A stretch of 64,000 nucleotides of DNA from Agaribacillus aureus (GTDB lineage Bacteria; Bacteroidota; Bacteroidia; Cytophagales; Cyclobacteriaceae): the NCBI GenBank assembly GCA_030442055.1, contig JAUJEB010000005.1, positions 310,001-374,000 on the forward strand, written 5' to 3'. The notes beneath the pieces were generated by a model. It ran no database searches and was not told the origin of the DNA. It saw only the letters and a program-made list of their open reading frames with translations. A program made the translations under genes and the position numbers. Below, one piece after another: positions 1 to 64,000 of the stretch; the first letter of the stretch is position 1; the number at the start of each line of letters is the position of its first letter.

Positions 1-288
1 GATAATTACCATTTTAGGGTTAAATTCAATACGATAACACAGCCGCTGAATACAGACTTATCAAGAGTTCACATTTACCTTTCACCCTTGTCCCCTGGAC
101 AAACGAAGGTCAGAATTCTGATGGACTACAGGACCAAACCTGCATTTGTGGGAGGACTGGCAAAAGGTAAATTCATTAATATTTTTGAGGATGTATTACT
201 TGGGTTAAAACACTATACAGAAACCGGGGAGCGGGTAAATGCCGGTACTGGAAATTTCGGGAAGATAAAAAGGCAATATCAAAGGTAG
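1..288 (+). CDS. SRPBCC-family protein, C-terminal part (5' end outside window)
   Basis: The reading frame is open from base 1 to a TAG at 286-288, so this is the last 95 residues of a gene starting upstream; the TTG at 88 is only an internal codon. The tail (TKPAFVGGLAKGKF, then LLGLKHYTETGE) resembles the last strand and long C-terminal helix of SRPBCC (START/polyketide-cyclase-like) proteins common in Bacteroidota, which bind hydrophobic ligands. No catalytic residues can be read. It lies 17 bp upstream of the sigma-factor gene on the same strand, so the two may be co-transcribed. Family assignment rests on pattern memory of a fragment and is moderate. Confidence 0.55.
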   Translation, partial: DNYHFRVKFNTITQPLNTDLSRVHIYLSPLSPGQTKVRILMDYRTKPAFVGGLAKGKFINIFEDVLLGLKHYTETGERVNAGTGNFGKIKRQYQR

Positions 289-305
289 TTTAAAAGATAT
301 TTGAA

Positions 306-1175
306 ATGAATTCGCCCTTTAACAAACGATATAAAGATTTTGAAGATAAGGCGCTTATTAAGCAATCATTGGCCGGGGATAAAAAAGCGCTTGAAATGCT
401 GGTTGGCAGACACCAACCTTATATTTACAATTTTGCCTGGAAAATGTGTGGCAACCCGGATGATGCGTCAGATATCTCACAGGAAGTTTTAATAAAAGTC
501 ATTACAAACCTCTCCAGGTTTAGGCAGAACAGCTCATTCAGGACCTGGTTATACCGTATTACCATTAATCATTTTCTCGACATGAAAAAAAGTGCCATGG
601 AAGCGCGGGTTATGGGGTTTGAGGAATATGGCAATAACCTTGAAAATATCCCAAATGTTGAATTAACATCGCAGGAGTTGATCGAGTTGGATGATCAAAT
701 CAAGGATGCCCAATATCGCTGTATGTCAGGTATGTTGTTGTGTCTGACCCGGGAGCAGCGGATTGCCTACGTTTTAGGAGATATCTTTGGAGCGGATCAT
801 CATGTAGGCGCTACACTGCTGGGAATTACACCATCAAACTATAGAATGCGTCTTTCCAGAGCCAGAAAGGATTTGCATAGTTTTATGGATCATAAATGCG
901 GACTGGTTAATAAGGCAAACCCATGCCGTTGCAGGAAGAAGGTAACCTTTGCGATAGAAAACGGATTTGTTGATCCCAATAATCTGCAGTTCAATTTAAA
1001 AAACCAGCAGCGCATTAAAACGGTCATCAATCCCAGCGTAGATTCTTTTGGTGAATATTACAATAACAAATATTCGGAACTTCAATGTGAAATGCCATTT
1101 GATAATTCCTCAAAACCTGACATTTTCAAAAAGATCCTTGGCAATAAGGAAGTACAAAAGCTTTTAAATTTGTAA
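306..1175 (+). CDS. ECF-type RNA polymerase sigma factor with C-terminal cysteine-containing extension
   Basis: A 289-residue sigma-70 family protein. Region 2 spans about residues 30-95, with DASDISQEVLIKV and FRTWLYRITINHFLD typical of core binding and -10 melting. Region 4 spans about 140-195 and ends in a helix-turn-helix read as LLGITPSNYRMRLSRARKDL. Most ECF factors stop near 200 residues; this one continues about 95 residues, beginning with a CxnCxC cluster (C198, C207, C209) that could bind metal or sense redox state (inference). No anti-sigma gene is adjacent. The upstream partner is the SRPBCC fragment; the downstream gene converges on it across a hairpin. The sigma assignment is firm; the stimulus is unknown. 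Confidence 0.9.
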   Translation: MNSPFNKRYKDFEDKALIKQSLAGDKKALEMLVGRHQPYIYNFAWKMCGNPDDASDISQEVLIKVITNLSRFRQNSSFRTWLYRITINHFLDMKKSAMEARVMGFEEYGNNLENIPNVELTSQELIELDDQIKDAQYRCMSGMLLCLTREQRIAYVLGDIFGADHHVGATLLGITPSNYRMRLSRARKDLHSFMDHKCGLVNKANPCRCRKKVTFAIENGFVDPNNLQFNLKNQQRIKTVINPSVDSFGEYYNNKYSELQCEMPFDNSSKPDIFKKILGNKEVQKLLNL

Positions 1176-1178
1176 GAA

Positions 1179-1199
1179 CCCCGCAGTGATTACCGCGGG
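1179..1199. terminator. Hairpin between convergent genes
   Basis: CCCGC at 1180-1184 pairs with GCGGG at 1195-1199 around a 10-nt loop, just after the sigma-factor stop and before the end of the convergent phosphoesterase. No long T-run follows, so termination is inferred from position. Confidence 0.45.
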
Positions 1200-1250
1200 A
1201 TTCATTATTGATATCATTTGGCGGGATCTTCAACAAACATATCGCCCTGG

Positions 1251-2567
1251 CTAAAGCACACTGGCAGATCCATTAATGGCAATTTTCCCGTAATCCTCAA
1301 AATCGTAGGTGATTTCCCATCGCGCAGGCATTTCATCCAGCTCTTCCCACAGTTTTGACCATTCCGTATCGTCTTTTGTTCCCTGCCCGGGCTGGCCTTC
1401 AACCTGTAGTTGTACGGTAACTTTCTCTACAGCATTGGGTGGAATTACCTTCTCCACTTTTTCCGGACTGAAGCTGATGTGTTCACTTTTATCGAAGGAA
1501 ACAGTTACAGTCATCGGCACCTCATGGGAATTGACAAGCCGGATATCAATCGATTCATTGATGAGAGGTTTGTCATCGTCCAGGTGAGACTCAATGCGCA
1601 CGGCTTTTCGCTGCAGGTTCATCTTTAGGTATTTTTCAACATCTTCACGGCTAAAATCTTCATCCCAGATCCCCTCCAGCAATAAATTGGCCATGATAGG
1701 ACCTTCCTCCGTCATCGTTACCCACATGACATGATCAAACTGACCAAAGACGGGACCTCCCAATTTACTTCCACCGCCGGTTGTGGCCAACGTGATATAA
1801 TCACTATTACTTCGTTCCCGGTGTGTGTAGCGATGAATATGGCCGGCAAAAACGGTGTGCTTCCGTCCTTGCAGCATCGATTCAATTTCTTTCCAGCCGC
1901 TTTTTTCGACCTCTTGTTTATGGTCATCCGATCTTTCCTCGGCCAGCCAGACGGGTTTATGCAAAAAAACCATCGTCCAGCGTACCTCCGGGTTAGCGGC
2001 AAGCGTTTCCTTTACGTACGAGCGCTGTTGCTCCGAAAAGAAAGAGCTGCGATGCGCATCCAGCCCTTCTTCGCTGTTAAGGCATAGAAACAACACATTG
2101 TGATAAACAAAGTGATAATAGGTGGCGCCCAGGCGTTCCTTCCAGATGTCTTCCATTACCTGGTTGGTGATATCGTGGTTGCCGGCCACGTAGAAAAATG
2201 GCATTTCCAGGCGGGAAACAAATTCATCAAATTCTTCCCACTGGCTTTTTATCTGATCCACGTCTTCCGTATATCCCTGAATCAAATCCCCGACGCTCAT
2301 GACAAATTCAGGTTGTAGTAGATTGACCTTTTCTACTCCCTCTTCAAAAATACCGGGCCGCTCTCCCCCGGTACGATCAGTGACAATTACAAATTGGAAA
2401 TTGGTAGGATCGTTGTTCCAATCCAGGTTGGTCCAGGGATTAAGCTTCCCGGATTGATCAATCTTTGCAATTTCCGGGGATTTCCCGGGTTGACAACATG
2501 GGAGATAGCAGATGACCGCTACCAATACTGCCAAGGTAAAATAAGGTTTTTTGGTTTGATAAGGCAT
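1251..2567 (-). CDS. Calcineurin-like metallophosphoesterase, putative lipoprotein
   Basis: A 438-residue metallophosphoesterase. The N-terminus has a hydrophobic stretch ending in a lipobox-like LPCC (C24/C25), so it is probably a lipoprotein on the periplasmic face. Metal-binding motifs are in family order: D64 in VTDRTGG, VGDLIQG (D94), GNHD (129-132), LHKPVW (H203) and AGHIH (241-245). About 160 C-terminal residues after the catalytic domain look like a beta-rich domain (VPMTVTVSF, PPNAVEKVTVQLQ). Substrate cannot be told; the family includes phosphodiesterases and phosphatases. It stands alone on its strand. The fold assignment is firm, the substrate open. Confidence 0.88.
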   Translation of the reverse strand: MPYQTKKPYFTLAVLVAVICYLPCCQPGKSPEIAKIDQSGKLNPWTNLDWNNDPTNFQFVIVTDRTGGERPGIFEEGVEKVNLLQPEFVMSVGDLIQGYTEDVDQIKSQWEEFDEFVSRLEMPFFYVAGNHDITNQVMEDIWKERLGATYYHFVYHNVLFLCLNSEEGLDAHRSSFFSEQQRSYVKETLAANPEVRWTMVFLHKPVWLAEERSDDHKQEVEKSGWKEIESMLQGRKHTVFAGHIHRYTHRERSNSDYITLATTGGGSKLGGPVFGQFDHVMWVTMTEEGPIMANLLLEGIWDEDFSREDVEKYLKMNLQRKAVRIESHLDDDKPLINESIDIRLVNSHEVPMTVTVSFDKSEHISFSPEKVEKVIPPNAVEKVTVQLQVEGQPGQGTKDDTEWSKLWEELDEMPARWEITYDFEDYGKIAINGSASVL

Positions 2568-2707
2568 AGGTGTATTTCATATTATTGAGTGAAAAAATTT
2601 TGGATTAGCTAGATAAAACTATTTATGATCAATAGCAATGCCGTTTGGTTAACAAATTCTTAAGAATGGGATTTTGACAATTAGAAAATTGATTATAAAA
2701 CATAAAA

Positions 2708-2746
2708 ATGTATGCTACCTGAATGAATCACTTAGGTAGCATACAT
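2708..2746 (-). terminator. Strong intrinsic terminator downstream of the quinone oxidoreductase
   Basis: A perfect 13-bp inverted repeat, ATGTATGCTACCT at 2708-2720 and AGGTAGCATACAT at 2734-2746, surrounds a 13-nt loop. On the minus strand the hairpin runs into TTTTTATGTTTTAT, the layout of a Rho-independent terminator for the gene ending at 2817. Confidence 0.75.
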
Positions 2747-2816
2747 ACTTTCCGGCAAGCTGAGAACCTCAAAACAAAAGTCAGGCTTAAAAAGCCGGCC
2801 TAAATACACCTCTCCC

Positions 2817-3803
2817 TTATTTAATGTTCAACACGGTTTTACCTCTTGCTTTATTGTTTTCCACATAATGATGCGCCTCGGCCGCGTGCTCCAGATCGAA
2901 AACGCGATTAACCACAGGTTTCAGGGAGCCCTGGTCAATAAGTTGCGTTATGGCTTTCAGATCTTTTCCCTCTGGGATCACCCAATTATACCTATTTCGC
3001 CTGTGGAAACCATATGTTTCTTCCAGGTCAGGATTTTGATAAGCCATAAAGGTGTTCTCATTGGGCACGTTTGATATGTAAATTCCGTCAGGGGTTAAAT
3101 GCGCTTCACATGCCGCGAAGTCTTTATTTCCGACCACATCAAAAATAATGTCATACCTTTCCCTTTGTGATGTAAAATCTGTTACGTCATAATGAATGAT
3201 CTTGCCGGGATTCAGGGACCTGACAAAACTGTCGCTTTCCTTGCTGCAAACGGCTACGGTATCCAATCCAAATTGGCGAGCAATTTGAATAGCCATGCTG
3301 CCCACACCGCCGGATGCACCATTGATCAATATTTTTTGGCCACTTACTGCATCAGCGCTTTTTACGATGGCCTGATAGGCCGTAAGCGCTGCCAGGGGAA
3401 TAGAAGCGGCCTCCGTGAATGAGATACTTTCGGGCGTGGGTGACAAAGTTTCTTCCCGGGTAACACAGAATTCTGCATAGGCACCGGTTTTGGCAAACCC
3501 AGTTGGAGAAAACTGCTCATTGGCGTCCATCATACCATAAACGCGATCCCCTTCCTTAAATGTTGTAACGTCGCTTCCAACGGCAACGACCTTTCCCGCT
3601 ATATCCAAGCCGGGGACAATTGGCAGTTCCTCATTCAACAAAGAAGATAACAATCCACGCCGTAAATAGAGATCATGGGGGTTTAAACCGGCTGCATAGT
3701 TCTCGATTAATAACTGATTTTTGCCAAATTCAGGAGTTGGCAGGTCTGAGGTAGACACCAATACGTCCACCCCTCCATAAGCTTTAATGATAATGCCTTT
3801 CAT
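2817..3803 (-). CDS. NADP-dependent quinone oxidoreductase (zinc-independent MDR family)
   Basis: A 328-residue medium-chain dehydrogenase/reductase of the quinone-oxidoreductase type, expected to use NADPH to reduce quinones or enones in the cytosol. The GroES-like N-domain includes NPHDLYLRRGL and GLDIAGKVVAVG; the Rossmann part has LINGASGGVGSMAIQIA. The structural-zinc cysteines of alcohol dehydrogenases are absent. An in-frame ATG at 3824 would add seven residues, but MKGIIIKAYGG is the usual family start and the seven extra codons lie inside a leader sequence repeated upstream of the gene at 12889, so I place the start at 3803. The next gene upstream on this strand is another flavin-type reductase, suggesting a shared detoxification theme. 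Confidence 0.88.
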   Translation of the reverse strand: MKGIIIKAYGGVDVLVSTSDLPTPEFGKNQLLIENYAAGLNPHDLYLRRGLLSSLLNEELPIVPGLDIAGKVVAVGSDVTTFKEGDRVYGMMDANEQFSPTGFAKTGAYAEFCVTREETLSPTPESISFTEAASIPLAALTAYQAIVKSADAVSGQKILINGASGGVGSMAIQIARQFGLDTVAVCSKESDSFVRSLNPGKIIHYDVTDFTSQRERYDIIFDVVGNKDFAACEAHLTPDGIYISNVPNENTFMAYQNPDLEETYGFHRRNRYNWVIPEGKDLKAITQLIDQGSLKPVVNRVFDLEHAAEAHHYVENNKARGKTVLNIK

Positions 3804-3859
3804 GTGTTTATAATTTATTTTCATTGGTCACATGGAACCGCGCATATTATAATCATTCC
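3798..3859. repeat. Duplicated 5' leader block, copy A
   Basis: These 62 bp match 12884-12945 at 60 positions. The block covers the start codon and the whole leader of the oxidoreductase gene. On the minus strand it contains GATTATAATATG, which resembles an extended -10 box. A second shared block of 33 bp (3862-3894, matching 13013-13045 with three differences) follows after only 2 bp here but after 67 bp in copy B. Confidence 0.9.
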
Positions 3860-3861
3860 CT

Positions 3862-3894
3862 TGTGTGTCGATTAAGTCATGCTCGGTTTCATAT
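3862..3894. repeat. Second shared block, copy A
   Basis: 33 bp, including GTCATGCTCGGTTTCATAT, matching 13013-13045 with three mismatches. It lies upstream of the oxidoreductase leader, in the probable promoter region. Confidence 0.85.
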
Positions 3895-3904
3895 TATTAA
3901 CCGT

Positions 3905-4477
3905 TTAGCCTAAATATTTTTGCGAGTGATCTTTAAATTTTTCAAGATCTTCTTCAATGGTCGGGTGGCGATAGATGTCGAATGTGCCGAAGCTAGGCAA
4001 CTGTTGTATGCCTATGTACCGGTTTGAAAGATGGAATGAAAGAAATACATCATCTACGCTTTTATCTTCCATTAAAAATGCGCTGTCATTGTTAAAAATA
4101 TAGTCAGGGGCATTCCAGGTGGTGGAAAGCATGTATTTTTTGTTGGTTAATGCGCCGGTTGCTCCATACTCTTCGCCGTTGTTTCTGCCTTCAGAGCTCA
4201 AAAACCGCATAAGGCCCGTATTAAACACGGTATCAATGAATTTTTTAAATTTATCCGGCACATTGAACCAGTATACCGGCGTCTGATATATGACCGTATC
4301 GGCCCAAAAAATCTGCTGTACCACTTCTTCCGGGTCGTATTCAGAGTCCACGGGTACAGTGTTTACCTCATGTCCCATTTCACCAAGTGTTTTTTTGGCT
4401 GTTTTTATGAAGGTGCGATTTAATTTGCCTTCCGCCGGGCCAAAACGTTCATGCCCGTTAATTAGTAATGTGTTCAT
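3905..4477 (-). CDS. NAD(P)H-dependent oxidoreductase, flavodoxin-2 fold (MdaB-like)
   Basis: A 190-residue flavodoxin-like protein of the NAD(P)H quinone reductase family (MdaB/NQO type), predicted to bind FAD or FMN and make two-electron reductions of quinones in the cytosol. Visible family marks are the N-terminal strand with LLINGHERF, the YQTPVYWFNVPDKFKKFID segment that contacts the flavin, and LSTTWNAP. Length is normal. It lies directly downstream of the tetR gene on the same strand, and both share a GAATrTTCGTTTAT motif 15 bp before their start codons, so it is the likely target of that regulator. The specific quinone substrate is unknown. Confidence 0.85.
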   Translation of the reverse strand: MNTLLINGHERFGPAEGKLNRTFIKTAKKTLGEMGHEVNTVPVDSEYDPEEVVQQIFWADTVIYQTPVYWFNVPDKFKKFIDTVFNTGLMRFLSSEGRNNGEEYGATGALTNKKYMLSTTWNAPDYIFNNDSAFLMEDKSVDDVFLSFHLSNRYIGIQQLPSFGTFDIYRHPTIEEDLEKFKDHSQKYLG

Positions 4478-4492
4478 AATCTTAAATTAAAT

Positions 4493-4506
4493 GAATATTC
4501 GTTTAT
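4493..4506. promoter_or_regulatory. Candidate TetR operator, copy 1
   Basis: GAATATTCGTTTAT, with a palindromic GAATATTC core, lies 15 bp upstream of the reductase start (4477). The same motif with one base changed lies 15 bp upstream of the tetR start (5098). Confidence 0.55.
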
Positions 4507-4522
4507 AAACATGATAAAAAAA

Positions 4523-5098
4523 TTATAATCGGATAGCGTCCCAGGCAGCTGTCCGCAATAACGCCTTTGTTTCTTCATCCAGGGACATAACACCATTTTC
4601 AATGCTTGCCTTTAGCATGCCATAGAAAGGAGTGAAGGCTATGTGTATAAAACTTCTGACCGATACCTTTTTTATTTGCTTTTTCTGGATGCCCTTTTCA
4701 AGAAATTTTGGAAGCGTTTCCTGGCAAGGTTCAAGATGGCTTTCATCGGTGTGATCAACAATACACGAATGGACCATTCTTGTTGTGAACATGAACTCTT
4801 TCGGATGCCTGGTGCAATATTGATAGGCTGCGTCCCACAATGCAAAAAAATTCTCTTCCACTGTCTTCTCCGTCGCCAATACCTTCGATATGCTGTTGAA
4901 GTAATTCCACGTAATTTCTTTGTTAATGACCTGGAGCATATCATGCATATTTTTGAAATAGATGTAGATGTTGGAGGCTGAGACGTTGGATCTTTTCGCC
5001 AACTTTCCCGCCGAAATTCCTTCAACCCCAAGTTCGAAGGTGAGATCGACACAGGCTTGTTTCACCTTGGCTATTTTTTGTTCATCTTTAATACGCAT
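4523..5098 (-). CDS. TetR/AcrR family transcriptional regulator
   Basis: A 191-residue one-component repressor. Residues 8-55 form the TetR HTH (FELGVEGISAGKLAKRSNVSASNIYIYFKNMHDML), the best conserved part of the family; the remaining helices form the ligand and dimer domain. It precedes the flavodoxin-type reductase on the same strand, 45 bp apart. Matching near-palindromes stand 15 bp before both start codons, so autoregulation and control of the reductase are likely (inference). An inducing ligand, plausibly a quinone or electrophile, cannot be read from sequence. Divergent from the Crp-like gene. Confidence 0.92.
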   Translation of the reverse strand: MRIKDEQKIAKVKQACVDLTFELGVEGISAGKLAKRSNVSASNIYIYFKNMHDMLQVINKEITWNYFNSISKVLATEKTVEENFFALWDAAYQYCTRHPKEFMFTTRMVHSCIVDHTDESHLEPCQETLPKFLEKGIQKKQIKKVSVRSFIHIAFTPFYGMLKASIENGVMSLDEETKALLRTAAWDAIRL

Positions 5099-5113
5099 AG
5101 AACAATTATAATC

Positions 5114-5127
5114 GAATGTTCGTTTAT
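5114..5127. promoter_or_regulatory. Candidate TetR operator, copy 2
   Basis: GAATGTTCGTTTAT differs at one base from 4493-4506 and stands at the same 15-bp distance from its gene's start codon. It sits in the divergent region shared with the Crp-like gene, so it may affect both directions. Confidence 0.5.
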
Positions 5128-5188
5128 TTAAAAATTATGGATTGTTTTTCTCAGCTTTAACGTGTACTATTGGTTAAATGTCATTTAC

Positions 5189-5758
5189 ATGAAAGAACAG
5201 ATCCGCCACTATTTCAACCGCTATGTGCCATTTGAGGAAAAGGAAGTTGATCATTTTTACAGCCATCTCGTATCAAAATCGTTTAAAAAGCATGCATACC
5301 TGCTCAGACCTGGCCAGGTTTGTACCTCCAAAATATTCATTGCCAAAGGGCTAACCCGTTCATTTTATATCGACGATAAGGGCAATGAAAAAATTTTACA
5401 ATTTGGTATTGAAAACTGGTGGATAAGCGATACTGAAAGCTTTATAAAGAGAATTCCGTCAAAACAATTTATACAGGCATTAGAAGACACAACCATCCTG
5501 ATGATAACCAGGGAAAAGCTCGAGGAGCTGTATGTGGCCATACCCAAACTGGAAAGACTTTTCCGGATCATAACAGAGCACACCTTGATGGCCATTCAGC
5601 GCAAATATGAGTTTTATATGAAAATGAGCAGTAAAGAGCGGTATGAGTCACTTATAAAGGGAATTCCGGATATAACACAGCGGGTGCCTCAATACATGAT
5701 CGCATCGTATCTTGAAATCACGCCGGAATATTTAAGCGCTTTGCGAAAAAACGATTAA
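5189..5758 (+). CDS. Crp/Fnr family transcriptional regulator
   Basis: A 189-residue cyclic-nucleotide-binding-fold regulator. The beta-roll spans about residues 10-115 (LRPGQVCTSKIFIAKGLTRSFYIDDKGNEKILQFG) and the C-terminal HTH is short (QYMIASYLEITPEYLSALRK). This is the shortened Bacteroidota type that generally lacks the cAMP-contacting residues of E. coli CRP. A GTG nine codons upstream is in frame, but the ATG giving MKEQIRHYF is the usual start. It is followed 160 bp later by an AhpD-like gene on the same strand, a pairing that suggests an oxidative or electrophile-stress role (inference). Confidence 0.88.
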   Translation: MKEQIRHYFNRYVPFEEKEVDHFYSHLVSKSFKKHAYLLRPGQVCTSKIFIAKGLTRSFYIDDKGNEKILQFGIENWWISDTESFIKRIPSKQFIQALEDTTILMITREKLEELYVAIPKLERLFRIITEHTLMAIQRKYEFYMKMSSKERYESLIKGIPDITQRVPQYMIASYLEITPEYLSALRKND

Positions 5759-5918
5759 AGAAGGTTTACTTTTAAATTAGAACCAGTGCCGATCTTCCCT
5801 GGAATGGGATCTGATCAAAGTCCTGATTTCTTAAGATACCTTAATTATTGGGAGATCCTCAATAGCTAGTTTTGATTCATCATAAACGTAATAATTGTGA
5901 ATCTTTAAGCTAAAAATT

Positions 5919-6386
5919 ATGGAACGGATTACCTATCAAGACATTCCGGGAGATATCTTCAAAAATCTGATGCAAATTGAAAATCTCATCAATCAATCCT
6001 CCATCGGAATCCATTTGCTGGAATTAATCAGATTAAGGGTTGGGCAGCTCAACGGGTGTGCCTATTGTGTGGATATGCACCACAAGGAGCTAAAGCATCT
6101 TGGTGAGACGGATTTACGGCTTTCTTCACTAGTGGTATGGAAAGAAACACCCTATTTTACCGAAAAAGAGCGTGCGGTTTTAGATTTTACCGAGGTGCTG
6201 ACCAGGCTCGATGCGGACAGCATTCCGGACAGGATTTTTGATCCTCTGCTGGCTTTTTTTAGCAAAGCGGAAATCAGTTACCTTACGCTCGCGATAGCGC
6301 AAATCAACACCTGGACCCGTCTGATGAAATCGTTCCGTTTCACACCGGGTAATTACCAGGTGAATAGTCACAGCGGAGCAGCTTAA
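5919..6386 (+). CDS. Carboxymuconolactone decarboxylase family protein (AhpD-like)
   Basis: A 155-residue all-helical protein of the CMD/AhpD family. The redox-type motif CAYCVDMH (C47, C50, H54) matches the CxxC...H signature of AhpD-like alkylhydroperoxidases, which reduce peroxides through a disulfide exchange; it is therefore more likely a peroxidase or thiol-redox protein than a true decarboxylase. Length and the conserved LRVGQLNGCAYC context are normal. It converges on the sulfatase gene with about 70 bp between. The family is certain; the physiological reaction is not. Confidence 0.88.
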   Translation: MERITYQDIPGDIFKNLMQIENLINQSSIGIHLLELIRLRVGQLNGCAYCVDMHHKELKHLGETDLRLSSLVVWKETPYFTEKERAVLDFTEVLTRLDADSIPDRIFDPLLAFFSKAEISYLTLAIAQINTWTRLMKSFRFTPGNYQVNSHSGAA

Positions 6387-6455
6387 GGGATTCCAATGGA
6401 TTAGTATGTTGTTTATTAAACCCACCCGGTTATGCCGTATAGTAGGGCTTCTAAA

Positions 6456-8321
6456 CTAAAGTTTTTCAATCCGGATATAATTAGGGGCAAATGGTTCCTG
6501 TGTGTTATCCGTAAACCAACCCCTGATATCATTTTCCCCTGCGGATAGCTCCACCTCAAATGCGATCCCGGTGTCGTTGGCAGCTACGGGTTTTGTTTCC
6601 TTAAAATCGCCAATATGGAGTGTGGCGGTTTCAATGAGCAGTGCCTTTCCTGCCTTGTAGCCATGCGCGTTGGAATTTGGAACGTCATCAGTGGGAGGTA
6701 CCGAAGCGGTAATCGGCGTATCAAGATGTGGCGGCCACCTGTAAAACGTCATCGTGTATTTACCGGCCTCAGGAACATCTACTGCCCACCAGCCCGTGGA
6801 TTTGATCCTGTTTTCCCTGGTCTGGTATTGGTTCCACGGAAGCGTGGTATTGTAATCTTCATCCAAATGCATGTCGTGAACATACAATAGTGTTGTGGGT
6901 TCCTGTTCGGTACCAATGATGACTCGCGGCGTGTCATTGAAGGAAGGAGCTATATCCTCCCACCATTTCTCGTAGTCCGCTTTCAGCTGTGTAACAATAT
7001 CCGCATGGTCTTTTGCTACGTCATGTACCTGGCCCGGATCACTTTCTACGTTATATAATTCTTTGCCGTTGATCAACCGCCACTTGCCTCTCATCGTGGC
7101 AGATTTTTTCCATTTTTGAGGCATCTCTTCTCGTTGAGAGTCGGTAACCAATGTTCTCTTCCCTTCCAGTTCACCGTTTCCTTTTAATTCATTTTTCAGA
7201 CTCTGACCATCAAATTTTAAAGATTGATCAGTCTTGAGCTGCAGCATGTCTATCAGTGTGGGAAGCACGTCGATATGCGCTGCCAGGGTATTAACATCCA
7301 CACCACCTTCCAAGCCTCCCTTTGGCCAATGGATATAAAAAGGCACTCTGTGCCCACCTTCGTAGGCGCTGTTTTTCTTTCCTCTCATCCCGGCATTGTA
7401 ACCTTTGATCACCTTTTGTGTCTTATCTATGCTGGCCCCGGCTGCCGTGCCATTATCTGCCATAAAGATGACAATGGTGTTTTCTTCGAGCTGGTTTTCT
7501 TTCAGAAAAGTCAGCATGCGCCCCATGTTAACATCTATGTTATCGATCATTCCGTAGAAGGCTGCGTTAACGATGCTTGTGTCATTTTCGTAGATTTCCC
7601 TGTATTTGTTCTCTACAAAAAAAGGTCCATGGGGAGCATTGGAAGCGATATAACAAAAGAATGGCTTATCGCCGTCTTTTTTCTTCTCCATGAAGCTGAT
7701 GGCGTTTTCAAACCATACATCCGTACAATATCCGTTGTATTTTTCGGGCTGGCCGTTGTGAAAGTAGGTATCATCAAAATAATCATTGCCCCAGTAATCC
7801 GGCTGCTGGGTCACGCCGCCGCCACCGTGAATCAATACTTCCTTGAATCCCCTGTCCTGGGGCCGGAATGGATAATTATCCCCCAGGTGCCATTTGCCGA
7901 AAATGGCGGTCTCATAGCCATTTTGCAAAAATACATCAGCCATAGTAACCTCGTTTTGCCTGATTTGGGATCTTCCGGCGATGGTATGCCATACCCCGGT
8001 TCTGTTAGCATAATGCCCGGTCATCAGTGCCGCCCGGGTAGGGGCGCAGGTTGGACTGACGTGGAAATCGGTTAACCGGACACTTTTGGCATGAAGTGCA
8101 TCCAAGTTTGGTGTTTTTATCCGGGGATTGTTATGGGCGCCGATTTCTCCGTATCCCTGGTCATCGGTAATAATTAATATTACGTTGGGGGCCTCGTAAG
8201 AATTATCACTGGTTTCTGCCGGCTTGCTGCATCCTCCCAGCAAATACAGGCAAAGGCCTGTAAATATTCCAAACTGAAAAAAATATCGGGTATTATACTG
8301 TCGTAGAATTTTGATGTTCAT
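6456..8321 (-). CDS. Arylsulfatase (S1-type), putative lipoprotein
   Basis: A 621-residue sulfatase that would hydrolyse sulfate esters, probably at the cell surface or in the periplasm. The N-terminus has a signal sequence ending LLGGC (C31), a lipobox. Metal-binding DD (53-54, in ITDDQGYG) is followed by CAPTR (C92-R96), the CxPxR signature whose cysteine is converted to formylglycine. GKWHLGD and the ADNGTAAG region are also present. The last 140 residues form an extra beta-rich domain (YTMTFYRWPPHLD) beyond the usual sulfatase length, possibly carbohydrate-related. No formylglycine-generating or anaerobic maturase gene is in the window. Substrate unknown. Confidence 0.93.
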   Translation of the reverse strand: MNIKILRQYNTRYFFQFGIFTGLCLYLLGGCSKPAETSDNSYEAPNVILIITDDQGYGEIGAHNNPRIKTPNLDALHAKSVRLTDFHVSPTCAPTRAALMTGHYANRTGVWHTIAGRSQIRQNEVTMADVFLQNGYETAIFGKWHLGDNYPFRPQDRGFKEVLIHGGGGVTQQPDYWGNDYFDDTYFHNGQPEKYNGYCTDVWFENAISFMEKKKDGDKPFFCYIASNAPHGPFFVENKYREIYENDTSIVNAAFYGMIDNIDVNMGRMLTFLKENQLEENTIVIFMADNGTAAGASIDKTQKVIKGYNAGMRGKKNSAYEGGHRVPFYIHWPKGGLEGGVDVNTLAAHIDVLPTLIDMLQLKTDQSLKFDGQSLKNELKGNGELEGKRTLVTDSQREEMPQKWKKSATMRGKWRLINGKELYNVESDPGQVHDVAKDHADIVTQLKADYEKWWEDIAPSFNDTPRVIIGTEQEPTTLLYVHDMHLDEDYNTTLPWNQYQTRENRIKSTGWWAVDVPEAGKYTMTFYRWPPHLDTPITASVPPTDDVPNSNAHGYKAGKALLIETATLHIGDFKETKPVAANDTGIAFEVELSAGENDIRGWFTDNTQEPFAPNYIRIEKL

Positions 8322-8471
8322 ATCGGTTAAGACTAATTTCTATATGGCTTAGGGCATTATACTACCTTTTTTAAAAGTTGTATTTTTTTGTGTCATTTCC
8401 AAAAACAGGGCTATTGAAAATCCGAAAGTGTCTGGATCTTTGGGGGCGATAAGTCTACGAGGCCATGTATG

Positions 8472-9119
8472 TCAGTAAAGTTGATTTCTTAAAATTCTCC
8501 TGATGGTTTGAATGGTACTTCGGTTTACCTTTTCCTGGTGCTTCTCAATAATTTGATTAATGCTTAATCCCGCCTGCATATCATTCACCACAAAAACCCA
8601 TTGACTTAAAAATTCAGCATTTGGGGTCTGGTACTCCAAAATTTTTCTGACAGTCTGTACCGTAGTCTTACTGATCTGGCCCTTGTGAAGCTCGACAATC
8701 TCGTCAGTACTTAAACCAATTTTAATATCTTGTACAATTCTCGTATAGTCACTTAAATATTTGGCATTGGCTTCCATGACCTGTAGTAGCGGATTATCGC
8801 TAAATTCAATTTTCCGGTAGGGCTTTTTCTGTTTTTGCAGGTTATTTAAAGCATAATTTCTGCCGATGTTGTCACAAACTATCAGGTCATCCGGTAACAG
8901 TTCGAACCACTCCCCCCTTACACGCCTGTGCTGAAAGACAATGTGTAAGGCCTCTTCAAGCTCATCCATATTAGAGGCCATGTATTGCCGGATCACCCTG
9001 AAATCTGTGGGCAAATGTGTGTGATAACTGGTCATTCGCTGCTGTAAATCCTTTGTCTTCCCTATTTTATACAGTCGTTTACTGGTTTTTATAATATAAA
9101 CGCATTTACCTTCTTGCAT
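8472..9119 (-). CDS. GIY-YIG-like (T5orf172/MUG113 type) protein with two C-terminal HTH-like repeats
   Basis: A 215-residue protein. Residues 5-85 look like the T5orf172/MUG113 branch of the GIY-YIG nuclease fold: VYIIKTSKRLYKIGKT, then an arginine after DLQQ and a glutamate-rich helix. The C-terminal half is a tandem duplication: residues 118-164 and 167-213 align without gaps with 19 of 47 identical, each ending in a GLS...I...H...TVQT(V/I)R(K/R)IL helix pattern resembling a helix-turn-helix. A DNA-targeting nuclease with two DNA-binding modules is plausible (inference). It stands alone, with about 150-200 bp of AT-rich sequence on either side. No phage genes are adjacent. Confidence 0.7.
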   Translation of the reverse strand: MQEGKCVYIIKTSKRLYKIGKTKDLQQRMTSYHTHLPTDFRVIRQYMASNMDELEEALHIVFQHRRVRGEWFELLPDDLIVCDNIGRNYALNNLQKQKKPYRKIEFSDNPLLQVMEANAKYLSDYTRIVQDIKIGLSTDEIVELHKGQISKTTVQTVRKILEYQTPNAEFLSQWVFVVNDMQAGLSINQIIEKHQEKVNRSTIQTIRRILRNQLY

Positions 9120-9265
9120 GTCATCTTAACCATAGTGTCTGATCAAAATTATTATTTTATTGCGGTAGATTATAGTGGTGCCCCCAAATATTGACAAACA
9201 TTCAATTATTTTAAAGACAATTTAGCTGTGGGCCCCGTCACCTTTTTTAAAAAGTATCTGCCAAA

Positions 9266-9297
9266 TTTGGTGATTTCAGAAAGCTTATTTATATTTG
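9266..9297 (+). promoter_or_regulatory. Bacteroidota-type promoter of marR
   Basis: TTTG (9266-9269), 20 bp, then TATATTTG (9290-9297) matches the known Bacteroidota -33/-7 consensus TTTG / TAnnTTTG. The operator-like repeat starts 3 bp later, where transcription should begin. Confidence 0.65.
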
Positions 9298-9299
9298 TG

Positions 9300-9320
9300 A
9301 TATCAATAATTGATATATCA
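9300..9320. promoter_or_regulatory. Candidate MarR operator 1
   Basis: TATCAA-TAA-TTGATA (9301-9315) is a perfect 6-bp inverted repeat overlapping the palindrome TGATATATCA (9311-9320). It lies between the -7 box and the marR start codon, the classic place for autorepression. Confidence 0.6.
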
Positions 9321-9324
9321 TTTA

Positions 9325-9753
9325 ATGGACAGATTAGAATCGGTTATTCTTTTTCTCATAGATCAGACATCCAAAACGGCCAAACGATTTACACAGCGCG
9401 AGCTCGATAAAAAGGGATGGGATATTACCATCGATCAATGGGTACTGTTGAAGATTGTCGAAGAATCGAATGGACTATCGCAAAATGAACTGGCTGAGAA
9501 ATCCAGCAGGGATGGTGCTTCGATTACGCGTAGCCTGGATATTCTGGAAAAAAAGCATTACCTGGAGAGAAAGGCCACGCCGGAAGACAGGCGGCAATAC
9601 AAAATTTCGTTGACCCCTGAGGGGCAGGCATTTATCGCAAAAAATATGTCTCTGGTAAATAAACACCGCGCAAAAAGTCTTGAGGGTTTTAGCAGTGAAG
9701 AAATCAAATCTTTGAAGGAAATGCTCCTTAGAATTCAAAAAAACATGTCGTAA
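9325..9753 (+). CDS. MarR family transcriptional regulator
   Basis: A 142-residue winged-helix regulator. The HTH and wing lie at about residues 48-95: LSQNELAEKSSRDGASITRSLDILEKKHYLERKATPEDRRQY, including the DxRxx wing motif DRRQY. A TTG five codons upstream is in frame but falls inside the operator repeat, so the ATG at 9325 is chosen. Operator-like palindromes occur both before this gene and before the DOMON gene that follows it 48 bp later, which suggests that MarR represses both (inference). Ligand unknown; many MarR proteins sense phenolics or oxidants. Confidence 0.92.
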   Translation: MDRLESVILFLIDQTSKTAKRFTQRELDKKGWDITIDQWVLLKIVEESNGLSQNELAEKSSRDGASITRSLDILEKKHYLERKATPEDRRQYKISLTPEGQAFIAKNMSLVNKHRAKSLEGFSSEEIKSLKEMLLRIQKNMS

Positions 9754-9771
9754 AAAATTTATCCAAATAAA

Positions 9772-9800
9772 TGATATATCAATATTTATTATATCAATAA
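9772..9800. promoter_or_regulatory. Candidate MarR operator 2
   Basis: TGATATATCA (9772-9781) repeats the palindrome of operator 1 exactly, and TATCAATA occurs at 9777-9784 and again at 9792-9799. The cluster ends just before the DOMON gene start at 9802. Confidence 0.55.
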
Positions 9801-9801
9801 A

Positions 9802-10338
9802 ATGAGTCAATCTATCAAAAACGGTCTGAAAATACTGATCAGAAGCCTGCTTGTCTGTGGCTTTCTGTTTGGCATCTCTATGAAAGATAATAAGCCGGTC
9901 CAAATGAAAACCATAACTAAAAACAACATGACAGTGAGTTGGGAGTACAAAAATGACCGCATTCACTTTGCGATGAAAGCACCCGCTGAAGGTTGGGTGG
10001 CCATTGGTTTTAATACTGAGGAAAATATCACGGGCACCTATTTATTAATGGGGAATGTGATCGCCGGGGTGCCAGACGTGATCGAATATTATACTATTAA
10101 TCCGGGAAATTATCGACCCGTGACCGCTTTGGGTGGCAAGTCCGGCGTGGACCATGTGGCGGGTGAGGAATACAACGGAAACACCTCTTTAAAATTTTCT
10201 TTACCACTGCGTTCAAAGACCGGTTATGGCCGCCTTTTAACCGAAGGGACATCCTATGTAATGGTCCTGGCCTATAGCCTGGAAGACGATTTTCAGCATC
10301 ACTCAATCATGAGAACCTCAATAAAAATAAAATTATGA
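9802..10338 (+). CDS. DOMON domain-containing protein
   Basis: A 178-residue protein with an N-terminal hydrophobic segment (residues about 11-25) acting as signal or anchor, then a DOMON fold at about 40-175: MTVSWEYKNDRIHFAMKAP, EGWVAIGFN and the late methionine/histidine-containing strands. DOMON domains bind heme or sugar and often serve in extracytoplasmic electron transfer. The gene follows marR with operator-like repeats between them, and precedes an NTF2-like gene by 20 bp, so the three probably form a MarR-controlled unit. The fold is well supported; the ligand is not readable. Confidence 0.8.
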   Translation: MSQSIKNGLKILIRSLLVCGFLFGISMKDNKPVQMKTITKNNMTVSWEYKNDRIHFAMKAPAEGWVAIGFNTEENITGTYLLMGNVIAGVPDVIEYYTINPGNYRPVTALGGKSGVDHVAGEEYNGNTSLKFSLPLRSKTGYGRLLTEGTSYVMVLAYSLEDDFQHHSIMRTSIKIKL

Positions 10339-10358
10339 TCACATAAATAAAAAGTAAC

Positions 10359-10787
10359 ATGAAAACCAATATTTTAACACTTGCTATGAGCTTATTACTT
10401 GCCACAGCCTGCCAAGCCCAATCGAATAAGGAAGAAAAGCTGGTAAAACAGGTCATTATGAATTTTTCCTCCTTTGGGGACCAACAGGATGCAGATGGCC
10501 TGGACAAGTTGCTGGATGCAAACTTCAGGATTGTCATGAATCAATTATTCGGCAGTAAGGAGGTATCGGTCATGGATAAAACCACCTATTTGGAAAAAAT
10601 CAGAACCAAAGAATTTGGTGGGGACAAGCGTGAGGTAAAAATCCAAAACCTTCAAATTGACGGTAAGACGGCCCTCGCCAGAGTAACTTTGAAGGGCACC
10701 AAAATGACAATGGTATCAATGCTGCAACTCATAAAAAACCATGCTGGCCATTGGCAGCTGGTCAGTGATTTACCTACAATTTTATAA
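10359..10787 (+). CDS. Secreted NTF2-like (SnoaL/lumazine-binding type) protein
   Basis: A 142-residue protein with a signal peptide (residues 1-21, cleavage near CQAQS; C18 could instead be lipidated). The mature part, EEKLVKQVIMNFSSFGDQQDADGLDKLL through LARVTLKG and WQLVSDL, has the cone-shaped NTF2-like pattern of small proteins annotated as nuclear transport factor 2 family or putative lumazine-binding. No catalytic residues are evident. It lies 20 bp after the DOMON gene on the same strand and is probably co-transcribed. Function unknown. Confidence 0.72.
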   Translation: MKTNILTLAMSLLLATACQAQSNKEEKLVKQVIMNFSSFGDQQDADGLDKLLDANFRIVMNQLFGSKEVSVMDKTTYLEKIRTKEFGGDKREVKIQNLQIDGKTALARVTLKGTKMTMVSMLQLIKNHAGHWQLVSDLPTIL

Positions 10788-10816
10788 TTCGTCGGTCATC
10801 GTAATATGGTTTTAAG

Positions 10817-10912
10817 GAGCTGTCTGCAAAAGTCTGCCTATATCAGAAGACCTACGCCCGCTGTTGGTTGAAAGTTTGCATGTAGTGGACATTATCTGAC
10901 AGCTCTTTTTTT
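10817..10912 (+). terminator. Inverted-repeat element ending in a T-run
   Basis: GAGCTGTC (10817-10824) is repeated inverted as GACAGCTC (10898-10905) and followed by seven T residues. As a terminator for the DOMON/NTF2 unit the loop is unusually long (73 nt). The GAGCTGTCTG start also resembles the ends of some Bacteroidota insertion sequences, so a short transposon remnant is the alternative. The remaining bases up to 11138 hold no supportable gene. Confidence 0.4.
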
Positions 10913-11138
10913 ATTACAAGCGAGATTTCTATTCAGGCAAGCCGGAAACCTCCCTGTACCTCCGATAACGTTGAATGGATTTTACCGCTTACAAAAATCA
11001 TAAACCAGTAAGTACATTATGCCATCGCATTGACTTTCCATTATATGAGGTAACATCCGTTGTTGTATCAACAGCAGGTATAGAGAGAAGGCTTTCATGA
11101 TACCAACGCGTCGACACAGTAACTGGTCAATTCAACAA

Positions 11139-12278
11139 CTAATGCAAACTTAGTACGCCTAAGAATAGTGCTACAAAATCCTGGATGGATGGCTGATCAT
11201 CGTCTATCCGGCCTTTATTGGCGATAAGCGTGATTGTCAACGCTTTTTCCGGGAAATACCACATTTCACTGGAATAACCAATTCCCTGCCCATCGTGCCC
11301 TACTGCTTGAATACCATCAAATTCCTCTATCAGCAAGCCATACTTATTATTTTTCATGTTTTCAAACGCAGAAGGATCAATTAACTGGCCGGTTATCAAG
11401 GCATTAAAAAAAGTATAGATATCCATGGCATTGGATATGGCACTGGCCTCTCCCGACCAGCGATTAGCGTCAAACAGGTTTACATCCCGCAGTTTTCCAT
11501 TATCATACATATCACAGTATCCGGAACTCAGTCCGTTTGGGAAAGTGTTGATTGTGCTGAAAGTTGTTTTTCGCAGACCCAGCGGGACGGTAATATTTTC
11601 GGATAAATAAGTTTCGTAAGGCTTTCCCGTCACCTTTTCCAGGATTAGCTGCAACAGCAAATAATTGGTGTTTGAATAAATCTGCTCATATTTTTCAATT
11701 ACCCAATCCGGGGTTCCCCGCAATTCCCTGGCGAAATTAAGCCGATCCTCTACCGTTAGTACTTTTCCCGGCTCATTTAACACACTTGCCACAAAGCGGG
11801 AATTGTCGTCATAGTTGGGGATGCCGCTGGTATGGTTTAGCAACTCGGCAATTGTAGTTTCATCAGACTTATCCAGGTCTGCCAGGATTTCATCATCCAA
11901 TATAGCTGAGATCTGATCGTCAAGATTTATAGCACCTGTTTCCAATAATTGCATGAAAGCTGCGCCCATAAATGTTTTGGTCAGACTGGCTACTCTGAAA
12001 GTGTGGCACGAGGTCATTGGCACCTTGGCGGCAATATCTGTCATTCCTGCTACACCCAGAAAAAACCCTTTTGTTTTGGAATCTACAACAACAGCCACGC
12101 CGGGGATCCCGTTGGCGACATAATCGTTCAACAGGTCCTGCAAGGCCTCCTCCTCGGTGTGATTATTGGCTACGACAGTTACAGGATTGCATTGATGGCT
12201 GTCAATCAGCAATTCAGGCTCTTTTTTACAGGAAATCAATAAGCTGCCCACCAACAACAAATGAAAAATGTTTTTCAT
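11139..12278 (-). CDS. Serine hydrolase, class C beta-lactamase-like, lipoprotein
   Basis: A 379-residue penicillin-binding-protein-like hydrolase. A lipobox (LLISC, C17) marks it as a lipoprotein. Catalytic motifs are in order: SLTK (S98, K101), YSN (Y201-N203) and HDG near the C-terminus in place of KTG. Such proteins act as D-aminopeptidases, esterases or DD-peptidases; true beta-lactamase activity cannot be claimed. The gene overlaps the upstream outer-membrane-type gene by 4 bp (ATGA), so the two are translationally coupled. Its distal end borders the 351-bp gene-poor region. Confidence 0.88.
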   Translation of the reverse strand: MKNIFHLLLVGSLLISCKKEPELLIDSHQCNPVTVVANNHTEEEALQDLLNDYVANGIPGVAVVVDSKTKGFFLGVAGMTDIAAKVPMTSCHTFRVASLTKTFMGAAFMQLLETGAINLDDQISAILDDEILADLDKSDETTIAELLNHTSGIPNYDDNSRFVASVLNEPGKVLTVEDRLNFARELRGTPDWVIEKYEQIYSNTNYLLLQLILEKVTGKPYETYLSENITVPLGLRKTTFSTINTFPNGLSSGYCDMYDNGKLRDVNLFDANRWSGEASAISNAMDIYTFFNALITGQLIDPSAFENMKNNKYGLLIEEFDGIQAVGHDGQGIGYSSEMWYFPEKALTITLIANKGRIDDDQPSIQDFVALFLGVLSLH

Positions 12279-12889
12279 GATAAATTAATATTTATTCTTG
12301 TACCAAGATTGATCCGGCTTTGTGGAATGAAAAATACACCGGCCTTTGTCGCGAAGGGCCACTGAAAAAGAAACTGATAATTTGTAACGATGCCTATTCT
12401 CTGAGAGACGGGCACAAAAATTCCCAACAGCATTGAGGCGGTGACCTGGGCCCTTCCCCAACTTCTGACCTGTTGATATTCTCCGCCTTCAAGCCGGTAA
12501 ACCGGGGCATCCTCAAATGTGTGCAGATAACCAAGACCTGGACCTCCTTCCAGATGAAACCCCGGGAATAGCTCATATTGTAAGAGCAGGATATTATTTA
12601 ATTCGAAGCCATTGTGAAGATTTTTTTGGTGATAGGCCGAAAAAGCGACCGAATACTTGGCATCCAATTTTTTTTGATTCTTGCCAATATCTAACCCTAC
12701 CCCCGCGGATATTCCCGGTAACCTGTTTAATCCGACAAAATGATTGCTTGCGCTAAACGGTAAGCTGATGGAATGTACAAATAAACCCACCTGCGCGGAC
12801 TCAATTCTTTGGCTTAAGGGATGATTTGCCTTCTGGGCATACAAGCTGCAGGTAAAGATGGAGGTGGCAATAAACAAAATTACTTTCAT
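12275..12889 (-). CDS. Secreted protein of unknown function, probable outer-membrane beta-barrel
   Basis: A 204-residue protein not recognised as a named family. Residues 1-17 are a signal peptide (MKVILFIATSIFTCSLYAQ). The mature part alternates hydrophobic and polar residues with many Gly/Tyr/Phe strands (FELNNILLLQYELFPGF, IGIVTNYQFLFQW) and ends RININLS, fitting a small barrel. An in-frame ATG at 12910 lies within the duplicated leader block, so the ATG at 12889, giving a proper signal peptide, is preferred. It overlaps the serine hydrolase by 4 bp. Confidence 0.65.
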   Translation of the reverse strand: MKVILFIATSIFTCSLYAQKANHPLSQRIESAQVGLFVHSISLPFSASNHFVGLNRLPGISAGVGLDIGKNQKKLDAKYSVAFSAYHQKNLHNGFELNNILLLQYELFPGFHLEGGPGLGYLHTFEDAPVYRLEGGEYQQVRSWGRAQVTASMLLGIFVPVSQRIGIVTNYQFLFQWPFATKAGVFFIPQSRINLGTRININLS

Positions 12890-12945
12890 GTGTTTATAAT
12901 TTATTTTCATTGGTCACATGGAACCTCACATATTATAATCATTCC
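12884..12945. repeat. Duplicated 5' leader block, copy B
   Basis: Matches 3798-3859 at 60 of 62 positions and covers the start codon and leader of the barrel-protein gene. Upstream of it a stretch of 67 bp (12946-13012) separates it from the second shared block, where copy A has only 2 bp. Confidence 0.9.
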
Positions 12946-13012
12946 GTCTCAGCTAGCACCTCCGCCTTTGGCTGATGAGGTAGCCCATGGCGAAGGACTC
13001 AGCGACACGTGG

Positions 13013-13045
13013 TGTGTGTCGGGTACGTCATGCTCGGTTTCATAT
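13013..13045. repeat. Second shared block, copy B
   Basis: 33 bp matching 3862-3894 with three mismatches. Together with the interposed bases it forms an inverted pair CGACAC / GTGTCG (near 13002-13021) that is only half present in copy A. The bases from 13046 to 13223 hold no supportable gene. Confidence 0.85.
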
Positions 13046-13223
13046 GCTCAAAGACAACCGCCATCTTAAAAGGTTACCCCTGACTATTTACACTTTACCA
13101 AAATTCCTCAGTGGTTACTCGAAAACCAGCCACCTTGTGAATGATTGTCTTTTAAAATTTTTCTTAAACAATCTTATTGGTAAGTATAATGCATATCCCT
13201 GAAATTTACAGTTGGGTTTGATG

Positions 13224-13248
13224 CTCCTGACAGCGATATTTTCAGGAG
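13224..13248 (+). promoter_or_regulatory. Leader hairpin before the VOC gene
   Basis: CTCCTGA (13224-13230) and TCAGGAG (13242-13248) form a perfect 7-bp stem with an 11-nt loop, 52 bp before the start codon. There is no T-run, so a terminator is unlikely; it may be an mRNA 5' structure. Confidence 0.3.
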
Positions 13249-13300
13249 TTTCAACGCTGGTTTTACAAAGACATAAATATAAATTTAAATAATAAACAGA

Positions 13301-13678
13301 ATGAAGACTACAATACTTGGACTCAGGACAACCATTTATAAAGTGCCTGATATTCAAAAAGCAAAAGCATGGTATGCAAAAGCATTCCAAACCCAACCAT
13401 ATTTTGATGAGGTATTTTATGTGGGCTTTAATATAGGAGGCTTTGAATTGGGCCTGCTTCCGGATGAAACCCCTTCCGATGGCAAAAGTGAAAATGTACT
13501 GTCCTATTGGGGGGTAGATGACATTGAAAAAGAGTTCCTGCGATTCATTGAGCTGGGTGCCACGGAATATGAAAATCCAACAAATGTAGGTGGAGAAATC
13601 GTGGTTGCGTCAGTAAAAGATCCGTGGGGTAATGTGGTTGGCATCATTTATAACCCGGAGTTTAAGCTAAAGGAGTAG
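13301..13678 (+). CDS. VOC family protein (glyoxalase/bleomycin-resistance fold)
   Basis: A 125-residue single-domain vicinal-oxygen-chelate protein. LRTTIYKVPDIQKAKAWYAKAF begins the first beta-alpha-beta-beta-beta module, and the second ends VVASVKDPWGNVVGIIYNPEF, the DPxGN turn typical of the family. Members bind a divalent metal between modules and act as isomerases, dioxygenases or antibiotic-binding proteins; nothing here fixes the substrate. It stands alone, with 307 bp after it. Confidence 0.85.
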   Translation: MKTTILGLRTTIYKVPDIQKAKAWYAKAFQTQPYFDEVFYVGFNIGGFELGLLPDETPSDGKSENVLSYWGVDDIEKEFLRFIELGATEYENPTNVGGEIVVASVKDPWGNVVGIIYNPEFKLKE

Positions 13679-13985
13679 GCCGCTTAAGGTGTCTTGAATT
13701 TTTATCGGAATGTTGAATAACATATCCCCGGTTCGTTTGTGTGGAGAATTACATCTCCATTCCAGGGGGTCGGGGTGTGCTTTGGAAATTGTGCCGGTTA
13801 AACTTGTGTTTCAACTAGCCATGCCCAACGTTACCGCCCCCGATGCTATTGGCTAAAATGAAAGTAAAGCCCTGTCAAAAATTTTGTGGATCGGAATAAG
13901 CAATATTTTAATTGACTATCCGGGATTTATCTGTTATTTTATGATTTGATATTTTACATCTTAACTTAATATAACTATCATTATT
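13679..13985. other. Gene-free stretch
   Basis: No ORF with coding character, hairpin with T-run or repeat was found in these 307 bp. The AT-rich last 70 bp probably hold the promoter of the DUF4870 gene. Confidence 0.4.
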
Positions 13986-14390
13986 ATGGATAACGCCGAA
14001 ACTTCCGAAAATCCGGAAAGCTCACAAACTCCTCAAACCCCTCAAACAAATAGCGGTAGTGATCAGGGCAAAACTATTGCCATCATTAGCTATCTGGCCT
14101 GGATCGGCTGGATCATTGCCCTTGTGATGCATAGTAGTAACAAGTCTTCGATAGGGGCATATCATTTAAGACAAACATTGACATTGCACCTGCTGGCCAT
14201 TGCCGTGTACATTTTACAATTTATCGTATTCTTCGCCGCCGGTCCCCTGGGCATTCTTGTTTGGGCATTGTGGATCGGTCTGTTGGTACTTTGGGTGATG
14301 GGCTTTATGGCCGCCATTAATGGTCAGGAAAAACCTATACCGGTGATAGGCGAAAAAGCCAATGAATGGTTTGGCAATGCGTTTAAATAA
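13986..14390 (+). CDS. DUF4870 / Tic20-like small membrane protein
   Basis: A 134-residue protein: a hydrophilic Ser/Thr/Gln/Pro-rich N-terminus (residues 1-28), then three membrane segments at about 30-48, 64-86 and 88-112. YHLRQTLTLHL between the first two is the conserved amphipathic signature of the DUF4870 family, which resembles the plastid Tic20 fold. Cytoplasmic membrane location is expected. No biochemical role is established for bacterial members. Confidence 0.82.
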   Translation: MDNAETSENPESSQTPQTPQTNSGSDQGKTIAIISYLAWIGWIIALVMHSSNKSSIGAYHLRQTLTLHLLAIAVYILQFIVFFAAGPLGILVWALWIGLLVLWVMGFMAAINGQEKPIPVIGEKANEWFGNAFK

Positions 14391-14403
14391 CTAGCGTCCA
14401 AGC

Positions 14404-14432
14404 AATCAATTAATTGATTCTTCGCAAGAATC
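14404..14432. promoter_or_regulatory. Overlapping palindromes between DUF4870 and the AraC-Ogt gene
   Basis: AATCAATTAATTGATT (14404-14419) is a perfect 16-bp palindrome and overlaps a hairpin GATTCTT-CGC-AAGAATC (14416-14432). It could terminate the upstream gene or bind a regulator such as the AraC-type protein encoded 67 bp downstream. Confidence 0.35.
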
Positions 14433-14498
14433 GGGTAGTTTGATTGCACTCGATGGGGTATTTTTGTTTCAATGTTAATTCATTATAAAGCATTGATC

Positions 14499-15371
14499 AT
14501 GGAAAATATTGATTACTATCGAATAGAAAAGGCGATAAAATATATTGAAACCAATTATAAAAATCAGCCAACACTTGATGAAATCGCAGACCATATCTGC
14601 TTAAGCCCATTTCATTTTCAAAGGTTATTCAAAGAGTGGGCCGGAGTGACGCCCAAAAGATTCATCCAGTTTTTGACACTGGAATACGCTAAAAAAGTAT
14701 TGTCAGAGGGCCAATCCATTTTTGAGGCTTCTTTCCGGTCCGGCCTTTCGGGACCTTCGAGGTTACACGATTTGTTTGTTAACATCGAAGCCGTCACGCC
14801 GGGTGAGTTTAAAAACAAAGGGAAGGGGTTAAGTATCTATTATGGATTTTATCAATCTCCTTTTGGACCTTATATGTTGGCCGTCACCGATAGGGGTATT
14901 TGTGCTTTGCATTTTACCGGTGAATACCCGGATGAAAAATACCTGGACTTGCTAAAGGCAAATTGGCCGGAGGCAGATTTTGTGCAAGACGCTACGGTAA
15001 CCAATACTTATCATAAGCATTTATTTAACCCACAGGAAGATAAGTCGAAAACAAAGATCACTTTGTTGCTAAAAGGCACTAATTTTCAATTGAAGGTGTG
15101 GAATGCATTGTTGCAAATTCCATCGGGATGCCTGACATCCTACGACACCATTGCCCGGAAAATAGGAAATCCCGGCGCCTCACGAGCAGTAGGATCTGCC
15201 ATAGGCGCCAATCCGGTGGGTTTTATAATTCCCTGTCACCGGGTTATCAATAAGATAGGAGCTGTGGGAAACTACCGGTGGGGATCTACCAGAAAAAGAG
15301 CGATTATTGGTTGGGAAGCTTCACAGTTATTGGGGCAACCAGAGGATTTAAGACAAAAAATGCCTGCCTGA
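14499..15371 (+). CDS. AraC-type regulator fused to methylated-DNA-protein cysteine methyltransferase (Ada-like, lacking the zinc domain)
   Basis: A 290-residue fusion. Residues 1-105 are an AraC HTH domain with two HTH motifs (TLDEIADHICLSPFHFQRLFKEWAG and SIFEASFRSGLSG). Residues about 115-290 are an O6-alkylguanine-DNA alkyltransferase, with helix-wing YDTIARKIGNPGASRAVGSAIGANP and active-site IPCHRVI (C246). This is E. coli Ada without its N-terminal zinc, methylphosphotriester-sensing domain. A separate gene for such a zinc domain lies convergent 54 bp away, followed by alkB. An in-frame start nine codons upstream exists; MENIDYYRIEKAI is preferred as the domain boundary. It should repair O6-methylguanine and possibly regulate the cluster. 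Confidence 0.9.
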   Translation: MENIDYYRIEKAIKYIETNYKNQPTLDEIADHICLSPFHFQRLFKEWAGVTPKRFIQFLTLEYAKKVLSEGQSIFEASFRSGLSGPSRLHDLFVNIEAVTPGEFKNKGKGLSIYYGFYQSPFGPYMLAVTDRGICALHFTGEYPDEKYLDLLKANWPEADFVQDATVTNTYHKHLFNPQEDKSKTKITLLLKGTNFQLKVWNALLQIPSGCLTSYDTIARKIGNPGASRAVGSAIGANPVGFIIPCHRVINKIGAVGNYRWGSTRKRAIIGWEASQLLGQPEDLRQKMPA

Positions 15372-15405
15372 CCAGTAGGCCTTGGCAGAAGGGCATTATT
15401 TTTTG

Positions 15406-15445
15406 AAAGGCAACCAGGCGATACTTCAGCGCGTGGGCTGCCTTT
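15406..15445. terminator. Convergent-gene inverted repeat with T-run
   Basis: AAAGGCA (15406-15412) and TGCCTTT (15439-15445) flank a 26-nt loop and the + strand continues with T residues, suiting the AraC-Ogt transcript. The right arm lies inside the end of the opposite gene. Confidence 0.4.
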
Positions 15446-15698
15446 TTTTCCAAACCTTATATTGTTTATTCATACAATGGGCGCAAGGTCTGAATCCGTC
15501 CTCGATAGCCTCTTCCTCACTTTGAAAAAAGACCCGGTTGCTTACATTCATTCTTTTTCCGCTACGGCAGGTAGTTAATTTTCCGTAAATCTTTAACCTA
15601 AGATTACCTGCTAGCTGTATTTCCCCCCTTTTATATAAGCGCATAAGCACCTTTCTCCTGACAAAATCAGTGGGACCTAATGCTTCGTGACGGATCAT
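15426..15698 (-). CDS. Stand-alone Ada-type metal-binding domain protein
   Basis: A 90-residue protein corresponding to the N-terminal zinc domain of Ada. Visible marks are CRSGKRM (C44), NRVFFQSEEEAIEDGFRPCAHC (C72, C75) and a C-terminal Tyr/Trp. In E. coli Ada four cysteines bind zinc and the first also takes methyl groups from phosphotriesters; here the position of the second cysteine, four residues after C44, is K48, so only three of the four are present. The short Bacteroidota form often has this SGKRM pattern (from memory). It overlaps alkB by 4 bp, so the pair is coupled, and faces the AraC-Ogt gene. It may sense or bind metal or alkylated DNA. Confidence 0.78.
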   Translation of the reverse strand: MIRHEALGPTDFVRRKVLMRLYKRGEIQLAGNLRLKIYGKLTTCRSGKRMNVSNRVFFQSEEEAIEDGFRPCAHCMNKQYKVWKKRQPTR

Positions 15699-16297
15699 AA
15701 TATTTTCCTAAAAGTAAGGTTGACCCTCGCTCCCATAGGGTTTTTGGTTTTGGGGATCTGGTGGTTCCAGTGATGCTGCGTAGGACCTTTCATTAATAAG
15801 AAACTGCCATTATTTAAAATAATAGATGATTTCAGGTGTTTCTCCCGTTTGTGTTTAAGCATAAATTTTCTGGATTCCCCAAAACTTACTGAAGCGATGA
15901 CAGGATTGGTTCCCAACTCTTTTTCGTTATCACTGTGCCAACCCATACTATCTTGTCCGTCGCGGTAGTAATTGAGCAGGACACTTGTAAACTGATAGCC
16001 ACTCACATTTTCTATGCGCTGCCTGATAAAGTTCAGGTCCTCATTCCATGGGTGGGGTTTGAGCGTTATGTTGGAATAAGAATAAGATTTATGGGCGTCG
16101 CCATAAAATGCCGTTAGCCGCGGCTGAAGTACCCTGCGCCCAAAAATAATGATCTCTTCATGCTTCCAATGAATATGATCAATTAAACCTCGCATCAACC
16201 TTTTGCTTTCTTTATCGTCAAAAAACCGGTCGTAATACACCAGCTCAGCTTCCGGCAGCTCCAGGTATTGAGGGTCTGATTTGGTTTTGAAACTCAT
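15695..16297 (-). CDS. alkB: AlkB-type alpha-ketoglutarate-dependent DNA dioxygenase
   Basis: A 200-residue Fe(II)/2-oxoglutarate dioxygenase of the AlkB family, which removes alkyl groups such as 1-methyladenine and 3-methylcytosine from DNA. Metal ligands H121 and D123 (MGWHSDNEKELG) and probably H179 are present, with R191 and R197 (GARVNLTFR) for 2-oxoglutarate. NYYRDGQDSMGWHSDNE and ISVSFGESRKF-like segments are characteristic. It is closer to the ALKBH2/3-like bacterial group than to E. coli AlkB by length and motifs (inference). Translationally coupled to the Ada zinc-domain gene. Confidence 0.9.
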   Translation of the reverse strand: MSFKTKSDPQYLELPEAELVYYDRFFDDKESKRLMRGLIDHIHWKHEEIIIFGRRVLQPRLTAFYGDAHKSYSYSNITLKPHPWNEDLNFIRQRIENVSGYQFTSVLLNYYRDGQDSMGWHSDNEKELGTNPVIASVSFGESRKFMLKHKREKHLKSSIILNNGSFLLMKGPTQHHWNHQIPKTKNPMGARVNLTFRKIL

Positions 16298-16540
16298 TGT
16301 TTTTATAAATGTCCGGAAGTAAAAAACCCCGATAAAAATAGCTTCTTTTAAAAGAATAAAACACCCGATTGTTGCTAAATAAATAGTAACAACATCGTGC
16401 CGTGTGGCGCTTTTAAAGCATTTTGTTTTGAGTCAATAATCAGCCTACCCGGTGTTCTCTCAGGCGGTACCCATGAGCCGGGTATAAAAAAGAAATGGAA
16501 TTCCCGTTTATAAGGAGCTTAATTTCTCCCTGGCAACTTT

Positions 16541-16999
16541 TTAGGACTTAAGTAGTGTGGCGATAAACTCGTAGAAGTCCAGTTTGTGTTGTTTGAATTG
16601 ATTGTCAAAGGAAACAATCTGATCAAATAAAATATTGTGTTTTTCCCGAAAGGCGTTATCTACATTGGAGGGCTTGCCATCCAACATCGCGCGCATCGAT
16701 TTTTCATGTCTTCGGGCTTTCTGGTGATATTCATCAAGTAACTCCCCCTGGTAGTAGGTAATGAGATGTTGAAAGTGATCGATTTGTTTTTTTTGATCAA
16801 CAGAATTAGCCTTATCAGCATTTTGGTCAAGTAATGTTTGAAAGAAAGCCAGCTCCTGCCTCCAGAATTCAATATTAAACAACCATTGTCTGCTGGAGTA
16901 GTGCAAGTCCTCGATGCTTCTTTCGGCTAAAAAGTCGATGTTTTCCAATGCAATTTGATCCATAAGCGTATGATTTTGTGTGACTATTAATATAGACAT
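16541..16999 (-). CDS. Hypothetical helical protein
   Basis: A 152-residue protein of unknown family. It is almost entirely predicted helix with many Gln, His, Glu and Lys residues (RQELAFFQTLLDQ, QIDHFQHLITYYQGELLDEY), suggesting a helical bundle or coiled coil. No signal peptide, membrane segment or cysteine pair is visible. A second ATG 12 codons in (MDQIALENIDFLAE) would remove a non-helical N-terminus and is an alternative start. It stands alone; the 242 bp upstream up to alkB contain nothing I can name. Confidence 0.55.
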   Translation of the reverse strand: MSILIVTQNHTLMDQIALENIDFLAERSIEDLHYSSRQWLFNIEFWRQELAFFQTLLDQNADKANSVDQKKQIDHFQHLITYYQGELLDEYHQKARRHEKSMRAMLDGKPSNVDNAFREKHNILFDQIVSFDNQFKQHKLDFYEFIATLLKS

Positions 17000-17211
17000 T
17001 CTGAAAGACTTATGCCATAAATTTTGGGATAAATATTAGTGATAAATGAAATAAATTACGGCTTTAAACCCGGCTGGTTTATAGGTGACCGATGGCCTGT
17101 GATTCGCCCTGCGCTACGTTTTAATTTTGGGGGAATTATCGTATTTTAACTTGAAATGTAATCTCTAAAAATCAATTGATGTATTACTACATATAAAATA
17201 GACGCATTGGC

Positions 17212-17277
17212 ATGAGTAAACTCAAACTATTTGCTACCGGATTTTTTATAATCATTTCATCCGCTTTGTTCGCATAG
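17212..17277 (+). pseudogene. Orphan signal-peptide ORF, possible gene remnant
   Basis: An ATG at 17212 opens a 21-codon frame, MSKLKLFATGFFIIISSALFA, that looks like a complete Sec signal peptide and stops exactly where the mature protein would begin. The next 70 bp are open in no frame for long. Either a decayed secreted-protein gene or a small membrane peptide. The rest of 17000-17349 holds no other gene. Confidence 0.3.
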
Positions 17278-17349
17278 CGATTAAGTCCGAAGGAAAGGAA
17301 GATTTAACCAAATGCGCTGCGCTATTGATTTATCGATTAACCAGATAAA

Positions 17350-17847
17350 ATGAAAACAAACACCTACGTACAGAAAACTGAAAGATTTTTTCCGGAAGGA
17401 CTGGTCTTCGGCGGTATTTTGATGATCCTTATTGGGGTCGGTGCCTTAGTTATCAAGCCACTGTTAGGAATTATACTGCTACCGGCAGGGCTGTCAGTCG
17501 TATTCCTGCATTATGGTATACTCATTGATTTTGAACAAAAACGGTATAAGGAGTATTGGGGTCTTTTGGGTTTGCGATTTGGAAAATGGAAAGTATTGCC
17601 TCCTGTGACGTATATAAGCCTTACAAAGTCCCGTTTTTCGCAGCAAATGGGTTTACGGGGGGCTACAAGCACCATGAGAGGGGTATTGTACAAGGGTAAT
17701 TTACGGCTTGATGACGAGGAAAAGATCCTGGTAATCCAATCGGGTAAGAAGGAAAAGGTATTGCAAACGTTAAAATACCTGGCCACTAAGATGGATATAA
17801 AGTTGCTGGACTGCACCGGATCTGATCATATTTGGGTAGAATTGTAA
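17350..17847 (+). CDS. Hypothetical membrane protein
   Basis: A 165-residue protein. Two adjacent hydrophobic segments lie at about residues 19-36 and 39-57 (VFGGILMILIGVGALVI, LLGIILLPAGLSVVFLHYG), forming a hairpin, followed by a roughly 105-residue cytosolic part with the pattern of a small beta-barrel (RYKEYWGLLGLRFGKWKVLPP, LYKGNLRLDDEEKILVIQSGKKEKVLQTLKYLA) reminiscent of PH-like membrane proteins of Bacteroidota. No named family recognised. It stands alone between two gene-poor regions. Confidence 0.6.
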   Translation: MKTNTYVQKTERFFPEGLVFGGILMILIGVGALVIKPLLGIILLPAGLSVVFLHYGILIDFEQKRYKEYWGLLGLRFGKWKVLPPVTYISLTKSRFSQQMGLRGATSTMRGVLYKGNLRLDDEEKILVIQSGKKEKVLQTLKYLATKMDIKLLDCTGSDHIWVEL

Positions 17848-18352
17848 GCATTTTGGCTTAAAATTATCGGCGCCAACCGCATTGTTTTGCTTTCATCTAT
17901 GAACCAAGTTGGCTAAAAGCTTGAATTTTTCCTGCCTCGGCTACAAGGTCTCATGTTTAATTACATGCCAAAAATGATAGAAGCCGAAAAATTTTTGTCC
18001 CAAAATCGTCCTTTATGTCCTAAATCAATCAATTTTGACACTAACTGCGCAACTCTGTCACCTCGCAATGTCCCGGGTGTCCTAAAAATTGAGATAATAC
18101 AAACCTTAAATTTCGTTTCAGCTTTTTAACCATCAACCAGAATCTCCCTTCATAAGTATTTGGAAAACAGGATAAATACAAAGCGTGTATTAAATGAAAT
18201 TTTACCGTCTCCAAAGCTGGATGCCGGTATCTAAACCGATCCCTTGACAAGCTGAAAAAAGCCTGTAAACGATTATTCTTTATGTAGTAAATAATTGTAT
18301 TATTTCAATATAGATAGATTATTATGGTCGCTATGGTTATATTTTATAGTAA

Positions 18353-18369
18353 TTTCCCAATTTGGGAAA
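18353..18369. promoter_or_regulatory. Operator-like palindrome
   Basis: TTTCCCAA-T-TTGGGAAA is a perfect 8-bp inverted repeat with a single central base, a form suited to a dimeric regulator. It lies about 220 bp before the secreted-protein gene. Confidence 0.35.
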
Positions 18370-18499
18370 AACCGAATCTTTGAAAGATAAATCTTACTTG
18401 AGTCTACATTGCATTATTATTGAAATAAAAGATCCGGAAAATAGTAAGACATTAGCATCACCAAAAGATATTTAATTTTTTCCGAGTCCCTTAATTCAT

Positions 18500-18528
18500 A
18501 TGGCGAGCCGCTTCTAGCGGTGAGCCAT
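18500..18528. other. Two-tier hairpin
   Basis: ATGGC/GCCAT (outer) and CCGCT/AGCGG (inner, loop TCT) form a nested stem with a 3-by-3 internal loop. It is the most GC-rich structure in the gene-free stretch and lies 62 bp before the next start codon; a terminator is unlikely without T-run, an mRNA leader element is possible. Confidence 0.35.
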
Positions 18529-18590
18529 TTGAGTTTTTAAGCCCCAGACACATTATATAAATGGGGATTTTAAAAATTAAAGCAAACTGA

Positions 18591-19244
18591 ATGTCCCCCA
18601 CAAGCCTTCTAAAAGCCACACTCTGCGCATTAACCATCACTATTCACGCCGGCGTTTTCGCCCAGGTTAAAAGTGATGCCTGGTATCCTGGAAAAATTGA
18701 GTTAATCGACGACCACATTTATGATGTTGAGTTGCGTTATGTGTTCACCAGGATGGAGGGATTGTTGCAGGTAAGAGAATTTGATGAGGTAGTTACCCTT
18801 TCCCCTATAAAGGTAAAATCCTTCGAATTTTATGATGCCATCAGAGATGAACATCGACGTTTTGTATCGGTATCGAGCTTTATGGAGCACGTGCAGTATC
18901 GAAAGAAACTTTTTATAGAGGTGTTATATGATGGTAATGAGATTTCATTGTTGCGGCGAACCGATTCATTTGGCGCTATGCCAACAGAGAGTTTGTATTT
19001 GATGGATCATCAAACACAAAATATCCTGCCCTATGCGGTTTCCAAATATTCTCGTAAAAACAGTTCCGTTTATATCAACGCCGATACCAAGTTGTTGTAT
19101 CAGCTGACCTATAAGCACAAAAGGGAGTTAAGAGATTATGTTTCAAGAAACAGCCTGAAGCTCAAAAAACCGGAAGATATTATTACTTTATTGGTATACT
19201 TTGATCAATTGGCTAATCTTTCCGTCAAAGATAGCAGCCAATAG
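18591..19244 (+). CDS. Hypothetical secreted protein
   Basis: A 217-residue protein with a clear signal peptide (residues 1-24, cleavage near GVFAQ). The mature part is mixed strand and helix (WYPGKIELIDDHIYDVELRY, LSPIKVKSFEFYDAI, EVLYDGNEISLLRR) and ends with a Lys-rich helical stretch (SLKLKKPEDIITLLVYFDQL), a layout seen in many small Bacteroidota periplasmic proteins. No named family. It is separated by about 90 bp from the RDD gene on the same strand. Confidence 0.6.
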   Translation: MSPTSLLKATLCALTITIHAGVFAQVKSDAWYPGKIELIDDHIYDVELRYVFTRMEGLLQVREFDEVVTLSPIKVKSFEFYDAIRDEHRRFVSVSSFMEHVQYRKKLFIEVLYDGNEISLLRRTDSFGAMPTESLYLMDHQTQNILPYAVSKYSRKNSSVYINADTKLLYQLTYKHKRELRDYVSRNSLKLKKPEDIITLLVYFDQLANLSVKDSSQ

Positions 19245-19337
19245 TCCGCCCTGTCTATACTGCCAATTATTTAGATAATTCCCGATTTTTAATGGAAAAT
19301 ACCTGATATTTGGTCTCAAATTTTTTTCACGGGACCT

Positions 19338-19721
19338 ATGGAATATCCATCTTTAGTCAAGCGATATCAATCCACATTTATTGACGGACTGGTACTTTTG
19401 ACAATTGCCTATATATTTTCACTGATTTTTGATTACATACCAAATATTTCAGGTATCACAAGGGGTATAACTTTTGCTTTGGTTTATTTGTTGTACGAAC
19501 CACTGCTGACAGCACGAGCTTGTACCCTTGGGCAATGGATCACCGGAATCAGGGTGCGATCGGCCAGCGATGCGAAACGGCGGATCAACTATTTTCAATC
19601 TTTGCTTCGCCTGATCATTAAAATTCTGCTTGGATGGCTTTCCATTTTTACCATTCCCAACGATCCTAAAAAACGATCTTTACATGACTATGCAGTCAGT
19701 TCTGTTGTATATAAATTGTAA
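19338..19721 (+). CDS. RDD family membrane protein
   Basis: A 127-residue integral membrane protein. The conserved Arg near residue 9 and the Asp residues of the first helix region (YQSTFIDGLVLLTIAYIF) plus TLGQWITGIRVR, found before the last helices, define the RDD family. Three to four hydrophobic segments are seen. Function unknown in most members; some affect ion or stress homeostasis. Followed by a thioesterase gene only 6 bp away, so they are co-transcribed. Confidence 0.82.
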   Translation: MEYPSLVKRYQSTFIDGLVLLTIAYIFSLIFDYIPNISGITRGITFALVYLLYEPLLTARACTLGQWITGIRVRSASDAKRRINYFQSLLRLIIKILLGWLSIFTIPNDPKKRSLHDYAVSSVVYKL

Positions 19722-19727
19722 CCACCC

Positions 19728-20168
19728 ATGATGGAAAAGAATTATTCCCCGGCGGAAATAGTCGCCAAAATGTTGGAAACCGATTACTTCAGCCAATGGT
19801 TAGGCATTGAGCTAATTGAAACCGGCCCAGGCCATTGTGTGGTCAGGATGGAGGTTAGAAAGGAGATGCTTAACGGCTTTGGCCTATTGCACGGTGGGGT
19901 GGCTTTTTCCATGGCAGATTCTGCATTAGCCTTCGCCAGCAATTCCCATGGGAAAATTAGTGTGGCCCTGGATAATTCTATCTCTTATCCGGCAGCTTCC
20001 AGGCAGGGAGACATTTTAACAGCCCGGACCGAGGAGCTTAACCTAACCAATAAGACGGGCTTATACCTGATTAACATCACCAACCAACATCAAAAGAAAA
20101 TTGCCGTTTTCAAGGGAACCGTTTACCGAACGGAAAAGTCGTTATTTGACCATACCGGCAGCGATTGA
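19728..20168 (+). CDS. PaaI-type hotdog-fold thioesterase
   Basis: A 146-residue single hotdog domain. The key segment LNGFGLLHGGVAFSMADSALAFASNS contains the HGG motif and the acidic residue of PaaI/YbgC-like acyl-CoA thioesterases, which hydrolyse aromatic or medium-chain acyl-CoA. The PaaI type, with the helix-borne Asp (MADSALAF), fits hydroxyphenylacetyl-CoA thioesterases, but no paa genes are in the window, so it is probably a general housekeeping enzyme. It starts 6 bp after the RDD gene and converges end to end with thrC. Confidence 0.87.
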   Translation: MMEKNYSPAEIVAKMLETDYFSQWLGIELIETGPGHCVVRMEVRKEMLNGFGLLHGGVAFSMADSALAFASNSHGKISVALDNSISYPAASRQGDILTARTEELNLTNKTGLYLINITNQHQKKIAVFKGTVYRTEKSLFDHTGSD

Positions 20169-21470
20169 CTATTTTGACAAGAGGTAGGCTTTTAAATCAT
20201 CAAATCTGTTAGACAGGGGCACCGCTACTTTCTGTTTTTGATAAGCCTCCGCAAGCGCGGGAGGTAAACTTACGGTTTTACCAATGGCCGGGGTTACCAC
20301 ATCCATAAATTTAGCCGGATGGGCTGTAGAAAGTAATACCCCGGTCGCCGGCTGCTGGTTTTTACTTAACCAGGTTTTTAATCCCAGATAGGCGACAGCG
20401 GTATGAGGGCACATGGTGTAGCCAAAACGTTGATGGACCTCTTTCATCGTCTTTTTGGTTTGGTCATCATCAAAAGCCAGCCCGTGAATTTTGTTTTTCA
20501 CAGCCTGTTCATCCTGACCCATGATAGCCAGTATTCTTGGAAAATTACTGGGGTTGCCCACGTCCATAGCATTGGAAATGGTGGCAACGGAAGGTTTTGA
20601 TTGAAAAATTCCAGTTTTCAAATAGATGGGCACAACATCGTTGATATTGGTAGCCGCAATAAATTGATGGATGGGTAAACCCATTTGCTGTGCTAACAAC
20701 CCTCCACACAGGTTCCCAAAATTACCGCTGGGTACGGCAACCACCAATGGCCGGCCAGATTCTTTAAGTTTGGCGTAGGCCTGATAATAATAAAATGATT
20801 GCGGAATGAGCCGGGCGATGTTTATAGAGTTAGCGGAAGTCAGGTTTAGTGCAGCATTCAACTCCTTGTCGAGAAATGCTGTTTTTACCAGGTGCTGGCA
20901 ATCATCAAAGTTGCCATCTACCTCAACGGTGGTTACATTTCCACCAATAGTAGTTAGCTGTTTTTCCTGAACTTCACTTACCTTTCCCTTAGGATACAAA
21001 ATGGTAACATTAATACCCTCGACGCCTAAAAATCCATACCCTACGGCTCCGCCAGTATCTCCGGAGGTAGCCACTAAAATATTGATTTCTTTATTGGTGT
21101 CACGTAAAAAATACTTCATCAGGCGGGACATAAATCGCGCGCCATAGTCTTTAAATGCCAGTGTCGGCCCATGAAATAACTCCATGACATGGATATTTTC
21201 TTCGAGCGGAACGACAGGCGTATCAAAGTTAAATGCATCGTCGATGATAGCTTTCAGAGCGCTTTTATCAACCGCATGTTGTAGCAATTCGTAACCTACC
21301 GTAAAAGCAATTTCCCGGAAGTCCTTTTCCTCAATGCTGTCAAAAAATGTCGACGGTAATTTTGGAATTTTTGTGGGCACATAAAGGCCGTTGTCCGGGG
21401 GCAGCCCGGTTAGTACGGCTTCCTTCAGGCTTACAATGGGCGAAATATGTTTGGTGCTGTATAATTCCAT
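20169..21470 (-). CDS. thrC: Threonine synthase
   Basis: A 433-residue PLP enzyme making threonine from O-phosphohomoserine, last step of the pathway. The PLP lysine K107 lies in HGPTLAFKDYGARF; LVATSGDTGGAVGYGFLG and VPSGNFGNLCGG are the family phosphate/PLP motifs. Length matches the class of E. coli ThrC. It is last in a thrABC operon, starting 3 bp after thrB, under control of the attenuator upstream of thrA. It ends adjacent to the convergent thioesterase gene. Confidence 0.96.
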   Translation of the reverse strand: MELYSTKHISPIVSLKEAVLTGLPPDNGLYVPTKIPKLPSTFFDSIEEKDFREIAFTVGYELLQHAVDKSALKAIIDDAFNFDTPVVPLEENIHVMELFHGPTLAFKDYGARFMSRLMKYFLRDTNKEINILVATSGDTGGAVGYGFLGVEGINVTILYPKGKVSEVQEKQLTTIGGNVTTVEVDGNFDDCQHLVKTAFLDKELNAALNLTSANSINIARLIPQSFYYYQAYAKLKESGRPLVVAVPSGNFGNLCGGLLAQQMGLPIHQFIAATNINDVVPIYLKTGIFQSKPSVATISNAMDVGNPSNFPRILAIMGQDEQAVKNKIHGLAFDDDQTKKTMKEVHQRFGYTMCPHTAVAYLGLKTWLSKNQQPATGVLLSTAHPAKFMDVVTPAIGKTVSLPPALAEAYQKQKVAVPLSNRFDDLKAYLLSK

Positions 21471-21473
21471 GCG

Positions 21474-22403
21474 TCAATCCAATATTACAGGTCCTTTTTG
21501 GTTAATCTTTGAAACGAATATTTCACTTTCAATGCCAATTTGAGCAAATTGATCCTTCATGACCGTCCCTATTTTTCTGGCGGTCCCATCGGCGGTGCTT
21601 AAAGCAAATATCGATGGTCCGGAGCCTGAAATACCACATCCTAGCGCCCCTGCTTCCAGGGCGCTGGCCTTGACCTGATCGAAGCCCGGAATTAGCATAG
21701 ATCGCACCGGCTCGAAGATGGCATCTTCCATGGATCGGCTAATCAGGCCAAAGTCATTCATCGTCAATCCAGCAATCAGTCCCCCTACATTGCCCCATTG
21801 CCTGATAGCACTTTTTATCGGCACATTTTTCTTTAGTATATTTCTGGCATCTTTGGTATTCACCTCAATATTGGGGTGGATGATCACCGCATGAAGGTTT
21901 TCAGGGGTATTGATTTTTATAACGTCCAAAGGATCGTAGCTGCGAATTAACACAAAACCACCCATTAAAGAGGGTGCTACGTTGTCGGCGTGGCCGGTAC
22001 CTGAGGCTACACGTTCACCTTCCAGGGCAAATTTGAGTAGTTCTTCTGTGGTAAGCAATTGCCCCATTAATTGATTAATAGCAAATACCCCAGCCACAGA
22101 ACTGGCGGCGCTGGAGCCAAGGCCGCTGCCAAAAGGCATTTTCTTATGCAAATACACCTCCAGCCCTATATCGCGTTCGACATGGGTCAGATAATTGAGA
22201 ATGGAAATGGTAGCGGTATTTTCCTCAACGGCATGACTTAGCCTACCTTCATCTCCTTTTATTTCCCGGATGACAACACCCGGCTTTTTGCAGGTTTTCA
22301 AAATAATTTCGTCTCCCGGGTTTTCAACTGCAAAACCAAGTATATCGAAGCCACAGGTAACATTGGCGACAGTGGCGGGGGCAAAAACCTTAATGCTATC
22401 CAT
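21474..22403 (-). CDS. thrB: Homoserine kinase
   Basis: A 309-residue GHMP kinase that phosphorylates L-homoserine. The ATP-binding loop PFGSGLGSSAASSVAG (about residues 90-105) and the GCGISGSGPSIFAL motif near the C-terminus are diagnostic. It overlaps the end of thrA by 8 bp and leads directly into thrC, so all three are made from one transcript. Confidence 0.96.
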   Translation of the reverse strand: MDSIKVFAPATVANVTCGFDILGFAVENPGDEIILKTCKKPGVVIREIKGDEGRLSHAVEENTATISILNYLTHVERDIGLEVYLHKKMPFGSGLGSSAASSVAGVFAINQLMGQLLTTEELLKFALEGERVASGTGHADNVAPSLMGGFVLIRSYDPLDVIKINTPENLHAVIIHPNIEVNTKDARNILKKNVPIKSAIRQWGNVGGLIAGLTMNDFGLISRSMEDAIFEPVRSMLIPGFDQVKASALEAGALGCGISGSGPSIFALSTADGTARKIGTVMKDQFAQIGIESEIFVSKINQKGPVILD

Positions 22404-24888
22404 GATTGTTAGGTAAAATATTTTTGATCCCCTGGTAGAGGTAGTTGCTGATACTTATAATTTCGGAAAAGACACCTGCTGCCGTTACCTCAGCACCGGC
22501 GCCAGGCCCCTTGATCACCAACGGCCGGTCATAATACCGACGGGTGGTGAATGCAATAATATTGTCACTTCCCGACAGGCTGAAAAATGGATGATCCTGG
22601 TCTACGGCGGTCAGCTTTACGGTTGCCTTGCCATCTTCCAGCGTCGCAATAAACCTCAATTTTTTCTTTGATTGCTCAGCTTGTGTTTTGAGCGATTCAA
22701 AGTGATCATTGTTCTTGGTTAACTCTTCAAAAAACAAATCAATAGAAGCGGCTTCGAGGCAGGCTTTGGGTAAAATATTCTCTACCACGACATCTTCCGG
22801 CTCCATCTCGATTCCCGACTCGCGAGCCAAAATGAGAATTTTCCTGGCGACGTCCATCCCGTTAAGATCATCTCTCGGGTCCGGCTCTGTGAAACCGCTG
22901 TTTTTAGCTTCCATCACCACCTCGCTGAAGGCGGCATCTCCGGTAAAATTGTTAAAGATATAGGATAGCGTACCTGATAAGACACCTTCGATCTTTAAGA
23001 TCTGATCCCCGCTAAACTTCAGATCCGACATGGTATTGATCACGGGAAGGCCGGCGCCTACGTTGGTCTCATATAAAAATTTGACACCGTGCAGGAAAGC
23101 TTCTTTTTGCAATAGCTGGTAATCCCGGTATTTGCCGGAATTAGCTAATTTATTAGGCGTTACCACTGAAATACTGGCTGCCAGTATCTGCTGGTAAAGC
23201 GAAGTAATTTCAAGATTGCTGGTATTATCTACAAAAATACTATTGGGCAGGTTCATGGCGATCATCTTATCCACAAATGAGTTCAAATTGGCCGAGTTAG
23301 TGGCGTTTTCCAGCGCTTCCTTCCAATCCTTCAGATCGATACCCGCCTCGTCGACGATCATTTTTTTGGTATTGGAAAGGGCAATGACATTGATTTCCAA
23401 TAGGCGCTCATTTAACAGATAGGCTGATTGCGCCTGGATCTGTTCCAGCAGTGTTCCACCAATCAGGCCTACACCTACCATAAAAATGTTCAGCGTCTTA
23501 GATTCGGATATAAAAAAGGCCTGGTGTACTGCATTGAGGGATTTGGACAGGTTTTTTTCATCTATGACCACCGAGATATTTACCTCCGAAGAACCTTGTG
23601 CAATGGCACTGGTATTAATTCCGTTTCTTCCCAGCGCACTGAATAATTTACCCGAAATACCTGGGGTATTCCTCATATTCTCACCAATAATGGCGATGAT
23701 TGATTTTCCCTGCTCTATTAACGGCTCATCGATCCTCCCCCTTTCCATTTCAAATTCGAATTCCTTCTTAATGACCTTTTTAGCACCCTTGGCATTGGCC
23801 GGGTCGATAGCGAAGCAAATGGAATGTTCGGAAGAGGCTTGCGTGATGAGTATAACACTGATATCTTTTGCTGCGAGTGCGCTGAATAACCTGGATGATA
23901 CCCCGGGAATACCTACCATACCCGAACCGGTCAGTGAGATCAGGGTTACCTGTTTAATTGAAGATAGACCCTTGATCAGTCTTCCGGAAGTTTTTGGTTT
24001 GCTGCCGATCACCGTGCCAGGGAATGCCGGGTTAAAAGTATTCCGGATTCTTAGCGGTATTTTTTGGTTAAAGGCCGGCTGCAAACTGGGCGGATGAATT
24101 ACCCTCGCGCCAAAATGTGACATCTCCATGGCCTCTATGTAAGACAGATAGGGCAGCGAGAAAGCGTTTTTTACTATTCTTGGGTCGGTGGTCATTACAC
24201 CGTCCACATCGGTCCAAAGCTCAATTTCTTCGGCATTTAAAGCGGCTCCCAATATGGCCGCAGTAAAATCTGAGCCACCCCTGCCCAAGGTTGTGGTTTC
24301 GTTGTTTTCACCGGAGGCAATAAAGCCGGTTACAATGGGAATAGAACTTATATTTTGGAAGTAGTCGGTAATGGCCTTGTCGGTAAGGGAATAATCCACC
24401 CTGGCCTTACCAAAATCATTGTTGGTAAAGATCAGTTGCCTGCTGTCAACCGGGATAGCATTGATCTTTTCCTGCTGAAAGTAGGCGGCAAGAAGCGGCA
24501 CAGAAAGCCTTTCCCCAAAACTCAGCACCAGGTCCAGCGTGCGTACAGAGAGCTCTTTGATCAACGATACACCATGAAGGATCTCCTCCAACTCATTGAT
24601 GGTCATTTTCAGATTGGCCAGCGATTTACTTTGCGACTGGGTATCCAATAACTGTCTGATGCTATCAGCGTGAATGGTTTCGATTTGTCGGGTGATGTTC
24701 AGGTATTTGTCTTCATTAGCCTCTGCCAACTCACTTGCCTGCGACAAGAGATTGGTTACACCGCCCATAGCACTACTTACGACAGCGATTTCGTCACCCT
24801 GGTCCAGGTAGGAAGCAATGATTTTGGCTACCTGCCGGATGCTTTCGGCAGATCCGACTGAGGTACCACCAAACTTTAATATTTTCAT
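22396..24888 (-). CDS. thrA: Bifunctional aspartate kinase / homoserine dehydrogenase
   Basis: An 830-residue fusion catalysing the first and third steps of threonine synthesis. The kinase half (about 1-300) starts MKILKFGGTSVGSAES, with the catalytic KFGG motif; two ACT regulatory stretches follow (about 310-450, e.g. ISLTGSGMVGIPG); the dehydrogenase half (about 455-830) begins MVGVGLIGGTLLEQI with its NADPH-binding GxGxxG. A GTG/ATG-type frame begins nine codons earlier, but MKILKFGG is the universal start and the upstream codons overlap the attenuator region. First gene of the thrABC operon, preceded by a leader peptide and terminator hairpin. Feedback by threonine via ACT is expected from the family. 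Confidence 0.97.
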   Translation of the reverse strand: MKILKFGGTSVGSAESIRQVAKIIASYLDQGDEIAVVSSAMGGVTNLLSQASELAEANEDKYLNITRQIETIHADSIRQLLDTQSQSKSLANLKMTINELEEILHGVSLIKELSVRTLDLVLSFGERLSVPLLAAYFQQEKINAIPVDSRQLIFTNNDFGKARVDYSLTDKAITDYFQNISSIPIVTGFIASGENNETTTLGRGGSDFTAAILGAALNAEEIELWTDVDGVMTTDPRIVKNAFSLPYLSYIEAMEMSHFGARVIHPPSLQPAFNQKIPLRIRNTFNPAFPGTVIGSKPKTSGRLIKGLSSIKQVTLISLTGSGMVGIPGVSSRLFSALAAKDISVILITQASSEHSICFAIDPANAKGAKKVIKKEFEFEMERGRIDEPLIEQGKSIIAIIGENMRNTPGISGKLFSALGRNGINTSAIAQGSSEVNISVVIDEKNLSKSLNAVHQAFFISESKTLNIFMVGVGLIGGTLLEQIQAQSAYLLNERLLEINVIALSNTKKMIVDEAGIDLKDWKEALENATNSANLNSFVDKMIAMNLPNSIFVDNTSNLEITSLYQQILAASISVVTPNKLANSGKYRDYQLLQKEAFLHGVKFLYETNVGAGLPVINTMSDLKFSGDQILKIEGVLSGTLSYIFNNFTGDAAFSEVVMEAKNSGFTEPDPRDDLNGMDVARKILILARESGIEMEPEDVVVENILPKACLEAASIDLFFEELTKNNDHFESLKTQAEQSKKKLRFIATLEDGKATVKLTAVDQDHPFFSLSGSDNIIAFTTRRYYDRPLVIKGPGAGAEVTAAGVFSEIISISNYLYQGIKNILPNNHG

Positions 24889-24908
24889 TATTTCGTTATT
24901 AAATGAAA

Positions 24909-24934
24909 AAGCCATTCCCGGCGAGGAATGGCTT
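24909..24934 (-). terminator. thr operon attenuator terminator hairpin
   Basis: AAGCCATTCC (minus-strand 24934-24925) and GGAATGGCTT (24918-24909) make a 10-bp stem with a 6-nt loop; the minus strand continues with TTTTTCATTT at 24910-24901. It stands between the leader peptide and thrA. Its 5' arm can alternatively pair with the 3' end of the leader peptide coding sequence (24967-24973), the antiterminator. Confidence 0.85.
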
Positions 24935-24961
24935 AATTTAAAATTCTTTTATATCTATTTA

Positions 24962-25030
24962 TCAAACCATTCCCATAGCTGCACCAGCGGTGATTGTTGT
25001 GATATGGGTTATGGTCGTTAGCATACTCAT
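24962..25030 (-). CDS. thrL: thr operon leader peptide
   Basis: A 22-codon ORF on the minus strand, starting MSMLTTITHITTITAG, with six Thr and three Ile codons in its first 14 residues. E. coli thrL has the same Thr/Ile composition although the sequence differs. It is followed by the attenuator hairpin and thrA. The codons for Thr8 and His9 lie in a segment (25004-25014) that can pair with the leader's end (24967-24976), so ribosome stalling at Thr/Ile codons would free the end to act as antiterminator. The ORF was found by reading the leader, as it is too short for normal gene calls. Confidence 0.82.
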   Translation of the reverse strand: MSMLTTITHITTITAGAAMGMV

Positions 25031-25077
25031 AATTTTGTTTGAAGACTCCTTCGCTGAAGCTTCGGAGCAATTTGCGG

Positions 25078-25107
25078 CAATAATATTATATTTAAAGCTG
25101 GAATCAA
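25078..25107 (-). promoter_or_regulatory. Candidate thr operon promoter
   Basis: On the minus strand TTG (25107-25105) is followed after 19 bp by TATTATTG (25085-25078), one base away from the Bacteroidota -7 consensus TAnnTTTG. Transcription would begin about 40-50 bp before the leader ATG. Confidence 0.45.
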
Positions 25108-25158
25108 AATATTTGATCGGGTTTTAAAATTAATTTAATCTAAAAATCAATGGCCTGC

Positions 25159-25181
25159 CTGCAACCCCGGCAATATTGCAG
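25159..25181. terminator. Hairpin after purE
   Basis: CTGCAA (25159-25164) and TTGCAG (25176-25181) form a 6-bp stem with an 11-nt loop just after the purE stop codon. The adjoining T-run is on the + strand, so its use by the minus-strand purE transcript is uncertain. Confidence 0.35.
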
Positions 25182-25189
25182 CTTTTTTG

Positions 25190-25723
25190 TTAAAAGCCAA
25201 TTTTACCTCCCCGATAACCTTCCTTTTCAATTTTGAGAGCAGTCTCTTCCACTTTAGCTTTCAGCCCGTCTTTATACTTTTGCAGGTTTTTTGCAATTTT
25301 ATTATCTGAGGCGCCAAGGATTTGTGCGGCCAGGATGCCGGCATTTTTGGCGCCATCTAATGCTACCGTAGCCACCGGCACACCGCCGGGCATTTGTAAA
25401 ATTGACAGCACCGAATCCCACCCGTCTATTGAGTTGCGGCTTTTTACCGGAACCCCTATGACCGGCAAAGTCGTCAGCGATGCCACCATTCCCGGCAAAT
25501 GTGCTGCCCCCCCGGCACCGGCGATGATTACTTTTAATCCTTTTTTGCGCGCTTTTTCGGCATATTCTACCATGCGATGGGGGGTACGATGGGCGGAAAC
25601 AATGGTGACTTCAAAATCAACAGCCAGTTCTTTCAGGATATCGGCTGCTTCGCTCATCACCGGCATGTCGGAATTACTTCCCATAATAATGCCTACTGCC
25701 GGCTTTACTTTTTGTGCGGTCAT
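25190..25723 (-). CDS. purE: N5-carboxyaminoimidazole ribonucleotide mutase
   Basis: A 177-residue class I PurE that converts N5-CAIR to CAIR in purine synthesis. [12 protein letters not shown] (N-terminal phosphate loop), [13 protein letters not shown] with the catalytic His, and [14 protein letters not shown] are standard. It overlaps purK by 4 bp, so the two-step N5-CAIR route is encoded as a coupled pair. Confidence 0.96.
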
Positions 25724-26868
25724 GCAATTACTTTTAAGTTCTCTTTAACAAATTTAACTTTTTCTTTTAAGCTTTCTGTATGTTGGTCAACGATCGTGAC
25801 GTGTCCCATTTTTCGAAATGGCTTGGTCAATTTTTTTCCATAAAGATGTACATGTACACCTTTTATACCCAACACTTTTTCCAGGCCTTCATATTGTGCC
25901 AGACCGGTATGGCCGTCTTCCCCCAGGAGATTGACCATAGCTGACGGAATTTTCATAGAAGTATCCCCCAGCGGCATGTTTAATATCGCTCTCAGGTGTT
26001 GCTCAAATTGTGAAGTGATGTTGGCTTCTATCGTCTGATGGCCGCTGTTATGTGTACGGGGCGCTACCTCATTGACCAAAATGTTACCTTCCCGGGTAAC
26101 AAACATTTCAACCGCCAATAATCCGGTCATGTCCAGCTCGTTAATAACCTTTCTGGCAATGGCATCGGCTTGCGAGGCAACTTCCGATGATATATCGGCC
26201 GGAGCGGTGAGGTATTCCACCAGATTATGAATGGGGTTGAACACCAATTCTACCGGTGGAAAAGCTTTCATCTCCCCATTTTCGTTGCGGGCAACAATGA
26301 CTGAAATCTCTTTTTCAAAATCGATAAGCTTTTCCAGCAAGCCCGGGGCATCAAAAGCTTTTTCAAGATCACTTTCGTTTTTCAATATTTGTACACCACG
26401 TCCGTCATACCCCTCTTTGCCCAATTTGTTCACGGCCGGGAGGAAGTTGCGGTTTTCGAGAACCGCCTGACGATTTTCGGTGAGTATGAAGTCGGCGGTA
26501 GGAATACCCCGATCCAGGTAGAATTGCTTTTGCTTTCTTTTATCCTGGATTAACTCAATGACCTCAGGCTGCGGAAATACCTTCTTGCCTTCCTTTTGCA
26601 ATTGCTTGAGTGCGTCGGTGTTGACATTTTCAATTTCTATTGTCAGTACATCACAGGCCTGGCCAAATTCGTAAACACTTTGATAATCTGTCAATTTCCC
26701 AACCCTGAATTTACTTACCAGATTTTTACAGGGAGCATTTTCATCCGGGTCGATGATGTTGACATCCAGGTTAAAATCAATGGCGGATTGTACCAGCATC
26801 CTGCCCAGCTGTCCGCCCCCTAGCACACCTAATGTAAAATTTTGATAAAATCTATGCACCTTATTCAA
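25720..26868 (-). CDS. purK: N5-carboxyaminoimidazole ribonucleotide synthase
   Basis: A 382-residue ATP-grasp enzyme making N5-CAIR from AIR, bicarbonate and ATP. The N-terminal [16 protein letters not shown] and later [54 protein letters not shown] are the family's ATP-grasp motifs. It is followed by purE with a 4-bp overlap and preceded 87 bp away by the MutS-like gene on the same strand. Confidence 0.96.
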
Positions 26869-26955
26869 AGCGTTTTTGGTTATTAAAATAATGTTTGCGA
26901 CAAATCTAAAATTAATATTATGGAAGGCCTAAGAAAACAGAGGTTTTTAAAGAAA

Positions 26956-28758
26956 TCAGCCTTCAGTCGTTTTGATGCCCATTTTTTCCATCAGTTTGCT
27001 GGCATTAAAACTTTTGCACAGTCCCGGATGAAGCTTGTAGTCAAAAATAATTTCGTCATCAATGATCTGGCTGTTAAAGCTAAAATTTTGAATGTTGCCT
27101 GTGCCGGAGTGGTTAGACAGGGCGCCTAATTCCAGGTCATGGGTGGAAACAAACCCAAAACTATCCAGTGCCGTCAATTGTTTGATAAGAGAAGCTGCAC
27201 CACTGTGCCGGTCGCGTGAGTTGGTGCCTTTTAATATTTCATCCAGCATAAATAACACCGGATGGGTGGTACCAATCAGATCAAGTAATTGCTTAAGACG
27301 TTTTAATTCCGCATAAAAAGACGAGACGCTTTCTTCCAAATTGTCCTGTGTGCGCATGCTGGTAAATACCTGACATACCGAAATGGTAAAATCCCTGGCG
27401 CATACCGGGGCTCCCATCAGGGCGAGGACTGCATTGACGCCAACGGTTCTGAGAAAAGTACTTTTTCCCGACATGTTGGAGCCGGTGACGATAATGATGT
27501 TTCCTTTACCATGCATATCAAAATCATTTACAACCCGCTTCTTACCGATAATCAGGGGGTGTCCCATGCTGGTGCCGCTCAAATGGTAATTTTCATCAGT
27601 TATGACAGGCATGGTATAGTCGGGATTTGCATAACCAAATCCGGCTATACCATTGAGCACCTCAAATTCATGGATCGTATCAAACCATTTTTTTGCGTAT
27701 TTTTTATTTTTTCTCTTCCAGGCGGAGGCCTTTAGCAACCAGAATACATCAAGCAGCAGTAGTATATTCAGGAGCCAGTAAAATGTGTTGGCACGGCTCT
27801 CCAGGCTGTACAGGATTTGCTGTAACCTTTTGATTTCAACAGAGGCTTTAAAATGGTCGTGCTCGAATTTATCTTTCAGATTTCTGAGCAGGGGCGCTTC
27901 GAAGGCTTCATCTTCTACTTTTTTTATTAAAAGGCTATAGGCTTTCAGCGCAATCGATCCTTCACTGGTATAGGTGGTAGTGTCTTTGGCCGCAAGAAAT
28001 GTGCTTTTCAGAATGATACCATTAACGGCAATGGCGGCTAATAAAAAATAAAATGAATAATCCAAGAGGAACAAAACGAGACTGCCTGTTGCTATCAATG
28101 GCATAGTGAACAACAGGGTCTTGTATAAGTTTTCTGCTTCCAATATATTTCCCTTGCCCAACCACGTGAGTAGAGGCCGGATCCTGTTTTCTTCCTGCTG
28201 GAAATGCATACCATGTGCCTGAAAATCCTGGCGCCAGTCAAATTTGGGCATTAACTCTCCAACGGCCGCCTGGCGATCTTCAATGCATTTTTTTTGTGAA
28301 GGAGCCGACAACCATTCCGCCAATAGTGATTTGGCCCCAAAGGTCGTACTTCTATTGAGCAGCTGGAATACCGAATGATTACCGAAAATATCCAGATCAA
28401 TGTTGTAAGGGTGAAGGGATTCAATATATTCTGATCCGCCGTTAAGAGACTTCAGGTTGCCTTGTAAACGTAGAATCTCCTGCTGATTTATTTGACGGAG
28501 GTTTTCGGCATGATCCCTGTTAAAAGCAATTTTATTATGGTATTTGATTAACAGGCCAAACAGAACCGGGAAAATTAACACCAGCGTTATCACCAATTCC
28601 ATGTTGCGGAGATTGGCAAAGTAGATGATGGCGGCCAGCAGTACAAGAAAAACTGTTACACGGATTCCCGACCAAAATGCATATTGCTGTTTTAGCTTAG
28701 AGGCAATCCCCGTCTGTTGCTGAATAACACGCTCAAAAGTTGCTTTGGGTGATTCCAT
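26956..28758 (-). CDS. MutS-related ATPase (MutS family DNA mismatch repair protein)
   Basis: A 600-residue protein with the C-terminal MutS ATPase: Walker A GSNMSGKSTFLRTVG, Walker B FMLDEILKGTNSRDR, and FVSTHDLELG. The N-terminal 250 residues are two pairs of membrane-like hydrophobic segments (VFLVLLAAIIYFA, TLVLIFPVLFGLLI, LIATGSLVLFLLDYSFYFLLAAIA) rather than the mismatch-binding domain. This matches the Bacteroidota membrane-associated MutS-like group, not true MutS. A TTG three codons earlier is possible; the ATG giving MESPKATFERV is preferred. Role unknown. Confidence 0.85.
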   Translation of the reverse strand: MESPKATFERVIQQQTGIASKLKQQYAFWSGIRVTVFLVLLAAIIYFANLRNMELVITLVLIFPVLFGLLIKYHNKIAFNRDHAENLRQINQQEILRLQGNLKSLNGGSEYIESLHPYNIDLDIFGNHSVFQLLNRSTTFGAKSLLAEWLSAPSQKKCIEDRQAAVGELMPKFDWRQDFQAHGMHFQQEENRIRPLLTWLGKGNILEAENLYKTLLFTMPLIATGSLVLFLLDYSFYFLLAAIAVNGIILKSTFLAAKDTTTYTSEGSIALKAYSLLIKKVEDEAFEAPLLRNLKDKFEHDHFKASVEIKRLQQILYSLESRANTFYWLLNILLLLDVFWLLKASAWKRKNKKYAKKWFDTIHEFEVLNGIAGFGYANPDYTMPVITDENYHLSGTSMGHPLIIGKKRVVNDFDMHGKGNIIIVTGSNMSGKSTFLRTVGVNAVLALMGAPVCARDFTISVCQVFTSMRTQDNLEESVSSFYAELKRLKQLLDLIGTTHPVLFMLDEILKGTNSRDRHSGAASLIKQLTALDSFGFVSTHDLELGALSNHSGTGNIQNFSFNSQIIDDEIIFDYKLHPGLCKSFNASKLMEKMGIKTTEG

Positions 28759-28899
28759 AGGCCGCAAAATTAGGTCATGGACAACTAAGGTTTTCTATTT
28801 AATGGGAATTTCTTGTCAAAAAAATTGTTTTATATTTAAATCCATAAATCTGGTATGTTGGTGCCATGCAAGACAAACTGCCAACGAAATAATAAGCAA

Positions 28900-29073
28900 A
28901 TGAATGCCAAGAAAACCTCTACCAAAAGTGGTAGGAAAAATCAAAAAGACGTCAAATCAGATCCCATTCCGCCGGAGGAGACATCGGCTGAAGAGGATTT
29001 GTGGGAAGACAAAGATTTTGGCGGATTGGAAGCGCCGGAAGATTTTAAACGACAGCTGGGTTGCGGAGGTTAA
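28900..29073 (+). CDS. Small acidic protein with C-terminal LGCGG
   Basis: A 57-residue protein: a Lys/Ser/Thr-rich N-terminus (MNAKKTSTKSGRKNQK) and an acidic second half, EEDLWEDKDFGGLEAPEDFK, ending in RQLGCGG. The DFK(R)xLGCGG ending looks familiar from short Bacteroidota proteins, and the C-terminal GG recalls carrier or precursor peptides; I cannot name a family. The ATG at 28900 is taken over a TTG start at 28855 because the 15 extra residues have no pattern. It is divergent from the MutS-like gene and overlaps the end of the CBS transporter gene by 4 bp. Confidence 0.5.
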   Translation: MNAKKTSTKSGRKNQKDVKSDPIPPEETSAEEDLWEDKDFGGLEAPEDFKRQLGCGG

Positions 29074-30143
29074 TGACCGGTCGGGTTGTTTTTTGCTCTT
29101 TCTTCCCACTTTTTTCGCGCATAGCGTTGCAGGTCTTCTATTTGATCCGATTCATCAACGATTTCCAACCCTAGCAAGGTTTCAAAAAGATCCTCCATGG
29201 AAACCAGGCCGACAACACTTCCATAGCTGTCATTTACAATAGCCAAATGCCCCTTTTTCGTAACAAATATGTCCAGCAGCTGTGGCAATTCGGTGCTGTC
29301 CTGCACAAAAAGTATTTCCCTTCGGATGTCGGCCAGTCTCAGATTGTGCCTGTCTTCCGCCATTTCAACTAAAAGATCATCCTTTAAAAACATGCCGGTT
29401 ATATGATCTTGCTTTTCCTTGTAAACAGGAATTCTGGAATGTTGCAAAGGTTTGTTTTTTTGATAGAAGTCAAATAAGCGTTGATCCTCATTGGCCATGA
29501 TTATTACTGTCCTGGGGGTCATGATGTCCCTGACCGTCAGATTTTCAAGGCGCATTAAATTCTGAATGATAACAGATTCACTTTTATCCAACGCCCCGCT
29601 TTCCAGACCAACGGTGGCCATGGCGGCAAAATCGGCCTTGCTGAATACACTCCGGCTTTTGTCTTTCTTTAGGGTTTTGGTAATACCCTGGCTGATCCAC
29701 ACCAAAGGAGCTAAAACTATTAAGAGCCATTTTAAGGATCTCACCGTAAAAGGCGCCAAAGATTGCCACATATTAGCGCCGATAGTTTTGGGAATTATTT
29801 CGGATAAGATCAAAATGGCCAGCGTCATGCCACCTGCAATTAATGATTCAAAAGACAGGTTTACGAAACCTAGATTGATATAATTGTTACCAAAAAGCTC
29901 TCCCGCCTGAGCCCCTACACCAATAGCCCCTACGGTATGAGCAATGGTGTTGAGCGTTAGAATGGCGGAAAGGGGCCGGTCAATATCCTTCTTATAGGTT
30001 TGTAATAATTTACCGATGGCACCTCCCTCCTGTGCTTTTCTGTTGACATAGGCCGGCGTAACACTCAAAATTACCGCTTCCCAAATAGAGCATAGAAAGG
30101 AGAAAATAATCGATACGGAAAAGAAAAGTACTAATAATCCCAT
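29070..30143 (-). CDS. CNNM/DUF21 membrane protein with paired CBS domains
   Basis: A 357-residue protein. Residues 1-165 form the CNNM (DUF21) domain with four hydrophobic helices (LVLFFSVSIIFSFLCSIWEAVILSV, LTLAILILSEIIPKTIGA), then a CBS pair at about 205-335 (VRDIMTPRTVIIM, HSRIPVYKEKQDHITGMFLKDDLL, GHLAIVNDSYGSVVGLVSMEDL). The CorC_HlyC C-terminal domain of longer homologues is missing. Members are implicated in magnesium/cobalt efflux. It stands alone; about 215 bp lie upstream to the desaturase. Confidence 0.88.
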   Translation of the reverse strand: MGLLVLFFSVSIIFSFLCSIWEAVILSVTPAYVNRKAQEGGAIGKLLQTYKKDIDRPLSAILTLNTIAHTVGAIGVGAQAGELFGNNYINLGFVNLSFESLIAGGMTLAILILSEIIPKTIGANMWQSLAPFTVRSLKWLLIVLAPLVWISQGITKTLKKDKSRSVFSKADFAAMATVGLESGALDKSESVIIQNLMRLENLTVRDIMTPRTVIIMANEDQRLFDFYQKNKPLQHSRIPVYKEKQDHITGMFLKDDLLVEMAEDRHNLRLADIRREILFVQDSTELPQLLDIFVTKKGHLAIVNDSYGSVVGLVSMEDLFETLLGLEIVDESDQIEDLQRYARKKWEERAKNNPTGH

Positions 30144-30204
30144 AAGGTCAAATTAAGAAAATATTTTTGAAGAAGTCAGCAAAAAAACAATGCTTTTAAA
30201 ATCG

Positions 30205-30285
30205 AACCCGGGTTATTTTTCCCTTCTTGCCTTCCAGCGTCATTGGTTTATCCCTTTAATAATAAACAAGCGTTATCGGGAACGC
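30205..30285. other. Intergenic palindromes between CBS transporter and desaturase
   Basis: AACCCGGGTT at 30205-30214 followed by ATTTTT, and the hairpin GCGTT-ATCGGG-AACGC at 30270-30285. Either could end the desaturase transcript (minus strand), though the T-run is on the + strand. Weak. Confidence 0.25.
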
Positions 30286-30359
30286 CTTCCGTTGGTTGGG
30301 GATACGCAACTGTAAATGCCCGATATCTGGGAATACCCTCTGTATTGAAAACCTACTGA

Positions 30360-31487
30360 TTATGCGGCCCCCAGCTGTTTTAAAACCTTCATGTGAGATT
30401 TGATGGCTCCCAAAAAGGTGGTATGCTCTATAAAAGGCAGATTATATTCCTTGGCGGTGGCTTGTACGATAGGAGATAGCTTTCTATAGTGGGTATGGCA
30501 AATTTTTGGAAAAAGATGATGCTCAATTTGAAAGTTAAGCCCACCGAATAAAAAATTTGCTAAAGGACTCTTCCTGGCAAAGTCGGCTGTCGTATACATT
30601 TGGTGGACGGCCCAGGAGTTTTCCATCGAACCTTGTTGGTCGGGTCTTGGAAAATCGGTTCCTTCCACAATGTGTGCCAGCTGGAAAATAAGGGCCAGCG
30701 TCAAACCTTCCACAATATGAAGCAGCAGGAAACCAAGTAAAATAGCGTACCAGGGCAATGAGATGGTAATCATCGGTACCACCAAAAATAAAGTGTAATA
30801 GATCGCCTTAAAAGCAAATAGCTTGGCAATTTCTTTTTTGGGAAAGGGTTGTTTTTGGTACGCCGCTATTTTGGGACCGAAAAACAAAGCATAGTCTTTT
30901 ATAAATACCCAGGATAACGAGGTGAGTGAGTAAAAGAAAAAGGTGTACAGGTATTGAAATCGATGGATTTTCCATAAATCCTGATTCGGATTAAGTCTGA
31001 TAATAGGAATTTGATCAATATCAGAATCGTGGTCTGGGATATTGGTAAAAGTATGGTGTATCAGGTTGTGGCTTATTCTCCATGTGAAATCATTGGCTCC
31101 GATGATATTAAATGCGGTGGCCAACCCATTGTTAACCCTTTCATTACTTGAATAGGCACCATGCATGGCATCGTGGGCGATATTTAGTCCAATCAGGGCC
31201 GTGAAGAAGCCGTTGATGATAGCCAGGGGAATGAGTACCCAAACATTAAACAAATTGGAAATGATTAGCACATAACTGATTACAAAAACACCCAGTATTA
31301 AAATGGTCTTAAAAATCATCTCTCCATTGGCCTGCTTGCTGATATTGTTGTCCTTGAAATAACGATTTACCCGTTTCGTTAGCTCCGTGTAAAACTGATC
31401 GTTTGAAGATTTGGTAAATCTGATCTTCTGTTTTTGATCTTCAGCCCTTTTTGGCTCATTCGCATCCTCACTGATAACATTTTGCAT
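30360..31487 (-). CDS. Membrane fatty-acid desaturase
   Basis: A 375-residue di-iron desaturase. The three histidine boxes are HDAMH (105-109), HNLIHH (140-145) and QIEHH in NFQIEHHLFPKICHTHY. Four membrane helices flank them. The QxxHH third box places it with acyl-lipid or linoleoyl-CoA-like front-end or delta-type desaturases, which insert cis double bonds in membrane acyl chains. Bacteroidota homologues are commonly annotated as acyl-CoA desaturase. No cytochrome b5 domain is fused. Alone on its strand. Confidence 0.93.
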   Translation of the reverse strand: MQNVISEDANEPKRAEDQKQKIRFTKSSNDQFYTELTKRVNRYFKDNNISKQANGEMIFKTILILGVFVISYVLIISNLFNVWVLIPLAIINGFFTALIGLNIAHDAMHGAYSSNERVNNGLATAFNIIGANDFTWRISHNLIHHTFTNIPDHDSDIDQIPIIRLNPNQDLWKIHRFQYLYTFFFYSLTSLSWVFIKDYALFFGPKIAAYQKQPFPKKEIAKLFAFKAIYYTLFLVVPMITISLPWYAILLGFLLLHIVEGLTLALIFQLAHIVEGTDFPRPDQQGSMENSWAVHQMYTTADFARKSPLANFLFGGLNFQIEHHLFPKICHTHYRKLSPIVQATAKEYNLPFIEHTTFLGAIKSHMKVLKQLGAA

Positions 31488-31792
31488 AACAAATCTCGAT
31501 TTATTTTAAACGATTGGGCTAATTTACAGTCTTTAGTCAGATTTGAAGGGTTAAAAAAAAGGTAGTTGACTCTCATCAGTAATCTTAATCTATATCTCCT
31601 TTCAGGTACTTTGTTTGATATTAATTCGCGCGTAATTGTGGTCGGTGTAAATTCGAAAAAAATATCATCTTTCCTCATACCTTTGAGGCGAAAATACAAA
31701 TTCTTTAACGAAAATCTAGTCAAGGATTGTATTAATTGAAAATAATATTTGTCAATAATTTGCCATATATGGCCAAAATGACGAAGATTGGC
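31488..31792. other. Intergenic region with a 12-bp palindrome
   Basis: 305 bp between the decarboxylase end and the desaturase start. The only structure is GCCATATATGGC (31762-31773), about 20 bp before the decarboxylase stop on the + side. The desaturase promoter should be here. A minus-strand frame of 114 codons that overlaps the desaturase start has no recognisable features. Confidence 0.35.
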
Positions 31793-33220
31793 TTATGATT
31801 TGAGCGAAGGCGCATATTCCCCTAGGGTGTGCCATGTTTGCACCAGGCTTTCCCAGGTAATATTCACATCCTGCGTATTTGTACGCCAATTGGAGAAGGC
31901 GGCCCTGATGCCGGGTTGTCCCTTGTAGATGGTTTGCGTCATAAAAACTTTGCCGGCCTGTGTCAGGGTTTCCAAAAACTGCTGAACCAGCTCGAGGTCA
32001 ACTTCCCGCTTAAGACCTTGCAGGGTGAAACAAACGACGTTTAACCTGGTAGGTGCTAATAATTTGAATTGTGATGACTTTTCTATATACCCGGATAGTA
32101 AATCAGCCATCGCAATGTCCCTTTCCACAATTTCCCGGTAGCCTTTCCTGCCGTAAGCCATCAGGCTAAACCAGGCTGGCAATGCCCGGAAGCGACGGGA
32201 GTTTTCAGGTGTGAGGTGTACAAAATCCGGCTTATCCCCAATTTCACCTAAATAGGCCGCGCTGTTTTGAAATACTTCCAACTGAATGTCGGCATGACGG
32301 CTAAACTGCATGGCGGAATCATAAGGGACATTTAACCATTTATGGGCGTCGATGGTGATAGAATCAGCCATTTCCATGCCCTTCAAAAGATGTTGGTATG
32401 CCGGTGCACATGCGGCAAACCCACCAAAGGCCGCATCGACATGGAACCAAAAATTGTATTTAGCCTTTAAAGATCCAATAGCTTTCAGGTCGTCAAAATC
32501 TACTGTGTTTACGGTGCCCGCATTGCCTACCACAATACAGGGTTCTCCTTTCAATGCTTCCAGGTAGTCGGTTAATGCGTTTATATTAATGGCTTCCCTA
32601 TCCGGAAGTGTTGCGACGTTTGCTAGCTGATTTTTTCCCATGCCCAGCATAGATAAAGATTTGTAAATGCTGGAGTGCGGGCAAGCGCTGACGACTTTAA
32701 TGGGGTGCAGCCCGTAAAGACCCTGCGTCGCAATGTCGATTCCTGCTTGCCTTGCTATCCATTGCCTTCCCTGGGCTAACCCAACAAAATTGGACATGGT
32801 GGCCCCTGTGACAAAAGTACCCGTAAACTCTTGTGGTATGTGGAAAAGATCTTTTAAAAGCTGGATGGTCTGCAATTCTATTTCAGGTGCCACTGACTCA
32901 CCGTAGTTGCTTAAGTTCTGGTCAAAAGACCCCGTCAACCAATCGCCTATGACGGCCGCAGGTGTAGATCCCCCGGTGACAAATCCCAGATATCGGGGCC
33001 CAGCGCTTGCAGATAGCTGGGGATAATAAAGTGCCTTGAATTTTCTTAAAGCCGCCAGGCCACCACTCCCGTCATCAGGCAAGGAGATGGCGGGAAGCGA
33101 TTGGCTGGCTGTGGCTACGGCCCTTTCATCGATGGTATTTAGAAATTCCGCTGACAGTTGACTGGCTTCTGCCATCAGCGCCTGCCATTGTTGCTGGTCC
33201 TGAGCTAGTGATGTATACAT
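31793..33220 (-). CDS. PLP-dependent group II decarboxylase
   Basis: A 475-residue PLP enzyme of the aromatic-L-amino-acid/glutamate decarboxylase group. The PLP lysine is K294 in DAHKW; FVTGATMSNFVGLAQ binds the phosphate; PHSSIYKS carries the ring-stacking His182; HVDAAFGGFAA includes Asp262. It resembles the Bacteroidota proteins labelled aspartate aminotransferase family or pyridoxal-dependent decarboxylase; the substrate, an aromatic or acidic amino acid, cannot be fixed. It is transcribed divergently from a LysR regulator, 116 bp apart, suggesting that LysR controls it. Confidence 0.9.
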   Translation of the reverse strand: MYTSLAQDQQQWQALMAEASQLSAEFLNTIDERAVATASQSLPAISLPDDGSGGLAALRKFKALYYPQLSASAGPRYLGFVTGGSTPAAVIGDWLTGSFDQNLSNYGESVAPEIELQTIQLLKDLFHIPQEFTGTFVTGATMSNFVGLAQGRQWIARQAGIDIATQGLYGLHPIKVVSACPHSSIYKSLSMLGMGKNQLANVATLPDREAININALTDYLEALKGEPCIVVGNAGTVNTVDFDDLKAIGSLKAKYNFWFHVDAAFGGFAACAPAYQHLLKGMEMADSITIDAHKWLNVPYDSAMQFSRHADIQLEVFQNSAAYLGEIGDKPDFVHLTPENSRRFRALPAWFSLMAYGRKGYREIVERDIAMADLLSGYIEKSSQFKLLAPTRLNVVCFTLQGLKREVDLELVQQFLETLTQAGKVFMTQTIYKGQPGIRAAFSNWRTNTQDVNITWESLVQTWHTLGEYAPSLKS

Positions 33221-33336
33221 ATGATTACCTGTTTATCCTGTTTTTATCTTACGCAAATATGGTTCAAAAATATTCTGTTATATTTAATACTCAAAATATA
33301 ATATTGATCATTGATTAATACTTTTAAGGTATTATT

Positions 33337-34221
33337 ATGGAAATCAGACATCTTAAGTATTTTAAAACACTGGCCGAAGAGTTGCACTTCGGGAGAGCCT
33401 CGGAAAGGTTATTCATTGCCCAGCCACCTTTGAGCCGGCAAATTATGCAACTGGAGGAAAGTCTGGGAGTAAAGTTGTTTCACCGAAATAAAAGAAATGT
33501 ACAGCTGACAGAACCCGGGAAATATCTCCTGAAAGAGGTAGATCATTTATTGAACCGGCTACAACATATTCGGGAGGGTGTAAAACTGGTGAATCGTGGT
33601 CTGGCCGGACAAATTACCATTGGATATGTGGGAGCTACGATGCACAGCATCCTTCCCGACGTATTACTCAAAATGAAAAATGTCTATGCCCAGGTAAATA
33701 CGGTTTTGCTGGAGCTGAGCAATGAGGACCAAATAACAGGGGTTCGCTCCGGCAGGATCGATGTTGGACTTGTAAGGACACCCATGCAGGCTAAAGGTGT
33801 CGTTATCAAAGAGATTCTAAGAGAAAAATTTTGTTTGGTTTTGCCCAAAAATTTTAGGCTGAAAACGGGTGATAACGGTGTGCTTGAGGCATTAGCCAAT
33901 GAATCATTCATTGCCTTTGCCAGAGAATGTGGGCCCGGCCTTGTGGACAGCCCCATTAAAATCTGTAACCAGGCAGGATTTTCGCCAAAGGTGGTGCATG
34001 AGACGACGCAGATCAATTCCATTTTAAGACTAGTGGAGATCGGGTTGGGTTATGCAATTGTGCCTTCCAGTGTAAAAAGAGGCTATGAGCTGAAGCTACA
34101 ATTCATTGAACTGGAGCAGTTCGAAGAAACTGCGACCCTGTCCCTGATATATCATAAGGACAATCAAAAACCGGCTGTGTTGAATTTTATTTCATTGATT
34201 GAAAACAGGTTTAAGGATTGA
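33337..34221 (+). CDS. LysR family transcriptional regulator
   Basis: A 294-residue LysR-type regulator. Residues 1-60 hold the winged HTH (LHFGRASERLFIAQPPLSRQIMQLEESLGVKLF); 90-290 is a periplasmic-binding-protein-like effector domain (GQITIGYVGATMHSILPDVL, VDVGLVRTP). It is divergent from the decarboxylase gene; the AT-rich gap contains imperfect inverted repeats around ATTGATCATTGAT just before this gene, the usual location of LysR binding sites. Likely autoregulator and activator of the decarboxylase (inference). Confidence 0.93.
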   Translation: MEIRHLKYFKTLAEELHFGRASERLFIAQPPLSRQIMQLEESLGVKLFHRNKRNVQLTEPGKYLLKEVDHLLNRLQHIREGVKLVNRGLAGQITIGYVGATMHSILPDVLLKMKNVYAQVNTVLLELSNEDQITGVRSGRIDVGLVRTPMQAKGVVIKEILREKFCLVLPKNFRLKTGDNGVLEALANESFIAFARECGPGLVDSPIKICNQAGFSPKVVHETTQINSILRLVEIGLGYAIVPSSVKRGYELKLQFIELEQFEETATLSLIYHKDNQKPAVLNFISLIENRFKD

Positions 34222-34316
34222 TGCGTGGTTTTCAATACTGATAAGTACGTGTAGAAAAGTCTACCTCCCTAGATTAGTCCGGTTTCATTTGATGTCACAT
34301 TCATGTTAGGCCATGG

Positions 34317-35327
34317 TTATTGTAAGACGTTTTCTATTTTTTCTTTAAAATCATTTGGTTCGTCAATATGAAATCCGATCACCTTAAATTTCTTTTTGAT
34401 TCCATAAAGCCCGGTCAGGGTATTTTCGCGCTTTAATTTGATAATTACGTTGTGACCTTCAAGTTCACCAAGAGGAGACAATCTTTTTGTCAATTTGTCT
34501 TTTTCAAGATCTTTTTTTGATAGCGTTACCGTATCAATTTCCGAATAGTGAATTTCGGCTTCATTCATGATACCATATCTCAATGTCAGGCTTTTGTTAT
34601 TCAAGGAGATCGGCCTTCTGGCAAGGGATTTAGCAAAACCTAAAAATTGTACGGCTGTATAAGCACTTAAGATTGAGAGTATCCAGGCGACATTTATACT
34701 CCATCTTTCAATTAGCATATGAAGAACAAAGGTTTCTATAACGATCATAAAAATAATTGCCCCCATTAAAGCGGGCGTTCCGCTGTTTTTATGATATGAA
34801 AATTCATTTTTATTGAGTTCTCTTGTTTTCCAGTCAACAAAACCGTAATAAAATACTGCGACCTCTGTCGCAAATGGCAATACAAGTTTTTTTGGAAGGA
34901 TTTCATAGCAAGTGTCTTTTAAAGCTATAAAAAAGTCAGGGGTTGAACTTTTTAAGGTCTTATATTTCCTTATAGCGCTGCCTACCTTTATAGCCACGAA
35001 TGTCAATACCGAAACCTCGATCACAGGCAAACCCCAGGTTTTGAACAGCGTCAAATAGATTTGACTTTCTTGCGGCAAGAAGTAAGTTCCAATAATGAGT
35101 CCAATCACCATTACCGGGATTACCGTAGTTTTTGGAATTTCAGTCTTGCGTATTAGCAGGAAGTAAACGAGTGGAACGACTATTAATAAGTCTATTGAGA
35201 TTCCAAGACTCAACGCATCGTTTGCATTCAGCAAAGTTGACTTCATTAAAAGAATTAAAATTCCGAAAAGGCAAAATGGAATTCCAAAAGTTATGAAGTG
35301 GCGATTGACTTCTATTATTCTATTCAT
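34317..35327 (-). CDS. Hypothetical polytopic membrane protein
   Basis: A 336-residue protein with about seven hydrophobic segments (FITFGIPFCLFGILILLM, LGISIDLLIVVPLVYFLLI, VIPVMVIGLIIGTYFLP, ALMGAIIFMIVIETFVLHMLI, WILSILSAYTAVQFLGF) and a cytosolic C-terminal part of about 100 residues resembling a small beta-fold (NKSLTLRYGIMNEAEIHYSEIDTVTLSKK). The latter resembles PH-type domains of bacterial membrane proteins. Start: MNRIIEV is preferred over MYGIKANKM. No family named. Alone. Confidence 0.65.
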   Translation of the reverse strand: MNRIIEVNRHFITFGIPFCLFGILILLMKSTLLNANDALSLGISIDLLIVVPLVYFLLIRKTEIPKTTVIPVMVIGLIIGTYFLPQESQIYLTLFKTWGLPVIEVSVLTFVAIKVGSAIRKYKTLKSSTPDFFIALKDTCYEILPKKLVLPFATEVAVFYYGFVDWKTRELNKNEFSYHKNSGTPALMGAIIFMIVIETFVLHMLIERWSINVAWILSILSAYTAVQFLGFAKSLARRPISLNNKSLTLRYGIMNEAEIHYSEIDTVTLSKKDLEKDKLTKRLSPLGELEGHNVIIKLKRENTLTGLYGIKKKFKVIGFHIDEPNDFKEKIENVLQ

Positions 35328-35519
35328 TTTGTTCGCTTTAATGCCATACAACGGTCTTGATCAAGTGAGGGTGATTTCACTCGCCATAAAAATAGGGATT
35401 TATTGTTGGTGTTTGCCTCAATGTAGGCACTTTTAGCTTTTTCTATCTAATAAGGTACGATTATTGTCGGATAAATAGAGTCACCATTTTTTGATAGTTG
35501 ACCTATAAACACCGCCGCA

Positions 35520-36551
35520 ATGATGCAAAAAGCCTTACTCCTGAAGCTGCTATTTGTTGTAACAATTACTCCTTCATTCAGCCAGGTCAAAATCAGGGGA
35601 AACGTTATAGATCAGGTTAACGGGAAGCCTGTTTCATTTGTAAACATTGGAATATTAAATTCTGGTGTGGGAACCATTTCTAACGATGACGGAAGTTTTG
35701 TTGTTCGCATTCCCACGGCTCATTTAAAAGATACGCTAATATTTTCAGCCTTGGGTTATAAGAGAAGGGCTATTCCCATTTCTGCTATTTCGAGGAACGA
35801 AAGCATTACCATATCGCTGCAGGAAAAAATAATCTACCTGAAACCCGTTGTCGTTTCAATAAAAAAAGAAAAAGAGGTCGACTTCAAGTTGGGTAACAGA
35901 CATCACTATGGCCGGATAATATATGCGGACTCTGTAGCTGCGGGAAGTGCAATTGCCTTGTTAATCGAAAATAAACACCCGAGTTACTATCCCGATCTGA
36001 CTTATCCTGTTTTTGTTGAAAAAGCGCTTTTGAAAATACACAAGAACACAGTTGGAGAATTTAAAGTACGGGTGAGGCTTCTTGAGGTTGATAGTGCAAA
36101 CAGCAACTTGCCAGGTGAAGATATACTGCATGAAAGTGTGGTGGTGACATCAAAAATAAAAAAGGGTTGGCTGACATTTGACCTCTCTTCTTATAACCTG
36201 AAAATCGCACAACCAGGCTTCTACCTAATGTTCGAATGGATCATGGAAGACAAAGACAGGCTAGCCTTAATGGACCAATATGTTCAATTTAAAAAACAAA
36301 ATCCCGACAAGGTTTCGGTAGATACATCGCTGGTAAATGGCGAAAAAATACTTGTCAATAGCTATCATGGATTTACAGCAGGGACATTATTTGCGGCGTC
36401 CTATGCGCAGTATTATCTTGACAGATTTACATGCTATTACAGGCTTAACAGTTTTGGAGAATGGAAGATTGCTCCCGCTATCCTCACTGCCAGGATCCAG
36501 TTACGTAATCAGCCGGTATTCACACCGGCTCCATCAAGTAAGAGCAAGTAG
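35520..36551 (+). CDS. CarboxypepD_reg-like domain outer-membrane-associated protein
   Basis: A 343-residue secreted protein. A signal peptide (1-21, cleaved near PSFSQ) precedes a carboxypeptidase-regulatory-like beta-sandwich (residues 22-105: VKIRGNVIDQVNGKPVSFVNIGIL, GTISNDDGSFVVRIP, DTLIFSALGYKR). The remaining 230 residues are beta-rich with no membrane helix; TonB plug and barrel are absent, so it is not a SusC-type receptor. Similar stand-alone proteins occur widely in Bacteroidota; role unknown. Confidence 0.75.
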   Translation: MMQKALLLKLLFVVTITPSFSQVKIRGNVIDQVNGKPVSFVNIGILNSGVGTISNDDGSFVVRIPTAHLKDTLIFSALGYKRRAIPISAISRNESITISLQEKIIYLKPVVVSIKKEKEVDFKLGNRHHYGRIIYADSVAAGSAIALLIENKHPSYYPDLTYPVFVEKALLKIHKNTVGEFKVRVRLLEVDSANSNLPGEDILHESVVVTSKIKKGWLTFDLSSYNLKIAQPGFYLMFEWIMEDKDRLALMDQYVQFKKQNPDKVSVDTSLVNGEKILVNSYHGFTAGTLFAASYAQYYLDRFTCYYRLNSFGEWKIAPAILTARIQLRNQPVFTPAPSSKSK

Positions 36552-36650
36552 GATAAGCAACAGTTCAATTAATTATTTGCTTTTACAGTGATAAATTAAC
36601 CGTCCCGATGATATGTCGCCTGCTTTTATGGGTTGTAAATCAAGCACATG

Positions 36651-38063
36651 CTATGCCCCAGATTCCATCGCTTCCAAATATTCACGACCAAAATCAGTAC
36701 GTAACTCTATCCACATAGGAAGGTGATCTGACATTTTGTATGTTCTCCATGTCTTATAGCTTGTTTGACTTTTCAGGCCATTGCCAACTTCCGATCGATA
36801 AGTCGCTTCATCTGAAAGCGTAAAAATGTGTTCAAAGAAATCAAAAATGTTGGCGGCCAATACATCTAATTTGGCGTATCCGGTTTGTCTTGGTGGTTTC
36901 CAAAATGCTATCTGATCATAGGCCTTATCACGTGCTACGTTTGATCCGGGTATAGATTTCAATTCTTTGGGAATCACAAAACCACTCGATTCCAAAGCTT
37001 CCATGGTCGGATGCCCCTCGCCCACAATATTAAAATCTCCCAATACGCCAAGAAACGAGTTATCATCCATACTAAATTCGCCCTTTGCTTTTTTGGCCAA
37101 TGCGGCGGTTAATTGCTCAATTTCACTTCTGCGCTGTTCGAGCTTGTTTTCGTCACTGGCATCGCCGTAGTAAATGTGAACGGTGCATAGATTGAGTTTA
37201 AGCCATCCGGATTGAAAAGATAACAAATATGGCGTTCGAGCAAACTGTCTCAATGAATCATCAAAAGTATCTTGCGGGAAACGAAGCGCATATTCATCTC
37301 CGAAAATGACGCGCGAGATATCCACACTTGCCTTGCCTCTCCCAGGACTTGTGACAACCGTATTTTTTTTCAATACAACGCTCGATCCTTCCGGCAAGTC
37401 AAGCGTGGTATGCTCAGGTAATTCAATTTCAAGGTCTGAAGCCAGCTTTTTCCCTCCACCTCTGACGCTCTTAAGTCGTGCATCATAAACGCCGGAAAGA
37501 TTTGGGGCATCGTCGGGTATTCTAATGGAAATATTATTTTGTAAGTTAATTCTTTCGCCAAAAGCTGCCCGTATTTTACCACCTTCCTGAAGGGTTAATT
37601 CACCGGCAATATTTGTAAATCGAACATATCTTTGATTATATAAAAATATCATGCGTTCGCCGTTTCCAGCCCTACCATCTGTCACATCGGTGGCTACATA
37701 ATCCCAATCGGGGCCAAGTATTCGTTTTAGATTCAGGAATTCGGTCAAATCTGCTCTGACCTCCTGAAGCGCTACCAGGTCAAAATGTGAAATGATTTCC
37801 GCGATGTAATAGATGGACTCAAAGTCGCGTCCTTCAAATTTACTGCCGCCGAACTCACGTAAATTCCAGGTGGCAACCCTGACGGACTTTCTAACATCTG
37901 TTTCGGATCCGGACGCTGAAAAATGATTGATCAATGCCGATCTAAGCTTTAGCAAGTTAGCAGAAACCCTTTGCTTTTTAAGCCGAAGGACGGCATTATC
38001 AGTATCTTTTATTTTAAGCGATACATAAAATGGCATATCGATGGGTCTTACATTAGCTGTCAA
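36651..38063 (-). CDS. Endonuclease/exonuclease/phosphatase family protein with insertion
   Basis: A 470-residue EEP-fold protein. Catalytic motifs are in order: WNLREFGG (N67), LVALQEVR (E101), TVHIYYG (H296), GDFN (342-345) and SDHLP near the C-terminus, matching the DNase I/exonuclease III-like phosphodiesterases. Between the second and third motifs lies an extra segment, roughly residues 155-268, with strand-like repeats (LEIELPEHTTLDLPEGSSVVLKK) unlike the usual fold, explaining the length of 470 against about 300-370. No signal peptide is seen. Function unknown; a nuclease or phosphatase. Confidence 0.82.
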   Translation of the reverse strand: MTANVRPIDMPFYVSLKIKDTDNAVLRLKKQRVSANLLKLRSALINHFSASGSETDVRKSVRVATWNLREFGGSKFEGRDFESIYYIAEIISHFDLVALQEVRADLTEFLNLKRILGPDWDYVATDVTDGRAGNGERMIFLYNQRYVRFTNIAGELTLQEGGKIRAAFGERINLQNNISIRIPDDAPNLSGVYDARLKSVRGGGKKLASDLEIELPEHTTLDLPEGSSVVLKKNTVVTSPGRGKASVDISRVIFGDEYALRFPQDTFDDSLRQFARTPYLLSFQSGWLKLNLCTVHIYYGDASDENKLEQRRSEIEQLTAALAKKAKGEFSMDDNSFLGVLGDFNIVGEGHPTMEALESSGFVIPKELKSIPGSNVARDKAYDQIAFWKPPRQTGYAKLDVLAANIFDFFEHIFTLSDEATYRSEVGNGLKSQTSYKTWRTYKMSDHLPMWIELRTDFGREYLEAMESGA

Positions 38064-38242
38064 TACTTTTGGTACCGACTAAAAGTAAGCTGATTGTTCA
38101 TTAGGAATCAATACCCAACCTTTGGCATTTTTATCTGATAATTTTGAATGACCTCATCGGCTAAGCGAATAATGCCCACTCGGAAGCTTAGCCTGGAAAT
38201 TGGCGTCTGTTCGTGGAATTTATAAGCTCTAAACGCTACAAA

Positions 38243-38611
38243 TTATTTCTTAAATTCCCCAAAGTGCCATAATACACCGGAAGGATCATGCATAAAGAAT
38301 TCCCTTCCCCAGTCGTACACTTTGATATCGGTGAGTCTGACATGCTCGTATTTTTCAGGCAGTTGCTTTCCTTTGATTTCGGCCTCGCACTTTTCAACGT
38401 CGTCCACTTCCAGGAAGACCATGGAATTGTCGATCCAATCCTTTACGTAGTAATCTTGTAAATAAAATCCCAGATGCTCATTTACCTTGAAGAGACACAT
38501 AGTGTTTCCAACTTCGATTTCCTCAAAGCCAATGTCGCGATAAAATTCCCTGGATTCGTGAAAGTCTTTAGCGCCAATAAAAGTTCGAATGGATTTGGAT
38601 TGGTAGTTCAT
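38243..38611 (-). CDS. VOC family protein
   Basis: A 122-residue single-domain glyoxalase-fold protein. RTFIGAKDFHESREFYRDIGFEE and DDVEKCEAEI are module segments; WGREFFMHDPSGVLWHFGEF ends the second module with the conserved DPxG turn. This group is often annotated bleomycin resistance protein or lactoylglutathione lyase-like, but no specific substrate can be given. It lies 114 bp after an alcohol dehydrogenase gene on the same strand. Confidence 0.82.
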   Translation of the reverse strand: MNYQSKSIRTFIGAKDFHESREFYRDIGFEEIEVGNTMCLFKVNEHLGFYLQDYYVKDWIDNSMVFLEVDDVEKCEAEIKGKQLPEKYEHVRLTDIKVYDWGREFFMHDPSGVLWHFGEFKK

Positions 38612-38724
38612 GTTAAATAATTTTTATAACACTTTGGTGTTTGGTTTTGCCAAGGAGAAATTTAGCAATTAATTCACACACCTCCTCATCGTGTTTCAAT
38701 CTTTTCAATCCACCTTCCGTGTTT

Positions 38725-39738
38725 CTAAAACAGGATCACAGTCTTGCCAATGGTCTTCCCTGATTCCTGCATTTGATGTGCTTTTTTGAGGTTCTCAGCG
38801 GTGAAGCCTTCCAGGGTGGTTGTCAGGGTGGTTTTTAAGGAACCATCCTCTAACAAATCGGCTATGTTATTCAGGATATGGTGCTGTTTGTCCATGTCAT
38901 CAGTGGTGAACATGGATCGGGTGTACATCAGCTCCCAGGAAAAGGAGACACTCTTACTTTTGAGTAGTACAAGGTTCAACGGGTCACTGCTGCCGGTAAT
39001 CGATACGATGTGACCCTGTGGCTTGATGATTTCCGCGATGGTTTCCCAGTATCCATTGATATCTACAAAGTCCAGGATATAATCCACCTCGCCATGACCT
39101 ATTTTATCCAGTTCCGCTTTCAGATCACGGTGGTTGACGACATAGTCGGCGCCCAATTGTTTGCACCAGTCTTTCGTTTCGGGACGTGAAGCGGTGGCGA
39201 TTACCGTGAGGCCGGCCACTTTTTTCGCAATTTGTATGGCAATAGAGCCAACACCGCCGGCACCGGCCAGGATCAATACGGTTTTTCCTTTATCCGTTTT
39301 AGGATTTACTTTTATTCTGTCAAAAAGTGATTCCCAGGCGGTCAGTCCTGTCAATGGGATAGCCGCCGCTTCGGCTTTGGTCAGGTTTTCGGGCTTTCTG
39401 CCTACGATGCGTTCATCTATAAGTTGATATTCTGCGTTACTGCCGCTGCGGGTGATATCTCCCGCGTAATACACCTGGTCGCCGACTTTGAATCTTGAAG
39501 TTTTATCCCCCACTGCCTCAACAGTACCTACAGCGTCCCAGCCAATGATTTTAGGAGTGTCCAGTATAGTATCCTTCGCGGCACTTTGCCGGATTTTAAA
39601 ATCGACCGGATTTACAGAAATAGCGGCTATCTTAACCAATAAATCATATCCGGCTGGCGACGGTATTTCTGTTTCAAATTCGATGAAACTTTCTTTTTCT
39701 GTGATGGGAAGTGATTGTTTGAACCCTATGGCTTTCAT
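38725..39738 (-). CDS. Zinc-type alcohol dehydrogenase-like (MDR) oxidoreductase
   Basis: A 337-residue MDR-superfamily reductase of the YhdH/quinone reductase kind. The N-domain has VNPVDFKIRQ and GWDAVGTVEAVG; the Rossmann segment has VLILAGAGGVGSIAIQIAKK. Catalytic-zinc cysteine/histidine residues are absent, so it is predicted to be an NADPH-dependent alkene or quinone reductase. This is the second gene of its type in the window (the other at 2817); the sequences differ enough that neither is a recent copy. Separate unit with a VOC protein downstream. Confidence 0.88.
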   Translation of the reverse strand: MKAIGFKQSLPITEKESFIEFETEIPSPAGYDLLVKIAAISVNPVDFKIRQSAAKDTILDTPKIIGWDAVGTVEAVGDKTSRFKVGDQVYYAGDITRSGSNAEYQLIDERIVGRKPENLTKAEAAAIPLTGLTAWESLFDRIKVNPKTDKGKTVLILAGAGGVGSIAIQIAKKVAGLTVIATASRPETKDWCKQLGADYVVNHRDLKAELDKIGHGEVDYILDFVDINGYWETIAEIIKPQGHIVSITGSSDPLNLVLLKSKSVSFSWELMYTRSMFTTDDMDKQHHILNNIADLLEDGSLKTTLTTTLEGFTAENLKKAHQMQESGKTIGKTVILF

Positions 39739-39950
39739 TATCCTGAATTTAAGTTTTTTACCTAATTGATTTTCAGGTAAAATTAGGGGTTCTTTGAAAG
39801 ACAGCCAAGTACGAAGATTGGCATTACGTGTATAAAAAAAGGTTTTGAAGCCAATGTTCTTTTTTAGAGGGATGTATTTTCTTGATTAATTGCAGAGAGG
39901 AAGAAGGTAGAGATAAGTAAACATTCCGAACAAACATATACCTTTCCGTC

Positions 39951-42860
39951 CTACGGCCTGGAATCCCTGACTTTTACATCTATGTAGAACTGATGCGTAT
40001 TTACCTTAAAATCATCTTTACTCACGTTGCCAAGCACTAGTTTTTGCCACCTGTTGTCAGGATATAAAAATGCCGGTTCACCGCCGGAGATCGCATATTT
40101 AACCGGCATGGTAAAACCTTCAACATCTGCTATCCACCGATAATGCAGGTGGGTTTTTCCCGCTGTATTTTCAAAGGCTAATTCCAGCACCGGGATATTT
40201 GTAGTTCGCAAATATTGATAGAAGAAATTAGTGTAGTCTGCCCCGGTTTTTTGATTGATGTATCGGACAATCTGTTCTGTGTTAACCGTTTTGTATTTAA
40301 ACGTTGTTTGTATGCCTTTTAAAATAGCAAACCAAAGCCTGTCATTGTTGATGACATGACGTAGTGTATTAAGCATAAGAGCTCCCTTATAATACATATC
40401 GCCGATGTCGTAATGAATGTGGTTTACGTCGAATTTTCCAATAACGGGGGCCTTGTTTTTTACCAGTTTTTTCATCCAGTTAAGATAAACCTGGGCGTCG
40501 GCATAACTGTAATGATCTTCCACGAATAGCGCCTCGGCGTAGGTAGCAAAGGCTTCATGGATCCATAATTCGGCATTGTCAGTACAGCTGATGCTATTGC
40601 CCCACCACTCGTGCGCCGCCTCGTGTAGGACAATTTGAAAATCAACTACACCATTAGCAAAATCAGGTGCTGATGTGTCATCATTGATTTCATCGGATCG
40701 TGTAAAGTACTCGTAGCCCAACGCCACACAACTTTGGTGTTCCATGGCGTGTGGTGTCTCCACCAATTTAAATCCATCGCGCGGAAAAGGATAGGCACCA
40801 AAATATTTTTCATAAGTCTTCAACATCGGTTTTACCATGCCAAGTTTTTGCCTGGCCGTTTCAAGGTTGTAATGCATGACGTGATAGTCCAGGTCTAATG
40901 TATCAATACCATTCGTATACCTATCTTTGATATGCGCATATTTGCCTGCGTTGAGTGTGAGGTTATAATTATTAATTGGGTAGGAAACAAACCAGTCAAA
41001 GCGTGTTCTGTCTCCGTCAATGGCTGTTTTGCGTCGAAGCCTTCCGTTTGCTATCACCGAAAGATGGGAAGGGACTGTCACACTGATCGCAGCGCTGTCA
41101 GGTTCGTCTGAAAGGTGATCTTTGTTAGGCCACCATCCACTAGCGCCGTATCCCTGGCAAATGGCCTGTAACCAGGGGTCCCGGTTTTTATCTGCTACCC
41201 AAAGAAAAGCAGCGTACATGGGAATTTTCGGATCAAAATCTACCGGGTGACCGGAGAAATAAACTTTGATGTCGACCACTGATTCTTTCTGTAGGGTTTT
41301 GGGAAAATCAATGTAAACAGCATTAAATTCCCTGTTAAAATTCAACGATTTTCCAAGATAAATAACACTATCAACCGCCATCTCCGAATAAAGATCTATT
41401 TGTATTTTGTCAGTTGGATCTACCACTTTGAATCGGACGAGGCTGCTTCCTTTAATAATCTCTTCGTCCGGCACTACCTCAACGTCCAGATGGTAGAACC
41501 CAACATCGAAGCAGGTGCGTAGCGGAGTCAACGCCCCTTGTAAAGTATCAAGGCGCGTAAACTTATAAACCTGTTTTTCTTGTTTGGTGCTGTCACTCTT
41601 GTTGAGAAATACCTCATTAGATAATGTGCCTTTGCGCCGGTCAAAAGTCTGCCAAAAAGATTCATCGTATTGATTGGCCATATGTTTTTCCTTAACCCAC
41701 CAAGCCTCATTGAGATTCCAAAAGTCTACCGTATCCGGGATGGTTACATTGCTTTTAACAGAATCGGTGTTGTAATGAAGGTTAACGTTCACCGGTACCC
41801 TGTCCATTTTCCTTTTTTTGCTGGAGATAAGAAATCGTTTGCTGGAATTAACCTCCTTAAAATACCACTTAGCTCCAATCAGCTGGAAATTAATGGATTC
41901 CTTCCACTCCCCTCTTTCATAATTAACTTTGTATAGCTTGGAAGCAAGTATATAGCTAATTTGCGCCTTCAGCTTTTTTAGTAATTTGGGAGTCGATACA
42001 AAATCTACTTTTACAAAGGCTTTGGTTGCCTCATCTAGAAAAATGTAGCCATTCCAATGAATATAACTTTTGTTTTTCTTTGGTGCCACCCTGATCTTGT
42101 ACGTCCTGCGACCGTTTATTAATACCATTGTCTCAAGATCAAAATGGTAACCTGCGGTAAACTTCTTAAAGGCATTTTTTTCCGAGCAAAATTCTTTCAC
42201 GATATCCCGGTATCCCAAATGATAAATGCTCTTTTCCCAGGGGAGCATTGTATGAAGCTTCCAGTCTTTGATTTCATTTGGTTTGATCCTAACCGCTCGC
42301 AATTGTATGGAGTCGCTTTGCGCTTTACTGTCCTCCCGGTAGGCATGATAGGGGAATTTAAAAATATCAATAAATGCCTCCGTATACCTGATATTTTTAT
42401 CATCCAAAAGTGCTGACATTTTGTAATACCCGGAAAGCGTGTGCATCGTGGTGTCATAATTTTCCGGAATTCTCCGGAATGCCTCCCTTAGCAAATCTAT
42501 GGGGTCTTCCGGCTTTATCACTACCTCTCGCAATTGTACAACATCCTGTTGGAGTCGAATTTCAATTTTTGACCGATCTAAACTGCCGAGAGAGAGCTTC
42601 ACCGGCTTATAGCCAAGACAGGATACATGGATCATTCCGGCCCGGTATTGTTCAGGAAAATCCAGCTTAAAATAGCCATACAGGTCCGATATAGCACCGA
42701 TACCGGTGCTTTCAATAACCAGGTGGGCGAATGGGATACTTTCCCTGGTATGATGATCAACTATTTTTCCGGTCAACCGAACGGTTTGACCCTGAGCGCT
42801 TAAAAAGCTAAGAGACCATAATGTGAAAAGAAGAAGTTTTGAGGAGTGATGTTTGTTCAT
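39951..42860 (-). CDS. M1 family metallopeptidase with N-terminal carboxypeptidase-regulatory domain
   Basis: A 969-residue secreted enzyme. A signal peptide (cleaved after SAQGQ) leads to a CarboxypepD_reg-like domain (VRLTGKIVDHHTRESIPFAHLVIES, LDLPEQYRAGMIHVSCLGYKP-type end), a roughly 250-residue beta-rich linker, then an M1 aminopeptidase with zinc motif HEAAH (H746) followed by WWGN and the downstream Glu in WIHEAFATYAE. The exopeptidase signature GxMEN is replaced by AMEHQSC. Plausible role: outer-membrane or periplasmic peptidase. An ATG five codons earlier exists; MNKHHSSKLLLF gives a cleaner signal. It lies 128 bp after the AraC gene. Confidence 0.86.
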   Translation of the reverse strand: MNKHHSSKLLLFTLWSLSFLSAQGQTVRLTGKIVDHHTRESIPFAHLVIESTGIGAISDLYGYFKLDFPEQYRAGMIHVSCLGYKPVKLSLGSLDRSKIEIRLQQDVVQLREVVIKPEDPIDLLREAFRRIPENYDTTMHTLSGYYKMSALLDDKNIRYTEAFIDIFKFPYHAYREDSKAQSDSIQLRAVRIKPNEIKDWKLHTMLPWEKSIYHLGYRDIVKEFCSEKNAFKKFTAGYHFDLETMVLINGRRTYKIRVAPKKNKSYIHWNGYIFLDEATKAFVKVDFVSTPKLLKKLKAQISYILASKLYKVNYERGEWKESINFQLIGAKWYFKEVNSSKRFLISSKKRKMDRVPVNVNLHYNTDSVKSNVTIPDTVDFWNLNEAWWVKEKHMANQYDESFWQTFDRRKGTLSNEVFLNKSDSTKQEKQVYKFTRLDTLQGALTPLRTCFDVGFYHLDVEVVPDEEIIKGSSLVRFKVVDPTDKIQIDLYSEMAVDSVIYLGKSLNFNREFNAVYIDFPKTLQKESVVDIKVYFSGHPVDFDPKIPMYAAFLWVADKNRDPWLQAICQGYGASGWWPNKDHLSDEPDSAAISVTVPSHLSVIANGRLRRKTAIDGDRTRFDWFVSYPINNYNLTLNAGKYAHIKDRYTNGIDTLDLDYHVMHYNLETARQKLGMVKPMLKTYEKYFGAYPFPRDGFKLVETPHAMEHQSCVALGYEYFTRSDEINDDTSAPDFANGVVDFQIVLHEAAHEWWGNSISCTDNAELWIHEAFATYAEALFVEDHYSYADAQVYLNWMKKLVKNKAPVIGKFDVNHIHYDIGDMYYKGALMLNTLRHVINNDRLWFAILKGIQTTFKYKTVNTEQIVRYINQKTGADYTNFFYQYLRTTNIPVLELAFENTAGKTHLHYRWIADVEGFTMPVKYAISGGEPAFLYPDNRWQKLVLGNVSKDDFKVNTHQFYIDVKVRDSRP

Positions 42861-42964
42861 AATGCTATCATTCATGTCAAATGATGACAGAACAGGTATA
42901 ATAGCTGATGGCCTGTCCGTCGCTAATTCAACACAAAAATGTTTAGCAGGGTCCTCAAAATCTC

Positions 42965-42982
42965 CTCAAATCCGGATTTGAG
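42965..42982. terminator. Perfect 18-bp palindrome after the AraC gene
   Basis: CTCAAATCCGGATTTGAG reads the same on both strands and lies 5 bp after the end of the AraC gene (minus strand). It could form a hairpin ending transcription or serve as an operator for the peptidase gene that starts 105 bp further on. Confidence 0.4.
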
Positions 42983-42987
42983 AAATC

Positions 42988-44124
42988 TTAGTCAATTTTT
43001 TTTAGCTGAGCATCAAGGTATTCTTTGGGTGACATGCCCATCGTGTTTTTAAAGGCGCGTTGAAAGGTCGCCTGCGAATTAAATCCCGATTCAAAGGCGA
43101 TGCCTGAAATGGTCAGGTGTTGCTTTTCCGAGGATAGTAATTTTTTGCAAACTTCCTTTACGCGGTAGTCATTGATGAAATCGTTAAAGTTTTGTTGTGA
43201 GTGCTGGTTCAGTGCGGCTGAAATGGATTTAGCATTGATTCCGGTATGTGTTGATAACAGGTGCCGGTTTAGCGTTGGGTTAAGGTAGAGCTTATCGTTT
43301 TCCATGGCCTGTCGCAGTTGTATCATTAATTTTTTGGCGGTGGAAGTTGATATCAAATTCGGAGACATTTTAGTTGTTCCGTAAGAAATTATCTTTACCC
43401 GGAAGTAGCCTACAATCGCGATCCAGTAAACAAAGATGACCAATGCTAGCTCGATTGGGTAATAGCTCGCATTATAATGGAAATAGGGCAGATATGACGC
43501 GATCACCGTTAGTGGCCACGCCGCACCAAAGACTACCATGCATATCAGTAGCGCCTTCACCCATTTATAAATTTCCTGTTGTTTCTCTTTTGAAACCGAG
43601 GGTATGCTTTGAGAAGCGCGCGCTTTTATGAACAAACGCAGGGACAGGTATAGGTAGAAAAAGAAGGTAATGATGCTGACTACCTCAGCGTAGGAATAAT
43701 ATATCCCGTCTAAGAGCTCCAACTGGTCTTTAGTGAAAAAGACATTATTTACAATGAATAGATAAACACCAATAATGACAATTCTGAAGACAAATTGAAA
43801 TATTGGTGGAGAATAATACGCTAAAACAATTTTTAGAGGGCGTTTTTTTTCAGGATAAAGCAGTGAATGAATATATAAATAGAGACTGGGCCCCAGGGCA
43901 TAAATCATCACAAATGGGAACAGGTCAAAGAAGATGATATGATCACTGAGGCCGGAACTCCAGTTAAAAGTTTCTATTCCATTATAGGCCAATACCAACA
44001 TAAAAATGCTCAGATAGATGGCACCAGGATGTTTTTTGTTAAATAGTAGAATAATACTAAAAACCAGGCCTTGCAGGGCACCGAAAAGTATAAGCAGGTT
44101 TATCCAGTTGAAATTGAGATCCAT
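42988..44124 (-). CDS. AraC family regulator with seven-helix membrane N-terminus
   Basis: A 378-residue membrane regulator. Residues 1-240 hold seven hydrophobic segments (INLLILFGALQGLVFSIILLF, AIYLSIFMLVLAYNGIE, IIFFDLFPFVMIYALGPSLYLYIH and others); the C-terminal about 110 residues are an AraC HTH domain (ISGIAFESGFNSQATFQRAFKNTMGMSPKEYLDA). This 7TM-AraC layout is frequent in Bacteroidota and is thought to sense a signal at the membrane. It is divergent from the propeller gene 320 bp away and precedes the M1 peptidase on its own strand; either may be a target. Confidence 0.88.
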   Translation of the reverse strand: MDLNFNWINLLILFGALQGLVFSIILLFNKKHPGAIYLSIFMLVLAYNGIETFNWSSGLSDHIIFFDLFPFVMIYALGPSLYLYIHSLLYPEKKRPLKIVLAYYSPPIFQFVFRIVIIGVYLFIVNNVFFTKDQLELLDGIYYSYAEVVSIITFFFYLYLSLRLFIKARASQSIPSVSKEKQQEIYKWVKALLICMVVFGAAWPLTVIASYLPYFHYNASYYPIELALVIFVYWIAIVGYFRVKIISYGTTKMSPNLISTSTAKKLMIQLRQAMENDKLYLNPTLNRHLLSTHTGINAKSISAALNQHSQQNFNDFINDYRVKEVCKKLLSSEKQHLTISGIAFESGFNSQATFQRAFKNTMGMSPKEYLDAQLKKID

Positions 44125-44444
44125 ATTTTACGGCGTGAAATTACCGCCCCAGGGCAGTCGTTGACAATACTCAAAATCCCACAATTTTCAAGCCATAATA
44201 TTTATGGCAGACAATACAGAGAAACCGTGCAATTTATTAGTTTATGATTTTTTATAGTGTTGACGGCTATCTTGTCGCCCGGGTGCAGTTATGGATAAAT
44301 ATTAGGGCTGCGAGATAGGACTTGGATTGCCCTGGAAGGGGAGCCAATTAGCTGTGATATATCCGGATTAAATTAATAGGAAAGTAACGAAGAATTAATA
44401 TTAGGTTCGTACATTTATCCGGTAACTATCTCTAAAACCGACCT
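44125..44444. other. Divergent intergenic region
   Basis: 320 bp between the divergent AraC and YncE/phosphatase genes. It must contain both promoters. No convincing operator palindrome or ORF was found; the right half is AT-rich. Confidence 0.35.
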
Positions 44445-47201
44445 ATGGCACGTCTCTTATGTTTTTTGTTGGTAACAGTGTTTTGCGCCGCCTGCAAGAC
44501 AAGTACAACCTCTAAGGAGGAACAGTGGATTGGCTTTGCGCCTGCCGGACAGCAATATTGTCAGATAAATCCAGGTGGACAAACGATTTTACCCAATGGA
44601 AGAATCATTAAACCCTATGGCCAGACCTACACGGTAGCGCCCCATCCTTATGGCTTGACACTGTCTCCTGATGGTACGGTGGCGATTACCGCCAATTCCG
44701 GCACCGAACCCTTTTCTATCTCCATATTACGGAATATTCATCAGACGCCGGTTATTCAGCAAATCCCCGAAGGCGCAAAAAATGATGAAGGCATCCTGGA
44801 GTCGGTATTTATGGGGCTGGCTATTACACCGGATAATCGCCATGTCTATGTAGGTGGTGGCGCGTCCAACAAGATATTTAAGTTTGATATTGCAACAGGT
44901 GACAAGGTGGATTCAATCGACTGTAGTGTCATAGATAACCGCATTGATTATACTCACGGATATATTGGCGATTTGCTTTTAAACGAGGCAGGTACCCGGT
45001 TGTATGCGATTGATCAAATAGGCTTCCGGGTTTTGGTAATCGATACCGGGACCAGGTCCATTTTACAAAATGTGCCTACAGGCCGGTATCCTTTTGGCAT
45101 TTGTCTGGCGCCCGATCAAAAATCTCTTTATGTGGCTAATGTCGGTATGTTTGAGTACCAGGCATTCGCTCATTTAGACCACGACGATCTTAAAAAAGGT
45201 GCTTTGAAATTTCCAGCCAGTGCCTACGGTAGCCAAGAGATGATCGAAGGTTATAAAAATGACTCCATTGATGTGCCAGGCTTAGGTGATCCAAATGACC
45301 CGGCGGCTTTTTCGGTTTGGAAATATGATCTGGCAGATAAAGTGGTGGTATCAAGAAAAATAAAGACAGGCATCCTGGTAGGCGAAAAGGTGGAGGGTAT
45401 TCCAGCCGTAGGTGGATCGAGTCCCAACTCAATAGTGGCAACAGACCAATATGTATTTGTGAGTAACGGAAATAACGACTGTATTTCCGTGATTGATTTT
45501 CATCAGGACACGCTGATTCAAAACATCTTTATTAAACCTGATCCTAAAATTGCTCATTTACGAGGTGTTATTCCTTTTGGTTTGGCACTTTCACCTGACC
45601 AGCAAAGATTATACGTCGCCGAAGCCGGCATTAACGCCGTGGGCGTTATAGATATTCCGACGCTTGAGGTTAAAGGCCATATACCGGTAGGGTGGTTTCC
45701 TTCCAAATTGGCGGTGACACCCGATGGGAAAAAAATTATTGTAGCTAATGCCAAAGGGTTTGGAAGCGGGCCCAATGGTGGTGCAAATTATGATGAAGGC
45801 CCTGAAGGGACATATGTTGGTAACCTGATGAAAGGCACAGTCACGGTTTTGGATGTTTTGCCTGATGAAGCTTTGGCTCAAAGCTCAGCTGAGGTAATTA
45901 GCAATATGGTGAGTTTCAATCGGGCAGATGATCTACCGGCTGAGCGCAAAAATAATCCTATTCCCATTTACCCGAAAGCATCTGATTCGCCTATCAGGCA
46001 TATTGTGTTTATTTCAAAAGAAAACCGGACCTATGACGAGGTATTTGGGCAGATAAAGGCTGGCCGCGGAGATCCTACCTTAGCCAGGTATGGTGTGGGC
46101 CAAAGCTTTAGTAATCATGCCAAAACAGATAGTGTGAAAAATGCCGATGTTATGACCAATCATCTCGCTTTAGCCAGGCGATTTGCCATAGCTGATAATT
46201 TTTATGTGGACGCAGATCATTCGGCCGACGGGCACCGGTGGCTGGTGAATACCTATCCTAATGAATGGGTAGAAACCCATGTAGCCGCAGCTTACGGAGG
46301 AAAGAGAGGAAGTCGAAGGGACTCAAAAGCGCCTGGTAACCTGGGTTTGGTAGGTGCTTCCGGTGCCATTTATCCGGAAGATTATAATGAAGCCGGCTCT
46401 ATTTGGGATCATTTTGAGCGAAATCAAATCGATTTTTTCAATTTCGGTTTTGGTGTTGAGATGGCCGGGACTTTAAGTGATTCTACACTTAAGAATACAG
46501 GAGTAACATACCTGGTTAATTACCCATTGCCGGGCCCGCTTTATGATCGCTCTTCGCGTAACTATGCCACCTACAACATGGCTATTCCGGATCAGTTTCG
46601 GGTGGATCAGTTTATCGCGGAATTCAACGAAAAGTGGATGGGCGATGGGAAGGAGTTACCCCAGGTTATTACCTTAATCTTACCCAATGATCATGGAGCG
46701 GGGGATCGGCCTGCAGCTGGCTATCCCTTTAAGGAAAGTTATATGATCGATAATGACCTGGCCTTGGGAAGGATCGTGGAGTTTTTGACCAATACGCCTT
46801 ACTGGAAATCGATGGCAATAATTGTGACAGAGGATGATTCACAAGACGGGGTTGATCATATCGATGCCCACCGCAGTTTACTGATGGTCATTTCACCTTG
46901 GTCCCGGCGTAATTACGTGGGCCACCAACACTATAGCTTTGGCAGCATTTTCAAGACTTTCTGGCATATTCTGGGCACGCCTTATCTTAACCAATACGAT
47001 GCTACGGCCTCAGATCTTTCAGATTTATTTACCAATGAGCCCGACTTTGCGCCGTACATGCCGATACCTGCTGATCCGAGGGTGTTTGATCCTCAAAAGG
47101 CCCTCGATCCCTTTGACGAAAACTTTGATTGGAAGGCAGTTATTGAATCACCTAAGCTGGATGATGTGGATGATTTTCTTGAAAGCCATGGGGAGGAATA
47201 A
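44445..47201 (+). CDS. YncE-like beta-propeller fused to alkaline-phosphatase-like domain, lipoprotein
   Basis: A 918-residue lipoprotein (signal ends VFCAAC, C16). Residues about 60-470 form a YVTN/YncE-type beta-propeller with repeated blades (HPYGLTLSPDGTVAITANSG, RYPFGICLAPDQKSLYVANVG, FPSKLAVTPDGKKIIVANAKG). Residues about 520-900 are an alkaline-phosphatase-superfamily phosphoesterase (HIVFISKENRTYDEVFG, YVDADHSADGHRW, LPNDHGAG, VTEDDSQDGVDHIDAHR), the layout known as bifunctional YncE/alkaline phosphatase. Substrate unknown; the ENRTYDEVFG active-site motif is typical of the phosphoesterase family including phospholipase C-like proteins. It is divergent from the AraC gene. Confidence 0.88.
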   Translation: MARLLCFLLVTVFCAACKTSTTSKEEQWIGFAPAGQQYCQINPGGQTILPNGRIIKPYGQTYTVAPHPYGLTLSPDGTVAITANSGTEPFSISILRNIHQTPVIQQIPEGAKNDEGILESVFMGLAITPDNRHVYVGGGASNKIFKFDIATGDKVDSIDCSVIDNRIDYTHGYIGDLLLNEAGTRLYAIDQIGFRVLVIDTGTRSILQNVPTGRYPFGICLAPDQKSLYVANVGMFEYQAFAHLDHDDLKKGALKFPASAYGSQEMIEGYKNDSIDVPGLGDPNDPAAFSVWKYDLADKVVVSRKIKTGILVGEKVEGIPAVGGSSPNSIVATDQYVFVSNGNNDCISVIDFHQDTLIQNIFIKPDPKIAHLRGVIPFGLALSPDQQRLYVAEAGINAVGVIDIPTLEVKGHIPVGWFPSKLAVTPDGKKIIVANAKGFGSGPNGGANYDEGPEGTYVGNLMKGTVTVLDVLPDEALAQSSAEVISNMVSFNRADDLPAERKNNPIPIYPKASDSPIRHIVFISKENRTYDEVFGQIKAGRGDPTLARYGVGQSFSNHAKTDSVKNADVMTNHLALARRFAIADNFYVDADHSADGHRWLVNTYPNEWVETHVAAAYGGKRGSRRDSKAPGNLGLVGASGAIYPEDYNEAGSIWDHFERNQIDFFNFGFGVEMAGTLSDSTLKNTGVTYLVNYPLPGPLYDRSSRNYATYNMAIPDQFRVDQFIAEFNEKWMGDGKELPQVITLILPNDHGAGDRPAAGYPFKESYMIDNDLALGRIVEFLTNTPYWKSMAIIVTEDDSQDGVDHIDAHRSLLMVISPWSRRNYVGHQHYSFGSIFKTFWHILGTPYLNQYDATASDLSDLFTNEPDFAPYMPIPADPRVFDPQKALDPFDENFDWKAVIESPKLDDVDDFLESHGEE

Positions 47202-47417
47202 ACATTTCGGAAAACTGATTTCTTCGTATGTTAGTTTAAACTGGCATTTCGCTGAACCTTGATCGGATAATTTGCTGCGTTAGTCAGGCTGAAAAGGATG
47301 ATAAAACCATTTAAGTTTTGTTTTATGCTTTATCCATCGTTTAAAATTTTCAATCAAATAGATAAATGAGTTACAGGATATTCTTTTTTTACCCAATGTT
47401 TCTCGGATCGATTGATT

Positions 47418-48065
47418 ATGTTGAAAATTAAAGCAGTTATTTTTGACCTGGATGGAACCATTGCAGATACACTCCCATTGTGCATTGCGGCATTTCGGGA
47501 ATCCATAGAACCACTGATTGAGCGATCATTGTCAGATGAGGAAATCATAGCCACCTTTGGCCCCTCAGAGGAAGGAACGGTTAAAGCGCTTGCACCAGAT
47601 TCGTTTGAAGAAGGAATAGCAGGTTACTTGGCTGCCTACCAGAATTTACATTGGATGTGTCCGGAACCTTTTTCCGGCATAACCACATTGCTGGAGTCAC
47701 TAAAGGCCCATGACGTGAGAATTGCCATGGTGACCGGCAAAGGGATGCATAGCACCAGGATTTCCTTAGATAAGTTTCAATACAATAAGTACTTTGAGCA
47801 CATCGAGACAGGCTCGCCTTTGGGTCCCAGAAAAACCGAGGGAATCAGACAGGTTTTAAAGCAATGGTCTGACTTAGAAAAGAAACAGGCTATTTACGTA
47901 GGAGATGCGCCGAGTGACATTGAAGCCAGCAAGGAAGTAGGTATTCCGGTTGTATCCGCTTGTTGGGCCCAAACGGCCGATGCAGACGTACTCAAGAAGA
48001 TGAGGCCGGATCAGATTTTTTACGATATTCCGAGTTTTTCGAAATGGGTGAAGGCGACATCATAA
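47418..48065 (+). CDS. HAD-superfamily hydrolase (phosphatase)
   Basis: A 215-residue HAD protein of the beta-phosphoglucomutase/phosphoglycolate phosphatase class. Catalytic DLDGT is at residues 10-14 (VIFDLDGTIADT), with TGKGM in motif II, a lysine region, and motif IV VGDAPSDIEAS. The cap helices fit subfamily IA. Start: MLKIKAVIFDLDGT is the family start, six bases after an in-frame TTG. Substrate undetermined. Alone, followed by about 160 bp and then the nucleotidyltransferase pair. Confidence 0.88.
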   Translation: MLKIKAVIFDLDGTIADTLPLCIAAFRESIEPLIERSLSDEEIIATFGPSEEGTVKALAPDSFEEGIAGYLAAYQNLHWMCPEPFSGITTLLESLKAHDVRIAMVTGKGMHSTRISLDKFQYNKYFEHIETGSPLGPRKTEGIRQVLKQWSDLEKKQAIYVGDAPSDIEASKEVGIPVVSACWAQTADADVLKKMRPDQIFYDIPSFSKWVKATS

Positions 48066-48225
48066 AAAATTGATTTTAGTTTAATCAGAAAAAAATCAGA
48101 TCGTATAGCCTATCTTAGCCGATAACATTCTGCATAATAATTTCGTTAGGCTGCTAGGATTATTGTATTCACCTAATTTTATCCATACCTTTGGATGGCC
48201 GGATTATTGTGATAGTATACTAAAA

Positions 48226-48426
48226 ATGGCTAGAGTTGAAACATATCGACACGCTGGAGAGAAGACCACAAGACATCGGGTATCCCTTGGAGACCAAGAA
48301 GCTTTAATCAGGGCTTTGGATTTGATGGATTTTTATGCTTCGCTTTCAAGTCTCAACGACAATTTAAAACCTACCGCTACCAGGACTGTTGATTGGATAG
48401 AACTTAGATACAGATCTAATGATTAG
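48226..48426 (+). CDS. Small protein coupled to nucleotidyltransferase (candidate antitoxin)
   Basis: A 66-residue basic/helical protein (MARVETYRHAGEKTTRHRVS, then LGDQEALIRALDLMDFYASLSSL and a C-terminal WIELRYRSND). No family is recognised. An alternative TTG start at 48163 would add 21 residues without features, so the ATG at 48226 is chosen. It overlaps the following nucleotidyltransferase gene by 8 bp. Such small partners of AbiEii-like nucleotidyltransferases are commonly antitoxins (inference only). Confidence 0.55.
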   Translation: MARVETYRHAGEKTTRHRVSLGDQEALIRALDLMDFYASLSSLNDNLKPTATRTVDWIELRYRSND

Positions 48427-48925
48427 CAATGAATTACGAAGTATTTTACAAAAAACTTGTGCAGCTCTTAACAAGCATAAGGTCGAATATATTTTAATTG
48501 GGGGAACTGCTGTGGCTTTTTATGGCTATCAAAGGCCTTCAGGGGGATTGCATGGAAATCTTGACATGAAGTACGATGTAGATTTTTGGTATAAGCCAAC
48601 CGCTACAAATTACTATAATCTCTTAAAGGCTCTTAAAGCATTGGATATAGACACTTCAAGGCTCGAGAATTTAATTTTTGATCCTCAAAAAACATTTCTT
48701 CGGATACCACATGAATCTTTCCGGACAGAATTTTTGCCACAAGTTAAGGGACTCAGTTCATTCAATAAGAGTAAGCAATCATCAAAGGTTGTCAATTTGG
48801 ATGGCAATGAGATAAGTATTATCTCTTATCGAGATTTAATTCTCAATAAAAAATCAATTGATCGAGAGGTCGATAGATCAGATATTGAACAGTTGGAAAA
48901 AAGGAATAAAGGATTATCTACCTAA
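48419..48925 (+). CDS. Nucleotidyltransferase-fold protein (AbiEii/DUF6036-like)
   Basis: A 168-residue protein with a minimal nucleotidyltransferase fold: residues 22-40 contain VEYILIGGTAVAFYGYQR, and the metal-binding aspartates appear in KYDVDFWYKP (DxD-like). ISIISYRDLILNKKSIDR is a late signature of the AbiEii/DUF6036 group, in which a nucleotidyltransferase works as toxin or antitoxin partner. No other abortive-infection genes are near. It shares an 8-bp overlap with the small upstream gene and is followed by about 90 bp to the DMT transporter end. Confidence 0.72.
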   Translation: MISNELRSILQKTCAALNKHKVEYILIGGTAVAFYGYQRPSGGLHGNLDMKYDVDFWYKPTATNYYNLLKALKALDIDTSRLENLIFDPQKTFLRIPHESFRTEFLPQVKGLSSFNKSKQSSKVVNLDGNEISIISYRDLILNKKSIDREVDRSDIEQLEKRNKGLST

Positions 48926-49012
48926 TCCTGCAAAACAGGGAAGTAAATTTGTTAAAAATATCTGTCAGTGCGGATGTATTCAAATCAGCGTATTAGCACA
49001 GTTATTAATCAA

Positions 49013-49915
49013 CTACCTTCCCGAATTAGCAATATAAATCCCCACACTGATAATGATGATCCCCAGATAATGGGCCAGTAACAATACCTCCCCGTCAATC
49101 ACTCCCCATACAATAGCGACAGCGGGAATTAAGTAGGTAACAGAGCTGGCGAATACAGGATCTTTCAGATGCACCAGCCGGTTAAATAAAATCAAAGCAA
49201 TGGCGGTTCCAACAACACCTAAAATCAATATAGCCGTGAGGGACCAGTACACCTCAGTTGCGGTCTCAAATTTTGCCAAAAACAGACCATCGTGAAACAG
49301 GTAATACCCTGAAATAGGCAGCACCAACAACAATGAGATACTGACAATGCTAACAGCCGGTAATTTTGACAAATAGGTTTTAATGAGATTTAAGTTAAAG
49401 CCATAGCATATGGTGGCCGCAATAACCAACAGTGCATAGAGGTTCAAATCACCCAGATTACCACTGGTTCCTCCCATTATCAGTATCAGGCTTCCCATAA
49501 ATCCAACCAGCAATCCGACACCTTTTTTTCTGGTGATGGGCCTTTTAAAAAATGCAGCCCCTACCACCAGCGTCATCAGCGGGGTGACAGCATTTATCAA
49601 TCCGGTTACAGAGCTGGTAAGTTGGGTCTGTGCCTGGGCGAATAAAAAGGCTGGAATCAGGCTTCCGCAAAGTCCTACGATAAAAACCACCAGCCATTCG
49701 GTCCGGGATTTTATGGTTTTTAATTTAGATATGGCCAGCGGCAATAGAAAGAGTCCCGCTGAGAATATTCTTAAGGCGCCAACCTCCATGGCATTAAAAC
49801 TTATCAGGCCTTTTTTAATAAGGATAAAGGAGCTGCCCCAGATCAGCGCGACGATGATTAATAGGAACCACGATAAAAACGGACCGGAGGAAGATTGCCT
49901 GTCAGGTCCAATCAT
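49013..49915 (-). CDS. DMT superfamily transporter (EamA family)
   Basis: A 300-residue membrane protein with ten predicted helices and two EamA repeats: WFLLIIVALIWGSSFILIKKGL in the first and AILILGVVGTAIALILFNRLV / VTYLIPAVAIVWGVIDGEVL in the second. Members export metabolites or amino acids; substrate unknown. It overlaps dusB by 4 bp at its 5' side, so it is co-transcribed from the dusB promoter. Confidence 0.9.
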   Translation of the reverse strand: MIGPDRQSSSGPFLSWFLLIIVALIWGSSFILIKKGLISFNAMEVGALRIFSAGLFLLPLAISKLKTIKSRTEWLVVFIVGLCGSLIPAFLFAQAQTQLTSSVTGLINAVTPLMTLVVGAAFFKRPITRKKGVGLLVGFMGSLILIMGGTSGNLGDLNLYALLVIAATICYGFNLNLIKTYLSKLPAVSIVSISLLLVLPISGYYLFHDGLFLAKFETATEVYWSLTAILILGVVGTAIALILFNRLVHLKDPVFASSVTYLIPAVAIVWGVIDGEVLLLAHYLGIIIISVGIYIANSGR

Positions 49916-50910
49916 TCGGCAAAAGAATAGGCGTTCTGAAATTTTGAACCAATTTCATCCAGGGTGTCGATTATTAATGCATAGTTATCACATTCTACTA
50001 ATCGCGTGCGGTATGGTTTGAAGTTAGGGATCCCGCGGAAATAGTTGGTATAATGGCGACGCATTTCAAATATTCCCTTGCGTTCTCCTTTCCATTCCAC
50101 TGAAAAATCAAGGTGTTTTTTGGTTATCTGTACCCTTTCATTTATATCCGGTTCCGCCAATTTTTTTCCGGTTTTGAAATAATGTTTTATCTGATCAAAT
50201 AACCATGGGTTTCCGATGGCGCCCCTTCCTATCATGATGCCATCTACGCCGTATTTGTTTTTATATTCCAAAGCTTTTTCAGGCGAGTCGACATCCCCGT
50301 TGCCAAAAATGGGTATGTGGATGTCAGGATGATTTTTAACCTCAGCGATAAACCTCCAGTTGGCTTCACCTTTGTACATTTGCTTTCTGGTCCGCCCGTG
50401 AATTGTCAATGCCTGTATCCCGACATCTTGCAGCCTTTTGGCTACTTCTACAATTTTGATGGTACTATCGTCCCAGCCTAACCGTGTTTTCACAGTGACC
50501 GGTAGTGAAACCCTGTCCACAATTTCCTTTGTCATGGTTTGCATTTTGGGCAGATCGAGTAGAATTCCCGCTCCTGCTCCTTTACAAGCCACTTTTTTTA
50601 CCGGGCAGCCATAATTGATATCAATTAATTCCGGCTTGGCGGCTTCCGCAATTGCGGCGGCTTCCCGCATTGATTCAATTTTTTCCCCGAAAATCTGGAT
50701 ACCGATAGGGCGCTCATAATCGTAAATATCCAGCTTTTGCACACTCTTGGCTGCATCGCGAATTAGTCCTTCGGCGGAAATGAATTCTGTATACATCATA
50801 TCAGCCCCCTTTTCCTTGCATACGGCTCGAAAAGGCGGGTCGCTGACATCCTCCATAGGAGCCAGTAAAAGCGGAAATTCGCCAATGGTATGATTTCCTA
50901 TTTTAACCAC
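49912..50910 (-). CDS. dusB: tRNA-dihydrouridine synthase (DusB type)
   Basis: A 332-residue FMN-dependent tRNA-modifying enzyme. APMEDVSDPPFRAVC begins the TIM barrel; INYGCPVKKVACKGAGAGIL contains the catalytic Cys; LTIHGRTRKQMYKGEANW and GNGDVDSPEKALEY..GVDGIMIGRGAIGNPWLF are diagnostic. Substrate is uridine in the D-loop of tRNA. It leads an operon with the DMT transporter (4-bp overlap). Divergent from the CPBP protease by about 100 bp. Confidence 0.95.
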   Translation of the reverse strand: MVKIGNHTIGEFPLLLAPMEDVSDPPFRAVCKEKGADMMYTEFISAEGLIRDAAKSVQKLDIYDYERPIGIQIFGEKIESMREAAAIAEAAKPELIDINYGCPVKKVACKGAGAGILLDLPKMQTMTKEIVDRVSLPVTVKTRLGWDDSTIKIVEVAKRLQDVGIQALTIHGRTRKQMYKGEANWRFIAEVKNHPDIHIPIFGNGDVDSPEKALEYKNKYGVDGIMIGRGAIGNPWLFDQIKHYFKTGKKLAEPDINERVQITKKHLDFSVEWKGERKGIFEMRRHYTNYFRGIPNFKPYRTRLVECDNYALIIDTLDEIGSKFQNAYSFAE

Positions 50911-51009
50911 TGTATTAAATGCTTATCATTAAATAAATTCACCTAATCTGAGAACGGTTTAATTTATTTAGTTCCAAAATTCAAAATTTGACGTAAATTT
51001 AAAGCAAAT

Positions 51010-51954
51010 ATGGGCAAATTTGAGCATAATATAAGTCTATCTGAGGGTCGAAGCCCCTTAATTTCCTTAATTGTAGTTTTGTTATTGGCTTTTTCGGGCT
51101 TTCAGGCCATTGGGCCTCTCATTGGGGTGCTGCTTACTTTGCCATTTTTTGATTTTAACTTTATGCAAGCCATGGAGGTTTTATCCAACCCGGTAGGAAA
51201 TGAGGAAGCCAAAATGCCCATTTTCATCATTCAGGGCCTGGCTTCTATTATTGGGTTTATTGTGGTTCCATTGCTGTACCTGCGATTTATAGAAAAAAAG
51301 CCGCTGCATATATTTTTTAACAGCGTTTCCCTGGGAACGGTGCCGGTTTTTTTGTTAACCTTCATTGTGTTGGCGTTCATGTTTGTGAATTCTATTTTTA
51401 TCGAGTGGAATGCCAATTTTAAGTTTCCGGAGTCGATGGCCGGTTTGGAAAATATGCTTAAATCCCTGGAGGAGGCAGCGAAAACACAAACAGAGTTTTT
51501 GACTACGTTTAACGGATTCAGCCAGTTTTTTCTGGCGTTTGTGGTCATTGCCGTAATTCCTGCGATCGGCGAGGAATTGCTGTTCCGCGGATTTGTACAA
51601 AACTTATTAATACGAATTTCAGGCAATATTCATATAGCGATTTGGGTAGCTGGGTTTTTGTTTAGTGCCTTTCATATGCAATTCTATGGCCTGGTGCCCC
51701 GTATGTTGCTGGGAGTGCTGTTTGGTTATCTTTATTACTGGTCCGGGAGCCTTAGTACCGCCATGGTAGCACATTTTATTAATAATGGGTTTACGATTAT
51801 AATGATGTATCTGTATCAGCAAAATCTTACCAGTCTGGATGTTGATACCGAAGAATCCTTACCCCTCACGTTTTTACTAATACTTTTTGTCTTATTTTTA
51901 GGTTTGATTTATTTCTATCGTAACTTCTTCCTTAAACATAAAACAATTGGATGA
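51010..51954 (+). CDS. CPBP family intramembrane metalloprotease
   Basis: A 314-residue polytopic membrane protein with the CPBP (Abi/CAAX-protease) core: EELLFRGFVQNLL (catalytic glutamates and arginine), FLFSAFHMQF with a histidine, and a later LSTAMVAHFINN. About eight membrane helices. Eukaryotic Rce1 relatives cut prenylated proteins; bacterial ones are poorly defined. It overlaps the DUF2007 gene by 4 bp, and cdsA follows, an arrangement seen across Bacteroidota (from memory). Confidence 0.9.
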   Translation: MGKFEHNISLSEGRSPLISLIVVLLLAFSGFQAIGPLIGVLLTLPFFDFNFMQAMEVLSNPVGNEEAKMPIFIIQGLASIIGFIVVPLLYLRFIEKKPLHIFFNSVSLGTVPVFLLTFIVLAFMFVNSIFIEWNANFKFPESMAGLENMLKSLEEAAKTQTEFLTTFNGFSQFFLAFVVIAVIPAIGEELLFRGFVQNLLIRISGNIHIAIWVAGFLFSAFHMQFYGLVPRMLLGVLFGYLYYWSGSLSTAMVAHFINNGFTIIMMYLYQQNLTSLDVDTEESLPLTFLLILFVLFLGLIYFYRNFFLKHKTIG

Positions 51955-52157
51955 ACGATTGGCAAAAGGTTTATAGCACTGAGATGATATATCGGGCGGA
52001 AATTGTCAAGGATACGTTGGCTAACCATAATATCGTGGCGGTAGTGATCGACAAAAAAGATACTGCCTACCAATTGGGACATTATGAAGTGCACGTGAAA
52101 ACCGACGATGTATTATGGGCCATAAAACTGATTGAGAATGATATCCAATTTGAGTAA
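51951..52157 (+). CDS. DUF2007 domain-containing small protein
   Basis: A 68-residue protein. WQKVYSTEMIYRAEIVKDTLANHNIVAVVIDKKD followed by YEVHVKTDDVLWAIKLIEN is the DUF2007 pattern, a small ferredoxin-like alpha/beta fold described as a putative signal-transducing protein. It overlaps both neighbours, the protease by 4 bp and cdsA by 20 bp, so translation coupling is strong. No biochemical role known. Confidence 0.87.
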   Translation: MNDWQKVYSTEMIYRAEIVKDTLANHNIVAVVIDKKDTAYQLGHYEVHVKTDDVLWAIKLIENDIQFE

Positions 52158-52968
52158 ATTCAACAACCTTACCCAGCGGATAATAACGGCCTTCGTGGGG
52201 GCTTTTTTGATTGTGACAAGTATAGTACTGAGTGAGTGGGCCTTTTTTGGGGTCTTTTTTATACTTTGTCTCTTTACCCAGCTTGAGTTTTATAAGTTGG
52301 TCGGCCTGGATGGTATGTTGCCGCTTAAGTTTTGGGGGACCTTCTGCGGTTTGGTGATTTACACATTAATTTTTTTAATAGAAAAGCAGCTGCTTAATGA
52401 GAGCTTTTATTTTTTTATTTTTCCTGTAAGCTCCAGCATCTTTTTTGTAAAGCTTTACAAAAAGACCGATAAAAAGCCATTCACCAATATTGCTTACACA
52501 TTTTTGGGAATTATTTATGTGGCCATTCCAATTTCCCTGTTAAACATTTTAGCTTTTACGCGGGGCGATTACAGCTGGCAGATCATCATTGGTACTTTGT
52601 TGCTGCACTGGGCGAGTGATACCGGAGCCTATTTTGCCGGCGTAAGGTTTGGCAAGACCAAACTTTTTGAACGCGTCTCACCTAAGAAATCCTGGGAAGG
52701 AAGTATTGGCGGTGCTATTCTGGCCTGTGCTTTTGCATTGGGCATATCTTATTACTTCCATGACCTGTATTTGGGTGAGTGGTTTATTATTGCCGGAATA
52801 AGTGTCATTGCCGGCACCTACGGCGATCTGGTAGAGTCACTTTTCAAAAGAAGCATTCACATAAAAGACTCCGGGACCAGTATTCCGGGGCATGGCGGAT
52901 TTTTGGACCGCTTTGATGGATTGTTATTATCACTGCCATTTATCGTTGCTTTTTTGAGATTTTTTTAA
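52138..52968 (+). CDS. cdsA: Phosphatidate cytidylyltransferase
   Basis: A 276-residue membrane enzyme that makes CDP-diacylglycerol from phosphatidic acid and CTP. At least six hydrophobic helices are present, and the C-terminal signature appears as SPKKSWEGSIGG and GDLVESLFKRSIHIKDSGTSIPGHGGFLDRFDG, matching the CDS family motif S-x-x-K-R-x-x-x-K-D with local variation. The ATG at 52138 follows a TTG two codons earlier. Downstream, after gdh, lies psd, a later step of phospholipid synthesis. Confidence 0.93.
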   Translation: MISNLSKFNNLTQRIITAFVGAFLIVTSIVLSEWAFFGVFFILCLFTQLEFYKLVGLDGMLPLKFWGTFCGLVIYTLIFLIEKQLLNESFYFFIFPVSSSIFFVKLYKKTDKKPFTNIAYTFLGIIYVAIPISLLNILAFTRGDYSWQIIIGTLLLHWASDTGAYFAGVRFGKTKLFERVSPKKSWEGSIGGAILACAFALGISYYFHDLYLGEWFIIAGISVIAGTYGDLVESLFKRSIHIKDSGTSIPGHGGFLDRFDGLLLSLPFIVAFLRFF

Positions 52969-53116
52969 AAAAAGCATGCTTTCTGAAAAAAAATTGTAAA
53001 GTTTGCGCTTTAACGGGTGATGTAATAATTACCTCGTAATAAATGTAATACAACGAAAATTCTTATTTAGATTTATTAGTAAGTTTAAGAACAGAATTTG
53101 GTAAAATTTGGTTAGT

Positions 53117-53139
53117 ATTTTAGCTAAAAAAGCTAAAAT
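53117..53139. promoter_or_regulatory. Hairpin in the gdh leader/promoter region
   Basis: ATTTTAGCT (53117-53125) and AGCTAAAAT (53131-53139) are a perfect 9-bp inverted repeat around five A residues, 63 bp before the glutamate dehydrogenase start. A terminator is unlikely as no T-run follows; an operator or mRNA leader stem is plausible. Confidence 0.4.
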
Positions 53140-53201
53140 TGCATATTGATTAGATAACAATTAGCAATCAGTTTCTGAACTATTATAGATAGCAAAAACA
53201 T

Positions 53202-54476
53202 ATGGGATATATTGAGCCGGCTCCTATAAAGGACAAGGAAAATCCTTTTGAGTCAATGATGTCCAGGTTTCATATTGCCGCCCAGGCGCTGGGCCTTGAC
53301 GACGAAGTTTATAATGTGTTGAAATCGCCCGCAAAACAAGTGGTAGTTTCATTGCCTATCACTATGGATGACGGATCTATTCAGGTATTCGAAGGATACC
53401 GGGTAATCCACTCCAATATTCTGGGGCCCTCCAAAGGTGGTATTCGCTATGATCTGGGTGTTAATCTGGATGAGGTAAAAGCATTGGCAGCATGGATGAC
53501 CTGGAAATGTGCCGTTGTTGATATTCCTTACGGTGGAGCCAAGGGTGGTATAAAATGTAATCCAAGGTCTATGTCTGCCGGAGAAATTGAAAGGCTCACA
53601 AGAGCCTATACCGCGGCATTAGGTGAGATTTTTGGACCTGACCGTGATATCCCGGCCCCGGACATGGGTACCGGCCCACGGGAGATGGCCTGGTTAATGG
53701 ATGAATTCTCAAGGGCGAAAGGCATGACTACCAATGCAGTAGTAACCGGCAAACCCATTGTGCTGGGGGGATCTCTCGGCAGATCAGAGGCAACAGGAAG
53801 GGGAGTCATGGTGTCGACGCTGGCGGCCATGGAAAAGTTGCGGATCAATCCTTATCACGCCACCTGTGCCGTACAGGGTTTTGGCAATGTGGGATCTTTT
53901 GCCTCGCTGTTGCTGGAAGAGCGCGGTGTGAAAATTGTCGCCATTAGTGATTTATCAGGTGCATATTATAATGAAAGCGGTATTAACATCAAAGAAGCTA
54001 TTAACTATCGCAATGAAAATGATGGCACACTCGATCAATTCGGAGGTGCTGAAAAAATAGAAGGGACGGATTTACTGACTTTGAATGCCGATGTGTTGGT
54101 CCCGGCAGCTACAGAAGACGTAATTAACATGACCAACTCCGATAAGATCAAAGTAAAGCTGATAGTGGAAGGCGCCAACGGCCCAACCTCAGCAAAAGCC
54201 GATCAGGTAATAAATGACAAGGGGATTATGGTAGTTCCCGATATTCTGGCCAATGCCGGCGGTGTTACCGTCTCCTATTTTGAGTGGGTGCAAAACAGGC
54301 TGGGCTATAAATGGACTGGCGAAAGAGTAAACCGAAGGTCGGACAGGATTATGAAGGACGCCTTCGATAATGTTTACAAAATCTCTAAAGAATACAATGT
54401 TTCCATGCGAATAGCTGCCTATATTGTCGCCATCGACAAAGTAGCAAAAACATATAAGTGGCGTGGTGGTTATTAA
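53202..54476 (+). CDS. Glu/Leu/Phe/Val family dehydrogenase (probable glutamate dehydrogenase)
   Basis: A 424-residue hexameric-type amino-acid dehydrogenase. The catalytic lysine lies in VDIPYGGAKGGIKCNP, with upstream GPSKGGIRYDLGV; the Rossmann motif is CAVQGFGNVGSFASLLL. Length and GPSKGGIRY suit the NAD-type glutamate dehydrogenase group. It would interconvert glutamate and 2-oxoglutarate plus ammonia in the cytosol. Its 233-bp upstream region contains a hairpin and is AT-rich. It is between cdsA and psd but does not belong to lipid synthesis. Confidence 0.93.
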   Translation: MGYIEPAPIKDKENPFESMMSRFHIAAQALGLDDEVYNVLKSPAKQVVVSLPITMDDGSIQVFEGYRVIHSNILGPSKGGIRYDLGVNLDEVKALAAWMTWKCAVVDIPYGGAKGGIKCNPRSMSAGEIERLTRAYTAALGEIFGPDRDIPAPDMGTGPREMAWLMDEFSRAKGMTTNAVVTGKPIVLGGSLGRSEATGRGVMVSTLAAMEKLRINPYHATCAVQGFGNVGSFASLLLEERGVKIVAISDLSGAYYNESGINIKEAINYRNENDGTLDQFGGAEKIEGTDLLTLNADVLVPAATEDVINMTNSDKIKVKLIVEGANGPTSAKADQVINDKGIMVVPDILANAGGVTVSYFEWVQNRLGYKWTGERVNRRSDRIMKDAFDNVYKISKEYNVSMRIAAYIVAIDKVAKTYKWRGGY

Positions 54477-54520
54477 ATGCTTAATGTTTTAACTTTGCAC
54501 CAAAAAGTTCACAGGCCATC

Positions 54521-55180
54521 ATGACAATCCACAAAGAGGGACGAACGCTTTTGTTTGTTCTGCTAATTATTCTATTCGGGATCAACTATTTGATATATTG
54601 GTTGTACCCCGCTTATACCGTGCTGCAAAATGTTATAATAGGCGCGAGCGTCATTTTTTATTTGCTGATCCTACAATTTTTTCGAAGCCCCAGAATTAAT
54701 ACCGAAGTAAATGATAAGCATATCATCGCTCCGGCCGATGGAAAGGTGGTGGTCATTGAAGATACCGTAGAAACGGAGTATTTCAACGATCGCAGAAAGC
54801 AGATCTCAATCTTCATGTCACCGGTCAATGTTCACGTAAATCGCAGTCCGGTGGCAGGGGTGGTCAAGTTTTTCAAGTATCACGCTGGTAAATACCTGGT
54901 TGCATGGCATCCGAAATCGAGTACGGAAAATGAAAGAACAACTGTAGTGGTCGAAACAGGGAATGGGTTAGAGGTATTGTTTAGACAGATCGCCGGCGCA
55001 GTGGCCAGAAGGATTAAATGTTATGTAAAAGAAGGCGATAGATTAGCACAAGGCGGTGAGTTTGGCTTTATTAAATTTGGATCAAGAGTTGATATTTTCT
55101 TGCCTGTCGATTCGGAAGTAGCTGTTAAAATCGATCAAAAGACCACGGCGGGTAAGACCGTCATTGCCAGGTTAAAATAA
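54521..55180 (+). CDS. psd: Phosphatidylserine decarboxylase family protein
   Basis: A 219-residue short-form PSD, typical of Bacteroidota, expected to decarboxylate phosphatidylserine to phosphatidylethanolamine. Two N-terminal membrane helices are followed by APADGKVV (70-76), PVNVHVNRSPVAG (101-113) and the self-cleavage site FGSR (G187-S188), where the serine becomes the pyruvoyl group. The usual LGST is here FGSR, which is common in this short group. It is convergent with the methyltransferase, 15 bp apart. Confidence 0.92.
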   Translation: MTIHKEGRTLLFVLLIILFGINYLIYWLYPAYTVLQNVIIGASVIFYLLILQFFRSPRINTEVNDKHIIAPADGKVVVIEDTVETEYFNDRRKQISIFMSPVNVHVNRSPVAGVVKFFKYHAGKYLVAWHPKSSTENERTTVVVETGNGLEVLFRQIAGAVARRIKCYVKEGDRLAQGGEFGFIKFGSRVDIFLPVDSEVAVKIDQKTTAGKTVIARLK

Positions 55181-55195
55181 AATTAAACCGTTTAT

Positions 55196-56101
55196 TCAGA
55201 CTTTTTCGAATACAAAGCGGTAATGGTCCATAATTTCCCGCTCGAAACAGACTTTGTTCGGGCTGATACGGAAAATGGCCACCTTATGACGGAATTCTTT
55301 ACTGGTAAAATACTTTGGAAGTAGCTTGAGGTAAAGCAAATACTTTTGGACGTTAAACTTTCTGAATTTTCTACGCCACTGTTTAATGGTTTCGATATAG
55401 TCCAGACGCCCACTGCTCAGGCTTTTCAAAGTAAAATAGGGAGAGGCGGTCTTGGTAACCATCTCATGTCCGTATGGTAACCAGGAACCTGGAAATTGCT
55501 TGACCATCAGTGCCAGAATGTAGGCGTCTGAGTTTTCATCAGCATTGATATCAATCTCGTCGTGAGGGAGCATATTTTTACCAAAAGTCATGGTCTGCAG
55601 GTAAAAGCGGCCACCGACAGGCAACAAATCATAAACCGATTTGAAATAGTCGCCGTAAACTTCTTCCTGTTTGCCGGCCAGATAATCTTCCAGAGAGCAG
55701 AAATGCTCGAAGGCGCCTAAAGAGGCGATAGCATCAAATGACCCAAAGTCTTCGGGGCTCACCTTGCGACAATCTTTAACCAGTACATTTAAGCCATTTT
55801 TCCGGCAGGCTTTGGCCTGGCCATCGGAAAGTGTAAGGCCCATGGCGTTCACCTGTTTTTTCTGCTTCAGGAAGTTTAGAAAAGGACCCCAGCCACAGCC
55901 CATGTCCAATACCTTACTCCGTTGTTCGATTTGCAGGTTATCCACTAAAAAGCGATACTTGTTTTCCTGCGCTTCCTCCAGCGTCATAGAAAAATCACCT
56001 TCGTATCTGGCACCACTGAAATCACCGGTTTCGCCAATACTCAAGCGAAATATTTGGTCAAGTGTGGTATAGGTAAAATCCAGGTCTTTTTTAGTTGCCA
56101 T
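55196..56101 (-). CDS. SAM-dependent methyltransferase, cyclopropane-fatty-acid-synthase-like
   Basis: A 301-residue class I methyltransferase of the CFA synthase/mycolic acid cyclase type. The SAM motif is VLDMGCGWGPFLNFL; FDAIASLGAFEHF and FYLQTMTFG are family segments that bind the lipid-side substrate. It lacks the N-terminal extra domain of classic E. coli CFA synthase (382 residues), so a different lipid or small-molecule methylation is possible. The second ATG (MATKKDLDFTY) is taken as start. Confidence 0.82.
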   Translation of the reverse strand: MATKKDLDFTYTTLDQIFRLSIGETGDFSGARYEGDFSMTLEEAQENKYRFLVDNLQIEQRSKVLDMGCGWGPFLNFLKQKKQVNAMGLTLSDGQAKACRKNGLNVLVKDCRKVSPEDFGSFDAIASLGAFEHFCSLEDYLAGKQEEVYGDYFKSVYDLLPVGGRFYLQTMTFGKNMLPHDEIDINADENSDAYILALMVKQFPGSWLPYGHEMVTKTASPYFTLKSLSSGRLDYIETIKQWRRKFRKFNVQKYLLYLKLLPKYFTSKEFRHKVAIFRISPNKVCFEREIMDHYRFVFEKV

Positions 56102-56205
56102 TTTCAAAGGTGCATAATGTACTTATACGAGATTTCACCAATTAAAAGTTCCGGCAAGTAAAAATATTTTTGACTGAGGTTGATTAGATTAAAGATAATA
56201 TGGGC

Positions 56206-57573
56206 TTATTGCCTTCTGATTATTCCCTGCGGGAAACTCACCACACTTTCATTGCCATCTTTGCCGACCGCCGCAACGCCAAATAAGTAGTTGTCTATAA
56301 CAATATTTTCGAGCGTAAATTTATTGACATTACCAACAAATCGCGAATATTGCCATTGTGGAGCAGTCGTGTCACGCCAATATATCTTATAGCCTGCAAG
56401 GTTGTTATCCTCTGCGCTCTCCCAGGCCAAGGTAGTAGAAGCCTGGACTGCGCCGCCGATGTTCACCTGGCGTGGAGCGGAAGGAGCCCAGGCTAATGCC
56501 GCCAATGTAATGGCGTTGACGGCTGTTAGTTTTGCGGCGTATTCAAAGTTGACCCCTTCAATCACGTCGCCATATTGGATACCGTTTTCCTCTCTCACAT
56601 CCTGATGCTGGCGGTGATAATGTTCATGAGTCTCCATGATCCTGACCCCGGCAAAGCCTTTATCGTTAAAAGGGCGATGGTGACCACCCCGGCCGAAGCG
56701 ATCGAGGCGATAAATCATTTTGGCATGGAGGTTAGTCATATAGGTGGCGGTCATTTTGTGTATATAGCGGGCCAATTGCCGTGAAATACCATCTACCTCT
56801 CCTCCGTAAAACCTTCTGGAACGTCTTTGCCGGTCGCTTTCAGTTACCGGCGTAGGCTCGGAAAACACGCGAAAGCTTGTATTATCAATGACACCATCGA
56901 TGCCCTCAATGTTGCCGATCATGTCATTATTGAGTACACCAACAATATCCCAACCTTCCTCTTTAGCCACTTTGGCCATGTGCCGGCCTCCGAAAAGCCC
57001 CTGTTCTTCGCCGGATAATCCGGCGTAAACAATGGAGCCTGGAAATTTATACCTGGTAAGAATTCGGGCAGCTTCCATGGCTCCCGCCATGCCTGTAGCA
57101 TTATCATTAGCCCCTGGGGCATCGGTTGTTCCATCCGTGCCAATGCTGGGTCTGGAATCTATGTCCCCACTCATGATCACATATCGATCAGGATATAACG
57201 TTCCCCTTTGTATGGCCACAACATTCACTACCCAGGTATCCTCTTTTATGCGTGTATTCGGGTCGCCTTTAACTAGGTTTCGCTGATAAAAAACCTCCAG
57301 ACAACCGTTGCAATTCCTGGAAATCTTATCAAAGGAAGCCTTTATCCACCTTCTGGCAGCACCGATTCCACGCGTCTCCGAAACGGTATCTGACAAGGTG
57401 CTTCGGGTACCAAATCCAGCCAGCTTTCGTACATCCTCCTCAATCCTTTCGGCGGATGCCGCAGTGATAATATCATAATGCCTGGGATCGGTTTGTGGAG
57501 GCACCTGGGCCGACAGTTGCCGATAAGGGGAAAGAATGAATATTAAAATCAGGAGAGGACAATATCTTTTCAT
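56206..57573 (-). CDS. M28 family metallopeptidase with C-terminal fibronectin-like domain
   Basis: A 455-residue secreted peptidase. A signal peptide (residues 1-22, LSAQ) is followed by the M28 zinc aminopeptidase core: DIDSRPSIGTDGTTDAPGANDNATGMAG with the zinc-binding Asp, GLSGEEQGLFGG with the catalytic Glu pair, LNNDMIG, and HEHYHRQHQD-type His. The last about 90 residues have a fibronectin type III pattern (ASTTLAWESAEDNNLAGYKIYWRD). A periplasmic or extracellular aminopeptidase is the likely role. Confidence 0.88.
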   Translation of the reverse strand: MKRYCPLLILIFILSPYRQLSAQVPPQTDPRHYDIITAASAERIEEDVRKLAGFGTRSTLSDTVSETRGIGAARRWIKASFDKISRNCNGCLEVFYQRNLVKGDPNTRIKEDTWVVNVVAIQRGTLYPDRYVIMSGDIDSRPSIGTDGTTDAPGANDNATGMAGAMEAARILTRYKFPGSIVYAGLSGEEQGLFGGRHMAKVAKEEGWDIVGVLNNDMIGNIEGIDGVIDNTSFRVFSEPTPVTESDRQRRSRRFYGGEVDGISRQLARYIHKMTATYMTNLHAKMIYRLDRFGRGGHHRPFNDKGFAGVRIMETHEHYHRQHQDVREENGIQYGDVIEGVNFEYAAKLTAVNAITLAALAWAPSAPRQVNIGGAVQASTTLAWESAEDNNLAGYKIYWRDTTAPQWQYSRFVGNVNKFTLENIVIDNYLFGVAAVGKDGNESVVSFPQGIIRRQ

Positions 57574-57684
57574 TTTGGGCCACGTTTTTTAGAAGTTTCG
57601 GTCAATATTAATAAAAGACCTAATGAATAAAGATATTGATTTTTAAATGATAATATCAATTATCATCGGTGGCAATTCTCATGA

Positions 57685-57717
57685 GATAGGTGCCGGCGAT
57701 GAGTCGTGGCACCTATC
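57685..57717. other. Strong hairpin upstream of the M28 peptidase
   Basis: GATAGGTGCC (57685-57694) and GGCACCTATC (57708-57717) form a perfect 10-bp stem around a 13-nt loop. There is no T-run on the minus side, so it is not a typical terminator. A related GGCACCACCTACC occurs about 100 bp later. It lies between two minus-strand genes. Confidence 0.4.
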
Positions 57718-57835
57718 ATGCTAAATTACAGTTAGTTAATGAGTGTTAACCATTTTAAGTAGGTCGAAGGTCGCTTCAGAGAAGCAACATTACCCTCTTA
57801 TTCTCAAATGGTGTGGCACCACCTACCAGGGTAAA

Positions 57836-58291
57836 TTATTGGTATTGGACGGTGCTGAAAATGATCTTTTTAGATGTTTTATTAATTTTGATAATATGAA
57901 ATGGTTGAGATAATGCCGTTGTGACTCCCTGACCGGATTCCGGGATAGTTATTTTTGAAACCACTTCTATAGTGTCTTCGGATTCACGCAGTTCGGAAAT
58001 CTCAATTTCAAAACCGCCAGAGACCTTTTCACCCATATATACTGCAATCACCATTGATTTGGTAAAATCCACTTCCGGTAGTTCATCCGGCGTCCAGACC
58101 GCTGTTTTATCCCACAAATCTTCCCAGCTATTGGGGTCGTCAACCAAAACATACTGCTCATCCAATATGCCGGAATAGAGATTTTTTTCGATTGTTTGAA
58201 ATGTAACCGATTTATTCAGGTCATTATCATCTTTGCTACAGCCACTAAAAACCATCAGCATCAAAAAATTAATCACAAGTGCCTTTTTCAT
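57836..58291 (-). CDS. PrcB C-terminal-like lipoprotein
   Basis: A 151-residue lipoprotein (signal ends MVFSGC, C16). The mature part, LVDDPNSWEDLWDKTAVWTPDELPEVDFTKSMVIAVYMGEKVSGGFEIEI, then the P-containing strand and IIKINKTSKKIIF, follows the PrcB_C pattern, named after a protease-complex subunit of Treponema. The MKKALVINFLMLM start is used rather than an upstream in-frame GTG/ATG that precedes the signal. Role unknown; no protease gene is adjacent except the M28 peptidase next to it. Confidence 0.7.
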   Translation of the reverse strand: MKKALVINFLMLMVFSGCSKDDNDLNKSVTFQTIEKNLYSGILDEQYVLVDDPNSWEDLWDKTAVWTPDELPEVDFTKSMVIAVYMGEKVSGGFEIEISELRESEDTIEVVSKITIPESGQGVTTALSQPFHIIKINKTSKKIIFSTVQYQ

Positions 58292-58495
58292 AGATAATTC
58301 CATTAAAATGTTATACTTTGAATGAAGGACACCCATTTGTCTGTTTAGGTTGGAAGAACCTTTAAACTAAGGCTTTTGAAATCTTGCAGTGATCTAATGG
58401 GTCTATTGCGGGGGCTATCCCATGAGGGCTATGAACGTCGGCCAGGCAATGACTAGCTTTGATCAGTAAGCCTCCTGAGACAGTCCCCAAATGAC

Positions 58496-58969
58496 TCAAC
58501 CCAGTTTGGGTATTCTAAGCACCTGGCCGGGATAGATTTTATCCGGATCCTGAAGCATCGGTTTGTTGGCTTCGAAAATGAGATTGTACTTTTTAGCATC
58601 GCCATAATGCTTTTGCGCAATTTTTGATAGCCAGTCACCTTTTTGTACCGTGTAATAGTCCGCCTCGGGCTCGGCATTGACTACCTCGATTTGATTGTCT
58701 ACCTGGCTGATGCCATTAACGTTGCCTACCGTCAATACTGCTTTTTCGGCTATTTCTTGTTTTTCTGCGGTGCCAAATATAGAAGCTGTGCCCTGACTAT
58801 ATTTTACATCCAGATTGTCTATTGGAATCTGCATCTTTCTGACCAGGTTTTCCAGGGCATCTCCGGCCTTTGCCTCCGCGGCAGCTTTTTTCTCTGCTTT
58901 TTCTTCTGCCGAAGGTTCCGATCCAAAAATTTTGGCGCCGGCACCTTTAATAAAGTCAATAAGTCCCAT
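58496..58969 (-). CDS. BON and LysM domain protein, Kbp/YgaU-like
   Basis: A 157-residue cytosolic-looking protein: residues 36-97 BON domain (LDVKYSQGTASIFGTAEKQEIAEKAVL, ISQVDNQIEV), residues 106-154 LysM (YTVQKGDWLSKIAQKHYGDAKKYNLIFEANKP, IYPGQVLRIP). The same arrangement is found in E. coli Kbp (YgaU, 149 residues), a potassium-binding protein. No signal peptide. Potassium sensing or binding is likely by homology. Confidence 0.87.
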   Translation of the reverse strand: MGLIDFIKGAGAKIFGSEPSAEEKAEKKAAAEAKAGDALENLVRKMQIPIDNLDVKYSQGTASIFGTAEKQEIAEKAVLTVGNVNGISQVDNQIEVVNAEPEADYYTVQKGDWLSKIAQKHYGDAKKYNLIFEANKPMLQDPDKIYPGQVLRIPKLG

Positions 58970-59099
58970 CTTGCGTTAGTTATAGTTTAAAATTGTTTTT
59001 GACGTCAAGATAGGAGGGCGATATTTCGCTTTTTGAATTTTTCGGTGAATGGACTTATTTGTAGGGTGTAAATAGTTGAATGAGCCAGGGTTCGGCCAA

Positions 59100-59582
59100 T
59101 TATGATTTTTGTACTACCAGTTTTATTAATTGCGCCAGGTATTTTTTGTCAATGCTATTAAAATCGGCCAGGTGATCACTATCCACATCCAGCACAAACA
59201 TCACTTCTCCGTCTTTAATTGCCGGTACTACAATTTCTGATTTGGCTTCTGAACTACAAGCTATGTGCCCGGGGAATTCATCTACATTATCAACAACTAT
59301 GGTCACCTTATCCTGAAAGGATTTTCCACAAACACCCTTACCTTTGGCGATGCGAGTGCAGGCGACCGGACCTTGGAAGGGACCTAACACCAACTCTTCG
59401 TCCCTTACCAGATAAAAGCCCACCCAGAAATAGTTCATGCCGTATTTAAGCGCCGCTGCTATATTGGCCAGGTTGGCAATTAAATCGTTTTCTCCCTCGA
59501 TCAGCGCACTGATTTGAGGTAAGAGGGATTGATACCTTTCCTCTTTGTTCTTTGAGGTAGATATAATCAGTTCTTCAGCCAT
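59100..59582 (-). CDS. Free methionine-(R)-sulfoxide reductase (GAF domain)
   Basis: A 160-residue single GAF protein matching fRMsr (MsrC). It has the conserved cysteines in GPVACTRIAKGKGVCGKSF and HIACSSEAKSEIVVP and the ligand-binding FYLV and LDVDSDHLADF segments. It reduces free Met-R-sulfoxide using a disulfide relay. It lies 14 bp after ribD on the same strand and is likely co-transcribed with it. Confidence 0.9.
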   Translation of the reverse strand: MAEELIISTSKNKEERYQSLLPQISALIEGENDLIANLANIAAALKYGMNYFWVGFYLVRDEELVLGPFQGPVACTRIAKGKGVCGKSFQDKVTIVVDNVDEFPGHIACSSEAKSEIVVPAIKDGEVMFVLDVDSDHLADFNSIDKKYLAQLIKLVVQKS

Positions 59583-59596
59583 TTTCCGTAAATTTT

Positions 59597-60643
59597 CTAA
59601 TCTTTGGGATTAAGCCCATTATTTTCATAAATTTTTAATAAATCCTCTCCTGAAGCTGCGTTTTCAATTACCAGGCTTTCACTCAATACCGGAGCGCCAA
59701 TACCCTCTTTAAAGGTAGTTGTCGATTGAAATACCCGGGCTTCATCCCACAGCCCGAGGGTAATGAGGCCATGAAGCAGTTGGCTGCCCCCCTCAACCAT
59801 AACGGACATTATTTTTCTCTTATACAGATCCTGAAATAAATCCTGCAAATAATTTTCCAGATCGAGCTTAATGAGTTTCAGGTTTTCCTTTATCTCATTT
59901 TTTAACAGATTGTAGCAAAGTGTTGGCTGGCTATGATCAAACAAATTTAAACCGTCATCCAGTCTGAGGTTTTTATCGATCACGATTCTGACAGGATCCT
60001 TACCCAGCCAATCCCTGGCGTTGAGCCTGGGGTTGTCGTATTGGGCGGTATTGGTTCCCACCATCACGGCATCCTCCTCGGTGCGCCATTTGTGTACCAT
60101 CTGGCGTGAAAATTTATGGCTTATCCATTTAGATTCGTAGTTTTTCCTGGCTATAAACCGATCAGCCGTTTGTGCCCATTTTAGGATAATGTAGGGTCTT
60201 TGCTTTTCAAAAAAAGTGAAAAATCGCTTGTTTAATTGCCGTCCCTTATTTTCCAACACCCTGGTATCAACCTGGACTCCGGCATCCATCATCCTTTTAA
60301 TGCCCTCACCTCCTACCAGGGGATTGATGTCTTTGTTACAAATAACTACTCTTCCGACCTTGTCCTGCACAATCCGGTCTGCGCAGGGAGGGGTTTTGCC
60401 ATAGTGGGAGCATGGTTCCAGTGTAACATATAGCGTGCTATCGGGTAACAGGCTTTTATCCTTGACCTGATTCAATGCCAGAACCTCGGCGTGTGGCTCA
60501 CCATGTTGCCGGTGCCACGCTTCCCCGATAATTCGGTCGTCATGTACAATAACACAGCCAACCATGGGGTTGGGACTTACATTTCCCATACCGGTAGCCG
60601 CCAGGTCGAGCGCCCTTTGCATGTATAATTCATCTTTCTCCAT
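59597..60643 (-). CDS. ribD: Bifunctional riboflavin deaminase/reductase
   Basis: A 348-residue riboflavin synthesis enzyme. The deaminase domain (1-145) has HGEPHAEVLAL and LEPCSHYGKTPPC, the zinc ligands His, Cys, Cys; the reductase domain (about 150-345) has ILKWAQTADRFIA and VEGGSQLLHGLI. It deaminates the pyrimidine intermediate and reduces its ribose. Divergent from prmC by about 120 bp, and followed closely by the fRMsr gene. Confidence 0.94.
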   Translation of the reverse strand: MEKDELYMQRALDLAATGMGNVSPNPMVGCVIVHDDRIIGEAWHRQHGEPHAEVLALNQVKDKSLLPDSTLYVTLEPCSHYGKTPPCADRIVQDKVGRVVICNKDINPLVGGEGIKRMMDAGVQVDTRVLENKGRQLNKRFFTFFEKQRPYIILKWAQTADRFIARKNYESKWISHKFSRQMVHKWRTEEDAVMVGTNTAQYDNPRLNARDWLGKDPVRIVIDKNLRLDDGLNLFDHSQPTLCYNLLKNEIKENLKLIKLDLENYLQDLFQDLYKRKIMSVMVEGGSQLLHGLITLGLWDEARVFQSTTTFKEGIGAPVLSESLVIENAASGEDLLKIYENNGLNPKD

Positions 60644-60788
60644 CTCGAAAAAGCAGATTATAAAAGTATTTTAACGGATATTTCCACCTTGGGATTTGAT
60701 AGATCTTTTATAATTTGACAAACACCATTTTCAGGCCGGTCGCCGGCAAAATTAAGAATAATCTGTGAAATCCATTAATTTTGCGCGG

Positions 60789-61667
60789 ATGGAATTGGAT
60801 ATGATATCATATATTGACGGGTACCCAAAAGCTTTGCACCAGTGGATAGTAGGGCACCTGAACCCTTCGATAGATCCTTATGAGCGTCAAAGCCTCTCTT
60901 ATCTGATTATCCGGTATTTTTTTGGCATTAATAATACGGGTGTGATTGTAAATGATCAGCGGAAATTTTCAAAAGCAGAACTTGAAGAAGTTGAATCAGT
61001 GGTTGTTCGCCTCAATAAACATGAACCCATTCAATACATCCTTGGAGAAGCAGATTTCTACGGACGAAAATTTATGGTTAATCCCGCGGTTTTGATTCCC
61101 AGGCCGGAAACCGAGTTGCTGGTTGACAAGATTATCAAAGAGAATTTGCAGCAGGGGTTGAACGTGGTTGATATTGGTACCGGCAGCGGATGTATTGCGA
61201 TCAGCTTAAAATTGGCGCTGCCCGAAGCGACGATAACCGGGGTGGATGTTGATGAAAAAGCCTTGCAATGCGCTAAAGAAAATGCCATTAAACACAGGGC
61301 GGAGATCAGCTGGCAGCAACTTGATATTCTGGGGAGTCAGCACCTGCCGTCTTTTTTGGATATCGTAGTAAGCAACCCTCCCTATGTGCGGGAAAGTGAG
61401 AAGGCGATGATGCAGAAGAATGTACTGGATTTTGAGCCGCATTTAGCTTTGTTTGTGAATGATGAGCAACCTTTAATCTATTATCAGGCGATTGCCGAAA
61501 AAGGCTACCGGTCCTTGAAGAACAGGGGCAGGATTTATCTGGAAATTAACGAGGCACTGGCAGAAGAGGTGGTAAGCACACTGGAAAGAGCGGGTTACGA
61601 AAACATAGAGGTTGTGAAGGATTTACAGCAAAAAGACCGGATCGTAAAGGGGACAAAACGCGGTTAA
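60789..61667 (+). CDS. prmC: Peptide chain release factor N(5)-glutamine methyltransferase
   Basis: A 292-residue methyltransferase that methylates the Gln of the GGQ motif in release factors. The SAM motif is VVDIGTGSGCIAISL; the glutamine-binding motif is SNPPYVRE; ILGEADFYGRKFMVNPAVLIPRPETELLV is the usual preceding segment. A GTG 8 codons upstream is possible; MELDMISYIDGY is more likely. Overlaps the following convergent gene by 4 bp. Confidence 0.95.
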   Translation: MELDMISYIDGYPKALHQWIVGHLNPSIDPYERQSLSYLIIRYFFGINNTGVIVNDQRKFSKAELEEVESVVVRLNKHEPIQYILGEADFYGRKFMVNPAVLIPRPETELLVDKIIKENLQQGLNVVDIGTGSGCIAISLKLALPEATITGVDVDEKALQCAKENAIKHRAEISWQQLDILGSQHLPSFLDIVVSNPPYVRESEKAMMQKNVLDFEPHLALFVNDEQPLIYYQAIAEKGYRSLKNRGRIYLEINEALAEEVVSTLERAGYENIEVVKDLQQKDRIVKGTKRG

Positions 61668-62290
61668 AGTTCCTCGGTCAGCCAGAAAGGATGGTGATAA
61701 GTATCAATAATTATTTTTCCGTGATCCACAGCGATAAATACGGGCTGTGATGCCTGTTGGTTTTGAGTCAACCCTTGACTTTGTATTTTTTTGGACGCAT
61801 GCCAGTCCGGTATTAAAAATTGCTGTTTTTTCCGCGCCCACTTTTCAAATTTGCCACTTGCGACAAAGTAAGATTTAAATTTTTGAAAATAAAAAGTGAT
61901 ATGTAGCTGATGAAGAAATGGTGATAGTGCCGGCTTCAGGTCATTTTGTGTGGATTCGGTAGCCACAATATTTACGGACAAATAATTTTGTGTAATAAGC
62001 GAATTAAGCGCAACAACGATAGCGGGGTTATCCGATGAATAACGCAAAATTTTAACAGGGGATTGCCGGCTTAGCTCACTTCTAAATGTGTCAGAAAGAT
62101 AAGGCGATTGAAGCAGGATTGCATCAGCTTTGATGCCGGCGTCGTTAATTTCCGGCCAGCTATCCTCAGTCACGATCACCGTGGGATTCCATTCCAACAG
62201 CCCTTTTAAGATCTCCCCGTTTATAGCTTCAGGATCTACAATTAGCAAGGCCGGTTCTTGTTGGTCTCGTACCACGTGATGCGAGGACAT
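61664..62290 (-). CDS. Thiamine-diphosphokinase-like protein without catalytic motifs
   Basis: A 208-residue protein. The frame MSSHHVVRDQQEPALLIV..LLEWNPTVIV..AGIKADAIL and the later FEKWARKKQQFLIP and TYHHPFWLTEEL recall Cytophagales thiamine diphosphokinase sequences (from memory), but the catalytic GDFDS-like metal motif is replaced by ILLQSPYL and the second motif by VATESTQNDLKP. It therefore looks like a degenerate or repurposed paralogue; alternatively an unrelated protein with similar composition. Convergent with prmC, and separated by 84 bp from the DUF6687 gene upstream. Confidence 0.42.
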   Translation of the reverse strand: MSSHHVVRDQQEPALLIVDPEAINGEILKGLLEWNPTVIVTEDSWPEINDAGIKADAILLQSPYLSDTFRSELSRQSPVKILRYSSDNPAIVVALNSLITQNYLSVNIVATESTQNDLKPALSPFLHQLHITFYFQKFKSYFVASGKFEKWARKKQQFLIPDWHASKKIQSQGLTQNQQASQPVFIAVDHGKIIIDTYHHPFWLTEEL

Positions 62291-62374
62291 AACAGTTATT
62301 TTGTTTGATAGACAACCAGCTAAAGTTACAAAAAATTAGCACGGACTTTAGGATAAAGACGGATACCTGAAAAT

Positions 62375-63442
62375 CTAGTGGCTATCCAAAGTGGGTTGAA
62401 GGTCGCTATTGATTTGCTCAATCTCCTGCCAGCTCCACCACTTCTTAGCTGTGATACCGCTATAAGCCTTTCGGAAAAAATCCACCACCACTCGTTGAAA
62501 TAGATCCGGTTTGATAGAAGATGCATAAATGGGTCGGTTCATGGGGTGATCAAAACGAATTTCCTTTGTTAGTTTTTCCTTCTCTAATCTCAGAATAGGG
62601 CCTGTATCGGTAAAGTGATCGGCTTTCCATTTCAACCCCGATCGTTCCATAGTATTTAATTTAGCGGCCAGAAAATTCAGATCAATTCGGGGGTAGCTGT
62701 TCCTATTGGTATCAACCCAGGTGGCGTATTTGCACTCCAGTTCATATCGGTTGTTATTGTAAAGGCTTAAAACCATATCGCATTCACGAGATCCGGCAAA
62801 CAAAGCATAATAATGCAGGGGGGTCTCTGTTTCTACGATTTGAAGGCGCAGATCATTTTCGGTGTAGACATTGGAGCAGTTTTGATCGAACATTTCCAGG
62901 TGTTTGATAATAAGGTTAAACTCCTTTTCCCACTCTTTTTGATATTGCTGAATGTTGGTAAACCTTTCTGAAAAATGGGTGAGAAAGTAGTCAAATTTTT
63001 CAATACAGGTTTGAGCTTCCCTGGTTTTGAAAGCAAAAGGTGCATAGAAATGATGCTGCTCCAGGTAATTAATGGTGCATACCAGCTTTAGGGCTTCAAG
63101 TGCGAGATTTTTATCATCACTTAATTCCCTGAAATCTCCGATTAGCGCCGCTTCAGCAATCAATTCCCGGTTTTCCAAAGCCAATTCCGGATTGAAAACT
63201 GACCAGATCCCGAGGAACCCATCAATGTCAAAATGGTTGCACGTGACATAATCGGCTTCTATTTCGGGGAGCTTGTTTTCGATCGCGTGAAGTGTTATCT
63301 GTGCACTTGTATCGTCATGGATAGCAGCGATTTTAGGTGCCCCGCGCCAGTGCGACAGATTGAAAGCGTTTTTGGCATAACAATCTACGGCTATCACATC
63401 CCGATGATAATCTTTTTGAGCAAATGGCAGAAACTTTTTCAT
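62375..63442 (-). CDS. DUF6687 family protein
   Basis: A 355-residue protein conserved in Bacteroidota. N-terminal FLPFAQ(K)DYHRDVIAVDCYAKNAFNLSHWRGAP and TCNHFDIDGFLGIWSVFNPE are striking; the HFDIDG stretch recalls the metal-binding DxDG of DHH-family phosphoesterases (inference). The remainder is helical. The start at 63442 (MKKFLPFAQ) is preferred over four codons earlier. It is followed by the TPK-like gene and preceded by the TonB-receptor tail. Function unknown. Confidence 0.7.
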   Translation of the reverse strand: MKKFLPFAQKDYHRDVIAVDCYAKNAFNLSHWRGAPKIAAIHDDTSAQITLHAIENKLPEIEADYVTCNHFDIDGFLGIWSVFNPELALENRELIAEAALIGDFRELSDDKNLALEALKLVCTINYLEQHHFYAPFAFKTREAQTCIEKFDYFLTHFSERFTNIQQYQKEWEKEFNLIIKHLEMFDQNCSNVYTENDLRLQIVETETPLHYYALFAGSRECDMVLSLYNNNRYELECKYATWVDTNRNSYPRIDLNFLAAKLNTMERSGLKWKADHFTDTGPILRLEKEKLTKEIRFDHPMNRPIYASSIKPDLFQRVVVDFFRKAYSGITAKKWWSWQEIEQINSDLQPTLDSH

Positions 63443-63614
63443 TTTGTTAGCCAATGAAAGATGAAATTTCCGGGTTGTTTGGAAATACTTGCTTGCTCAA
63501 AACCAGGTCCAGATGCATATTAGGCAGACAAAAATGTGCCCATGACATCTTCAAAGGAAAACCTGGAGCAAGGAAACATAGAATCGTGCTTTCAAACAAC
63601 CCGGAAGCCATACA

Positions 63615-64000
63615 CTAAAATTTTAATGATGCACCCAATAAAAAGTTAGTGCCCGCCTGTGGATAGTAAAAGTTCTCCCTTACATTCTGTCCTCCGCCAA
63701 TATAACCAAAGGTATAGCCATTTGCCTCGTATTCGACATCAAAAATATTGTTGACCAGCAATGAGAAAGTCAATGATTTCAGGAATTTTGGGCTGGCCTG
63801 ATATATCAGCCTGAAGTCGTTGATAAAGTAGGCGTCAATCTGTCGGTTTTTATTGCCGGTGTTATCCAGAAACTGACTGCCAACATATTTGGAAAGCAGG
63901 CTAAGTGATAAATTCTGAGTCGGGTTATATGATATCGTCGAGCCACTTACTATGTTGGGGGAAAATGAGATATCAACATCTTCGTAACTATTGTTAATAG
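63615..64000 (-). CDS. TonB-dependent receptor, C-terminal end (5' part outside window)
   Basis: The last 128 residues of a TonB-dependent outer-membrane receptor; the frame is open from 64000 to a TAG at 63615-63617. The sequence has the barrel pattern (LSLSLLSKYVGSQFLDNTG, DAYFINDFRLIYQ, FSLLVNNIFDVEYEANGYTF) and ends in YYPQAGTNFLLGASLKF, the terminal strand with Phe that the BAM complex recognises. It is not listed as a SusC because no N-terminus is visible. Ligand unknown. Confidence 0.9.
   Translation of the reverse strand, partial: INNSYEDVDISFSPNIVSGSTISYNPTQNLSLSLLSKYVGSQFLDNTGNKNRQIDAYFINDFRLIYQASPKFLKSLTFSLLVNNIFDVEYEANGYTFGYIGGGQNVRENFYYPQAGTNFLLGASLKF

Follow-up and report, generated by a model that had tools for sequence, protein, structure and literature searches.

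The window analysed here, a 64 kb (64,000-nucleotide) stretch of DNA from Agaribacillus aureus, carries a thrABC operon on the minus strand, and the operon is preceded by a short reading frame rich in Thr and Ile codons and by a set of potential RNA stems. The features of the locus are as follows.

20169..21470, minus strand: thrC, threonine synthase, one of the downstream genes
21474..22403, minus strand: thrB, GHMP-family homoserine kinase, with a GHMP kinase domain
22396..24888, minus strand: thrA, aspartokinase-homoserine dehydrogenase, with amino acid kinase, ACT and homoserine dehydrogenase domains
24901..24908, minus strand: U-rich tract of the terminator, TTTCATTT, from the sequence
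24909..24918, minus strand: region 4, the 3′ arm of the terminator, from folding
24925..24934, minus strand: region 3, the arm common to antiterminator and terminator, from folding
24962..25030, minus strand: leader peptide ORF, MSMLTTITHITTITAGAAMGMV followed by a stop, read from the sequence, with a shuffle-tested Thr/Ile score
24964..24976, minus strand: region 2, pairing through 24964-24973 with region 3 (10 bp) and through about 24967-24976 with region 1
25004..25014, minus strand: region 1, codons Thr6 to His9, the partner of region 2, from folding
25078..25085, minus strand: candidate -7 element, TATTATTG, differing from TAnnTTTG at one position
25105..25108, minus strand: candidate -33 element, TTTG, a sequence match

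The initial annotation had described a 22-codon minus-strand ORF at 24962-25030, the first 14 codons of which include six for Thr and three for Ile, and the ORF was found exactly so. An AAGGAG lies 15 nt ahead of the leader start, a gap that exceeds the usual spacing between such a motif and the start codon; translation start signals of the host group differ from Shine-Dalgarno, as stated in an excerpt of PMC9723704. The likely start of thrA is 24888 (MKILKFGG), and the mechanically called ORF start, 24915, falls within the terminator. An in-frame thrA ATG is located at window positions 24913-24915, within the 3′ arm of the terminator, and the same is seen in loci L002 and L168; an annotation may therefore put the thrA start at this ATG.

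Regions 1 (25004-25014), 2 (24967-24976), 3 (24925-24934) and 4 (24909-24918) all had the coordinates originally assigned to them. The pairing of region 2 with region 3 was also recovered, while its length had been underestimated: 10 bp (24964-24973 with 24925-24934) were computed in place of the 7 bp claimed, and the pairing extends into the first base of the leader stop codon. Similarly, the 3:4 stem of the terminator held, and the tail assigned to it had to be shortened, since 'TTTTTCATTT' contributes its first two U to the stem, which leaves a short U tract proper. As read from the sequence alone, the terminator at 24901-24934 consists of a stem of 10-11 bp and a short U-rich tract. Folding of 24888-25040 gave a z of -2.54, with 3 of 200 shuffles folding equally well, and the 1:2 hairpin, a candidate protector or pause hairpin, was present in the predicted free fold of the window.

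The leader composition was then compared with chance. In the 400 nt upstream of thrA, the best Thr/Ile score was 15 versus a shuffle maximum of 10, and none of 2000 dinucleotide shuffles scored as high. The family sample comprised 98 genomes, 84 of which had ThrA matches, and the upstream region could be read for 85 of the 88 matches; a Thr/Ile score of at least 12 occurred in 26 of these 85 regions, whereas the reverse strand yielded none in 85 and shuffles reached it in 0.2% of cases. In the congener, whose ThrA is 84% identical to that of the window, the leader is MYMITTITHITTGTTGAVRGMV, retaining frame, length and Thr/Ile content although codons change. We termed a thrA leader plus terminator layout like that of the window type A, and found it in 5 of the 85 upstream regions of the family, namely in the window, the congener, Splendidivirga corallicola (L009/L038; a member of Cytophagales with a 69% identical ThrA), genome G030 and the divergent genome G035 (L168).

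A covariance model, R1, built on four type-A thrA loci, had matches in 315 of 390 genomes at E 0.01. Five matches of 97-144 bits precede thrA and the next one reached 52 bits; the model added one genome, G100, and nothing else exceeded 52 bits among the 390 genomes. R1 is of limited sensitivity, having missed the type-A element at thrA in G035. The initial annotation had staked its reading on conservation in close relatives, and both the leader ORF and the stems are retained in the congener, Splendidivirga, G030 and G100, and also in G035 (L168). The tally of weaker R1 matches was set aside; 15 of these many matches were inspected, of which five lie ahead of hisG, four ahead of ilvD and three ahead of ilvE, and the other three are different hairpins. 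Outside the family, 5 of 23 class-level loci with a start found (L218, L219, L222, L223 and L224) showed a Thr-rich leader and such a hairpin, the hairpin of L218 having a weak T tract and not being picked by the script.

The arms of the antiterminator change together among the type-A loci. In 11 of them, region 3 begins 24-34 nt downstream of the stop codon, and the end of its best partner falls in a range from 15 nt ahead of the last base of that codon to 12 nt beyond it. When nine loci were taken together, their own 2:3 duplexes summed to -113.7 kcal/mol, compared with a permuted mean of -89.8 (sd 6.5), and none of 20,000 permutations was as low, a statistic in which related loci are not independent. 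The 9 × 9 table showed the own region 3 as the best partner for only three of nine region-2 arms, because several regions 3 resemble each other. Single-locus p values for 2:3 were 0.000-0.028 in five of the 11 loci and 0.08-0.48 in the six most divergent.

Masked folding, which had been proposed for checking the switch, was performed as equilibrium folding of the transcript with the footprint of a stalled ribosome masked codon by codon. It gave a clean switch in the window and the congener that was not reproduced in all relatives. In the window, masks with the A site at codons 2-15 left 2:3 and those at codons 16-23 left 3:4, and the congener switched from 2:3 to 3:4 at a nearly identical place. 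In a transcript extended at its 5′ end, 2:3 persisted once region 4 was made under masks at Thr6, Ile7, Thr8, Ile10, Thr11, Thr12, Ile13 and Thr14, and a mask at the stop codon gave 3:4. Besides the shortness of the U tract and the rarity of type A in the family (5 of 85 regions), two folding outcomes counted against an attenuator: in the longer transcript with region 4 made, 3:4 won under a mask at Thr5, and without a ribosome 2:3 prevailed over 1:2 at equilibrium until region 4 was made. Among the relatives, L009 formed 2:3 at six codons only and 3:4 at several Thr codons, L036 gave a mixed outcome with a 2:3 fold even without a ribosome, and L168 showed no switch, with 3:4 at every codon. 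For L009, L036 and L168, the attenuator reading would depend on kinetics, or does not hold.

The initial reading also depended on transcription not starting downstream of 24962. A candidate promoter-like element, TTTG-N19-TAnnATTG, precedes the leader ORF of the window and, among five other type-A loci tested, those of L002 and L009 (congener and Splendidivirga); it is missing at L036, L168 and L176. The -7 consensus TAnnTTTG was taken from an excerpt of PMC9723704. Judged by this element, transcription would start about 40 nt upstream of the leader ATG.

The enterobacterial thr leader combines a Thr/Ile-rich peptide, mutually exclusive stems and an intrinsic terminator with thrABC downstream. 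All of these are shared by the window, which differs in having no significant match to the thrL covariance model (RF00506) and in that region 2 adjoins the leader stop codon. Anatomy, conservation, matching changes of the arms and the masked-fold switch in the window and the congener were all observed, and leader composition, conserved stems and the switch support in silico the Thr/Ile attenuator that the initial annotation had proposed. The thrABC leader is thus very probably a ribosome-mediated transcription attenuator; its signal would be the supply of Thr (and Ile), with the leader being translated and transcription being terminated at the hairpin. When Thr-tRNA (and Ile-tRNA) is plentiful, the ribosome would reach the stop codon adjoining region 2 and cover that region, 3:4 would form, and RNA polymerase would stop ahead of thrA. 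When Thr or Ile is scarce, the ribosome would stall on one of the nine Thr/Ile codons and cover region 1, so that region 2 would pair with region 3, the terminator would be blocked and thrABC would be made. If no ribosome is present, 1:2 and 3:4 are predicted to form and the operon would stay off.

Alternatively, the hairpin could be a constitutive or partial terminator, for instance for purE read-through, with the Thr/Ile ORF left untranslated. The position of purE, which lies upstream on the same strand and ends about 160 nt ahead of the leader start, would suit such a role. A plain terminator, however, requires neither a leader nor 2:3, and the locus retains 2:3 besides 3:4, as the congener retains leader frame, length and Thr/Ile content despite its codon changes; we consider this explanation very unlikely. 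The same stem might instead control translation of thrA, with 3:4 masking initiation rather than terminating transcription. Region 4 does contain the thrA-frame ATG at 24913-24915, also found in L002 and L168, and ends about 20 nt ahead of the thrA start. Nevertheless, the stem runs into a T-rich tract in the window as well as in L002 and L168, and the hairpin of L009 lies about 160 nt from thrA, too distant to mask its start, which makes translation control highly improbable.

Descent or transfer would be a further explanation, in that the locus could be a true homologue of the enterobacterial thrL attenuator. RF00506 aligned end to end over 24903-25032, and the pattern of the thrL leader peptide resembles that of the leader in the window. 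The alignment, however, scored no more than 14.9 bits, with an E of 2.7 for 351 bases, far from the curated cut-off of 55, so RF00506 Thr_leader was rejected as the family of this element. Over the order, RF00506 gave many low-scoring places and a single one past the cut-off, away from thrA, and convergence accounts equally well for the likeness; common ancestry with thrL is accordingly given very little credence. The order-wide search itself was uninformative as evidence, with 80 of 98 genomes matching at E 0.1. Its sole place past the cut-off (L202) reads as a Thr/Gly repeat with a terminator behind it, and lies on a different contig from thrA of that genome. No Rfam family reached its gathering cut-off in the 64 kb window, so no T-box or riboswitch was matched there, and five type-A loci had no Rfam match at E 0.5.

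The probable ribosome-mediated attenuator of thrABC has precedents in the phylum. According to section 19 of PMC9723704, there are strong indications that leader peptides attenuate amino-acid operons in Flavobacterium psychrophilum, and an excerpt of that paper counts pheA and hisG among the structured 5′ elements that are conserved; these attenuators have the phylum and the inferred mechanism in common with the window, and the words 'threonine' and 'thrA' are absent from the main text. The Bacteroid-trp RNA (RF01692), described in an excerpt of PMC2864571 as a cis-regulatory candidate in Bacteroidetes, is named for trp and had no Rfam match in the window. An excerpt of PMC2965389 (2010) states that, until the Firmicutes case presented there, knowledge of leader-peptide systems had been confined to Proteobacteria and Actinobacteria. 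Our search of the open-access literature found no thr attenuator described in Bacteroidota, with the proviso that the survey of Lopatovskaya et al. 2010, cited in PMC4833913, may include one. Given the leaders of F. psychrophilum and further leaders in the genome of the window itself, the thrABC attenuator is not unique in the phylum.

These further leaders were found via R1 and two Pfam families. On contig C33 of the same genome, a leader with seven Cys codons, MYKSFLCCCCNCCCLRYHGGKDNYIR (L206; Cys stretch CCCCNCCC), and a terminator precede a PALP-family gene that we read as a cysteine synthase, and the congener has a Cys leader resembling it (L255). On contig C1, two leader-hairpin units stand in tandem (L211/L207) ahead of a small gene, probably ACT-like from its sequence, and then ilvA; another tandem pair (L215/L208) precedes a class IV aminotransferase, read as ilvE, and the congener has the first hairpin and the entire second unit of this pair (L249). 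On contig C31, a Phe/Tyr-rich leader (L209) and a terminator-like hairpin lie ahead of a class I/II aminotransferase, and about 7 kb away a leader with two Trp codons (Trp-Trp; L247) and a terminator-like hairpin lie ahead of trpE; the latter scored 30.4 bits with Trp_leader against a cut-off of 41. The trp, Phe/Tyr, Cys, ilv and ilvE units thus resemble thr in having a leader with fitting codons and then a hairpin with a T tract, and a layout like that of thr precedes ilv, ilvE and the cysteine-synthase-like gene. They differ from thr in their codons and in that two operons have two units in a row, and the 2:3 duplexes computed for trp (-5.8) and ilv unit 2 (-8.8) are weak. In relatives, His leaders and terminators occur ahead of hisG, and branched-chain leaders and terminators ahead of ilvD and ilvE, the identity of the downstream gene having been taken from Pfam for four of them. 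His-rich leaders also lie ahead of hisG in five other loci of relatives (L270, L281, L294, L295 and L298), and no terminator or stop-codon hairpin was seen nearby by eye.

The thr attenuator is known in kind, and extends the leader-peptide attenuation of Bacteroidota by a well-supported case for threonine. Classic attenuators require a ribosome close behind RNA polymerase. Several such attenuators in one genome therefore suggest, by analogy, that transcription and translation may be coupled in the host group, at least in leaders.

A more novel lead came from the relatives. In many members of the family, the last residues of the thrA leader are TTTITG, ahead of a stop, or TP. A stem such as ACGGG-GTAAT-CCCGT encloses the stop codon or closes next to it; downstream comes ATATnGCC or a variant of it, and no terminator is evident. 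The genome of the window (G000) has a similar element ahead of hisG (L246; contig C1, minus strand, about 2187-2228), in which the His leader MSSANKFPTISLHDVIVEAHHFHHSS, ending in a stop, is followed by the hairpin ATTCCTC-GTAA-GAGGAAT, with 7 bp and the stop codon in the loop, and then by ATATCGCC; no intrinsic terminator was seen at L246. The congener retains the stop hairpin at hisG (L299), but has ATATCGTC downstream, and in Splendidivirga (L300) the His leader is accompanied by a terminator-like hairpin instead. A strict geometric test required a stem of at least 5 bp whose loop holds the stop codon, and downstream of it ATAT, one or two letters and CC. Positive were 19 of 96 thrA regions, 11 of the 96 having been added by hand, and 12 of 37 hisG regions; the corresponding shuffles gave 3 of 1920 and 0 of 740, and the reverse strand gave none. 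The exact ATATnGCC occurred in 23 of these 31 elements. ATAT-n-GCC or a near variant lies 9-12 nt after the stop hairpin, and thrA or hisG starts about 80-115 nt after the stop. No Rfam match was obtained for nine stop-hairpin or TP-type loci at E 0.5 or for seven more stop-hairpin loci at E 1.

At thrA, the window shows the terminator type and many relatives the stop-hairpin type, whereas at hisG the stop-hairpin type is found in the window's own genome and the terminator type in Splendidivirga. We give about an even chance to the view that sensor and output of leader-peptide control are separable modules, that a second, undescribed stop-hairpin type exists beside the terminator type, and that the two interchange at thrA and hisG. 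The stop-hairpin type is perhaps an undescribed leader-peptide element and, if real, would be a new mode of leader-peptide action; its output could be Rho-dependent termination or translation control. Downstream of the stop hairpin at thrA, C outnumbered G in 28 of 28 loci, taken from the 32 assigned to this type (type B), compared with 18 of 36 leaderless thrA regions, which hints at Rho, a hint weakened by the same bias in 26 of 28 preceding leader stretches. RNAalifold on the thrA type-B loci found the stop hairpin, but no pair with a change on both sides. Pairing of GGGGTAA with the downstream motif at thrA (21 of 32 loci testable, mean p 0.18) was dropped, the his elements lacking it by eye, and a joint his/thr stop-hairpin alignment was left unused because the his stems were misaligned against the thr stems.

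For the history of these types, a tree of ThrA with 54 rows was used. On this tree, type A (nine rows) needs two changes and may have had one origin. The ThrA of G030 groups (100/100) with other families carrying type A, which suggests that operon and attenuator may travel together. The ten type-B rows form one side of a branch (99/95), and the five TP-type rows need four changes. Three ThrA proteins 53-56% identical to that of the window (L070, L089 and L104) come from contigs filed as Peribacteria, Peregrinibacteria and Delongbacteria, a placement that may reflect mis-binning or transfer.
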